From: Luteimonas kalidii
GTDB lineage: Bacteria; Pseudomonadota; Gammaproteobacteria; Xanthomonadales; Xanthomonadaceae
Length of the DNA stretch: 64,000 bases
Reading direction: 5' to 3'
NCBI RefSeq assembly: GCF_029887935.1
Contig: NZ_JARXRO010000014.1
Location: forward strand, 633,020 to 697,019
Made by a program: the position numbers and the translations under genes. Of this stretch, positions 1 to 64,000 are shown in pieces. The stretch's first letter is position 1. Each line of letters opens with the position of its first letter. The notes beneath the pieces were generated by a model, which did no database searches, was not told the DNA's origin, and was given only the letters and a program-made list of their open reading frames with translations.

Positions 1-2
1 TG

Positions 3-374
3 GTGTTCAACAAGCTCAATGCATTCTTCGGCCAGTGCATCATCGGCCGCGGGGCGGATTTCGGCCCCTGCTTCGTGCTGATCCACAGCCAGGGCGTGGT
101 GATCAACGGCAGCGTGCGCGGCGGCGCCCATGTCTACATCGAGCACCAGGTGACGATCGGCGCGGAGAAGTACGTCTCGCCGCGGATCGGCGACCACGTG
201 TTCATCGGCGCGGGCGCCAAGATCGTGGGCGCGGTGACGCTCGGCGACCACAGCCGGGTCGGCGCCAACGCCGTGGTGGTGCACGACGTGCCGGCGGGGG
301 CGACGGTCGGCGGCATTCCCGCGCGCGTGCTGCGCCAGCGCAGCCCAGGCGAGGACGACGACGCCGGCCGCTGA
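3..374 (+). CDS. hexapeptide-repeat acyltransferase, serine acetyltransferase-like (5' part off window)
   Basis: The visible 123 residues show imperfect hexapeptide repeats (IGAEKY, IGDHVF, IGAGAK, IVGAVT, LGDHSR, VGANAVV) ending in the PAGATVGGIPARVL signature of left-handed beta-helix acetyltransferases of the CysE/NodL type. Such enzymes move an acetyl group from acetyl-CoA to serine or a sugar hydroxyl. The first codon in view is GTG with no ribosome-binding site visible, and the family normally has an N-terminal helical part, so the gene almost certainly starts before the window. It heads a run of same-strand glycosyltransferase genes, which suggests acetyl decoration of a polysaccharide or its precursor; that role is inference. 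Confidence 0.8.
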   Translation: MFNKLNAFFGQCIIGRGADFGPCFVLIHSQGVVINGSVRGGAHVYIEHQVTIGAEKYVSPRIGDHVFIGAGAKIVGAVTLGDHSRVGANAVVVHDVPAGATVGGIPARVLRQRSPGEDDDAGR

Positions 375-599
375 ACGGTGCGCAGGCGCCCCTTCCGGGC
401 GTCGTCGCGGCACGGGCATGCGCTGCGTCTGCACGGCGAGCTGTCCGGTTCGCCGGCGCAAACCCGTACTTCGAGGCATGCGGCCGCATGGGGGGGCCGT
501 GCGGGCCAGCGAGGCGGCGCCCGGCCGCACCGCCCGGCCGTCGCCCCACGCCGGGCGGCGGCGCGTCGCCGCGACGCCCCCGCGCACACGATGGAACGC

Positions 600-1796
600 A
601 TGAAGATCCTGGCGCTGACCAATCTGTATCCGAACCCGCTGCAGCCGCATCGCGCCGCGTTCAACCGCCACCGTTTCCGCTTCCTGGCCGAACACCACGC
701 GTTGCGCCTGATCGCGCCCGTGGCCTGGCGCGACGAATGGGCGCTGCGCCGTTCGGCGGCCCGCATTCCGTCCGATCGGCGCACCACGAACGACGGCATT
801 CCGGTCGAACATCCACGCTACTGGTACACGCCGGGCATGTTGCGCAGCCAGTACGGACGCTTCTTCGAGGCCTCGGTGCGCGGCGCGTTCGATCGCGCCG
901 TGCGCGAGTTCGCGCCCGACATCGTGCTGGCCACCTGGGCCTACCCCGACGGCTGGGCCGCGGTCAGGCTCGCCCGCCGCCACGGCCTGCCGGTGGCGGT
1001 ACTGGTGCACGGCAGCGACGTGCGGCGCATGGACGAATTCGCGGCGCGACGCACAGGCACGCGCGACGCATTGCGCGGGGCCGACGGTGTGATCGCGGTC
1101 TCGGCCGACCTGGCCGCGCGCGTGGTCGCGCTGGGCGCGGCCCCCGACCGCGTCGCCACCGTCCTCGACGGCGTCGACCGCACCCTGTTCCGCACCGGCG
1201 ACCGCTCCGCGGCCAGGCAGCGCCTCGGGCTCGGCGACGACCGGCGCCACCTGCTGTACATCGGCAACCTGCTGCCGGTGAAGGGTGTGGACGTGCTGCT
1301 GGAGGCCTGCCGGGCCCTGGACGCGCAGCGGCCGGACTGGTGCCTGCACCTGGTCGGCGATGGCGCGGAACGTGCGCGCCTGGAAGCGCAGGCGCAGGCG
1401 CTGGGTATCGCCGGCAAGGTCGTGTTCCACGGTGCCCGCCCGCATGCGGACCTGCCCGACTGGCTGCGCGCGGCCGACCTGTTCGTGCTGCCGAGCCGGT
1501 CGGAAGGCATTCCGAACGTGCTGCTCGAGGCCTCCGCCTGCGGCACGCCCTATGTCGCCAGCCGGGTCGGCGGGATTCCCGAGATCGCGTCGCTCGGCGC
1601 CGGCGTGCTGGTCCCGCCCGAACAGCCGCAGGCGCTGGCCGAAGCGATCGGCCACGCGCTGGAGGCACCGCCCGCGCAGCCTGCGGACGGTCCGCGCGAT
1701 CGGCGCGAAGCCGTGTCGGAGATCGCACGGTTCCTCGCCCGCACCGCCGCGCGCACGCGCGAACCGGCGCCGCTGTCCCGATCGGCGGCCGTCTGA
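600..1796 (+). CDS. group 4 family glycosyltransferase
   Basis: A 398-aa GT-B-fold glycosyltransferase. The N-terminus MKILALTNLYPNP is the usual first beta strand of GT4 enzymes. The C-terminal half carries LLYIGNLLPVKG and the E-x7-E region SEGIPNVLLEASACGTP, then VASRVGGIPEI, which bind the nucleotide-sugar donor. I start at the ATG at 600, which has a GGAA upstream; an in-frame ATG at 591 is possible. The reading frame stays open back to 378, but that part is low-complexity and not family-like. It is expected to act in the cytoplasm on a lipid-linked oligosaccharide. The acceptor and donor sugars cannot be told. It lies between the acyltransferase and a second glycosyltransferase in one operon. 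Confidence 0.88.
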   Translation: MKILALTNLYPNPLQPHRAAFNRHRFRFLAEHHALRLIAPVAWRDEWALRRSAARIPSDRRTTNDGIPVEHPRYWYTPGMLRSQYGRFFEASVRGAFDRAVREFAPDIVLATWAYPDGWAAVRLARRHGLPVAVLVHGSDVRRMDEFAARRTGTRDALRGADGVIAVSADLAARVVALGAAPDRVATVLDGVDRTLFRTGDRSAARQRLGLGDDRRHLLYIGNLLPVKGVDVLLEACRALDAQRPDWCLHLVGDGAERARLEAQAQALGIAGKVVFHGARPHADLPDWLRAADLFVLPSRSEGIPNVLLEASACGTPYVASRVGGIPEIASLGAGVLVPPEQPQALAEAIGHALEAPPAQPADGPRDRREAVSEIARFLARTAARTREPAPLSRSAAV

Positions 1797-1866
1797 CGTT
1801 CTCTTATCCCAAGATCCCTGCAGCGCGGCTCCACCGGCGGCGCGCCATCCGCGAGCACAGACCTCC

Positions 1867-3165
1867 ATGCCAGACACCAGCGGCCAACCGCGCCTGAAGA
1901 TCCTGTTCCTGCACAAGCAGATCCTGTTCCCGCGCGATACCGGCGGCAAGATCCGCGTGCTGAACCTGCTCAGGCACCTCGCGCAGTGGCACGACGTGAC
2001 CTACGTGTGCAACCTGCGCCAGGGCGAAGACGCGCTGCTGCCGCAGATGGAGGCGCTCGGGCTGAAGGTCGAGTCGGTGCCGGGGGAAGCCTCGCCGCAC
2101 GGCAGCGCCCGTTTCCTCGCCAGCGCGGTGGCCAACCTCGCGTCCTCGCGGCCCTACGCGATCGACCGCAACTACGATCCCGCGCTGCGTCGCCGGATCG
2201 AAACGCTCGTCGCGCGCGAGCGCTTCGACCTGGTGATCTGCGACACCGTGCAGATGGCGCGCCACACCATCGGCCTGGACCTGCCGCCGACCATCCTGTT
2301 CCAGCACAACGTCGAGGCGCAGATCCTGCAGCGCCACGCCGAGGTCAGCCGCGGCACGGCGATGCGCGCCTACATGTTCAACCAGTACCGGCGCATGGCG
2401 GCGTTCGAGGGCGGCTGCGGCCGGCACTTCAACCACGTGATCGCGGTCAGCCGGCAGGATGCGGAGATCTTCCGCGACCGCTACGGCTGGCAGCACGTGG
2501 ACGCGATCGACACCGCGGTGGACACCGAGTTCTTCCAGCCCGATCCCGCGCGCGAGCACGAAGGCCAGGTGATGTTCCTGGGCTCGATGGACTGGCTGCC
2601 CAACCAGGACGGCATGCGCTGGTTCTGCGACGAGGTCTGGCCGCGGGTGATCGCCCGGCGCCCGGACGCGCGCTTCCGCATCGTCGGGCGCAATCCGCCG
2701 CCCGCGATCCAGGCGCTGGCGCAGCGCCCGGGCATCGAGGTGACCGGTTCGGTGCCCGACGTGCGTCCGCACCTCGCCGACGCGGCCGTGGTGGTGGTGC
2801 CGCTGCTGGTCGGCGGCGGCACGCGGCTGAAGATCTACGAGGCGATGGCGATGGCGCGCGCCACCGTCAGCACCACGATCGGCGCCGAGGGGCTGCCGGT
2901 CGAGCCCGGCACCCACTTCCTGCAGGCCGACGCGCCCGAACGCTTCGCCGACGACGTGCTGCGCCTGCTCGACGACGCCGCGCTGCGCCACCGGATCGGC
3001 AACGCCGCCGACGCGTTCGTGCGTGCGCACTATTCCAGCGAGACCATCGCCCGCCAGTTCGAGGCGATCTGCCTCGACGTCGCCGCCCGCGCGCCGGACC
3101 ACGCGGCCGCGCGGCCATCGCGCCCCGGCGCCTTCATTTCCACAAGCGAGCCATTGAAACCATGA
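1867..3165 (+). CDS. glycosyltransferase, Stp1 type (PEP-CTERM/EpsH1-associated sugar transferase family)
   Basis: A 432-aa GT-B glycosyltransferase. The start LKILFLHKQILFPRDTGGKIRVLNLLRHLA and the middle VMFLGSMDWLPNQDG with the late PLLVGGGTRLKIYEAMAMARA are the pattern I know from the sugar transferases that accompany EpsH/exosortase-A polysaccharide loci (TIGR03087-like). The ATG at 1867 is chosen because the family N-terminus follows at once; the frame runs open upstream through the previous gene as a shadow. Its stop overlaps the start of the next gene by four bases (ATGA), so the two are probably translationally coupled. The family call matters because the two hydrolases across the repeat array are also exosortase-A types. 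Confidence 0.87.
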   Translation: MPDTSGQPRLKILFLHKQILFPRDTGGKIRVLNLLRHLAQWHDVTYVCNLRQGEDALLPQMEALGLKVESVPGEASPHGSARFLASAVANLASSRPYAIDRNYDPALRRRIETLVARERFDLVICDTVQMARHTIGLDLPPTILFQHNVEAQILQRHAEVSRGTAMRAYMFNQYRRMAAFEGGCGRHFNHVIAVSRQDAEIFRDRYGWQHVDAIDTAVDTEFFQPDPAREHEGQVMFLGSMDWLPNQDGMRWFCDEVWPRVIARRPDARFRIVGRNPPPAIQALAQRPGIEVTGSVPDVRPHLADAAVVVVPLLVGGGTRLKIYEAMAMARATVSTTIGAEGLPVEPGTHFLQADAPERFADDVLRLLDDAALRHRIGNAADAFVRAHYSSETIARQFEAICLDVAARAPDHAAARPSRPGAFISTSEPLKP

Positions 3166-4490
3166 GCAATGTTGCGGTATTCGGCCTGGGCTACGTCGGT
3201 TGCGTGACCGGCGCCTGCCTGGCGAAGGACGGGCACACCGTCATCGGCGTCGACATCGACGAGGACAAGGTGGCCGAGATCAACGCCGGCCAGGCTCCGA
3301 TCCGCGAGAACGGCCTGGACGACCTGGTCGCGGCGCAGGTCGCCGCCGGGCGCCTGCGCGCCACCACCGATACCGCAGCTGCGGTGGCCGGGTCGGACGT
3401 GGCGATGATCGCCGTCGGCACGCCGTCGATGGAGGACGGCAGCGTCACCACGCACGTGCTCGAAAGCGTGATCGCCGGCATCGGCAACGCGCTGCGCGCC
3501 GCGCCGAAGACCTACCACGTGGTGATCCGCTCCACCCTGCTGCCGGGACTGCTGGAAACGCAGATGCAGCCGATCCTCGACAAGGCCCTCGGCCCGGATT
3601 TCCCCGCCGAGGTGGTCCTGTGCAACAACCCGGAGTTCCTGCGCGAGGGCTCCGCGCTCAAGGACTACTACCACCCGCCGTACGTGCTGGTGGGCACGGA
3701 CGACGAGGCCCAGGCGCAGCCGGTGCTCGACCTGTACGCCGCGGTGGACGCGAAGAAGTTCGTCACCGACTCGCGCACCGCGGCGCTGGTGAAGTACGCC
3801 TGCAACAACTTCCACGCGGTCAAGGTCACCTTCGCCAACGAGATCGGCGCGGTCGCCAAGGCGATGGGCGCCGACGGCCATGCGGTGATGAAGCTGGTCT
3901 GCGAGGACACCAAGCTCAACATCTCGCCGGCCTACATGCGCCCGGGCTTCGCCTTCGGCGGCTCGTGCCTGCCCAAGGACCTGCGTGCGATCAGCCGCTT
4001 CGCCGAGCACGAGGCGCTGCGCCTGAACATGCTGTCCTCGGTGATGGCCTCCAACGAGAGCCAGCTCAAGCGCGCGCTGAAGCTGGTGCGCGACACCGGG
4101 CGCAAGCAGATCGGCCTGGTCGGCCTGAGCTTCAAGAACGGCACCGACGACCTGCGCGAGAGCCCGATGGTGGAGCTGGTGGAAACGCTCACCGGCTGGG
4201 GCCATTCGGTGAAGATCTACGATCCGAACGTGACCCTGGGCCGCCTGCGCGGTCGCAACCTGAGCTACATCGATCGCCACCTGCCGCACCTGGCGCAGAT
4301 GCTGGTGTCCGAGCCGTCCGAGGTGCTCGACCACGCCGAGGTGCTGCTGCTGTGCACCGACGTGGCCGATGCCCACGACTGGCACGCGGACGGCCGCGGA
4401 CAGGTGTTCGACCTGCGCTCCGATCTCGCGCGTCCCGTGCCTGCCAAGGCCGGTGCGGCCTCCGACGCCAGGGCCGCGCGCGCCGCCTGA
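3162..4490 (+). CDS. nucleotide-sugar 6-dehydrogenase, AlgD/GDP-mannose dehydrogenase type
   Basis: A 442-aa enzyme of the UDP-glucose/GDP-mannose dehydrogenase family, which oxidises the sugar C6 alcohol to a carboxylate with two NAD+ to give a uronic acid for polymer synthesis. The N-terminal Rossmann motif is FGLGYVGCVTGACLA. The substrate region CNNPEFLREGSALKDYYHPP and the catalytic-cysteine motif FGGSCLPKDLRA follow, then the C-terminal domain with IYDPNV. Length and the CNNPEFLREGSA block fit AlgD (about 436 aa) better than Ugd, so GDP-mannose is the likelier substrate, though this needs a tree. It is the last gene of the plus-strand polysaccharide operon, and its product suggests an acidic polymer. 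Confidence 0.9.
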   Translation: MSNVAVFGLGYVGCVTGACLAKDGHTVIGVDIDEDKVAEINAGQAPIRENGLDDLVAAQVAAGRLRATTDTAAAVAGSDVAMIAVGTPSMEDGSVTTHVLESVIAGIGNALRAAPKTYHVVIRSTLLPGLLETQMQPILDKALGPDFPAEVVLCNNPEFLREGSALKDYYHPPYVLVGTDDEAQAQPVLDLYAAVDAKKFVTDSRTAALVKYACNNFHAVKVTFANEIGAVAKAMGADGHAVMKLVCEDTKLNISPAYMRPGFAFGGSCLPKDLRAISRFAEHEALRLNMLSSVMASNESQLKRALKLVRDTGRKQIGLVGLSFKNGTDDLRESPMVELVETLTGWGHSVKIYDPNVTLGRLRGRNLSYIDRHLPHLAQMLVSEPSEVLDHAEVLLLCTDVADAHDWHADGRGQVFDLRSDLARPVPAKAGAASDARAARAA

Positions 4491-4518
4491 CCGCGGCCGC
4501 GGTCCGCGATTGCGACAC

Positions 4519-4549
4519 CGCCTCCGCTCCCGCCCGGGGAGTGGAGGCG
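4519..4549 (+). terminator. hairpin after the polysaccharide operon
   Basis: A stem of about 13 pairs (CGCCTCCGCTCCC against GGGGAGTGGAGGCG, one wobble) lies 28 bases after the dehydrogenase stop. The following T content is weak, so it may be an RNA-end stabiliser rather than a strong intrinsic terminator. Confidence 0.4.
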
Positions 4550-4686
4550 TCCGCGTTGTTCTGCCTCGAGACGTGGCGCCGCGCCCGCTTCGGGACCCGA
4601 GCCGGTACGCACAGGGGCAGGCCCGGCGATGTATGGCCCCATTCGGGGGTAAGACATCCCACCCGTCGACGCGAAGCTGCCGTCGC

Positions 4687-5110
4687 GTAGCCCGGATAAG
4701 GCCAAAGGCCGCATCCGGGGCGCGAGCGCGACACGCATGACGAACACCGATCCCCGGGTGCGCTCCGCTTACCCGGGCTAAGCGGAGGGTGCCGCCGTAG
4801 CCCGGATAAGGCCAAAGGCCGCATGCGGGGAGGATGCGTGCCGCCCATGCCGATCATCGGTTCCCCGGGTGCGCTTCGCTTACCCGGGCTACGCGAAGAT
4901 GCCGCCGTAGCCCGGATGAGGCCATCGGCCGCATCCGGGGCGCGAGTGCGACACGCATGACGAACACCGATCCCAGGGTGCGCTCCGCTTACCCGGGCTA
5001 CGCGGAGAGTGCCGTCGTAGCCCGGATAAGGCCATCGGCCGCATCCGGGGAGGATGCGCGCCGCACATGCCGATCGTCGATACCCCGGGTGCGCTTCGCT
5101 TACCCGGGCG
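4687..5110. repeat. tandem array of four 110-bp REP-like units, alternating two subtypes
   Basis: Units start with GTAGCCCGGAT at 4687, 4797, 4907 and 5017, exactly 110 bases apart; the last lacks its final part. Each unit holds two inverted repeats: CCCGGAT...ATCCGGG with GGCC-N3-GGCC inside, and CCCGGGTGCGCT(C/T)CGCTTACCCGGG. Units 1 and 3 share a middle segment (GCGAC, then ACGCATGACGAACACCGAT) while units 2 and 4 share a different one (AGGATGCG, CATGCCGATC). The array is therefore two copies of a 220-bp dimer. It fills the gap between convergent operons. No RAYT-type transposase is in the window. A lone half-unit occurs at 48429-48458. Confidence 0.93.
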
Positions 5111-5119
5111 ACGGCCGAA

Positions 5120-5991
5120 CTACTCCGGGAAGCGCGCCCGCATCCAGTCGTGCAGGTATGCGAACAACTTCTCCCGGTGCGCGCGCACGTAGAAGGTGTG
5201 GTCGCACTCGGGCCAGTACTCGCTGGCCATGTTCGGCGAATCCATCACGCTGCCGAAAGCCTCGCGCGCCTGGCGGCGATGGTTGTGGTACGAGGCCACG
5301 CCGCCGGTGTACAGCATCAGTACCTGGGTACCGCGCGCATCGAGCGCGTGCAGGCGGCCGACCGCCTCCTCCCGACGCGGGAAATCGCGCAGGTCGTCGT
5401 TGCCGACCGCGCGCGGCTCACCTTCGGACTTGCGCAGGCGCCGCCGAAGTGCCCGCCAGACCCGCGCGGGGTTGAACAGGCGCGGCAGGTAGTGCCGGAT
5501 GCGGTGTCCGCGGGTGGCATAGCCGACGCCGTCGAGCAGCACCACGCCCGCCACGCGCGTGTCCTGCGGCGCGAGGTTGAACGCATCGTCTGCGCCAGAG
5601 CACACGCCACCGAGCACGAAGCGCGCGACACCGGTTTCGCGGGTCACGGCGTCCATCGCGGCGCCGATCTCGTCGCGTTTGCGGCTGTCGCTGATGCGCG
5701 TGGACAGCGGGCTGTCGCCGAGCCCGGACTGGTCGAAGCGCAGCACCACGTAGCCCTCGGCCGCCAGCCGGCGCGCCAGCTGCACGTACAGCCGGAACGG
5801 GCCCATGCGGTGCACCAGGCCTGCGTTGAGCAGCACCACGGCCGTGCGCCGCGGCGCCCGGCCCGCGGGGACGCTCAGCACGCCCACGAGTCCGTCGCCG
5901 AAGCCCAGGACGCGTTCGTCCAAGGGCGTCGCCGGTGCGGGAGGCGCCTGCACGTCGGCCGGTGTCGCGGCGCGCACGGCGCCCTGGATGC

Positions 5992-5995
<4 letters not shown>
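5120..5995 (-). CDS. alpha/beta hydrolase, exosortase-A-associated hydrolase 1 type
   Basis: A 291-aa alpha/beta-hydrolase. VVLRFDQSGLGDS is the strand and turn before the nucleophile, and VLGGVCSGADDA is the nucleophile elbow, placing cysteine (C132) where serine is usual. A DHTF near residue 271 offers the histidine. The overall pattern, including VVLLDGVGY and HYLPRLFNPARVWRAL, matches what I recall of hydrolase 1 of exosortase-A loci (TIGR03100-like). Its ATG overlaps the TGA of the NRPS gene (ATGA), so it is the last, translationally coupled gene of the assembly-line operon. A thioesterase or acyl-transfer role on the NRPS product is inferred. The C-terminus ends ten bases from the repeat array. 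Confidence 0.85.
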
Positions 5996-20819
<14,824 letters not shown>

Positions 20820-20909
20820 GCCAGCGCACCCCGCCCGGCTTCATGCCGGCTCTGGGGCTGGAAACGCATTGCGCACGGTGCGGCGGCCAGTCCGGGGCCG
20901 CCGGGCGAC

Positions 20910-21695
20910 TCAGTCCGCGCCGCCCGGATGCGGCCGATACAGCGTGTCGGGCGCCGCTTCCGGCGGCGCCGCCATCGCCATCACCCAGGGCTCGTCGCAC
21001 GCCAGGGAATGGAGCCGGACCGGGCGCCCCTGCCACCGGCCTCCCGGCAGGGGCAGCGTGGCATCCGGAGGGGCCTCGAACACGTCCATTTCCAGTTCCA
21101 GCCCGATCCCTGCCGCCTTGAGCAGCGCCTCCTTGCGCACCCACAGTTCCAGCAACGCGTGTCCCCGCAGCGCGGGCGGGAGTGCGGCCAGGGCCTGGCG
21201 CTCGCGCGGATGCGCGACGCGTTCCTCGAGCTCGGCCATGTCCAGCGCCCTCACGGCCGGCTCCAGGTCGATGCCGACCGGTCCGATCGCGCTCACCGCG
21301 ATCGCCACCCGGTCGCCGGCATGGCTCAGGCTCGTGTACAGACGGTCGTCCGGGAGCCGCGGGCAGCCTTTGCCATCACGGAACAGACCGACCGCGTCCG
21401 GCGTGCAGTCCAGCGCCTGCGCCAGCACCAGGCGATGCAGCGCGTAGGCAAGTCGCAGGGCATCGCGTTGCGCGGGGAGCCGCTGGCGGCCGGCGCGCGC
21501 CGCGGCTTCCGGGCCGATCAATGCATCGGCCCCGTCGAGGTGCTGCCGCCAGGGAGCGAGGTCGAACACGGCGACCGCCACGCCCGACGCGACCGCCGCG
21601 CGCGTGGCATCCGCATCGGGGAGCGCGCGCGCAAACGCCTGCGCGAACCCGTGCCGCGCCGGCGCGTCCGGCTCCACTGCGTCAGGCGATCCCAT
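20910..21695 (-). CDS. Sfp-type 4'-phosphopantetheinyl transferase
   Basis: A 261-aa member of the Sfp/HetI group, which moves phosphopantetheine from CoA onto the conserved serine of carrier domains. Signature blocks are GKGCPRL, TSLSHAGD, GIDLEP (metal-binding Asp) and LWVRKEALLKAAG (the WxxKEAxxK motif). The ATG at 21695 (MGSPDAVEP) is preferred; an open frame continues upstream but is rich in Cys and Arg and not family-like. It ends 90 bases before the megasynthase start on the same strand, so it probably lies in the same transcript. Its natural job would be to activate the four carrier domains of the two synthases. Confidence 0.9.
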   Translation of the reverse strand: MGSPDAVEPDAPARHGFAQAFARALPDADATRAAVASGVAVAVFDLAPWRQHLDGADALIGPEAAARAGRQRLPAQRDALRLAYALHRLVLAQALDCTPDAVGLFRDGKGCPRLPDDRLYTSLSHAGDRVAIAVSAIGPVGIDLEPAVRALDMAELEERVAHPRERQALAALPPALRGHALLELWVRKEALLKAAGIGLELEMDVFEAPPDATLPLPGGRWQGRPVRLHSLACDEPWVMAMAAPPEAAPDTLYRPHPGGAD

Positions 21696-21981
21696 GGCGC
21701 AGCATCCTCGCAGCCCGCACCCGCACGCGCAATCGAACGGCGCCATCGCGAGCGCGGCCGATGCCGTCCGACGGGCGCGAGCCACGCACCGCGCGACCGT
21801 GCGAGCAGGTGGACGTGTGGGCGGATGGCGTGCGTGCATGCGCCCGATGTTGCAAACGATCGCGACGTTCGCCGCCGTCGCGCTGGGAAGGTGCTGCCTT
21901 CGCGGCGTCGGGATGCGCCTCCATCAACAATTACCCCAGGCGCCGGCCCGCTCTGGCGCCGGCCCGCGCTCGTCACGGACG

Positions 21982-23643
21982 CTAGCGCTCGGCTTCGAAC
22001 CGGCGTCCCACCCATTCCTGCCAGGCGCGCCAGAGCACGGTCACCGCGGGCGCCACGCGGACCTGGTTGCGATGCGCGGCGGCCGGTCGCGCCACCGGCG
22101 CCACCGTGTTCGACGCATCCAGGCCAGCCATGGCATCCGCCGACCCGTCCGCCACCGGCATCGCCCGGGCGGCCCCTGCGCCGCGCATCCGGGCGCCGGA
22201 CCCGGCCAACGTGCCCGGCTGCAAGGGTGCGGCGCCATTGCGACGCAGGCGCTGGCCACCGCCTGCACTTGCGCTTTCCAGCGCACCGATGTCGATCCGG
22301 GCCCCCGGGACGCGCGCCACCTGGGCGCCGATCGCGAGCTTCGTACGCAGTGGCGGGTCGAACTGCGGCAGCGACAGCGGCGAGGGGAACGGGAATGCGG
22401 GCGGAGACGGCGGCTGCGGATTGCCCGACGACACCAGCGCACTGGTCGCGACAGGCCGCAACTGCCGCTGGGAGACGCTGGCGAACCCGGGATCGGCGCC
22501 GCGCAGGGTGCCGCTCCACTCCGCAGGCACCAGCGACGCGGACGTCTGCACCCAGTTGTTCGACCCGGCGACCTTGCGCCCGCTGCTCCAGGGCTCCCGG
22601 CTGGCCGGGCCGCATACCGGCGTCTCGACCTCCGAGGCCGCGTGCACGCGCAGGACGTCCGGCGCCGCGTTCGAACCGGTCTGGAACAGCACGTTGTTGT
22701 GCATCTCGAGCGACTCGAGCCCCAGTTGCACGAGCAGCGCATTCGCCGCGCCGGCGCGGTCGATCACGATGGTGTTGTTCACCATCCGCAGCCGCCCCTG
22801 GCTGCGGCCGTTGAGGTCGCCGCCGGCACGGATCGCATTGCGCCAGCTGGAGGTGTGGACGATGACATTGCCGACCAGGTCAACGTCCTCGCGTCGCAGG
22901 TCCGCGCTCCAGCCGGGCTGCTGGGTTTCGCAGTCCGGGCCGATCAGTTCGAGCTCCTGGTAGGCCGAGCCTTCGAACCAGTTGTAGTAGACCAGCGCGC
23001 GCTCGTGGCGGTTCTTGAGCAGGTTGCCGCCATTGCCGCTGTGCACGTAGTTGTAGCGCATCAGGAATACCGAACCCGGGTACGCCACCTCGTCCGACTG
23101 CATGTAGATCGGATGCCGCTGGCTGCCCGAACCCGAGTCGCGGATCTCGCTGTACTCGAGCGTGAACGAACCGGAATTGTTGTCGGCGCCGAGGATGCCG
23201 TGCGACGGGCAGTCGCGGACGATGGCGTCGCGCACGGTGACGTCGTGCGCCTCGCTGAAGATGCAGGACGACGAGCCGCCGCGCACGTCGAAGCCCTCGA
23301 ACACCACGTGGTTGGACTGCTGGAACTTGATCGTGTGGCTGCCGCCGCTCAGCACCGGCCGGGTCGCGCCCACCGCACGATTCCAGCGGAACGTGACCGG
23401 ATTGCCGGCCGCGCCGCGATCGTTGCTGCCGACCACGATGTTGCCGCTGTAGGTGGCGCCCCCATCGACCAGCACGACGTCGCCCGGCGCGAGGTCGACG
23501 GCATTGACCATCGTCGAGAGCTGGCTGTACTGGCGACCGGAGGGGCCGACGGTATAGGTCGCCGAAAACGCGGTGAGGGGCGCGATCAGGCAGGCGCCAG
23601 CCATCAGGACGCGGCAGAACGGATGCGGCAGGGTACGGGGCAT
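21982..23643 (-). CDS. secreted right-handed parallel beta-helix protein, polysaccharide-lyase-like
   Basis: A 553-aa protein with a signal peptide (about residues 1-26, RVLMAGACLIAPLTAFSA). Residues 30-400 form repeated short strands typical of parallel beta-helix proteins, for example HTIKFQQSNHVVFEGFDVRGG, HDVTVRDAIVRDC and GRLRMVNNTIVID. The opening, a YTVGPSGRQYSQLSTMVNAV stretch and LAPGDVVLVDGG, is common in PL6-like and chondroitinase-B-like lyases and in unclassified beta-helix proteins. No catalytic residues can be assigned with confidence. The C-terminal 120 residues are low-complexity and Ala/Arg-rich. It sits upstream of, and on the same strand as, the Sfp gene (286-base gap) in a polysaccharide neighbourhood. 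Trimming or modifying the exported polymer is a guess. Confidence 0.78.
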   Translation of the reverse strand: MPRTLPHPFCRVLMAGACLIAPLTAFSATYTVGPSGRQYSQLSTMVNAVDLAPGDVVLVDGGATYSGNIVVGSNDRGAAGNPVTFRWNRAVGATRPVLSGGSHTIKFQQSNHVVFEGFDVRGGSSSCIFSEAHDVTVRDAIVRDCPSHGILGADNNSGSFTLEYSEIRDSGSGSQRHPIYMQSDEVAYPGSVFLMRYNYVHSGNGGNLLKNRHERALVYYNWFEGSAYQELELIGPDCETQQPGWSADLRREDVDLVGNVIVHTSSWRNAIRAGGDLNGRSQGRLRMVNNTIVIDRAGAANALLVQLGLESLEMHNNVLFQTGSNAAPDVLRVHAASEVETPVCGPASREPWSSGRKVAGSNNWVQTSASLVPAEWSGTLRGADPGFASVSQRQLRPVATSALVSSGNPQPPSPPAFPFPSPLSLPQFDPPLRTKLAIGAQVARVPGARIDIGALESASAGGGQRLRRNGAAPLQPGTLAGSGARMRGAGAARAMPVADGSADAMAGLDASNTVAPVARPAAAHRNQVRVAPAVTVLWRAWQEWVGRRFEAER

Positions 23644-23877
23644 GCGGACACTCCGGCTGGACTGGGACCCTGCGGGGCGCCTTGCGCCCGCCGCCAGGGC
23701 CGGCGTCCATTTGGATCGATGCCCGGCGCCGGTTCCAGTCCGGGCGATGAACGCCCACGGATCTGCGAGCGTACGTCGGGTTCGCACCATGGACCTCATC
23801 GCGTTCGCGGCGTGACCGGCGCATCGCCCGGTCGCGCCCGCGCGCCGGATCGGCGGCTGCGTACCCTTCCGCACAGC

Positions 23878-23918
23878 AAAAAGGCCGATGGACTGCGTCC
23901 ATCGGCCTTTCGTTTTTT
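23878..23918 (-). terminator. intrinsic terminator behind tRNA-Arg
   Basis: A perfect 13-bp stem (AAAGGCCGATGGA / TCCATCGGCCTTT) with a five-base loop and A/T runs on both sides. On the minus strand it follows the tRNA-Arg gene with a run of T; it could also stop plus-strand transcription. Confidence 0.88.
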
Positions 23919-23923
23919 CCGCG

Positions 23924-24000
23924 TGGCGCGCCCGGAAGGATTCGAACCTCCGACCCCCAAGTTCGTAGCCTGGTGCTCTATCCAGCTGAGCTACGGGCGC
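23924..24000 (-). tRNA. tRNA-Arg(ACG)
   Basis: Read on the minus strand, a 77-base cloverleaf with acceptor GCGCCCG paired to CGGGCGC, D arm GCTCAGCTGGATAGAGC, anticodon loop CTACGAA (anticodon ACG), T arm GGTTCGAATCC and an encoded CCA. A34 would be read as inosine and decode CGU/CGC/CGA. It follows tRNA-Ser by 74 bases on the same strand and is closed by the terminator at 23878-23918. Confidence 0.97.
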
Positions 24001-24074
24001 GTTGCAGAAGCGGAATTGTGCCCAACTCCCTGCATCCCAGTCAATGCGGATGCGATGTCACGCGGGGTTGGAAC

Positions 24075-24167
24075 TGGCGGAGACTGAGGGATTCGAACCC
24101 TCGATGGAGCTTTTGACCCCATACTCCCTTAGCAGGGGAGCCCCTTCGGCCACTCGGGCAAGTCTCC
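24075..24167 (-). tRNA. tRNA-Ser(GCT)
   Basis: Read on the minus strand, a 93-base tRNA with a long variable arm as expected for serine. Acceptor GGAGACT pairs with AGTCTCC, the anticodon loop CTGCTAA gives anticodon GCT (AGC/AGU codons), the T loop is GGTTCGAATCC, and CCA is encoded. It lies 76 bases after csrA, the arrangement csrA-tRNA-Ser-tRNA-Arg known from gammaproteobacteria. Confidence 0.97.
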
Positions 24168-24243
24168 GGGAAACATCGCGCCGCGCGGTGGGCACCACGC
24201 GACAGGCCGCGAAGGATACCGGAGACGCGACCGGCGCGGCAAA

Positions 24244-24450
24244 TCAGCCGCTGCCGGTTTCCGGCTCGCGCGCCGGCTCGACCTCGTCACCGCGACGGAT
24301 GCGCTGGTAGATCTCCTCGCGGTGCACGGCCACGTCCTTGGGCGCGGTAATGCCGATGCGCACCTGGTTTCCCTTGACGCCGAGAACGGTCACGGTGACC
24401 GAATCGCCGATCATCAGGGTTTCGCCGACGCGGCGGGTCAGAATCAACAT
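24244..24450 (-). CDS. csrA: carbon storage regulator CsrA/RsmA
   Basis: A 68-aa RNA-binding regulator. [16 protein letters not shown] and [22 protein letters not shown] match CsrA almost to the letter, including L4, R44-like and the VHREEI helix that binds GGA motifs in mRNA leaders. The short C-terminal tail ([13 protein letters not shown]) is typical of Xanthomonadaceae. It lies 154 bases after alaS on the same strand, the usual alaS-csrA order. In this group the protein controls motility, exopolysaccharide and secondary metabolism, so it could act on the polysaccharide and synthase operons nearby; that is inference. Confidence 0.97.
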
Positions 24451-24604
24451 CTTGGGAATCTCCGTAGGCCAAGGGGCCTGCTGTTGAAACGTGGCGGTCT
24501 CGCCCGGGCCGGCCGCGCTACCGTTTCAAACTGAACAAACGTGAAGAATGTCCGGGACGGGCCGCCCGGTCAACCGACGATGGTCATGGGGCCACCACCA
24601 GGCG

Positions 24605-27259
<2,655 letters not shown>

Positions 27260-27385
27260 GGGCTGTCTGCTGGCGGGCGGGCGGCCTGATTCCCCCGCGA
27301 TGCCCCGTGACGGGCCCCAAAGGCTAGAGCAGGCAACCCAGCAAAGCCGCCAGATTAGCAAACCGCCCGCGGCCGGTGTCCGGGT

Positions 27386-27874
27386 TCAGCCGACGACGTC
27401 GTCCGGATCGAAGCGGGTGGCGGCGCGGATGCTGTCGCCGTCGAAACCCCGGCGCGCCAGAAGGTCGGCGGCCTTGCGCCGCTGGGCCAGGTCCACAGGC
27501 CCCGATTCGCCGAAACGGCGCCGCACCAGATCGCGGGCCGCCTCGGTCCAGTCGCCCTCGAACGTCGCCATCGCCTCCTCGACCGCCTCGCCACCGAGTC
27601 CGTGGGTCCCCAGTTCCGCGCGGATGTGCCGCGGACCGTAGCCGCTGCTGGCGCGGCTGCGCACCAGCGATTCGGCGAAACGCGTGTCGTCCTGCCAGCC
27701 GGCGTCGGCGAGCCGCTCCACCGCCGCACGCGCGTCCTCGGCATCGACCCCGCGCGCGGACAGCTTGCGGGTGAGTTCCTTGCGTGAGTGTTCGCGTCGC
27801 ACCAGCAGGCCGAGCGCACGCTGGGTGGGCGTGGGGACGGGACGCTGCCACCGCGGGCGGTCCGTATCGCTCAC
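27386..27874 (-). CDS. recX: RecA regulatory protein RecX
   Basis: A 162-aa RecX. It binds RecA filaments and inhibits their growth. The helical repeats are visible as [59 protein letters not shown] and [17 protein letters not shown]. The GTG start at 27874 overlaps the stop of the monooxygenase gene (GTGA), so translation may be coupled. It follows recA with one small gene between; in related bacteria recX is usually directly behind recA. Confidence 0.95.
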
Positions 27875-28173
27875 GCCGGGATCGTCAGCCCATGCCCGCC
27901 GATCGGGCGGGTCTCGGTATGCTGGCCGAAGCCCGCGATCAGCGGCTTGGCGCGCGTGATCGCATCACGCACTCCCGGGAGCGCGAGCGAGGCGCGATGG
28001 CTCCCGGCGCTGTCCCAGACCTCGGTCACCCAGATCACGTCCGGGTCTTCCGGGTCCTCGGCCACCACATAGCTGTGGCAGCCGGGCATGGTGTCGACGT
28101 TCTCCAGCAGGATCGCGAGCAGCGCCTCGCGCTGGCCGGCCTGCGCCTTGAGACTTCCGATCAGACCGTACAT
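27871..28173 (-). CDS. antibiotic-biosynthesis-monooxygenase (ABM) fold protein, YgiN-like putative quinol monooxygenase
   Basis: A 100-aa single ABM domain (dimeric ferredoxin-like fold). [26 protein letters not shown], then [27 protein letters not shown] is the usual pattern. The ATG at 28173 is picked because GAAGGAGGG lies six to eight bases before it. A longer frame to 28266 would add a twin-arginine-looking leader (TTRRQVIVSVPGALL) but lacks a comparable ribosome site. Its place between recA and recX, overlapping recX, is unusual; whether it has any link to DNA repair is unknown. Confidence 0.85.
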
Positions 28174-28317
28174 GGGCCCTCCTTCGGGGTTGCGTGCCAT
28201 CGCCGGGCAGGTGGCCAGCAGCGCGCCCGGGACGGATACGATCACCTGGCGCCGGGTCGTCATCACCGCGGCGCCGCTGCTGACCGGTCCGGGATGCCTG
28301 CCGCATCCGGACGGAAA

Positions 28318-28345
28318 CGACCCTCCCCGCTACCGGGAAGGGTCG
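28318..28345 (-). terminator. hairpin behind recA
   Basis: On the minus strand, CGACCCTTCCCG pairs with CGGGGAGGGTCG (one mismatch/wobble) and is followed by TTT. It lies 42 bases after the recA stop and would separate recA from the monooxygenase-recX pair. Confidence 0.6.
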
Positions 28346-28386
28346 CATGGAATGGCCGTCCCTGGCCGCGAAGATCTTCCACAGGA

Positions 28387-29424
<1,038 letters not shown>

Positions 29425-29581
29425 CGTGGTGGTCCTTGTCATGGTGATGTCGGGTTGGATGCATCCTTGCAGGCGCCCATCGCATGGATTGCGACACCGA
29501 CGCCGGAATCGAAGTTAGGGCGCCGGAAGGCCCCTGGATGCCGGCCGATGCCCCGGGCGGGGGTCGGAAAACTCCCCGCCA

Positions 29582-30229
29582 TCAACGGTTCGGCCTCACC
29601 AGCCCGCAGTACAGGCCTTCGATCGCGAAGTCCTGGTCGGGCAGGACCTCGATCGGGGCGTGGTCCGGGTTGCGCGGCAGCAGGCGGATGCGGTCCTTGC
29701 CCACCTTGAGCAGCTTGACGGTGATCGCATCGTCCACGCGCGCGACCACGATCTGGCCGCTGCGCGCCTCCGGCGTACGGTGCACGCCGATCAGGTCGCC
29801 CTCGAAGATGCCTTCGTCGATCATCGAATCGCCCTTGACCTTGAGCAGGTAATCGGGCGCAGGCGAAAACAGCACGCGGTCGAGCACGATGTAATCGTCC
29901 GACCCGATGTCGGCGCCGATCGGCAGGCCCGCCGCCACCTGGCCCAGCACCGGCAGCCGCAGCGCCTCGTTGCCGGGGGGCAGGTCCAGCGCCTGCTGCG
30001 GAGGCGCCACCGGGCGCAGCACGCGGATGCCGCGCGCCCGACCCGGCACGCGTCCGATCGCGCCGGCCGCCTCCAGCGCCTCGAGGTGGTACTGCGCGGC
30101 GCGCACGCCGCTGAAGCCGAACGCCCGGGCGATCTCGCTCTGCGACGGCGGCACGCCTTCGGCCTCGATACGCTCCGCGATCAAGGCCAGGATCGCCTGC
30201 TGGGTGTCGGTGAGGGGGGCGCTACGCAT
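29582..30229 (-). CDS. lexA: SOS repressor LexA
   Basis: A 215-aa LexA. The N-terminal winged helix is LTDTQQAILALIAERIEAEGVPPSQSEIARAFGF. The self-cleavage site is the Ala-Gly of QVAAGLPIG, the catalytic serine is in KGDSMIDEGI and the lysine in ITVKLLK. It represses SOS genes until RecA filaments promote cleavage. The ATG at 30229 fits the family N-terminus (usually a few residues before LTDTQQ), leaving only two bases to the LexA box upstream, so the message may be leaderless. It lies between the small membrane ORF and recA on the same strand. Confidence 0.97.
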   Translation of the reverse strand: MRSAPLTDTQQAILALIAERIEAEGVPPSQSEIARAFGFSGVRAAQYHLEALEAAGAIGRVPGRARGIRVLRPVAPPQQALDLPPGNEALRLPVLGQVAAGLPIGADIGSDDYIVLDRVLFSPAPDYLLKVKGDSMIDEGIFEGDLIGVHRTPEARSGQIVVARVDDAITVKLLKVGKDRIRLLPRNPDHAPIEVLPDQDFAIEGLYCGLVRPNR

Positions 30230-30231
30230 GG

Positions 30232-30250
30232 TTAGTAGTATTACTACTAA
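30232..30250 (-). promoter_or_regulatory. LexA box of lexA (autoregulation)
   Basis: The 19-base near-palindrome TTAGTAGTATTACTACTAA contains TTAG-N6-TACTA, the Xanthomonas-type LexA operator. It ends two bases from the lexA ATG, so it overlaps the place of a ribosome site and a TAATAC -10-like element on the minus strand. Confidence 0.9.
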
Positions 30251-30278
30251 GCCGGGGTGGGGTCAACCGCTGGAGCCG

Positions 30279-30569
30279 CTATCGCTTTCCACCCCGCCAG
30301 ATGGAGAACAGCACCCAGAGCCCTGCGACCGCGGCACCGACGAAGCCGACCGTCCCCAGCAGCCGCAGTGCCCGGCTGGTCACGCCGCCGGCGCTGTTGA
30401 GCACGATCGACGAGCCCACGATCAGCGCCGCCGTCACCACGCCCATCGTCAGTCGGCTGACCGCGCGGTCGAGCTGGTCGCCGAACGCCTCGAGCGCCTC
30501 GACCTCGATCTGCACCCGCATCCGTCCCCGACGCGCCGTGCGCAGCCGTCGACGCACATGGCTTCCCAC
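30279..30569 (-). CDS. small membrane protein like the UbiB/ABC1-kinase C-terminus (possible gene remnant)
   Basis: A 96-residue frame starting at a GTG; an internal ATG at 30521 would give 81 residues. MRVQIEVEALEAFGDQLDRAVSRLTMGVVTAALIVGSS followed by two hydrophobic segments (LLGTVGFVGAAVAGLWVLFSIWR) reads like the last 90 residues of UbiB/AarF proteins, the part with two membrane helices. The kinase-like body is absent: directly upstream lies cinA. It could be a relic of a ubiB-like gene or a genuine small membrane protein in the cinA-lexA-recA transcript. The intact frame and polar C-terminus argue that it may still be translated. Confidence 0.6.
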   Translation of the reverse strand: MGSHVRRRLRTARRGRMRVQIEVEALEAFGDQLDRAVSRLTMGVVTAALIVGSSIVLNSAGGVTSRALRLLGTVGFVGAAVAGLWVLFSIWRGGKR

Positions 30570-30599
30570 ATCACACGGCGCTCCCGGGGCCGGCCGCGC

Positions 30600-31103
30600 T
30601 CATGCCAGCGCGCCGTCCAGACCGAGCAATGCGGCTGCCACGGTCTGACGACGGACGGCTTCACGGTCACCGTCGAAATGGAACAGGTCCGCGCGCGCGT
30701 ACCCGCCACGGCGCTTCCAGGCGATCCACACCGTGCCGACCGGTTTGTCGACGCTGCCGCCCCCCGGTCCGGCGATGCCGGTCACCGCCACGGCGACGCT
30801 GGCGCCCGAGTGCACCAGGGCACCCGACACCATTTCGATCGCCGTCTCGCGGCTCACCGCGCCGTGCACTTCCAGCGTCTGCGGGTGCACGCCCAGCATC
30901 GCCTGCTTGGCCTCGTAGCTGTACACCGCCATGCCGCAGTCGAACCAGTCGGACGAGCCGGCGATATCGGTCACCACCTTCGCGATCCAGCCGCCGGTGC
31001 AGCTTTCGGCGGTCACCAGCATGTGATGGCCGGCGCGCAGCCGCGCCCCGGCCTCGAGGGCGATGGCGTGGAGGGCCTGGTCGTCGGGGATCTGCGTGGA
31101 CAT
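30600..31103 (-). CDS. pncC: CinA family protein, nicotinamide-nucleotide amidohydrolase PncC
   Basis: A 167-aa stand-alone CinA C-terminal domain, the size of PncC, which turns NMN into nicotinate mononucleotide and ammonia in pyridine-nucleotide recycling. Motifs: MLVTAESCTGGWIAKVVTDIAGSSDWF (the ESCTGG serine region), YSYEAKQAMLGV, GAVSRETAIEM, AVAVTGIAGPGGG and KPVGTVWIAW. The ATG at 31103 (MSTQIPDDQ) is used; the longer open frame has no family-like residues. The cinA-lexA-recA order is conserved in related genomes. Confidence 0.93.
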   Translation of the reverse strand: MSTQIPDDQALHAIALEAGARLRAGHHMLVTAESCTGGWIAKVVTDIAGSSDWFDCGMAVYSYEAKQAMLGVHPQTLEVHGAVSRETAIEMVSGALVHSGASVAVAVTGIAGPGGGSVDKPVGTVWIAWKRRGGYARADLFHFDGDREAVRRQTVAAALLGLDGALA

Positions 31104-31230
31104 GGGGGCGCTTGGCGCGGGAGACGCCACATTCTGAACCCAAACCGGCGCCAATCCGACATCCGGGCCCACCTGTGCCGACGTGCCCGGCGGCATGCCG
31201 GCGGGCAGTCGCCGGAACGACGCACCAGGC

Positions 31231-31258
31231 AAAGACCCGCGCGCCAGGGACGCGCGGG
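31231..31258 (-). terminator. terminator of the TonB-receptor gene
   Basis: On the minus strand, CCCGCGCG pairs with CGCGCGGG across a seven-base loop, followed by TCTTTG. It lies 18 bases after the receptor stop. Confidence 0.7.
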
Positions 31259-31275
31259 CCACGGCCGGGGATGGC

Positions 31276-33930
31276 TCAGTAGCGGACGCGGAAGGTGACG
31301 CCGTACATCCGCGGCGCACCCAGGAACGCGTTGAAGGTGTTGAGCGGGTTGCCCGGATCCGGGAACAGCCCCTGCAGCGGGGCGTCGAACCCCACCTGCA
31401 CGTACTCGGTGTCGGTGATGTTCGTACCCCACAATTCCACCGTCCAGCGGTTGTCGCTGGCGCCGATGCCGACGCGGGCGTTGACCACCGTGTACGACGA
31501 CTGTTCCTTCTCCACGTCCAGGTCGGAACCGGTGTTGTAGTCGCCCATGTACTTGGCGCCGATGTTGAAGCGGCCGACCATGGCGTTGCTGAAGTCCCAC
31601 TCGTAGGTCACGGCCATCGAGCCCGACCACTCGGGTGCGAACGGCATGGTCGCGCCCGGCAGCTTGTACAGCGCGCCCGAGGTGCTGAGGGGCGTGCGTT
31701 CGACGAAGTCCGCCCCCGGGATGTCGTCGCCGAACGTGGTGTCGGCGTACATCAGCCCACCCTGCAGCATCAGCCCGGTGACCGCCTGCGGCTGCCACAG
31801 GATCTCGGCATCCAGGCCCGAGGACGTGACCTCGGGAATCGAGCGCACCACGAAACTGGTGCCGAGGAAGCTGTTGAGCTGGAAGTCCTCGTATTCCTGG
31901 TGGAACAGCGTGGCGTTGAGCAGCAGCGAGCCGTCGGCCCAGGTGGTCTTGGCGCCGAGCTCGTAGCTGTCGACGAACTCGCCGGGGAACGAGGTGTCCG
32001 CCACGGGGGTGATGCCGGCGCTGCTGGCCGAGTCGCCGTCGGCGGACTGCACCCGGTCCAGGTTGAAGCCGCCGCCCTTGTAGCCGCGTGCGGCCGAGGC
32101 GTAGGTCATCACGTGCTCGTTCCAGCGGTAGGCTGCCTTCAGCGTGCCGGACCACTCCTTCTCCTCGCTCTCCTGGTAGGTGCTGCGCCCGTTGTGCAGC
32201 GCGTTGGCCCACGGCAGGCACATGTAGCCGGCGATCTGCGGGCCGGCCGAGGCCATGATCGCGTCCTGCACCGGGCCGGGCAGGCCCGCGAACGCCGTGC
32301 TGCGCGAGGCCAGCGCGGCGCGCAGGCGCGCGTAGCGGGCCGGGTTGAGCGGATTCTGGTCGGTCAGCGCGCCGGTGCAGGCCAGGCTGCCGTTGGGATT
32401 GCTGTAGTCGGACGTCAGCTCCTTGTCCTCCCGGGTGTAGCGCAGGCCCACGGTGACATCGAGCGCATCGGTCGCGCGCCAGGTGTTGTTGGTGAACAGG
32501 GCGATGCTCTTGGCGTTCTGCTCGTAGCGGTCGAGCGCTCCGAGGCCGGTGAAGCCGGTGCCGTAGGGCGTACCGCCGACCTGCGAGAGGAAGGCCGCGG
32601 GCGGAATGCCCAGCGGGTTGTCCAGCGGCACCCCGGCCGCGGCCAGGCTCTGCCCGACCAGGGTGTACACCAGCGTGGACACGTACGGCTCGTAGGCCGG
32701 ACCGACCCGATAGCTTTCGTTGCGGCGGAGATCCTCGTCGGAATAGAACATGCCGACCATCCAGTCGAGCCGGTCGGTCGCGCCGGTCAGGCGGAATTCC
32801 TGGCTGAAGGTCTCGAAGCCGGTGAACGACTCGTCCTCGTTGGCATTGCGGTACAGCAGGTCGGCGGTGCTGAAGTCGTAGTCGAGGCCATTGATCGCCT
32901 GCCACTCGCGCGAGGCGGTGATCGAGGTCAGCGTGGCCCCACCGAAGCCGCCGAGGTCCCAGTTGATCTCGGCCGACACGCCCTTGTCCTTGATGTCCTG
33001 GGTGGTGTCGCGGTTGCTGTATGCGACACGGTCGAACGGATCGTCACCGGGTGCCGCCACCGCCTGGCCGCCGGCCAGCGCGTTGAGGATCGGGGCGGTG
33101 CCACCCACGGTGGTCTGGACCGCCGTGCAGCAGTTCTCTTCGCGGCTGGTGTAGTCGGCCGAGAGCAGGACGTCGAGCGCTTCGGACGGCTCGAACAGCA
33201 GCTTGCCGCGCACGGTGTGGAAATTCTGGTCGTAGTCCTCGTCCTCGGTGCGCGGGCCGTTGCCGGTCTCCACGTCCATCCATCCGTCGCGCTTGCGCTT
33301 GGCGGCGTAGACGCTGAAGGCGGCGGTGTCGCTGAAGGCGTCGTTGTATGCGCCCGACACGCCCATCGCGCCGAAGTTGCCCACCGACACTTCCGCCTCG
33401 GCGCTCTGGGTATAGCTCGGGCGACGGGTCACGACGTTGATCACGCCGGCAGAGGTGTTCTTGCCGAACACGGTTCCCTGCGGGCCCTTGAGCACCTCGA
33501 TACGCTCGAGCTGGCCCAGGTCACCGAAACCGACGCTGTTGCGCGGCCGGTACACCCCGTCGATCACCACGCCCACGGACGATTCCAGGCCGACGTTGTC
33601 GCCGACGGTGCCGATGCCGCGGATGCGCGCGGTGGTGATCGCCTCGTTCTGGGTACTGGTGACGGTCAGGCCCGGCACCAGGATCTGCATGTCCTTGATG
33701 TCGCGCACGCTGCTGTCCTGCAGCAGCTGTTCGTCGAGCGCGGTCACCGAGATGGGCACGTCCTGCAGCGCTTCCTCGCGCTTCTGCGCGGTGACGGTCA
33801 GGGTGGCCAGGGTGCGGGTCTCTTCCCCCGTGTCCGGCGTGTCCTGCGCGGTCGCGGGGACGGCCGTGGAGGCGATCGCCGACACCAGGGCGATGGCGAG
33901 GATGCTGTGCTGCGGATGGCGTGAAGCCAT
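31276..33930 (-). CDS. TonB-dependent outer-membrane receptor
   Basis: An 884-aa receptor. Signal peptide about residues 1-29 (SILAIALVSAIASTAVPATA), then the plug: TLTVTAQKREEALQDVPISVTALDE (TonB-box region), VPGLTVTS, ARIRGIGT, VGVVIDGVYRPR and LERIEVLKGPQGTVFGKNTSAGVINVVTRRP. A 22-strand barrel with many aromatic-girdled strands follows and ends in VRY. The type with VGVVIDGVYRPRN is common in Xanthomonadaceae and sphingomonads and carries varied substrates; nothing nearby shows which. A GGGGGA ribosome site precedes the ATG at 33930. It is transcribed away from the mutS region. Confidence 0.94.
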   Translation of the reverse strand: MASRHPQHSILAIALVSAIASTAVPATAQDTPDTGEETRTLATLTVTAQKREEALQDVPISVTALDEQLLQDSSVRDIKDMQILVPGLTVTSTQNEAITTARIRGIGTVGDNVGLESSVGVVIDGVYRPRNSVGFGDLGQLERIEVLKGPQGTVFGKNTSAGVINVVTRRPSYTQSAEAEVSVGNFGAMGVSGAYNDAFSDTAAFSVYAAKRKRDGWMDVETGNGPRTEDEDYDQNFHTVRGKLLFEPSEALDVLLSADYTSREENCCTAVQTTVGGTAPILNALAGGQAVAAPGDDPFDRVAYSNRDTTQDIKDKGVSAEINWDLGGFGGATLTSITASREWQAINGLDYDFSTADLLYRNANEDESFTGFETFSQEFRLTGATDRLDWMVGMFYSDEDLRRNESYRVGPAYEPYVSTLVYTLVGQSLAAAGVPLDNPLGIPPAAFLSQVGGTPYGTGFTGLGALDRYEQNAKSIALFTNNTWRATDALDVTVGLRYTREDKELTSDYSNPNGSLACTGALTDQNPLNPARYARLRAALASRSTAFAGLPGPVQDAIMASAGPQIAGYMCLPWANALHNGRSTYQESEEKEWSGTLKAAYRWNEHVMTYASAARGYKGGGFNLDRVQSADGDSASSAGITPVADTSFPGEFVDSYELGAKTTWADGSLLLNATLFHQEYEDFQLNSFLGTSFVVRSIPEVTSSGLDAEILWQPQAVTGLMLQGGLMYADTTFGDDIPGADFVERTPLSTSGALYKLPGATMPFAPEWSGSMAVTYEWDFSNAMVGRFNIGAKYMGDYNTGSDLDVEKEQSSYTVVNARVGIGASDNRWTVELWGTNITDTEYVQVGFDAPLQGLFPDPGNPLNTFNAFLGAPRMYGVTFRVRY

Positions 33931-34420
33931 GTGGATGTCCCCCAGAAGGTTGATGGCGATGCGGTGGCGCCGGTCATGCGGTGAAACGCGACCGCGCGGC
34001 CGGTCAGTGGGCGCGGGCTCCGGACGCGTCGGCCCGCGTGGGGGACTGGCCGCCGTCCGATGAGGCTGGAGCGAACGAAAACCTAACACACTTCACGGCG
34101 ATGGGAAGTGCCACGTGCACCGGCGTATGGGGTGCCGGCGGCCGACCCGGCACGCGCGGTCGTCGGCCGGCAAGGCCGCAAGCCAATGCGAGCGTGGCGC
34201 GGCCCGGCCGGTGCGCATCGACCCGGGCGGACCCGCGCGCCCGGCCCCGACCGCCGCCGGGCGGCAACACGCCTGCACGGCGCAGCCGCGCCTCGTGCGA
34301 TGGCCGGTCGAACGCCGCCCACGACGCCGGGCCCGCCGCAGCCCGGGTACTGGCGCGCGGGCGCGGGCGGATACAATTCCGGGCCGGCGCGCCGTCGCGC
34401 GCGTCCCCGCCGCAGGTCGA
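33931..34420. other. intergenic region with the left-behind mutS promoter
   Basis: About 490 bases without a convincing gene. The right part (TACAAT at 34372-34377) is a good -10 element on the plus strand 44 bases before the relic mutS start; a -35 is not clear. The left part must hold the receptor promoter on the minus strand, where I see no consensus. Confidence 0.5.
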
Positions 34421-34468
34421 ATGAAGCTGGACAGGTCGCCCGAACACACCCCGCTGATGAAGCAGTAA
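34421..34468 (+). pseudogene. relic of the native mutS 5' end
   Basis: A 15-codon frame, [15 protein letters not shown] and then TAA. Its last eight residues EHTPLMKQ equal residues 8-15 of the intact mutS at 40640. The frame is cut by the island exactly after the shared CAG codon. This shows that the original mutS read on from here into [10 protein letters not shown] and was split by the insertion. Confidence 0.9.
34442..34465 (+). repeat. left attachment repeat (attL) in the mutS 5' relic
   Basis: 24 bases matching 40661-40684 at 20 positions. The longest exact core is ATGAAGCAGT. All four differences fall in codon third positions, leaving EHTPLMKQ unchanged on both sides. Confidence 0.82.
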
Positions 34469-34550
34469 TCGCGTGTGCTGGCTGAAACTACATCTATCTA
34501 TTTGTTTCTGCTTGGATTCATTGTCGACGCAAAGGCTTGTCGAACGATTT

Positions 34551-34578
34551 GGCTACCCGCTGTCTACGTTTGGCTACC
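34551..34578. repeat. paired GGCTACC repeats at the left island end
   Basis: GGCTACC occurs at 34551-34557 and 34572-34578, both preceded by TTT, about 90 bases inside the left junction. The right end has the same pair, so these may be recombinase or excisionase arm sites. They lie just beyond the 3' end of the HTH gene. Confidence 0.5.
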
Positions 34579-35020
34579 GAATTTGTCGCTGATTTGGACG
34601 ATTTTTCAGGTTTTCGGAGAGCGCCGGTCCGTCCTTCGCAAGCCGTCGTTGCAACCGTCCTAATCTCTCTTCCATACGGCGGATTTCTGCTCGCAACTTC
34701 ATGGCCTGCTCGCGTCGCTTCAGAAGATCCAGCGTCGAGATGTCTGCCTTGTCCCCGCGAAACCGAACCTTTCTCGACGACATCCATGAGTCGAGGTCCG
34801 ACAGCTCATAGAACTGGTGGGCATTCGTCTGCTTCGACCGGTCATGGACGATCGATGGCGGCCCGAACCCTTCTTCCTGAAGCTTGGTCAGGCTCGTCCA
34901 GTGCATGCCCAGATACCAAGCAGCCGCCTTGCGGGTGACATAGGGCCGCACTCCGCTACGGGCGTCGGCAATCTCCTGCCGAAACCGCACTTCCATGATC
35001 GGATCCTTGGCGCGCTTCAT
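34574..35020 (-). CDS. helix-turn-helix protein, AlpA/excisionase-like
   Basis: A 148-aa protein. Residues 25-75 (YVTRKAAAWYLGMHWTSLTKLQEEGFGPPS, then QFYELSDLDSWMSSRK) have the layout of MerR/AlpA-type DNA-binding domains: a helix-turn-helix, a wing region and a final YxxxDLDxW segment. The C-terminal 40 residues (LLKRREQAMKLRAEIRRMEERLGRLQRRL) look like a coiled coil, probably for dimerisation. The ATG at 35020 has GGGAG upstream; an internal ATG at 34996 also has AAGGA. Lying at the island edge and divergent from a Xre repressor, it could be a recombination directionality factor or a regulator. Confidence 0.65.
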   Translation of the reverse strand: MKRAKDPIMEVRFRQEIADARSGVRPYVTRKAAAWYLGMHWTSLTKLQEEGFGPPSIVHDRSKQTNAHQFYELSDLDSWMSSRKVRFRGDKADISTLDLLKRREQAMKLRAEIRRMEERLGRLQRRLAKDGPALSENLKNRPNQRQIR

Positions 35021-35052
35021 CAGCTGCTCCCGGGCAGGTCGATTGCGCGACC

Positions 35053-35071
35053 CTCTATCTAAAAGATAGAG
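35053..35071. promoter_or_regulatory. perfect dyad between divergent island regulators (operator candidate)
   Basis: CTCTATCT-AAA-AGATAGAG is a perfect 8-bp inverted repeat with a 3-base centre. It lies 33 bases upstream of the HTH gene and 61 bases upstream of the Xre gene. Its size and place suit a binding site for the Xre dimer. Confidence 0.6.
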
Positions 35072-35131
35072 TCTGCCGCATAGGGAGAGGGTTCGCCATT
35101 CTTCGGGCTTCCGCATTGCCGATGCCCTCTG

Positions 35132-35464
35132 TTGACGAAGCTGACCGCCCGAGCCCTCTTCGCTGCCCGCCTGGTTCAGGCGAGGGAGCTGCGCGGCCTC
35201 AGCCAGCGCGCATTGGGGGATCTCATGGGTCTTGGCAAGGACAAGGGCTCTTCCCGCATCAACCGCTACGAGCATCAAGTCACTGCAGTCGGATTCGACA
35301 ACTTGCAGAAGTTAGCCGAGATCCTGGAAGTGCCTGTTGCTTATCTGCTCGCGGAGACGCCGGCAATGGCGAATGCGATCTTGGCTCTTTCGCGCATGCC
35401 GGAAGACAAACGCCCTGAAGTCGTCAAACGACTTCTAACTGCGCAGCCTGCGAAATCGGGGTAA
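35132..35464 (+). CDS. Xre-family transcriptional regulator
   Basis: A 110-aa protein with one Cro/CI-type helix-turn-helix (RLVQARELRGLSQRALGDLMG, then SRINRYEHQVTAVGFDNLQKLAEILEVPVAYLL) over residues 14-72, followed by a short tail. The frame starts with TTG at 35132; no in-frame ATG or clear ribosome site is seen, so the exact start is uncertain. It is divergent from the HTH gene with a perfect 19-base dyad between them and probably controls both. Such repressors typically govern excision genes or downstream defence genes in islands. Confidence 0.8.
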   Translation: MTKLTARALFAARLVQARELRGLSQRALGDLMGLGKDKGSSRINRYEHQVTAVGFDNLQKLAEILEVPVAYLLAETPAMANAILALSRMPEDKRPEVVKRLLTAQPAKSG

Positions 35465-35555
35465 ACCCAGGCAGTGCAGTGGGAGACAGGCCTCGCACAA
35501 CCCCCTCCCCAGCCGTCCCGGTAGACTGAGCCGGGGGACTAGAACCGGGGGCATC

Positions 35556-36920
35556 GTGGAGTTTGTCGGAAGGCCGCTTGCGGGCGGCATGTTGCATAAC
35601 GCGCATCTTGCGGCGATTGAAGACTGCGTTGAAGTCAAGGCCGCCATCGCCTATGCCCAACAGGGCGTCGACAAGATCCTGCTGTTCGATGACTGTCTGC
35701 GAAAAGGAAAGAAGTTGACCTTCTACGGCCGCGTCGACGGGACCTGTCCTATTGATCTGCGCGTCCTCAACTGGTTCCTGAGGCGAAATTCCCCGAACGC
35801 CATCTGCAAGCTGGTCCCGCACTGGCTGCATGCCAAAGTCATCTGGTGGGTTGGGCAAGGCGCCTACATCGGCTCAGCCAACCTCACCGACCGCGCCTGG
35901 TTCAAGAACTACGAGGCCGGCATCTACCTTACACACGAGGAACTCGAACAGTTCGGCCTCATTTTGGAGCTCGAAGACTTCTTCGACGGACTGGAGCAGA
36001 ACTCATTCCCACTCGATGACGAGGAATACGAGCGACAGGTCAAGATCGATAAGCGCCGCGCCGAGCTGCTAAAGAAGCTCAAAGACATACAGCAAGAATA
36101 CGAAGATGGGCACTGGAAGCTAAAGGACCGCACTACGCCCATCACGGTCGCCGCCACCCGTAAAACCAAGGACAAGCGGTTGGTTGCGTTCAAACAAGAA
36201 TGGGGTCAAACGCTACAGTTGATCCGAAGTGTTGGCGCCCGGGTCTCTCTGGACGAGAACCGGCCTGACTGGATCGCCTCGGACGTTCCGCAAGGGGTCC
36301 AAGGCGACCAGTTCCTGCATGCGTATTACTACCAGAGGGTGCGCCCCAACTCGGAGAAGAACGCCTACCTCCGCGAGTTCAACAAGCACCGGAACAACCC
36401 GGAGGCCGCGTTGAGCGCCGCTCTGGCCTGGTGGAAAGGCGGCGCATATGAACACGAACACGAGGAAGGCACGATCTACCAGTCTGCACCGTTGTTGCGA
36501 GCTCTATTCGGCAAGGGCCGGATCACGACCCTCGACGAACAGGAATGGGTGAGCGCACTCACCAACATCTACGCCTTCGGCGATCACGCATCTAAGGTCA
36601 GCAACGGTTACCTGGGACTCGGCACCGATCCCGGTGGCGCTGCCAAAGGCGTCGCTCTGGCACACATGCTCTGGACTACAAAGACCATCAACGGCATGTC
36701 GGCCCCAGAAATGTTCGATTTCGTCATCTGGGGCAAGGGTAACGTCGCCGAGCGTATCTGGACCGCCAGCCACGAACGCGAATTCAAACTCCATCACATC
36801 GGGACGAACATCCTGGGGGAGGTGGTCGGCTGGGCCAGGCCGACCGAGTATCCGCCCCGCAACTCGCGCACGAGCAAGGCTCTATGCGCACTCGGCAATG
36901 ATGTGGAGGTGGTTGTGTAA
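35556..36920 (+). CDS. phospholipase-D-like domain protein
   Basis: A 454-aa protein with a single clear HKD-type motif: LHAK at 91-94 and GSANLTDRAW from 106, that is H92, K94 and S107/N109 in H-x-K-x(n)-GSAN. Such single-motif proteins dimerise to make a phosphodiesterase site; many in islands are nucleases or restriction effectors rather than lipases. Residues 127-185 are charged and helical (ELEDFFDGLE, RAELLKKLKDIQQEYED). The C-terminal 250 residues hold no motif I recognise. No signal peptide is present. The GTG start at 35556 follows a GGGGG stretch. It is convergent with the MauJ-like gene, 73 bases away. Confidence 0.75.
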   Translation: MEFVGRPLAGGMLHNAHLAAIEDCVEVKAAIAYAQQGVDKILLFDDCLRKGKKLTFYGRVDGTCPIDLRVLNWFLRRNSPNAICKLVPHWLHAKVIWWVGQGAYIGSANLTDRAWFKNYEAGIYLTHEELEQFGLILELEDFFDGLEQNSFPLDDEEYERQVKIDKRRAELLKKLKDIQQEYEDGHWKLKDRTTPITVAATRKTKDKRLVAFKQEWGQTLQLIRSVGARVSLDENRPDWIASDVPQGVQGDQFLHAYYYQRVRPNSEKNAYLREFNKHRNNPEAALSAALAWWKGGAYEHEHEEGTIYQSAPLLRALFGKGRITTLDEQEWVSALTNIYAFGDHASKVSNGYLGLGTDPGGAAKGVALAHMLWTTKTINGMSAPEMFDFVIWGKGNVAERIWTASHEREFKLHHIGTNILGEVVGWARPTEYPPRNSRTSKALCALGNDVEVVV

Positions 36921-36993
36921 CAGTTTGCAGCATGCCAACTGATCCTCCGCGCAGCCGCCCGAGATGCGGCAGAAGGATGGCGCGGATAGTTGT

Positions 36994-38328
36994 CTAACCT
37001 TGCTGCCCGCGCTCTCGCCGGAAGGCTTCAACAGCTTCTTCTACGGCTTCATCCGGGTTCCGGGGAATGATGTTGACCGGAATGACGACTTCGCAATCAA
37101 TCGGCTCTCGTCCTTCTAGGCATAGCTCCACAACGGCATTGCCGATAACTCGATGGAAGACCGTCGCGAATTCTCTGACATCATCCTCCACCGGATGATG
37201 TTCATCGTTCTGCAGCAGGCTACTGTTGTCTAGTTGTGTGTGTATGCGTCCGTGCCGGAAGTCCAGAACAAACGCGAACATCATCGTCATTCGATCGTTG
37301 AACAGCAGTATTCGAACAGCCCCTTCGTGCACTGCATCTACGTGCATCGTCAGAGCACGCAAGCCATCCATGGGATGATCGGGCCAGAGCGCCAGCCCAA
37401 CGCGTAAGCCTTCCAGCCCCAATGTGGACGCATCGGGCGTCGCGCCATCCTCAAGCGTCGCAAGCGCCACTGGGTCGAGCAATGAACTCCATGACTCAAG
37501 TCGGTTGCGCGTGTCGGAAAGGGATCTTGCGGTGGGCACTCTCAGCTCCTCGGATATGTAGCGCCACGCAAGCTCGCGCATCAGCACTAGGTCGGCAGAA
37601 ATACGCCTCCGGTCGGCAACGACGTCGGGATCAACGATGCCGCCGCCGAACGAAGCGTGTGCCACGGCATTGCGCCCACTGTCGTAAAGGTGCCGCCCAA
37701 CATCAGCGCCGCCCGCCCGCAGTTGTGCGACGCGGGCAGCAGCGTCTCCCGCCATCTTGTCGATGTTATTGTTGAACCACGCTTCTCGCTGGCGGCCATT
37801 GCTGTATTGCGATTCAATGACTTTGAAGTAGCTCAGGAATGAATAGCTATCGTGGACGCGCCTGAGCCTCTCACCTTCTCGCCAGAAGGCTAGCGCGATA
37901 CGAATATTTTCATCCTCAATGATCGGCATGTGGTTGCAATTAAACGACTTGGCGCCAGCCTGTCCGACCGTTGAGAATGCATGCCGCATTTGTGCGCCAA
38001 AGCCAAACGGATGGCTCCCGCTGATTACATCGACCACATCAACGTATCCGCCCAAGAACCACCCGAGCACGGATGTGAAGCGATAAACGCGCGCCAAAGA
38101 CTGTTCCAGTTCCTCTCGATCTCCTGGAACAGTGATGGCAGGAGCAGTCGGCTGGGGACCGTTTTCAGTGCCACGCAGGATGAAGTCGTCGCCGGCGTAT
38201 TGAACCCAGACATCCTTCTGCGGCCACGGGACCGATGATGCGACCGCGGCCGAGACCCAGCCCACGCGACTGCGAAGCTTCCGGACGGCGGCCTCGCCAA
38301 ACACGTGGGGGACATATGGTGTCTTCAT
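36994..38328 (-). CDS. MauJ-like protein with a HEPN-type R-x4-H motif
   Basis: A 444-aa protein. Residues 140-240 contain IALAFWREGERL, YSFLSYFKVIESQY and then RNAVAHAS, with R219-N-x3-H224. This R(N)x4H motif after two long helices is the hallmark of HEPN domains, most of which act as RNases in toxin-antitoxin and abortive-infection systems. Proteins with this layout are often annotated methylamine utilisation protein MauJ after one operon, but no methylamine genes are here. The ATG at 38328 has GGAAGAA upstream; the open frame beyond it is not family-like. The long C-terminal region (250-444) is unrecognised. Confidence 0.65.
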   Translation of the reverse strand: MKTPYVPHVFGEAAVRKLRSRVGWVSAAVASSVPWPQKDVWVQYAGDDFILRGTENGPQPTAPAITVPGDREELEQSLARVYRFTSVLGWFLGGYVDVVDVISGSHPFGFGAQMRHAFSTVGQAGAKSFNCNHMPIIEDENIRIALAFWREGERLRRVHDSYSFLSYFKVIESQYSNGRQREAWFNNNIDKMAGDAAARVAQLRAGGADVGRHLYDSGRNAVAHASFGGGIVDPDVVADRRRISADLVLMRELAWRYISEELRVPTARSLSDTRNRLESWSSLLDPVALATLEDGATPDASTLGLEGLRVGLALWPDHPMDGLRALTMHVDAVHEGAVRILLFNDRMTMMFAFVLDFRHGRIHTQLDNSSLLQNDEHHPVEDDVREFATVFHRVIGNAVVELCLEGREPIDCEVVIPVNIIPRNPDEAVEEAVEAFRRERGQQG

Positions 38329-38502
38329 GCAAATTCTTCCGGGAATGGACTTCGCAAGGCTATTGCAGTTTGTGCCCGGCGAAACGCCGGGCTCCCGAGC
38401 GTCGAAACTGTGATGACGCCCGTCCACAAGGGCATGACTCTCAGCTGCTGCGACGGAAGCTTGACACTTTGCGGTTGGCCAGGCCGAGACTAAGCTCAGC
38501 GG

Positions 38503-39249
38503 ATGCACGCCGCCAATAATCCAGCAATGCGACAGTGTTGGGCCGCGATTCTGGGCGGCTGCGACAAGCTCTCTCGCGAGCACGTCGTCAGCCAATCGGT
38601 CTTCGCCTCGTGGTGCGACTGTCCGACCCACGTCGAAGGCATGCATCGAACGCCCAGCGGGCACCTCCCGCAAAGTGCGCTCACGGCCAAGATCCTGTGC
38701 AAGAAGCACAACTCTGCTCTCAGCGTCCTGGACGCCGAAGCGGGACAGCTCGCCGAACACCTGCTTCATGCCGCCGCTGGCAATCAGATCGGCCGCCCGG
38801 AGATCGACGGCGCACTCATTGAGCGCTGGGTATTCAAGACGTTGATCAACGGCTTGGCGGCAGGATGGAGTGATCGCCGTAAGTGGCTGCCTCACGAACA
38901 CATCGTCCGCTTCATCTTCGGCCTCGGCCAGGTGCCGCATGGCTGCGGGCTGTATTCCGTCGATGGAAGCAGCGAAGACCTCCCCAATCCGCAGGATGCG
39001 TCGGTAACACCTTTGTGGGCCGGCTCGAATCCGATGACCAAGAAGCTGCTAGGCGGGCAGATTCGCATCAACGGCCTACGCTTGTTTGCCGCATTCCATG
39101 ACCAGGTAGTTCTTCACCTCGTAGGCCGCCCCGAGAGCCCGCCGAGAGTTTTCGAGAACGAGGAGCTACGTTTCGTCTACCGCCCCGCCTTCATCTCAAT
39201 CGGCGCGCCTGGGAGTAGCGAGAATGGGCTGATCCTTCGCTGGCAGTGA
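38503..39249 (+). CDS. HNH-endonuclease-like protein
   Basis: A 248-aa protein. The N-terminal 80 residues have Cys and His spaced as in HNH/McrA-like zinc nucleases: C12, C20, then SREHVVSQSVF with H27, and later LCKKHNSALS with Cys-x2-His-Asn. The second half (LIERWVFKTLINGL onward) is not recognised and has no membrane segment. The start at 38503 is taken from the open frame; an ATG at 38527 (MRQCWAAIL) is an alternative. It is divergent from the MauJ-like gene with 174 bases between, which must hold promoters for both. Confidence 0.6.
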   Translation: MHAANNPAMRQCWAAILGGCDKLSREHVVSQSVFASWCDCPTHVEGMHRTPSGHLPQSALTAKILCKKHNSALSVLDAEAGQLAEHLLHAAAGNQIGRPEIDGALIERWVFKTLINGLAAGWSDRRKWLPHEHIVRFIFGLGQVPHGCGLYSVDGSSEDLPNPQDASVTPLWAGSNPMTKKLLGGQIRINGLRLFAAFHDQVVLHLVGRPESPPRVFENEELRFVYRPAFISIGAPGSSENGLILRWQ

Positions 39250-39282
39250 GTTACGTAATCCATAACTCGGCAAACCTATACC

Positions 39283-39310
39283 ATGGGCCTCCAGATTGGG
39301 CCCATTTTTT
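39283..39310 (+). terminator. intrinsic terminator behind the HNH-like gene
   Basis: ATGGGCC pairs with GGCCCAT across a nine-base loop and is followed by six T. It lies 33 bases after the HNH-like stop, so the next gene needs its own promoter. Confidence 0.88.
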
Positions 39311-39479
39311 CTCGTGCGCTAGGAGCCTGCCCCATGTCGGATCGGGGTTGTGCGTGGATAGCCCTGACACCAGGGCACCTGAAAGGGTATGAGAATGTCC
39401 GCGTTCAGATGCCGACCACCCTGCGTCGATCAGTTAGCCTCCCGCACATCCGCACCATCCCACCCAGAACCCTACGAGC

Positions 39480-40289
39480 ATGATCAGCAAAGCCCGACAG
39501 ATCTGCGAAAGCTACCTGCGCGAAGAGATTCGAAGTAACGATGAGAAAGGAATACTTCCTAGCAAAAATAGGATCGCGGAACGCCTGCTTGCTCGTGGGG
39601 ACGAGCTAGTCGATGTTTATGAGGTGGTCCACACCAAGCTCGCCAGGGACGACATTGCTTGGAAGATCCTTCTTGGTCGCCTTCTAACGACGGCTGCGTT
39701 CTGGTCGTTGGAGAAGATTGCCCAAGCTCGTGCCGAAGAGAAAGCCCTGATGGAACTGAATCAGAGCATTGCCAAACATGCTCACGCGCTATCGGATCTC
39801 CTGGTCGACCGAGATGACCTCCACAATCGCTCGTCCTTTAGTAGCGGCACTCACTACGACATTTGCGAGGTCATATCAGAGGCCAGTGCAGGCAACTCGC
39901 GCTTTAGTAGCTACCTCAAAGAGCCGCTGGATCACCTGAGCAGCCGGTTCGACATGAAGTATTGGCCTTCCCTTTCAAGTTGTATTCGCGTAATCGGCAA
40001 CGATGCACAGAACGCCAAGACCGCCGCCGACGACCCATTGACCGCGGCGGCAACACGAAGCACTCGTCCCTCCAAAGCAGACTTCGTCCGCGCGCTACGC
40101 GAGTCAATTGACGAGATACGTGGCGACTGGCTCGGTGGCATCCCCAAGGCATTCACCCTGTCCAATGACTCGATGGCGACTCTTGTCAACGTATTGCTAG
40201 ACCTGCCTCCAGATGAGCTGGTGGATGGGACCTATGTAAAGAATCTTGGGCGCGACAAGAAGCCAAGGATCTCCGCATCCACGCGCTGA
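39480..40289 (+). CDS. hypothetical protein, island cargo
   Basis: A 269-aa protein that I do not recognise. It is mostly alpha-helical and charged (ICESYLREEIRSNDEKGILPSKNRIAERLL, then LEKIAQARAEEKALMELNQSIAKHAHALSDLL), has no signal peptide or membrane segment, and shows no catalytic motif. The N-terminal 40 residues could be a small DNA-binding helix bundle. Codon use matches the other island genes and not the flanks. It is the last gene before the right island end, 230 bases after the terminated HNH-like gene. Confidence 0.65.
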   Translation: MISKARQICESYLREEIRSNDEKGILPSKNRIAERLLARGDELVDVYEVVHTKLARDDIAWKILLGRLLTTAAFWSLEKIAQARAEEKALMELNQSIAKHAHALSDLLVDRDDLHNRSSFSSGTHYDICEVISEASAGNSRFSSYLKEPLDHLSSRFDMKYWPSLSSCIRVIGNDAQNAKTAADDPLTAAATRSTRPSKADFVRALRESIDEIRGDWLGGIPKAFTLSNDSMATLVNVLLDLPPDELVDGTYVKNLGRDKKPRISASTR

Positions 40290-40639
40290 CCAGTTTTCGA
40301 CCCCACCTTCGCACGCGGAGGATCGCCATTAGCTCCTCAGGCGGGTAGACAGAACGCTGACCAGCGCAGACCGAGGGTGATAGCGAGTGAAAGCGGTTGG
40401 AAGCATGTGATTTGTGGCTACCCCATGGCTACCTTTTTGGCCTGAAACAAAGCAGTCGACCTACAATCAGGCCTGTCGCGCCTTCGCTCGCACGCGGATT
40501 TCTTTGTTGCATCAACCACTTGCATGACCGCGGGCGCTTGAACTCGCCCCGAGAAATCGCACGCTGTTGATGCGGAGCCCGGATGTCGGTTGATCTCGGC
40601 CGACGAATCAGTATTTTTCTCTTTCAATAGCAATACGTT
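40290..40639 (+). promoter_or_regulatory. right island end with the substituted mutS promoter region
   Basis: 350 bases without a gene. It holds the paired GGCTACC repeats (40416-40422, 40428-40434). A possible promoter is TTGATC (40590-40595), a 16-base spacer and TATTTT (40612-40617). The ten bases before the mutS ATG have no Shine-Dalgarno sequence. Everything here belongs to the island and replaces the native upstream region of mutS, which is now stranded at 34372-34420. Confidence 0.45.
40416..40434. repeat. paired GGCTACC repeats at the right island end
   Basis: GGCTACCCCATGGCTACC: two copies five bases apart, 240 bases inside the right junction, mirroring the pair at 34551-34578. Confidence 0.5.
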
Positions 40640-43231
40640 ATGACATCCGGAAAGCAGGTCGAGCATACCCCTCTCATGAAGCAGTTCTTCGCCGCCAAGG
40701 CGGAGCATCCGGATGTCCTGCTGTTCTTCCGCATGGGCGACTTCTACGAACTGTTCTACGACGACGCGCGCAAGGCCGCGCGCCTGCTCGACATCACCCT
40801 GACCCAGCGCGGCAGCTCGGGCGGGCAGCCGATCCCGATGGCGGGCGTGCCGCACCATGCGTCCGAGGGCTATCTCGCGCGGCTGGTCGCGCTGGGCGAG
40901 TCGGTGGCAATCTGCGAGCAGATCGGCGACCCGGCCGCGAGCAAGGGGCTGGTGGAACGCAAGGTGGTGCGCATCGTCACCCCCGGCACGGTGACCGACG
41001 AGGCCCTGCTGCAGGAACGCCGCGACACGTTGCTGCTCGCCGTCGCCCGCGGCCGCACCGGCTACGGCCTGGCCTGGGCGGATCTCGCCGGCGGCCGGTT
41101 CCTGGTCAACGACGTCGCCGGCGACGCGCAACTGGAAGCCGAACTGGCGCGCCTGGATCCGGCCGAAGTGCTGCTGCCCGACGAGGAAGGCTGGCCCGAT
41201 TTCCTGCACGAGCGCACGGGCCTGCGCCGGCGCGCGCCCTGGCTGTTCGACGCCGAATCCGGCCGTCGCCAGCTGCTGCAGTTCTTCGGCCTGCACGACC
41301 TGACCGGCTTCGGCATCGAGGACCGTCCGCTCGCGATCGCCGCGGCCGGCGCCCTGCTCGGCTACGTCGAGGAGACCCAGAAGCAGCGGCTGCCGCACCT
41401 GACCTCGATCGCGGTGGAGAGCGGCGACGGCGCGATCGCGATGAACGCCGCCACCCGACGCCACCTCGAGCTCGACACGCGCGTCGACGGCGACACCCGC
41501 CACACCCTGCTCGGCGTGCTCGACACCACGGTCTCGCCGATGGGCGGGCGCCTGCTGCGCCGCTGGCTGCACCGCCCGCTGCGCGAGCGCGATACGGTGC
41601 GCCTGCGCCACGCCGCGGTGGCGACCCTGATCGACGCACGCGCGGACGAGCCCCTGCGCGAACGCTTCCGCGCGCTGGGCGACCTGGAGCGCATCCTCTC
41701 GCGCATCGCGTTGCGCTCTGCGCGCCCGCGCGACCTGTCCACCCTGCGCGACGGCCTGGCGATGCTGCCCGCGGTGCGCGAACTGCTGGCGCCGCTGGAT
41801 TCGCCGCGCCTGCGCGACCTGTCCGATGCGCTGGGCGAGCACGCCGCCGAAGCCCACCTGCTCGCCACCGCGCTGGTGGAACAGCCTCCGGTACTGGCAC
41901 GCGACGGCGGCGTGTTCGCCGAGGGCCACGACGCCGAGCTGGACGAGCTGCGCCGGCTCAGCGAGAACGCCGATGGGTTCCTGGTCGAGCTCGAAGCGCG
42001 CGAAAAGGCCGCCACCGGCATCGCCACGCTCAAGGTCGGCTACAACCGCGTCCACGGCTATTTCATCGAGATCAGCAAGGCGCAGTCGTCGAAGGCGCCG
42101 ACGCACTACACCCGGCGCCAGACCCTGACCGGCGCCGAGCGCTACATCACCGAGGAACTGAAGACCTTCGAGGACAAGGTGCTGTCGGCACGCGAACGCG
42201 CGCTCGCGCGGGAGCGCCTGCTGTACGAACAGCTGCTCGACGCGCTCGCCGCGCGGCTCGAACCGCTGCGCCGGTGCGCCGCCGCGCTCAGCGAACTGGA
42301 CGTGCTGGCCGCGTTCGCGCAGCGCGCGCAGGCACTGGACTGGTCGCGCCCGGCGCTGTCGGATACGCCCGGCATCCGCATCGAGCGCGGTCGCCACCCG
42401 GTAGTGGAGGCGGTGCGCGACGAGCCGTTCGAGCCCAACGACCTGGTGCTGGGCGAGGACCGGCGCATGCTGGTCATCACCGGCCCGAACATGGGCGGCA
42501 AGAGCACCTACATGCGCCAGAACGCGCTGATCGTGCTGCTGGCGCACATCGGCAGCTTCGTGCCCGCGTCGCTCGCCGAGATCGGCCCGATCGACCGCAT
42601 CCTGACCCGCATCGGCGCCGGCGACGATCTGGCGAAGGGCCAGTCCACCTTCATGGTCGAGATGGCCGAGACCAGCTACATCCTGCATCACGCCAGCGAC
42701 CAGTCGCTGGTGCTGATGGACGAGATCGGGCGTGGCACCTCGACCTACGACGGCCTCGCCCTGGCCGAAGCCTGCGCACGCCAGCTGGCCGCCGCCAACC
42801 GCAGCTACACCCTGTTCGCGACCCACTATTTCGAGCTCACCGCACTGGCCGAACCCGGCAGCGGCATCGCCAACGTGCACCTGGACGCGGTGGAGCACCA
42901 CGATGCGCACGGGCACGACACGCTCGTCTTCATGCACGCGGTGAAGGACGGACCGGCCAACCGCAGCTTCGGCCTGCAGGTGGCCGCGCTGGCGGGCCTG
43001 CCGAAAGCGGTGATCCGCGACGCCCGCACGCGCCTGGCCGAACTCGAACGGCGCTCGCACGACGCCCCTGCGACGGCGCCGATGTCGGCCGAGCGCATCG
43101 ACCAGCCGCAGCAGTTCGGGCTGTTCGCGCCCGCCTCGGCTGCACTCGAAGCGCTGGCCTCGATCGAACCGGACGAGCTCACGCCGAAGCAGGCGCTGGA
43201 GGCGCTGTACCGGCTCAAGGCGCTGTCGTGA
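40640..43231 (+). CDS. mutS: DNA mismatch repair protein MutS
   Basis: An 863-aa MutS. It finds mismatches and starts methyl- or nick-directed repair with MutL. The mismatch-wedging motif is in [15 protein letters not shown] (Phe-x-Glu), the connector and clamp follow, and the ATPase has Walker [15 protein letters not shown], then [16 protein letters not shown] and FATHYFELT. The C-terminal dimer helix region is present ([16 protein letters not shown]). The first 15 residues, [15 protein letters not shown], lie on island DNA; the native ones would be MKLDRSP and then the same EHTPLMKQ. The protein is complete, but its promoter and ribosome site are supplied by the island. Confidence 0.96.
40661..40684 (+). 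repeat. right attachment repeat (attR) inside mutS
   Basis: Partner of 34442-34465: 20 of 24 bases equal, all differences synonymous. The right junction joins codon 15 (CAG) of the island-borne start to the native TTCTTCGCC. Confidence 0.82.
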
Positions 43232-43256
43232 GTCGCGTCGGCCGGCGCGCGCGTCC

Positions 43257-44465
43257 GTGACCGGCGAGCCGCACGCGTCGCAGACCTCCGCGGTCGATGT
43301 CGTGGTGCTCGGCGCCGGCGCCGCGGGCCTGATGTGCGCGATCGCCGCCGGCGCGCGCGGCCGGCGCGTGCTGGTGCTGGATCACGCCAACAAGGTCGGC
43401 AAGAAGATCCTGATGTCGGGCGGCGGGCGCTGCAACTTCACCAACACCGGCACCACGCCCGCCAACTACCTCGGCGCGAACCCGCACTTCTGCAAGTCGG
43501 CGCTGGCGCGCTACACGCCGACGGACTTCATCGCGATGGTCGAGCGCCATGGCACCGCGTACCACGAGAAGGAACTGGGGCAGCTGTTCTGCGACGAATC
43601 CTCGAAGCAGATCGTGCGCATGCTGCTCGAAGAGGCCGACGCGGTCGGCGCACAGGTGCGCACCCACTGCACGGTCGAATCGGTGGAACAGCCGGGCGAA
43701 CGGCACTTCCGCCTGCGCACGTCGCACGGCACGCTCGAGTGCGGCGCGCTGGTGGTGGCGACTGGCGGCCTGTCGATCCCGAGCATGGGCGCCAGCGGGT
43801 TCGGTTACCAGCTCGCGCGCCAGTTCGGCCACGACCTGCGCGCCACGCGCGCCGGCCTGGTGCCACTGACGCTGTCGGGCACGCACCTGGAGCGAGTGCA
43901 GGATCTGTCTGGCCTGTCGCTGGAGGTCGAAATCAGCTGCAACGGGGCCAGTTTCCGCAATGCGATGCTGGTCACCCACCGCGGGCTGAGCGGACCGGCG
44001 GTCCTTCAGATCTCCTCCTACTGGCAACCCGGTGATGATCTTCGCGTCGACCTGTTGCCCGGACGTGATGCCGGCGACTGGCTGACGGCACGCCAGCGCG
44101 AGCGCGCGGACGCCGAACTGCGCACGGTGCTGGGGGAGGTCCTGCCGCGCCGCTTCGCCCAGCGCCTGTGCGAGGTCTGGCTGCCCAGCCGGCCGATGAA
44201 GCAGTACACGCCGGCGCAGCTGCGCGAACTGGCCGACACCCTTGCCTGCTGGCCGGTGGTGCCCAGCGGCACCGAGGGCTACCGCACTGCCGAGGTCACG
44301 CTGGGGGGCGTGGACACGGACGGCCTGTCGTCGACGACGATGATGTCGCGACGGGTGCCCGGGCTGTATTTCATCGGCGAGGTCGTCGACGTCACCGGCT
44401 GGCTCGGGGGCTACAATTTCCAGTGGGCATGGGCATCGGGTCATGCGGCAGGGAGCGCGGTTTGA
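43257..44465 (+). CDS. NAD(P)/FAD-dependent oxidoreductase, YhiN/HI0933 family
   Basis: A 402-aa flavoprotein. The FAD-binding motif is DVVVLGAGAAGLMCAIAAGARG, followed by the family block GKKILMSGGGRCNFTN. VVATGGLSIPSMGASGFGYQLARQFGH and the end VDVTGWLGGYNFQWAWASGHAAG confirm the family. The reaction is unknown. The GTG at 43257 lies 26 bases after mutS, so it may be read from the same message. The HI0933 family is widespread and conserved in gammaproteobacteria. Confidence 0.92.
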   Translation: MTGEPHASQTSAVDVVVLGAGAAGLMCAIAAGARGRRVLVLDHANKVGKKILMSGGGRCNFTNTGTTPANYLGANPHFCKSALARYTPTDFIAMVERHGTAYHEKELGQLFCDESSKQIVRMLLEEADAVGAQVRTHCTVESVEQPGERHFRLRTSHGTLECGALVVATGGLSIPSMGASGFGYQLARQFGHDLRATRAGLVPLTLSGTHLERVQDLSGLSLEVEISCNGASFRNAMLVTHRGLSGPAVLQISSYWQPGDDLRVDLLPGRDAGDWLTARQRERADAELRTVLGEVLPRRFAQRLCEVWLPSRPMKQYTPAQLRELADTLACWPVVPSGTEGYRTAEVTLGGVDTDGLSSTTMMSRRVPGLYFIGEVVDVTGWLGGYNFQWAWASGHAAGSAV

Positions 44466-44475
44466 TCCGTTCGCG

Positions 44476-44490
44476 ATAGCCTCCTCCTAT
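44476..44490 (+). promoter_or_regulatory. OxyR-type half motif upstream of katG
   Basis: ATAG-N7-CTAT matches one half of the OxyR consensus exactly. The second half, expected seven bases further (44498 onward), is degenerate (TTCG-N7-CGAT). It lies 85 bases before the katG start, a fitting place for peroxide-induced activation. Confidence 0.55.
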
Positions 44491-44538
44491 CCTGACCTTC
44501 GCATTCTTCGATTTCATCTATTCATGACGCAGGCGTAA

Positions 44539-46833
<2,295 letters not shown>

Positions 46834-47018
46834 TCCGGACGGCGCGCCTGCGGATGCGTCGGGCGCGGCCGGCGCGTTCGCGGGTACCGCGGCGATCCTG
46901 CCGCGCGGAACGACGTTGGCGTGGACCGGCGGAACGGGCCCCGGAGTCGTCTCCGCTGCCCTCCGGGCGGGCTGGCCGGGCATCGCATCGGCGACGCCGG
47001 TCCTCAACCCGCCCTGCC

Positions 47019-47426
47019 CTAGCTGGCGTCGATGTCGCCCAGCGCCCGGATCAGGCGACGTGCACGCTTGTCAGGCTTGCTGTCGGGTGGACGGAACCCG
47101 TTGCGCCCGGCGCGCGCCAGTGCACGTGCCGCCTCGCGGCGCTCGCGCGATGCTACTGATTCGGCGTAGAGCGCCTGCGCCTGCGGTGCGGGTCCGCGAA
47201 CGTCGGACAGCTCGCGCACCTCGACCTCGAAGGTCTCGCCTGCGCGTTCGACACGCAGCGCATCGCCGACCCGCACCGCGCGCGCGGGCTTGGCGCGCTG
47301 CCCGCCCACCTCGACCTTGCCGGTGTCGATCGCCTGCCGCGCCAGCGCGCGCGTCCGGTAGAACCGGGCAGCCCACAGCCACAGGTCGAGGCGGACACTC
47401 TGGGCGGGTTCTGGGGTGGACGCCAT
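47019..47426 (-). CDS. hslR: RNA-binding S4-domain protein, heat-shock protein 15 (HslR)
   Basis: A 135-aa protein with one S4 RNA-binding domain: VRLDLWLWAARFYRTRALARQAIDTGKVEVGGQRAKPARAVRVGD, the pattern of Hsp15, which rescues stalled 50S subunits carrying nascent chains. The tail is basic (KPDKRARRLIRAL). The ATG at 47426 gives the family length. It stands alone between katG (convergent) and a 368-base gap. Confidence 0.9.
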   Translation of the reverse strand: MASTPEPAQSVRLDLWLWAARFYRTRALARQAIDTGKVEVGGQRAKPARAVRVGDALRVERAGETFEVEVRELSDVRGPAPQAQALYAESVASRERREAARALARAGRNGFRPPDSKPDKRARRLIRALGDIDAS

Positions 47427-47794
47427 CACGTGGATTGTACCGGCCCTCCCCGGGCCGGATCGCCGCATGGCGAGTGGGATAGGCGCGCGACGAGCATGGG
47501 TCGAGGGCGTTCGCGCGGACCGTCCGCGGGCGCCCGGCCGGCATCATGCGCGAGGACGCTGCCGCGATCAGGTCGCCGGGCGATGCGTGCCCGACGGGCG
47601 AATGACATGACGTGCGGAGCCCGGGGGCACACTGATTCGAGCCGGTTCGGACGCCAACCCGAGTCCGACGTCGGGCACCGGCCAAAGCCGACAGCGCGCC
47701 AGGGACGTCGCGACCGACCTGCTGCCTGGTGAGGGCACCCGGACACGCAAACGGCCGCCCGGGGGCGGCCGTCGCGATCGCGCGGAGCGCGGGC
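47427..47794. other. gap between hslR and rplS
   Basis: About 370 GC-rich bases. The only feature seen is the hairpin at 47748-47772 behind rplS. The rest must hold the hslR promoter, which I cannot place. Confidence 0.5.
47748..47772 (-). terminator. hairpin behind the rpsP-rimM-trmD-rplS operon
   Basis: A perfect nine-pair stem (ACGGCCGCC / GGCGGCCGT) with a CGGG loop, followed on the minus strand by TTTGCGT. It lies 22 bases after the rplS stop. The T run is short. Confidence 0.6.
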
Positions 47795-48217
47795 CTATTC
47801 GGCGGTTTCGGCCGCCGCAGCCGCGGCCGCAGCCGCCTTCGCCTTGGCGTGCGCCGACAGGTCTTCCTTGATACGCGCCTTCTTGCCCTCCAGGCCGCGC
47901 AGGTAGTACAGCTTGCCCGCGCGCACCTTGCCGCGACGCTTCACCTCGACCGAGTCGATCGCGGCGCTGTGGCTCTGGAACACGCGCTCGACGCCGTAGC
48001 CGTGGGAAATCTTGCGCACGGTGAACGACGAGTTGAGGCCGGCGTTCTTCTTGCCGATGACCACGCCCTCGTAGGCCTGGACGCGCTCGCGGTTGCCCTC
48101 CTTGACCTTCACGTTGACGATCACGGTGTCGCCGGGGCCGAAGTCGGGGAGCTGGCGCTGCGCCTGCTCGGTCTCGAACTGCTGCAGCAGGGTGTTCAGG
48201 GACGGCTTGGTGGTCAT
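47795..48217 (-). CDS. rplS: 50S ribosomal protein L19
   Basis: A 140-aa L19, which sits at the 30S-50S interface. [33 protein letters not shown] and [20 protein letters not shown] are diagnostic. It has a 25-residue Lys/Ala-rich tail ([17 protein letters not shown]) absent from the 115-aa E. coli protein but frequent in Xanthomonadaceae. The ATG at 48217 is used. It is the last gene of the rpsP-rimM-trmD-rplS set, here 433 bases after trmD, an unusually wide gap. Confidence 0.97.
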
Positions 48218-48650
48218 GGCGGTATCTCGTTGGAGCCTGTTGGAGTCGTTGTAGGCGTGGTGCACGTGGACGCACGCTCTTGGCAATGCCTGCCTGTGGC
48301 AGGTCAGCCGCGCATGATAGCGGGAATTCCCCCCCGGAACCACCGCCAGCGGCGCGCTGCGAGCCTGCAGCCCTCGCAGACAGCGCAAGACCGCGCTCCC
48401 CTCCCCCCACGAGTTCCCAACCGAGCCCGTAGCCCGGGTAAGCGAAGCGCACCCGGGGCCGGCCTGCGCCGCCCGGAACGCCCCCGGGGTCTGCCAGCGG
48501 CCCAATCCCACTCGCCCGGGCGGCTGGAGCCGTTACAGCGCCCTCGACCCGGCCGCTGGCCCGAACCTTCCCGGCCCTCCCCCTGCCCCGATCGACCCGC
48601 CCGACATTGTCGATCCGGCCAAGGGACCAGACCCGGAATCCGACCCCCGG
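48218..48650. other. gap between trmD and rplS containing a half REP unit
   Basis: 433 bases without a gene. It contains the REP-like half unit at 48429-48458 and otherwise GC-rich sequence with no motif I can name. Confidence 0.5.
48429..48458 (-). repeat. single half-unit of the REP-like repeat
   Basis: 30 bases identical, on the minus strand, to the right arm of the 110-bp unit at 4687-5110 (the CCCGGGTGCGCTTCGCTTAC arm ending in CCGGGCTAC). It folds as CCCGGGT...ACCCGGG. Its presence in a second gene gap shows the element is dispersed. Confidence 0.85.
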
Positions 48651-49400
48651 TCAGCCCTCTTCGCCGCCGGCCCGATCCTGCGCCTCGAGCCAGCGCGCTT
48701 CCTCCGCGCTCAGGCCGGCGGCGGCCAGCAGGTCCGGGCGACGCTCGCGCGTACGCAGCAGCGCCTGGCGACGGCGCCAGCGGGCGATCTCGGCGTGGTT
48801 GCCCGAGAGCAGCACCTCGGGCACCGTCCCCAGCGAATGCTCAACAGGCCGCGTGTAGTGCGGGCAGTCGAGCAGGCCGTCACCCTCGAAGCTGTCCTGA
48901 ACGGCGGAGTCGGCATCGTTGAGCACGCCGTCCTGCAGCCGCGCGACCGCGTCCACGACCACTGCCGCGGCCAGTTCTCCGCCCGAGAGCACGTAGTCGC
49001 CGATCGACAGCTCCTCGTCGACCTCGGCGGCGAGCAGCCGCTCGTCGACGCCCTCGTAGCGTCCGCACAGCAGGATGATCCGGGACTGCCCGGCGAGCGC
49101 GCGGACCCGCGCCTGGTTCAGCGCCCGCCCCTGCGGGCTCAGGTAGACGACCCGCGCCGGAGCGGGGTCTGCGGTACGCGCGGCGTCGATCGCCGCCCGC
49201 AGCGGGTCGATCAGCATCACCATGCCCGGCCCGCCGCCGAACGGCCGGTCGTCGACCCGGCGGTAGTTGCCCTCGGCGAAGTCCCGCGGGTTCCAGCCGT
49301 GGATCGACAGCAGGCCGCGCTCCTGCGCGCGCCCGACCACGCCGAAGGCGGCGCACTGGGCGACGAACTCGGGGAACAGGCTGATGATGTCGACGCGCAT
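48651..49400 (-). CDS. trmD: tRNA (guanine37-N1)-methyltransferase TrmD
   Basis: A 249-aa SPOUT methyltransferase that makes m1G37 next to the anticodon and so prevents +1 frameshifts. [38 protein letters not shown] and [14 protein letters not shown] (the trefoil knot that binds S-adenosylmethionine) are all present, as is the C-terminal HYTRP-like segment ([24 protein letters not shown]). Length is typical. It lies between rimM and rplS on the same strand. Confidence 0.97.
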
Positions 49401-49578
49401 GGACGGAATCCGGGATCCGGGACACGAAGCAGGCTAAAGGTTTGGACTTCCGCACGCAGTACGGGCGCGGATCGGCAGCGCCGGCACGGTCCAGCGGCGT
49501 GTACCGGAGCCGATGCCGCAACCAGGCGCAGGACTCACGCGGGCCTTGAAACCCGCCGCACGCAGGACCCCGCGCCCT

Positions 49579-50091
49579 TCAGAAGTCCGCGTCCCAGTCG
49601 ACCGTCACCAGCCCGGCTTCAAAATCCACCGACGTGACGTAGTCCGGCTGGACGAACGGGATCATCCGCTCGCGATCGCCACGCGCGACCAGCACGTCGT
49701 TGGCGCCGGTGGAGAACAGATGCGACACCGTGCCGAAGTCGACGCCTTCGGTATTGACCACGCGCAGGCCTTCCAGATCGACCCAGTAGTACTCGCCCGG
49801 CTTCGGGGGCGGCAGCGCGGTGCGCGGCACCCACAGTTCGGCGCCGCGCAGCGCCTCGGCCGTGTCGCGATCCTCCACGCCCGGCAGCTGCAGGACGATG
49901 CCCTTGGCGGTGCTGCGGCCGCGACCGCCGTCGAGTTCGCGCTCGCGTCCCTGCGCATCGCGCAGCAGCCAGGGCCGGTAGCGGAAGATCGCTTCCGCCG
50001 GATCGCTGAAGGATTCGAGCTTGAGTTCGCCACGCACGCCGAACGCGCCGTGGATCCTGCCCATGAGGATTCGGCGCGTCGGGGCGTTCAT
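49579..50091 (-). CDS. rimM: ribosome maturation factor RimM
   Basis: A 170-aa 16S processing factor for the 30S head. [23 protein letters not shown] and the PRC-barrel part ([17 protein letters not shown], then [29 protein letters not shown]) are clear. It lies 34 bases after rpsP and before trmD, the standard order. A wider gap (178 bases) to trmD is present. Confidence 0.96.
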
Positions 50092-50125
50092 GTCGGCACC
50101 GGCCGCGCCTCGGCGCGGCCCGGGA

Positions 50126-50386
50126 TCAGGCGGCCGGAGCGGCGGCCTTGCCGGCTTCGCGGTACAGGTTGCGGACCTTGTCGGTCAGCTGCGCGCCCTG
50201 CGAGACCCAGTGGTCGACGCGCGCGGTGTCCAGCACGATGCGCTGCTCGGCGCCCTGGGCGACGGGGTTGTAATAGCCCACGCGCTCGATGTTGCGACCG
50301 TCGCGCGCGCTGCGCGAGTCGGTGACGATGATGTGGTAGAAGGGGCGCTTCTTCGCGCCGCCGCGGGTGAGGCGGATCTTGACCAT
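50126..50386 (-). CDS. rpsP: 30S ribosomal protein S16
   Basis: An 86-aa S16. [31 protein letters not shown] and [11 protein letters not shown] are diagnostic. It helps 30S assembly. It heads the rpsP-rimM-trmD-rplS operon. The upstream gap of 223 bases to the aminotransferase gene should hold the operon promoter. Confidence 0.98.
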
Positions 50387-50609
50387 GGTGCGTTCTCGGT
50401 GTTGCCCAGTCGCCAGGATGGCGAGGTAAGCCGGACATTATAGGGCATCGCCGCGCCGCCGCCACCCGCCTCCGGGGCCAGCTGGGCCGGTCCGGCCTGC
50501 GCAGCCGGGGCTTTCGGAAGTCAGGACTCCCCGAGTGCCGGGTGGATATCGACGTCACGCCGCGCGGGCAGCCGCGACGCATAGGCGTTTTCAGGCGCCC
50601 TCTGGTCGG

Positions 50610-51407
50610 CTAGAGCGAGCGCAGGGGCGCGGCCTGCAGCGCGGCCCGCAGGCGTTCCATCAGCACGGGATCGGGCCGCAGCGCGAGGTCGTCGATGCCC
50701 GACAGCGGCCACACACCCGTGGCATTGGCGGCGAAGGCCGCCTTCAGTCCGCCCAGCGCCCGCGCCTCCACCGGCATGTGCCGCTGCGCCACCCCCACCT
50801 CGGCCAGGCCGGCCTGCAGCAGCTTCTCCTGGGTGCCGCGCAGCGCCTCTGCCTGCGGCCAGACCACCTGCTCTCCATCCCAGAAGCCGATGTTCCAGAC
50901 CGAGCCTTCGCTGATCCGGCCCCTGGCATCGACGAACAGGGCGTCGTCGAAGCCATCGCGCAGCGCCTGCCGCCGCCACTGGAACAGCGGGAAGGTGCCG
51001 ACGTGCTTGACGTGTGGCAGCGGCCGCTGGAACGCGAACGTCTTCACCCAGGCGGGAGTCGTCGCCGCCTCGCGCGCCGGCGACAGCGACGCCAGCACGT
51101 CGACCGGCACGCTCCGGTCGGGTCGCAGGGAGTCGAACGCGCGCGAGAACACGGTCACGCGCACGCCCGCGTCGTCCATGCCGGCGGCATCGAGCGCGCT
51201 GATGATCCCCGACCTGATCCGCGCCTCGTCGAGCGTCTGGTCGAACAGCTCGCGCGTGGCCGCCTTCAGCCGCTGCAGGTGCAGGTCGAACCCGCGCACC
51301 GCACGGCCGCGCACCTGCATCGAGCTGAAATGGCCGTAGTTGGCCAGCGCCAGCGCGCGCAGGTCGTCGGCGGTGGCGGGCTGGCCGTCGAGGAAAGCGA
51401 GGCTCAC
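50610..51407 (-). CDS. class IV aminotransferase (PabC/branched-chain/D-amino-acid type)
   Basis: A 265-aa PLP enzyme of fold type IV. The likely Schiff-base lysine is in PHVKHVGTFPL (about residue 138), followed by DALFVDARGRISEGSVWNIGFWDGEQVVWP, the conserved second half. The family includes aminodeoxychorismate lyase (PabC), branched-chain and D-amino-acid aminotransferases; sequence reading cannot choose among them, and the small size slightly favours PabC-like. The start is the GTG at 51407. It sits between ffh and rpsP on the same strand, a spot usually without such a gene. Confidence 0.82.
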   Translation of the reverse strand: MSLAFLDGQPATADDLRALALANYGHFSSMQVRGRAVRGFDLHLQRLKAATRELFDQTLDEARIRSGIISALDAAGMDDAGVRVTVFSRAFDSLRPDRSVPVDVLASLSPAREAATTPAWVKTFAFQRPLPHVKHVGTFPLFQWRRQALRDGFDDALFVDARGRISEGSVWNIGFWDGEQVVWPQAEALRGTQEKLLQAGLAEVGVAQRHMPVEARALGGLKAAFAANATGVWPLSGIDDLALRPDPVLMERLRAALQAAPLRSL

Positions 51408-51498
51408 GTCAGCGCTACCGGCTGCAGTGTCTGCCGCAACTGCCGGCGGTGGGCAATGGCGTCGATCACCGGCGAGGAATGCGGTGCCGCCGATCCGC

Positions 51499-52872
51499 TC
51501 AGCGGAACGGCATCCGCCCCATGCCGCCGCCCATCATGCCCTGCAGGCCGCGCATCATGCCCTTCATGCCGCCGCGGGCCATCTTGCCCATCATCTTCTC
51601 CATCTGCTGGTACTGCTTCATCAGCTTGTTGACGTCGGACGGATGGGTGCCGGAGCCGGCGGCGATGCGGGCGCGGCGCGAGCCGTTGAGCAGAGCCGGG
51701 TTGCGCCGCTCCTTCCTGGTCATCGAATTGATGATCGCGATCATGCGCGGCACTTCCCTGCCCTGCTGCACCTGCTGCTTGAGGTGCTCGGGCACCTGGC
51801 CCAGGCCAGGCAGTTTCTCCATCAGGCTGCCGATGCCGCCCATGCTCTGCATCTGCTCGAGCTGGTCGCGCATGTCGTTGAGGTCGAACTTCTTGCCCTT
51901 GGCGACCTTCTCGGCCAGCTTCTGCGCCTTGTCCTTGTCGACCTGCTGTTCGACCTGCTCCACCAGCGACAGCACGTCGCCCATGTCGAGGATGCGGCTG
52001 GCGACGCGGTCGGGGTGGAACACGTCCAGGCCGTCGGTCTTCTCGCTGGTACCGATGAACTTGATCGGGCGCCCGGTGATGTAGCGCACCGACAGCGCGG
52101 CGCCGCCGCGGGCGTCGCCGTCGGTCTTGGTCAGCACCACGCCGGTGAGCGGCAGCGCCTCGTGGAAGGCCTTGGCGGTGTTGGCCGCGTCCTGGCCGGT
52201 CATCGAGTCGACCACGAACAGGGTTTCGGCCGGGTTGACCGCGGCGTGCAGGGCCTTGATCTCGGCCATCATCGCCTCGTCGATGGCGAGGCGGCCGGCG
52301 GTGTCGACCAGCAGCACGTCGACGAACGACTTCTTCGCATCGGCGATCGCCGCGCGCACGATGTCCACCGGCTGCTGGCCGGCGTCGGACGGGAAGAACA
52401 GCACGCCGGTCTGGGTCGCCAGCGTGCGCAGCTGCTCGATGGCGGCCGGACGGTAGACGTCGGCGCTGACCACCATCACCTTCTTCTTGCGCTTGTCCTT
52501 GAGCAGCTTCGCCAGCTTGCCCACGGTGGTGGTCTTGCCCGCACCCTGCAGGCCCGCCATCAGGATCACCGCGGGCGCCGGCACGTTGAGGTTCAGCTCG
52601 CTGGCCTGGGCGCCCATCACCGCCGCCAGCTCGTCGCGCACCACCTTGATCAGCGCCTGGCCGGGGGTCAGCGACTTCAGCACTTCCTGGCCGACCGCGC
52701 GCACCTTGATCCGCTCGACCAGCGCCTGCACCACCGGCAGCGCGACGTCGGCCTCGAGCAGCGCGATGCGGACTTCCCGGGTGGCCTCGCGGATGTTCTC
52801 CTCGGTCAGCCGGCCGCGGCCGCGGAGGCGGTCGATGGTCCCGGACAGGCGCTGGGTGAGCGATTCGAACAT
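51499..52872 (-). CDS. ffh: signal recognition particle protein Ffh
   Basis: A 457-aa SRP54 homologue that carries membrane-protein ribosomes to FtsY. The N domain is followed by the GTPase motifs GLQGAGKTTT, VDTAGRL and VLTKTDGDARGGAAL, and the Met-rich M domain (MKQYQQMEKMMGKMARGGMK and MMGGGMGRMPFR) binds the signal peptide and 4.5S RNA. The ATG at 52872 gives the standard MFESLTQRLSGTIDRLRG. It is divergent from the CcsA-like gene, 162 bases apart, the arrangement known in gammaproteobacteria (ffh/ypjD). Confidence 0.97.
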   Translation of the reverse strand: MFESLTQRLSGTIDRLRGRGRLTEENIREATREVRIALLEADVALPVVQALVERIKVRAVGQEVLKSLTPGQALIKVVRDELAAVMGAQASELNLNVPAPAVILMAGLQGAGKTTTVGKLAKLLKDKRKKKVMVVSADVYRPAAIEQLRTLATQTGVLFFPSDAGQQPVDIVRAAIADAKKSFVDVLLVDTAGRLAIDEAMMAEIKALHAAVNPAETLFVVDSMTGQDAANTAKAFHEALPLTGVVLTKTDGDARGGAALSVRYITGRPIKFIGTSEKTDGLDVFHPDRVASRILDMGDVLSLVEQVEQQVDKDKAQKLAEKVAKGKKFDLNDMRDQLEQMQSMGGIGSLMEKLPGLGQVPEHLKQQVQQGREVPRMIAIINSMTRKERRNPALLNGSRRARIAAGSGTHPSDVNKLMKQYQQMEKMMGKMARGGMKGMMRGLQGMMGGGMGRMPFR

Positions 52873-53034
52873 GGGGGAAACACCGGCGAAAACGATCCGC
52901 GATTATAGCGGGGCCGCCGCCGGCGGCCGCGACCCCGTACGCGGCGTGGCGACGTCCCGATCCCGTCGGGCTGCTCGCCGGCGAAGCGCCTGCCCTGCCT
53001 CCGCGCGCCCACGACCGTGTGCGACACTTCCGCG

Positions 53035-53823
53035 ATGTCAATCGTTCTCATCGCCGCCGCGTTCTACCTGCTGGCCGGCTGGCTGGTGGTGCGCCGCCTG
53101 CTGGCGGTCGGCGGGGCCGGCGCCGGATTCTGGCTGCTGACCGCGCTCAGCGCCGTCGCGCTGCACGCGCTGACCCATCTGCTGGCCTGGCGCCAGGAAG
53201 GCGGGCTTGACCTGCACTTCTTCGCCGCGCTGTCGCTGGTCGGGCTGGGGATGTCGGCTCTGACCACCGTGTACGCGGCCGGCGGGCGCCTGGGGGCGCT
53301 CGGAGTGGTGGTCTACCCGATCGCCGCCGCGTCGCTGCTGGGATACGGGTTCGCCGATGCCCGGGTCGCGCGCGAGCTGGACTGGCGCCTGGAGCTGCAT
53401 GCCTGGCTGGCGCTGCTCGCGTACGCCACCCTGGCCGTCGCCGCCCTGCTCGCCATCATGCTGTGGCTGCAGGAACGCGCCCTGCGCCGGCACCAGTTCC
53501 GCGGCTGGACCCGTGTCCTGCCGCCCCTGACGGAACTCGAGACGCTGCTGTTCCGGTCGATCGGGGTCGGCTTCGTGCTGCTCTCGGCCACCCTGCTCAC
53601 CGGCGCGCTGTTCGTGCACGATTTCTTCGCCCAGCGCCTGATCCACAAATCGGTGCTCAGCGCGTTGTCGTGGCTGGTGTTCGGCGCGCTGCTGCTGGGG
53701 CGCTGGCGCTACGGCTGGCGCGGCGCCAAGGCGGTGCGCTGGACGCTGACCGCGATGGCGCTGCTGGTGCTCGCGTTCTTCGGCAGCAAGTTCGTGCTGG
53801 AGCTGCTGCTGGGCCGCACCTGA
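53035..53823 (+). CDS. CcsA/YpjD-like inner-membrane protein
   Basis: A 262-aa protein with eight probable membrane helices, of the cytochrome-c-assembly (CcsA/ResC) fold, for example [63 protein letters not shown] and [20 protein letters not shown]. Conserved histidines in the HAW and HDFF/IHK segments could hold haem. The ATG at 53035 is used. E. coli YpjD, also beside ffh, is of similar size and its role is not settled, so I give no precise function. Confidence 0.88.
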
Positions 53824-53893
53824 AACGCGTCCCCCGTCGTGCCCCCCGGGATTCGGCGAGAATGTGCGGCCCCGAGACCCCGCGCCTGCCGCC

Positions 53894-55039
53894 ATGCCTT
53901 TCCAGGATCCACCGAGCCACCTCGCCTGCGCCGCGCAACATGCGTGGACGGCCGCCGCGATCCGGCGCATCGAGGCCGACTTCAACCGCTCGGCCGACAC
54001 CCACCTGATCCCGCTGGCGTTGCCGGGCTTTCCCGGCATCGACGTGTACTTCAAGGACGAATCCAGCCACCCCACCGGCAGCCTGAAGCACCGCCTGGCG
54101 CGCTCCCTGTTCCTGTATGCGCTGGCCAACGGCTGGCTGCGCGAAGGCAGCACCGTGGTGGAAGCCTCGAGCGGATCGACCGCGGTATCGGAGGCCTATT
54201 TCGCGCGGCTGCTGGGGCTGCCGTTCGTGGCGGTGATGCCGGCGTCGACCTCGCCCGAGAAGATCGCCGCGATCGAATTCCACGGCGGTCGCTGCCATCT
54301 CGTCCGCAACGCCTGCGACATCGCAGGCGAATCGGCGCGCCTGGCGCGCGAGGCGGGCGGCCACTTCATGGACCAGTTCACCTACGCCGAACGCGCGACC
54401 GACTGGCGCGCCAACAACAACATCGCCGAATCGATCTTCCGGCAAATGGACCAGGAGCCGCATCCGGTGCCCGCGTGGATCGTGTGCAGCGCCGGCACCG
54501 GCGGAACCAGCGCCACGATCGGCCGCTACGCGCGCTATCGCGGCCTGTCGACCCGCGTGCTGTGCGCAGATCCGGAACACTCCGCCTTCCACCCCCACTA
54601 CGCCGCGTTGGCCACCGGCCAGGAGGCGTCCACCTCGGCCGTCCCCGCCTCGCGCATCGAGGGAATCGGACGACCGACGGCCGAACCCAGCTTCATCGCC
54701 GGCTGCGTGGACGCGATGGTCAAGGTCCCCGATGCGCTCGGCCTGGCGGCGATGCGCTACGTCAACGCGCGCCTCGGCCGCCGCGTCGGCGGGTCGACCG
54801 GCACCAATTTCATCGGCGTGCTCGCCGTCGCGCAGGGCATGCGCGCACGCGGCGACACCGGCTCCATCGTCACCATCCTGTGCGATGGAGGCGAGCGCTA
54901 CGCGCACAGCTACTACGATCCGGCGTGGTACCGCGCCCAGGGCATCGACGTGGACGCCGCGGACCGCATCGTCGCGCACGCGGCCGACGACGACGGCCCA
55001 CTGCCTGACCTGCAGCCGGTGTCGCGGTTCGGGCACTGA
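53894..55039 (+). CDS. cysteine-synthase-family PLP enzyme
   Basis: A 381-aa fold-type-II PLP enzyme. The PLP lysine is K65 in [12 protein letters not shown]; the substrate loop is [27 protein letters not shown], and the phosphate loop is [18 protein letters not shown]. It is longer than CysK/CysM (about 310 aa) and resembles the 370-380-aa group sometimes called Cds1 or PLP-dependent cysteine synthase-like, some of which degrade cysteine to sulfide. The ATG at 53894 is preferred over an in-frame start ten codons earlier. It lies 70 bases after the CcsA-like gene and may be cotranscribed. Confidence 0.88.
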
Positions 55040-55097
55040 GGCTCGCGACGCCCGGCCTCGGGCGCCACGCATGCGCGACGGCATGCGTTCGTTCGCC

Positions 55098-55679
55098 TCA
55101 TTCCAGCCACAGCCATGCGCCCGCCACCAGCCCCAGGGCCGTGCCACCCAGCACCTCCACGGGCGTGTGCCGTCCCATCCGCAGGCGCGCCCAGGCCAGT
55201 CCCGGCAGCAGGGCCAGTGCCACCGCACCGGCATGGAGCCACAACGGCAGCACGGCCATCCCCGCGAATGCCAGGCTCGCCATGTGCAGCGACACCTTGA
55301 TCCAGCGGTTGACGAGCGCCGCGACGCACAGCATGGCCACGGCCACGAGGATGCCGGTGGAGGCAGGAGAAGCCCGTCCGCCCATCCACCACCAGTAGCC
55401 CCCGGCCGCCGCGAGCACGAGCACGTAAAGCCACGGCCGCTCCTCCCGGCGCGAGGCATCGACCGTCTGCCAGTGCCCTCCCCGCCGGCGCTGCAGCACG
55501 AACAGCCACACGACCGCCACCGCGACGGCGATGCCGGCAGCGGTCCGGGGCACACCCGCGGGATCCAGGCGCACCGCCGCCGCGAGGGCCAGCACGGTGA
55601 ACACGACGAACGGGTGCAGCAGCACGGAAACCGCGCGCGCCAGCCGCACGCGCCGATCGCAGGGCGCCTCCGGTGTCAC
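55098..55679 (-). CDS. PAP2-family phosphatase, membrane
   Basis: A 193-aa membrane protein of the type-2 phosphatidic-acid phosphatase group. The motifs appear as KVSLHMASLAFAGMAVL (SxH region) and RLRMGRHTPVEVLGG (R-x5-H-x3-E/D). About five membrane helices are visible. Likely substrates are lipid phosphates such as undecaprenyl diphosphate. The GTG at 55679 overlaps the radA stop (GTGA), so it is coupled to radA. The first PAP2 motif is weak, which lowers certainty about activity. Confidence 0.8.
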   Translation of the reverse strand: MTPEAPCDRRVRLARAVSVLLHPFVVFTVLALAAAVRLDPAGVPRTAAGIAVAVAVVWLFVLQRRRGGHWQTVDASRREERPWLYVLVLAAAGGYWWWMGGRASPASTGILVAVAMLCVAALVNRWIKVSLHMASLAFAGMAVLPLWLHAGAVALALLPGLAWARLRMGRHTPVEVLGGTALGLVAGAWLWLE

Positions 55680-57058
55680 GCCTGCTCCAGCGCGTCCGCC
55701 AGCCGCTCCACCGCGATCACCTCCATGCCCTTGTAGGCCGAACGCCCGCCTTTGGGCGCGTTCGCCTTCGGTACGATCGCGCGCAGGAACCCGTGGGTCG
55801 CGGCCTCCCTGAGGCGTTCCTCGCCATTGGGAACGGGGCGGATTTCGCCCGACAGCCCGACCTCGCCGAAGGCGATCGTCTTGTCCGGCAGCGGTGTGTC
55901 GCGCAGCGACGAGAGCACCGACAGCAGCACCGGCAGATCGGCCGCGGTCTCCTGCACGCGGATGCCGCCGACCACGTTGACGAACACGTCCTGATCGCCG
56001 GTCACAATGCCGCCGTGCCGGTGCAGCACCGCCAGCAGCATCGCCAGGCGGTTGCCCTCGAGCCCGACCGCCACCCGGCGCGGGTTCGACAGCGGCGAGG
56101 CATCCACCAGCGCCTGCACCTCCACCAGCAGCGGGCGGGTCCCCTCGCGCGTGACCATGACGCAGCTGCCGGGCTGCTGCGCGCTGGCGCCGGACAGGAA
56201 GATCGCCGACGGGTTCGGCACCTCCTTCAGGCCCCTGTCGCCCATCGCGAACACGCCCAGTTCGTTGACCGCGCCGAAGCGGTTCTTGAACGCGCGCAGC
56301 ACCCGGAAGCGGCTGCCCGAATCGCCCTCGAAGTACAGCACCGCATCGACCATGTGCTCGAGCACGCGCGGTCCGGCGATGCCACCCTCCTTGGTCACGT
56401 GGCCGACCAGGAACACCGCGGTGCCGGTTTCCTTCGCATAGCGCACCAGCCGCGCCGCGCTCTCGCGCACCTGGCTGACCGAGCCCGGCGCGGCGGTGAG
56501 CGATTCGGTCCACAATGTCTGCACCGAATCGGCCACGATGATGCGCGGGCGCAACTGCGCGGCCTGTTCGAGGATGCGTTCGATCCCGGTTTCGGCCAGG
56601 GCGTCCACACCGTCGACCTGCAAGCCGAGCCGCGCCGCGCGTCCGGCCACCTGCGCCAGCGATTCCTCGCCGGTCACGTACAGGCCGGGCAGGTTGGCGG
56701 CCATCGACGCCACCGCCTGCAGCAGCAGCGTCGACTTGCCGATGCCCGGATCGCCGCCCACCAGCACCACCGCGCCCTGCACCAGCCCGCCGCCGAGCAC
56801 GCGGTCGAACTCGCCGATACCGGTCGACACGCGCACGTCCTCGCCCTGCTGGACGTCGCGCAGGGCGGTGACCTTCGGCGGGTCGACCTTGCCGGCCCAG
56901 CTTCCGCGCCGCGAAGCGGGCGACTTCGCCGCCGCGGCCGTCTCCAGCACGATCTCCGAGAGGGTGTCCCAGGCACCACACGCGCCGCATTGCCCCTGCC
57001 ACTTGCTGAAATCGGCGCCGCATTCGCTGCACACGTAGGCTGTCCGGGCCTTGGCCAT
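55676..57058 (-). CDS. radA: DNA repair protein RadA (Sms)
   Basis: A 460-aa branch-migration ATPase. The N-terminal zinc finger is CSECGADFSKWQGQCGACGAW, Walker A is GGDPGIGKST, the RadA-specific KNRFG motif is in FKNRFGAVNELGVF, and the C-terminal Lon-like domain follows (VNVVGGIRVQETAADLPVLLSVLSS). The ATG at 57058 (MAKARTAYVC) is used, as the longer frame has no family residues. It is followed, with a four-base overlap, by the PAP2 gene, and is divergent from the GMC oxidoreductase. Confidence 0.97.
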   Translation of the reverse strand: MAKARTAYVCSECGADFSKWQGQCGACGAWDTLSEIVLETAAAAKSPASRRGSWAGKVDPPKVTALRDVQQGEDVRVSTGIGEFDRVLGGGLVQGAVVLVGGDPGIGKSTLLLQAVASMAANLPGLYVTGEESLAQVAGRAARLGLQVDGVDALAETGIERILEQAAQLRPRIIVADSVQTLWTESLTAAPGSVSQVRESAARLVRYAKETGTAVFLVGHVTKEGGIAGPRVLEHMVDAVLYFEGDSGSRFRVLRAFKNRFGAVNELGVFAMGDRGLKEVPNPSAIFLSGASAQQPGSCVMVTREGTRPLLVEVQALVDASPLSNPRRVAVGLEGNRLAMLLAVLHRHGGIVTGDQDVFVNVVGGIRVQETAADLPVLLSVLSSLRDTPLPDKTIAFGEVGLSGEIRPVPNGEERLREAATHGFLRAIVPKANAPKGGRSAYKGMEVIAVERLADALEQA

Positions 57059-57159
57059 ATTTACGTTGAAGCCTTCTGATCCGGCCCACAGCGTACCGAA
57101 GTCCCGTCTGCGAAGCTGAGACGGCAGGGCCATGCAGACATGAGGCCCAGGACCCAAGG

Positions 57160-58842
57160 ATGATCGAAGACTTCCGCTCCGCCACCTGCCCGACCGACCT
57201 GGTGGCGGATGTCTGCATCATCGGTGCCGGCCCTGCCGGCATCGGCCTCGCGATGGAACTGGCCGGCACGCCGTGGACGGTGTGCCTGGTCGAGGGCGGT
57301 GGGCTGCACAGCGAAGCCGCCAGCCAGGCCTTGAACGAAGGCGAGTCGGTTGGACCGCACCCCTTCGACCCTGCTCACAGCCGCCTGCGCGTGCTCGGCG
57401 GCGCCAGCCGCCTCTGGGGCGGCGGCTGCATCCCGCTCAGCGCGAGCGAGATGGCCCCACGCGACTGGATGCCGCACAGCGGATGGCCGATCGGCTGGGA
57501 GGAGCTGGCGCCCTACTACGCCCGCGCCAACCGCGCCTGCCGCGTGGACCCGGGCGACTTCGACGACGGCAGCTATCGCCTGCGTGAAGCGCTCGGCGAC
57601 GGGCACACGCCGCCGCCGCACCTCGGCCATCGCACCAGTCGCGTCAGTGCGCTCGACTTCGGCCAGGCCTACCTGGACACCCTGCGGACGGCGCCCGGCA
57701 TCCAGCTGGTGCTGCACGCCAACGTCGTGCGACTCGATGCGACCGGGAACGCGGCTGCAGTCAGCCGGGCGCAGATCGGCAGCATCGACGGGCGCCGCGG
57801 GACGGTCAGCGCGCGCTGCTTCGTGCTCGCCACCGGCGGGATCGAGAACGCGCGCCTGATGCTGCTGTCCGACGACGTCGCCCCGCACGGACTCGGCAAC
57901 GACCACGACCTCGTCGGCCGCTACTTCATGGACCATCCGCGCTGCCGCCTGGGCACGTTCCGCGGTGGCGACATGGACCGGCTGGCGCGCCTGTACAGCC
58001 GTCCGCTCGACCAGGCCAACAGCCCGGCCTACCACCAGCTCAGCCTGTCCGATGACGCACAGCGTCGCCACCGCCTGTTCAGCGCGCGCGCGCGACCGTT
58101 CGCAATCGAGCGCACCCCGCCGACCGGCCTGTCGTCACTGCGCGCGCTGCGCGCTTCGCTGCGTCGACCCACGCGCCCCGAAGACGAAGGCAGCCGTGTC
58201 GAGCAGTGCGTGCTCGACGCACTGGCGCAGGACCTGCCCGAACAGGTGGCCGAGCCCGCGCGTGGCACGAGTCGCGGCCGACTGGCGCTGCGCACCGCGC
58301 TGAACGCCCGCCACGTGCTGGACGCCGGCCGGCGCAAGCTGGCCCGGCGCGCGGTGGTCGATACGGACCGGGTGGAGATGGTCGGCTACTTCGAACAGTC
58401 GCCCAATCGCGACAGCCGCATCTCCCTGTCCGACCAGCGCGACGCCCTGGGTCTGCGCAAAGTGCAGGTGGACTGGCGCATGGGCGCGGTCGACGAGGCG
58501 AACATCCGCGCGACCTCCGAGCTGATCGGACGCGACGTGGCCGCGCATTTCAACTGCGAGTTCGAGCCGGCCGACTGGTTGCGCGACCCGGCCGCCTCCC
58601 CGGCGCTGCATGGCACCGCGCACCATATCGGGACCACGCGCATGTCGGATTCCCCCGAGCACGGCGTGGTGGACCGCCAGTGTCGGGTCCACGGGGTCGA
58701 CAATCTGTACGTCGCGGGCAGTTCGGTGTTTCCCACCGGAGGCTGGAGCTTCCCCACCCTGACCATCGTCGCCCTGGCCCTGCGCATCAGCGACGAGCTG
58801 CGCGCGCGGCTTCCGGACCTGCAGATGCTGGCCATGCTGTAG
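57160..58842 (+). CDS. GMC-family FAD-dependent oxidoreductase
   Basis: A 560-aa flavoprotein. The FAD motif is DVCIIGAGPAGIGLAMELAG, with LGGASRLWGGGCIPLS as the second GMC block and the C-terminal HHIGTTRMSDSPEHGVVDRQCRVHGVDNLYVAGSSVFPTGG. The catalytic His is in TAHHIGTTR. The final motif reads WSFPTLT, whereas this family usually has Asn (or His) where the Phe stands, a possible change in catalysis. No signal peptide is seen. The substrate, a sugar or other alcohol, is unknown. It lies 101 bases from the radA start, divergent. Confidence 0.9.
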   Translation: MIEDFRSATCPTDLVADVCIIGAGPAGIGLAMELAGTPWTVCLVEGGGLHSEAASQALNEGESVGPHPFDPAHSRLRVLGGASRLWGGGCIPLSASEMAPRDWMPHSGWPIGWEELAPYYARANRACRVDPGDFDDGSYRLREALGDGHTPPPHLGHRTSRVSALDFGQAYLDTLRTAPGIQLVLHANVVRLDATGNAAAVSRAQIGSIDGRRGTVSARCFVLATGGIENARLMLLSDDVAPHGLGNDHDLVGRYFMDHPRCRLGTFRGGDMDRLARLYSRPLDQANSPAYHQLSLSDDAQRRHRLFSARARPFAIERTPPTGLSSLRALRASLRRPTRPEDEGSRVEQCVLDALAQDLPEQVAEPARGTSRGRLALRTALNARHVLDAGRRKLARRAVVDTDRVEMVGYFEQSPNRDSRISLSDQRDALGLRKVQVDWRMGAVDEANIRATSELIGRDVAAHFNCEFEPADWLRDPAASPALHGTAHHIGTTRMSDSPEHGVVDRQCRVHGVDNLYVAGSSVFPTGGWSFPTLTIVALALRISDELRARLPDLQMLAML

Positions 58843-58916
58843 CCGGCGCGGGGCGATCGGGCCCGGGGCGGCCCTTTGACCGGGCGCCCCTCCACGCCCT
58901 AGAATCTGCGACCCTC

Positions 58917-58992
58917 GCCGGAATAGCTCAGTTGGTAGAGCGGCGCATTCGTAATGCGTAGGTCGTAGGTTCGATTCCTATTTCCGGCACCA
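58917..58992 (+). tRNA. tRNA-Thr(CGT)
   Basis: A 76-base cloverleaf: acceptor GCCGGAA with TTCCGGC, D arm GCTCAGTTGGTAGAGC, anticodon loop TTCGTAA (anticodon CGT, ACG codons), T arm GGTTCGATTCC and encoded CCA. It has no integrase beside it. Confidence 0.97.
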
Positions 58993-59173
58993 GTTTCCGC
59001 TCCCGACCGGCGTGTCCCGAAAACGGATACGGTGGGGCAGCGATCCACCGATGCCCGCGCCCGCCAGCGCGGGCATTGTCGTGTTCAGGGCGGGGACGCC
59101 TGGTGTCGGGCGGCGATCTGTCGGCACCGGGGCAGCCGAACATCGCAAACGCGACGCGACGCGCGATCAGTGC

Positions 59174-59440
59174 TCAGCGATACACCGGGCTGAGCGAGGC
59201 ATTCAGGCTGGCCGACTCGAGCGCCAAGCGCAGGCGCATCTCCACGCCGTGCAGGTCCTGGAGTTGCCGCGGCGCATACAGCGTGTAGACCGGGCGCCCT
59301 TCGCGATGCGATTCCTTGCGGTCGACGCCGACATCCCGCGTGCCGCACGCCTCCCTCCACAGCTGCGTCAACGCGCCGGGGCCGATGCTGCGGTCGCCGG
59401 AGAGCGTGAACGTGAACATCGCGACCTGATCGTTGGCCAT
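59174..59440 (-). CDS. hypothetical protein
   Basis: An 88-aa protein that I do not recognise. It begins MANDQVAMFTFTLSGDRSIG and continues with RKESHREGRPVYTLYAPRQLQDLHGVEMRLRLALESA, a mixed alpha/beta pattern with no motif. A strong AGAGGAG ribosome site precedes the ATG at 59440, which supports translation and fixes the start. It stands alone between tRNA-Thr and the YkgJ-like gene, divergent from the latter. Confidence 0.7.
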   Translation of the reverse strand: MANDQVAMFTFTLSGDRSIGPGALTQLWREACGTRDVGVDRKESHREGRPVYTLYAPRQLQDLHGVEMRLRLALESASLNASLSPVYR

Positions 59441-59762
59441 GGCGAGCTCCTCTTTGGCATTCGAGTATGCGCCAGACGCCGGCCGAGTGCGCAACCGCGT
59501 TCACGGCAGCCGGGCGCCGCATCGCGTAGGATGCAGCGTGCTGAACGCTGTTTCGTGCGTCCGTCCGACCGTCGCCAACGTCGCGCGCTGCGCCTGTCTC
59601 CACGCGTTGCCCCACGCCACGTGGGCAATGCCGCTGCGGGAGCGCCATGTCACTCCACCCGTCCCGATCGCCCAGCTTGCACGCGTGTCGTCGCGATGCC
59701 CGCGCGCCAGTGCCTGCCCGCCTGCATGCGCGGCGGCCATTCGCATCGGGGCGGAGGGTGCG
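59441..59762. other. divergent promoter gap
   Basis: 322 bases between the hypothetical gene and the YkgJ-like gene. It has no convincing frame or RNA and should contain both promoters; none can be named. Confidence 0.4.
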
Positions 59763-60062
59763 ATGAGCGACGCGACCCTGTGCGAACGCTGCGATGCGGT
59801 CTGTTGCCGCCTGACCGTCGTGCTGCAGGAGGGCGACCGGATCGCGCCGCACATGACCACGTGGCGCGACGGCCTGCACGTGATGGACCGCGACGAGGAA
59901 GGCTGGTGCGTCGCCCTCGATTCGGCGCGCATGCGCTGCGGCTGCTACGAGTCGCGTCCCGAAGTCTGCAGGCGGTTCGCGATGTCGGGGCCGTACTGCC
60001 TCGAATTGCGTTCCGACTACAGCGACCGCATGCGCCGCGGCATTCCGCTGCAGTTGCACTGA
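59763..60062 (+). CDS. YkgJ-family Cys-cluster (putative zinc/iron-chelating) protein
   Basis: A 99-aa protein with the family cysteine pattern: CERCDAVCC near the start, then CGCYESRPEVCRRF and a later C in YCLEL. Such proteins are thought to bind zinc or an iron-sulfur cluster; the function is unknown. GGAGGG precedes the ATG. It is first of three small plus-strand genes separated by 11 and 18 bases. Confidence 0.85.
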   Translation: MSDATLCERCDAVCCRLTVVLQEGDRIAPHMTTWRDGLHVMDRDEEGWCVALDSARMRCGCYESRPEVCRRFAMSGPYCLELRSDYSDRMRRGIPLQLH

Positions 60063-60073
60063 ACGGAGGTTCC

Positions 60074-60328
60074 ATGCCGCCCCGCAAACCCAGCGCCACC
60101 GGCACCGCGCCGACCGGGATCGCACCGTCGGGAACGACGCACCTGTTCGCCCAGCGTGAGCGCAAGCGCCCGCCGGCGATGACCAGCGAGCGGATCGCCG
60201 ACGACCTGGACGCGTTCCGCAAGGCCGGTGGCCGGATCGAGGTGCTGGGCACCACGCGGTCGCTGAAGAAGATCGGCCTCGACGAGGAGCAAGCGGCAGT
60301 CGTACCCTCCACCAAACCTACCCCCTGA
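60074..60328 (+). CDS. small hypothetical protein
   Basis: An 84-aa protein. The first 40 residues are a disordered, Thr/Pro-rich and basic leader (PSATGTAPTGIAP, QRERKRPPAM); the rest, ERIADDLDAFRKAGGRIEVLGTTRSLKKI, looks folded. A GGAGG site before the ATG supports translation. It is probably cotranscribed with the genes on both sides; the role is unknown. Confidence 0.7.
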   Translation: MPPRKPSATGTAPTGIAPSGTTHLFAQRERKRPPAMTSERIADDLDAFRKAGGRIEVLGTTRSLKKIGLDEEQAAVVPSTKPTP

Positions 60329-60346
60329 CGACACGAGGAGAGCCCA

Positions 60347-60556
60347 TTGGCGAAGGTCAACTACGCATTCGAGAAGCGCCAGCGCGAGCTGGCGAAAAAG
60401 CGCAAGCAGGACGCGAAGGACGCCCGCAAGCGAGAGGCACGCGAGGCGACGGAACCGAGCGAAGCGCAGGCACCGCCGGACCAGGCCCCCGAGGCCCCTG
60501 CCCCCTCCGAGGACACCGCCGCCGCACCGCGCGTGCATCGCCGGCCCACCCCCTGA
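60347..60556 (+). CDS. small charged hypothetical protein
   Basis: A 69-aa, highly charged protein: MAKVNYAFEKRQRELAKKRKQDAK, then a Pro/Ala/Glu tail. It starts with TTG after GAGGAG. Short Lys/Arg-rich proteins with this AKVNYAFEKRQRELAKKRK start are widely found in Xanthomonadaceae and related bacteria as conserved hypotheticals; the function is unknown, and nucleic-acid binding is only a guess from charge. Confidence 0.75.
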   Translation: MAKVNYAFEKRQRELAKKRKQDAKDARKREAREATEPSEAQAPPDQAPEAPAPSEDTAAAPRVHRRPTP

Positions 60557-60699
60557 CGGACGCACCCGGCGACCGCGCAGCGCGACCACAGAGGTGACGC
60601 CACCCTGGTGTGGTGCGCCGCGCTCGCTGCGGCGCCGCGAGGATCCGGACCCGCCGCGTGCCGTCGCATGGATGGCGCGGCTCGCACCCACGGCGCGCC

Positions 60700-61650
60700 T
60701 CAGTCCACCAGTTGCAGCCGCAGTTCCTTGGGCAGCGCGAAGACCATGCTCTCGGGCTCTCCGTGCAGTTCGCGCACCGGACCGGCACCGAGTTCACGCA
60801 GGCGCGCAAGCACGCCCTGCACCAGCACATCGGGCGCCGACGCGCCCGCGGTCACGCCGATATGGCGGCGACCGGCGACCCATTCCGGGTCGATCTCCGC
60901 GGCACCATCGATCAGGTAGGCCTCCACCCCGTCGCGTTCGGCCAGTTCGCGCAGCCGGTTGGAGTTGGAGCTGTTCGGCGAGCCCACCACCAGCACCAGG
61001 TCGCACTGCTGCGCGAGTTCGCGCACCGCGTCCTGGCGGTTCTGGGTGGCGTAGCAGATATCGTCGTTCTTCGGCCCCTGCATCGCCGGGAAGCGCCCGC
61101 GCAGCGCATCGATGATGCCGCGGGTATCGTCGACCGACAGCGTGGTCTGGGTGGTGTAGGCCAGGTTGTCGGGCTGGCCGGGTTCCAGCCAGGCCACGTC
61201 TTCGAGGTCTTCGACCAGGTAGATGCGCCCGGCGCCGCTCTCGGCCTTCCACTGCCCCATCGTGCCCTCGACCTCGGGATGCCCGGCATGGCCGATGAGC
61301 ACGACGTCGCGGCCGGCGCGGCAGTGCCGCGCGACCTCGAAGTGCACCTTGGTCACCAGCGGGCAGGTGGCGTCGAACACCTTGAGCCCGCGTCGTCCCG
61401 CTTCCTCGCGCACCGCCTGCGACACGCCGTGGGCACTGAAGATCACGGTGTTGCCGTCGGGCACCTCGTCGAGCTCCTCGACGAAGATCGCACCTCGGCG
61501 CTTGAGGTCCTCGACCACGAACCGGTTGTGCACCACCTCGTGGCGCACGTAGATCGGCGCGCCGAGCGTCTCGATCGCGCGCTTGACGATCTCGATCGCG
61601 CGGTCGACACCGGCGCAGAAGCCGCGGGGATTGGCGAGGACGATGTCCAT
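60700..61650 (-). CDS. ispH: 4-hydroxy-3-methylbut-2-enyl diphosphate reductase
   Basis: A 316-aa [4Fe-4S] enzyme for the last step of the MEP isoprenoid pathway, giving IPP and [89 protein letters not shown] and TAGASAPD are all present, including the three cluster cysteines. An in-frame ATG three codons earlier (61659) is possible. It is convergent with the small-protein operon. Confidence 0.97.
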
Positions 61651-61730
61651 GACGCGCATTCTAGCGCCGTGCCTGGCAACGCCGGCGCAACACGCCGTAC
61701 CGCCCGTCGCAGGGCCGGCGCCGTCCGGGA

Positions 61731-61994
61731 TCAGCGCTGGCCGCGCCGGTCGCGCTCGAAGGCCAGCGCGCGCAGCAGCGCCACCGCGAGCGCCGACAGC
61801 ATCAGCGCCGCGGTCCAGAACACCGGGCCCTGTTCGATGCCGATGGCCGCCACGTAGCCGGCGAGGCTGATCGCGAAGCCCGCGCCCGCGCCGACGCGCA
61901 GCGCGCGCCTGCGCGCCTGCAGCGTGCCCGGGACCATCGCCAGGGCCAGCGACCACCAGCCGGCAAGCAGCAGCAGCGTGGCGAATACGACCAT
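61731..61994 (-). CDS. DUF3325-type small membrane protein
   Basis: An 87-aa protein with three hydrophobic segments ([53 protein letters not shown]). It matches the small membrane protein (DUF3325) that follows PepSY proteins in siderophore-uptake operons. GGAG lies before the ATG, one base past the stop of the PepSY gene. Confidence 0.8.
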
Positions 61995-61995
61995 C

Positions 61996-63558
61996 TCAGG
62001 CTCCTCCGTCCACGGCCACCGCACGGTCCGTGCGCGCGCGTGGCTCCGACCGCACCGCCACCGGCGCTGGGCGCCGCGCCGCCTTGCGTGCCAGCGCGGC
62101 GAACGCGAGCGCGAAGCCGATCGCCACCAGATCCACCGCCGCCAGCGCCCAGTCGCCGCGCGCGAGCGTGGCGAGGAGGTGGCTGTCCGGGGCGGTGGCG
62201 AAACTGACCAGCGGGATCGCGCCCATCGCCAGCGCCGTGGCTGCGAACAGGTCGCGCCAGCCGCGCCCCGAGCGCTCGCGCACTGCGCCCCACGCCGCCG
62301 CCGCGATCCAGGACAGGGCGAACGCACTCACCTCCGCGCCGGCGCGATCGTCCAGCGAGGCCGGCAGCACGCGGTTCGCGACCAGCATCGCCGCACAGGC
62401 GAACGGCATCCCGCCGACCACGCCGACGTTCAGCGCCCGCACCAGGCCGTAGCCGCTGAGCACGCCCGCCGCGGCCACGCGCTGCTCGCGCTTGCGCACC
62501 CAGACCTGCATGCCGGTCGCCAGCATCACGCAACCGGCCAGGCCCAGCACGAAGTACAGCCAGCGCAGCGGCGCGCCGCCGAACTGCGCCATGTGCAGCC
62601 CACCCAGGAAGGCGTAGGTGTCGTACCCCGCGGTCGCGGGCGCGGACTGGTGCACGAACGCGCCGGTGGCGGCGTCGTACTGCACCTGCTGCATGTCCCA
62701 GGCCACGCGTCGCGAATGATCGGTGCCGAACGCGATCGTCGCGCTGGCGTCGGCGGGATGGTGGATGGACGCCCACTCCACCGGAGCGCCCATGCGCTGC
62801 CGCGCGTCGGCGACCAGCGCGTCGACCGAATGCAGCGATTCGAGCGGGCGGCCGACCTCGGGGCGCTCGTAGAAGCCGCCGGCTTCCTCGTAGAACTTCT
62901 CGACATCGCCCCCGTACGCAGCCTGGGTGCCGCCGAAGATGTAGCTGGCGGCGAAGATCGCCACCCCGGTGTAGGCGATCATCAGGTGGAACGGCAGCCC
63001 GAGCACGCCGGCGAGGTTGTGGCCGTCCAGCCACGCGCGCTGGCCGCCGCCGCGCCAGCGCAGCATGAAGAAGTCCTTGAAGATCTTCTTGTGGGTGATC
63101 ACGCCGGCGACCAGCGCCACCATCATCAGCATGCCGGTGAGTCCGACCAGGTACATGCCCCACAGGCCTGCATGCAGGTCGTAGTGCAGCTGGAAGAAGA
63201 ACTGCCCGGGGCCGGACGCCGGTATCTCCGCGCCGTTGCGTGGATCCAGCAGCACCTCGCCCTGGCTGCCGTCGTCGTTGTACCAGAACGCTTCCATCCC
63301 GCGCTTGCGATCGCCCGAGACGTGCGCCCACCACACGTGCGCCTCCGGGGCGTGCTCGCGCACGCGCGCGAAAGCGGCGTCGAACCGGGTCGGCTGCTGG
63401 CCGGACATTCCGTGCAGCGACGGGCGCGCCCAATCGTCCAGTTCGCGGTCGAAGCAGGCGATGGTGCCGCCGACGAAGATCACGAACAGCAGCCAGCCGG
63501 CCAGCAGCCCCGACCAGGTATGGAGCCAGGCCATCGCCTGGCGCAGCGAATTCTTCAT
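61996..63558 (-). CDS. PepSY-associated TM (PiuB/FoxB-like) iron-uptake membrane protein
   Basis: A 520-aa inner-membrane protein with a PepSY-associated TM layout: LHTWSGLLAGWLLFVIFVGG, FDRELDDW, QLHYDLHAGLWGMYLVGLTGMLMMVALVAGVITHKKIFKDF, and HNLAGVLGLPFHLMIAYTG. Conserved histidines in these segments can bind haem, and such proteins are thought to reduce ferric siderophores at the inner membrane. About nine helices are visible. The ATG at 63558 is used. Between DUF3649 and DUF3325 genes, it forms the usual iron-uptake triad. Confidence 0.9.
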   Translation of the reverse strand: MKNSLRQAMAWLHTWSGLLAGWLLFVIFVGGTIACFDRELDDWARPSLHGMSGQQPTRFDAAFARVREHAPEAHVWWAHVSGDRKRGMEAFWYNDDGSQGEVLLDPRNGAEIPASGPGQFFFQLHYDLHAGLWGMYLVGLTGMLMMVALVAGVITHKKIFKDFFMLRWRGGGQRAWLDGHNLAGVLGLPFHLMIAYTGVAIFAASYIFGGTQAAYGGDVEKFYEEAGGFYERPEVGRPLESLHSVDALVADARQRMGAPVEWASIHHPADASATIAFGTDHSRRVAWDMQQVQYDAATGAFVHQSAPATAGYDTYAFLGGLHMAQFGGAPLRWLYFVLGLAGCVMLATGMQVWVRKREQRVAAAGVLSGYGLVRALNVGVVGGMPFACAAMLVANRVLPASLDDRAGAEVSAFALSWIAAAAWGAVRERSGRGWRDLFAATALAMGAIPLVSFATAPDSHLLATLARGDWALAAVDLVAIGFALAFAALARKAARRPAPVAVRSEPRARTDRAVAVDGGA

Positions 63559-63583
63559 CGCGTCGTCCCCGTTCCGATGCGCA

Positions 63584-63916
63584 TCACGGCCGCAGCGCCT
63601 GTTCGGCGAGCAGCGTCGCCAGCCCGAGCATCGCCACGCCCAGCAGCAGCGGAACGCCCGCGGCGCGCTTCCAGTCGCGCGCGCCGAAGGCATAGACCGC
63701 CGCAGCGCACCAGACCGGGAACGCCAGCAGCGCGCCGGCGACCACCCGGTCCGGGCGCGAGAACGGCAGGACGCAGGCGCCCAGCGCGGAGAACGCGTGC
63801 GCGAGGAAGTAGCCGCCGAACACGGCGGCCAGCGTGCGCACCAGCACCTGGCCGGCGTGGCGCCAACCGCCGGCAGCGCGCTTGCTTGCGGGGGGAGAGA
63901 GAACCTGGGTCGCCAT
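63584..63916 (-). CDS. DUF3649-type membrane protein
   Basis: A 110-aa protein with about three membrane helices (TLAAVFGGYFLAHAFSALGA, VVAGALLAFPVWCAAAVYAFGA, LLLGVAMLGLATLLAEQAL). It matches the DUF3649 protein that leads the PepSY/DUF3325 iron operon. It is first in the operon here, 25 bases before the PepSY gene. Confidence 0.85.
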   Translation of the reverse strand: MATQVLSPPASKRAAGGWRHAGQVLVRTLAAVFGGYFLAHAFSALGACVLPFSRPDRVVAGALLAFPVWCAAAVYAFGARDWKRAAGVPLLLGVAMLGLATLLAEQALRP

Positions 63917-63964
63917 CGGATCCGGTGACTGGGGCCGGGACGCCCGGCGGATCGCGATAGGTTA

Positions 63965-63977
63965 AATGAGATCCATT
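63965..63977. promoter_or_regulatory. Fur-box-like inverted repeat upstream of the iron operon
   Basis: AATGAGATCCATT, with AATG...CATT arms in an AT-rich spot 49 bases before the DUF3649 start. It partly fits the AATGATAATCATT core of Fur boxes. The operon type makes iron control likely. Only one half-quality copy is visible. Confidence 0.45.
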
Positions 63978-64000
63978 AGCAGGCGCAAATGCGCACCATC

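Follow-up and report, generated by a model that had tools for sequence, protein, structure and literature searches.

A probable integrase-less CIME-type element at the 5' end of mutS in Luteimonas kalidii, and its kin in Lysobacteraceae

Islands residing in mutS have been known since 2008, when GI8c of Burkholderia pseudomallei MSHR305 and Bt-GI4 of Burkholderia thailandensis E264 were reported, with a short direct repeat (PMC2612704). According to that description, the use of mutS as an integration site is already established for Burkholderia. Elements of other types, as outlined in the respective reports, show comparable features. The CIMEs of Streptococcus ICEs keep attL and attR, are devoid of integration and transfer genes, and undergo accretion at attR (PMC5704250). 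The SXT/R391 ICEs, which are conjugative elements of 79–110 kb with their own integrase, are inserted in the 5' end of prfC (PMC4542580). SpyCI islands split mutL from its promoter and switch the gene, and SpyCIM5, an island with a broken integrase, is excised by an integrase given in trans (PMC3430984). Finally, RdfS is the excisionase of ICEMlSymR7A (PDB 8dgl; PMC11963761).

The locus analysed here is a stretch of 64,000 nucleotides from Luteimonas kalidii, referred to below as the window, in which an island lies at the start of mutS. Judging from sequence comparisons, this island is probably an integrase-less element of the CIME type, kin of mobilizable elements integrating at the mutS 5' end in Lysobacteraceae (Xanthomonadaceae). 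As in the described CIMEs (PMC5704250), attL and attR are kept and both the integration gene and the transfer genes are absent; unlike CIMEs, the island targets the 5' end of a protein gene, bears the start of that gene and retains an RDF-like gene. It resembles GI8c and Bt-GI4, by their published description, in that their 15-bp site ACGCCGATGATGCAG translates as T-P-M-M-Q, the same mutS codons, and differs from them in that they belong to Burkholderia and were called putative prophages (PMC2612704). With the SXT/R391 elements it has in common that a conserved protein gene is entered at its 5' end, although neither an integrase of its own nor conjugation genes were found in the island and the target is mutS instead of prfC (PMC4542580). 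SpyCI also sits at a mismatch-repair gene, but it splits this gene from its promoter, whereas the element in the window restores an open mutS (PMC3430984). The island stands out as a CIME-like element placed at the 5' end of a coding sequence, in which arm-like sites and an excisionase-like gene are kept. The Burkholderia paper (PMC2612704) aside, no report of mutS islands in Lysobacteraceae was found among titles and abstract openings of mostly non-subscription literature.

The junctions of the island with mutS comprise the following features.

34421..34468, plus strand: attL, native mutS 5' end with a stop (TAA 34466–34468) from the element; the same start is found in the empty relative G021
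34457..34464, plus strand: crossover core in attL, ATGAAGCA, with identity extending to 34466; placed by the attL/attR and G248/G344 differences
40640..40675, plus strand: element-borne mutS start, ATG at 40640; placed by junction comparison
40676..40683, plus strand: crossover core in attR, ATGAAGCA, with identity extending to 40685
40640..43231, plus strand: mutS, 863 aa, five MutS domains, the target gene restored by the 5' end of the element

The initial annotation had correctly placed both copies of the mutS start, with ATG at 34421 and at 40640, and its 24-base repeats, GAACACACCCCGCTGATGAAGCAG and GAGCATACCCCTCTCATGAAGCAG, indeed differ at bases 3, 6, 12 and 15 alone, all of them third codon positions. 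The identical stretch of both copies, ATGAAGCAGT, occupies 34457–34466 and 40676–40685, and since these copies begin at 34457 and 40676, the insert measures 6,219 bp. Its GC content is 0.581; that of the 5 kb left flank is 0.698, and that of mutS 0.716. The left limit of the core was set by the attL/attR differences, which extend up to repeat base 15, and the right limit by base 24, which differs in genomes G248 and G344. When the left and right flanks were joined at the core, they gave an unbroken alignment with the mutS locus of the relative G021 (locus L002; 90.6% over 3,478 bp), in which mutS has no island and starts with MKLDRSP. The left copy is therefore the ancestral start and the island an insertion. 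A relative of this kind had been named as a check of site-specific insertion with the mutS start as attB, and its MKLDRSP start and the unbroken alignment uphold that proposal; the same comparison, together with the junctions, also bears out recombination inside conserved codons by an element carrying its own in-frame mutS 5' end. As read from these alignments, the element is inserted at ATGAAGCA within the EHTPLMKQ codons and provides mutS with a new start and its first 12 codons. This supply leaves the mutS reading frame whole, and the native mutS stub is ended by the element-supplied stop. SXT, too, supplies a new start, in its case to prfC. A scan for sigma-70-type promoters found none in the island, with an average of 1.8 in shuffled sequences.

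A degenerate EHTPLMKQ pattern was searched in 395 genomes of the family, and paired sites on the same strand and contig were found in 11 of them, the window included; a wider pattern added G203, which gives 12 placed pairs with islands of 6.2 to about 85 kb. Outside this count stand G108 (two same-strand sites, positions unlisted) as well as G056 and G273, whose sites lie on different contigs. Such a pair is present in 2 of the 52 genomes of the genus to which the window belongs. The patterns miss islands with a diverged attL, as in G010, G043 and G044, where a recombinase lies beside mutS with no matching attL. The ten other islands found with the first pattern encode a protein of 497–659 aa just inside attR, divergent from mutS. 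PF00589 was detected in four of these ten recombinases (G033, G350, G246 and G353), and all five that were scanned for the arm-binding domain PF13356 matched it, two of them above the cut-off. R380, K437, H508, R511, H534 and Y552, which we take to be the catalytic residues of the mutS recombinases, are kept in ten of ten aligned sequences.

The model built from the recombinase alignment matched 30 of the 395 family genomes at E <= 1e-20. At 27 of these 30 loci mutS stands alongside the recombinase with a different in-frame 5' end, the other three being partial matches without mutS; counting the window, the 5' end is open and has a start codon at all 28 junctions (27 plus one). The 27 recombinases comprise 22 of nearly full length (among them G420 and G273, interrupted by one stop, and G108, split in two), three fragments (G415, G296 and G270) and two that are probably cut by contig ends (G335 and G309). 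In a class-wide sample the model matched one of 369 genomes, a member of the same family, and among viral contigs there was one weak match to the recombinase. On this comparative evidence, a single family of large tyrosine recombinases has used the mutS start repeatedly as a landing site in Lysobacteraceae, and the other islands anticipated at this site by the initial annotation do exist. The island of G385 encodes a TrwC relaxase, a type I restriction system and an Abi_2 protein, and that of G246 encodes TrwC and a TrwB-type coupling protein; at least these two look mobilizable by conjugation because of TrwC and, in G246, the coupling protein. TrwC, coupling protein, type I restriction and Abi_2 are all absent from the island in the window. 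A second tyrosine recombinase (PF00589, open frames of 441–513 aa) was seen away from the ends in the islands of G033, G186, G248, G344, G350, G353, G339 and G416.

The 5' ends carried by these elements were compared as well. Between G246 and G353, which belong to two genera, the attR ends share 83% identity, whereas attL and attR of the same element are 51% (G246) and 53% (G353) alike; by this comparison, a foreign mutS 5' end travels with the element in this pair. The attR ends of G248, G344, G186 and G416 are 97–100% identical. Exceptions are G248 and G350, with attL and attR 97% and 75% alike, respectively, which are read as cases of landing on a mutS already bearing such an end. A 50-residue stub of an older mutS integrase (approximately residues 6–55, 64–66% identical) is located in G248 about 95–245 bp left of attL (L102 223–372; G248:C6:418822–418971). 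The stub is a sign of an earlier element, now decayed, whose attR served the G248 element as its landing site, in line with the CIME model outlined for streptococci (PMC5704250). Forty-three of the 46 attL/attR differences in 13 pairs (including G273, with its sites on different contigs) fall at third positions, under a search pattern that admits mainly synonymous change. Synonymous differences were rejected as proof because this pattern itself favours synonymous pairs; they are expected for any element whose attP copies conserved codons.

Six genes are encoded within the island.

34574..35020, minus strand: w1, winged-helix protein of 148 aa, likely recombination directionality factor (excisionase)
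35132..35464, plus strand: w2, Xre-type regulator (HTH_3), with related proteins in other mutS islands
35556..36920, plus strand: w3, PLD-like protein (PF13091), full-length match to phrog_28026
36994..38331, minus strand: w4, protein with a MauJ domain (PF17419)
38503..39249, plus strand: w5, unassigned; HNH-like Cys/His spacing by eye, no family match, one weak row
39480..40289, plus strand: w6, unnamed family; 45% identity with a protein encoded close to attL in the G186 island

The best match of w1 by both sequence profile and fold was the RdfS excisionase (PDB 8dgl), with 28% identity over 57 aligned residues. The predicted model of w1 has a winged-helix fold (pLDDT 72.5; MerR-type proteins match too) and, like RdfS, a helix ahead of the winged helix; it differs in an extra long C-terminal helix. 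On the strength of these matches, w1 is likely the excisionase (RDF) of the system, placed at the opposite island end from its position in intact elements. Metagenomic relatives are known for w1 (91%, 17 member sequences) and w6 (88%). In named genomes, 11 relatives of w1 were found, none in an island like that of the window, whose own record may be missing there, and there were none among plasmids or viral contigs. The w3 protein matches phrog_28026, a phage-derived family without assigned function, over its whole length (E 5.7e-139), and the DISARM protein DrmC matched weakly. The w6 family has 231 relatives at E <= 0.001, with Burkholderia, Ralstonia, Xanthomonas, Pseudomonas and others among the best 120 of the 231. 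Family searches found no relaxase, coupling protein or T4SS component among the six island proteins; no phage matched the island at the DNA level, and plasmids gave three weak matches to single genes. To the left of the island (29582–34089, minus strand), a LexA-like repressor, a CinA-like protein and a TonB-dependent receptor were recognized by eye.

None of the six proteins matched an integrase family, and the mutS-recombinase model found nothing at E <= 10 in the whole genome from which the window derives. This genome contains five other PF00589 matches, none on the contig of the window. A hidden integrase remnant was considered and rejected, as the best tblastn match had an E of 0.007 and two of 40 shuffled-query replicates gave an even lower E. 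The island thus has no recombinase just inside attR and divergent from mutS, and it is the sole recombinase-less case among the 12 placed pairs. As regards descent by deletion from an ICE or IME, the island and the mutS elements have gene families in common, no integrase remnant exceeded the shuffled controls, and w1 lies at the other end. The initial annotation was right about a site-specific mutS element with its own 5' end but overlooked the absent recombinase, and mutS as a recombination site had already been published.

The island ends contain short repeats that look like integrase arm sites.

34550..34557, plus strand: putative integrase arm site TGGCTACC, 88 bp inside attL
34571..34578, plus strand: putative integrase arm site TGGCTACC, 109 bp inside attL, overlapping the 3' end of w1
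40415..40422, plus strand: putative integrase arm site TGGCTACC, 266 bp inside attR
40426..40433, plus strand: putative integrase arm site TGGCTACC, 255 bp inside attR

These four copies of TGGCTACC, paired inside both island ends, are the only ones in the 64 kb; 0.61 were expected, and four were reached in none of 100 shuffles. In the intact elements of G246 (Lysobacter chinensis) and G353, whose recombinases are 86% identical, TGGC(T/G)AC pairs are located at 85–97 bp in attL and 143–153 bp in attR. An arm-type pair occurs in attR of G212, and G203 and G273 have TTTGGCTACAC followed by GCGGCTAC; in the other eight two-ended islands no such pair was found at either end. As the motif had first been spotted by eye, a separate pattern was tested, consisting of the core, TA, 60–90 bases and TTTGGCTAC. 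It was found in four of 262 family genomes (the window, G203, G246 and G273), each time at the mutS attL, in a sample that included G212 without a match and left out G353. In attL of all five members of the arm-type group (the window, G246, G353, G203 and G273), the codon next to the core CAG is a stop (TAA or TAG), so that the native mutS stub breaks off there. Local alignment of the att interiors, which alone gives no ground for a conclusion, was better than shuffles only for attL of G246 (0/200) and nearly so for G353 (5/200), and weak in attR for most. The attR arms of the window are spaced about 110 bp differently from those of G246 and G353, and the inverted copy present in attR of the latter two is missing, which disfavours ready mobilization of the island.

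Some of these features would also suit a dedicated satellite: an element that never carries an integrase, retains arm sites and an excisionase of its own, and relies on co-resident mutS elements to move it in trans. The retention of arms at both ends and of the RDF-like gene in the absence of integrase and relaxase, the position of w1 and the metagenomic relatives of w1 and w6 favour this rather unlikely possibility, but no second island of such make-up was found among the 12 placed pairs, the attR spacing is changed, and no helper of the mutS-recombinase family is encoded in the same genome. It is likewise doubtful, though conceivable from the sequence, that the island is an integrase parasite, a small satellite equipped with nothing but attP arms, a 5' end mimicking mutS and an excisionase of its own, which rides on the integrases of passing mutS elements. 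If this were true, a mismatch-repair gene would also have its promoter and first codons exchanged whenever the island left or came back.

The island might alternatively be still mobile and act as a mutS switch whose movement exchanges the promoter and first codons of the gene, for which SpyCI at mutL provides a described precedent (PMC3430984) and to which the element-borne mutS start would be suited. With no integrase in the island, a mutS frame that is open in both states and a promoter scan that favours neither side, such a switch seems very improbable. Partial duplication of, or homologous recombination at, the mutS 5' end without any mobile element would account for the short repeat itself and for nothing more. 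Both flanks match a single empty locus, that of G021, and other genomes show this arrangement again, there together with recombinases; already contradicted by these observations, this explanation can hardly be credited.

The preferred reading, that of an integrase-less CIME-type element, implies that a tyrosine recombinase of the G246/G353 subfamily would have put the island at mutS. This recombinase would bind the TGGCTACC repeats, and w1 would serve as the excisionase of the system. The island's own integrase and relaxase would have been lost or never present. The island is probably fixed, with mutS dependent on the start supplied by the element, and would move again only if another element brought a matching integrase, by arriving in the cell or by inserting next to the island.

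In Lysobacteraceae, the recombinase family acting at this site gives back the mutS start that it takes, and a mutS element can be without a recombinase yet keep putative recombinase binding sites. As the beginning of this mismatch-repair gene belongs to the element, mutS expression, and with it the mutation rate, could change if the element were lost or moved.
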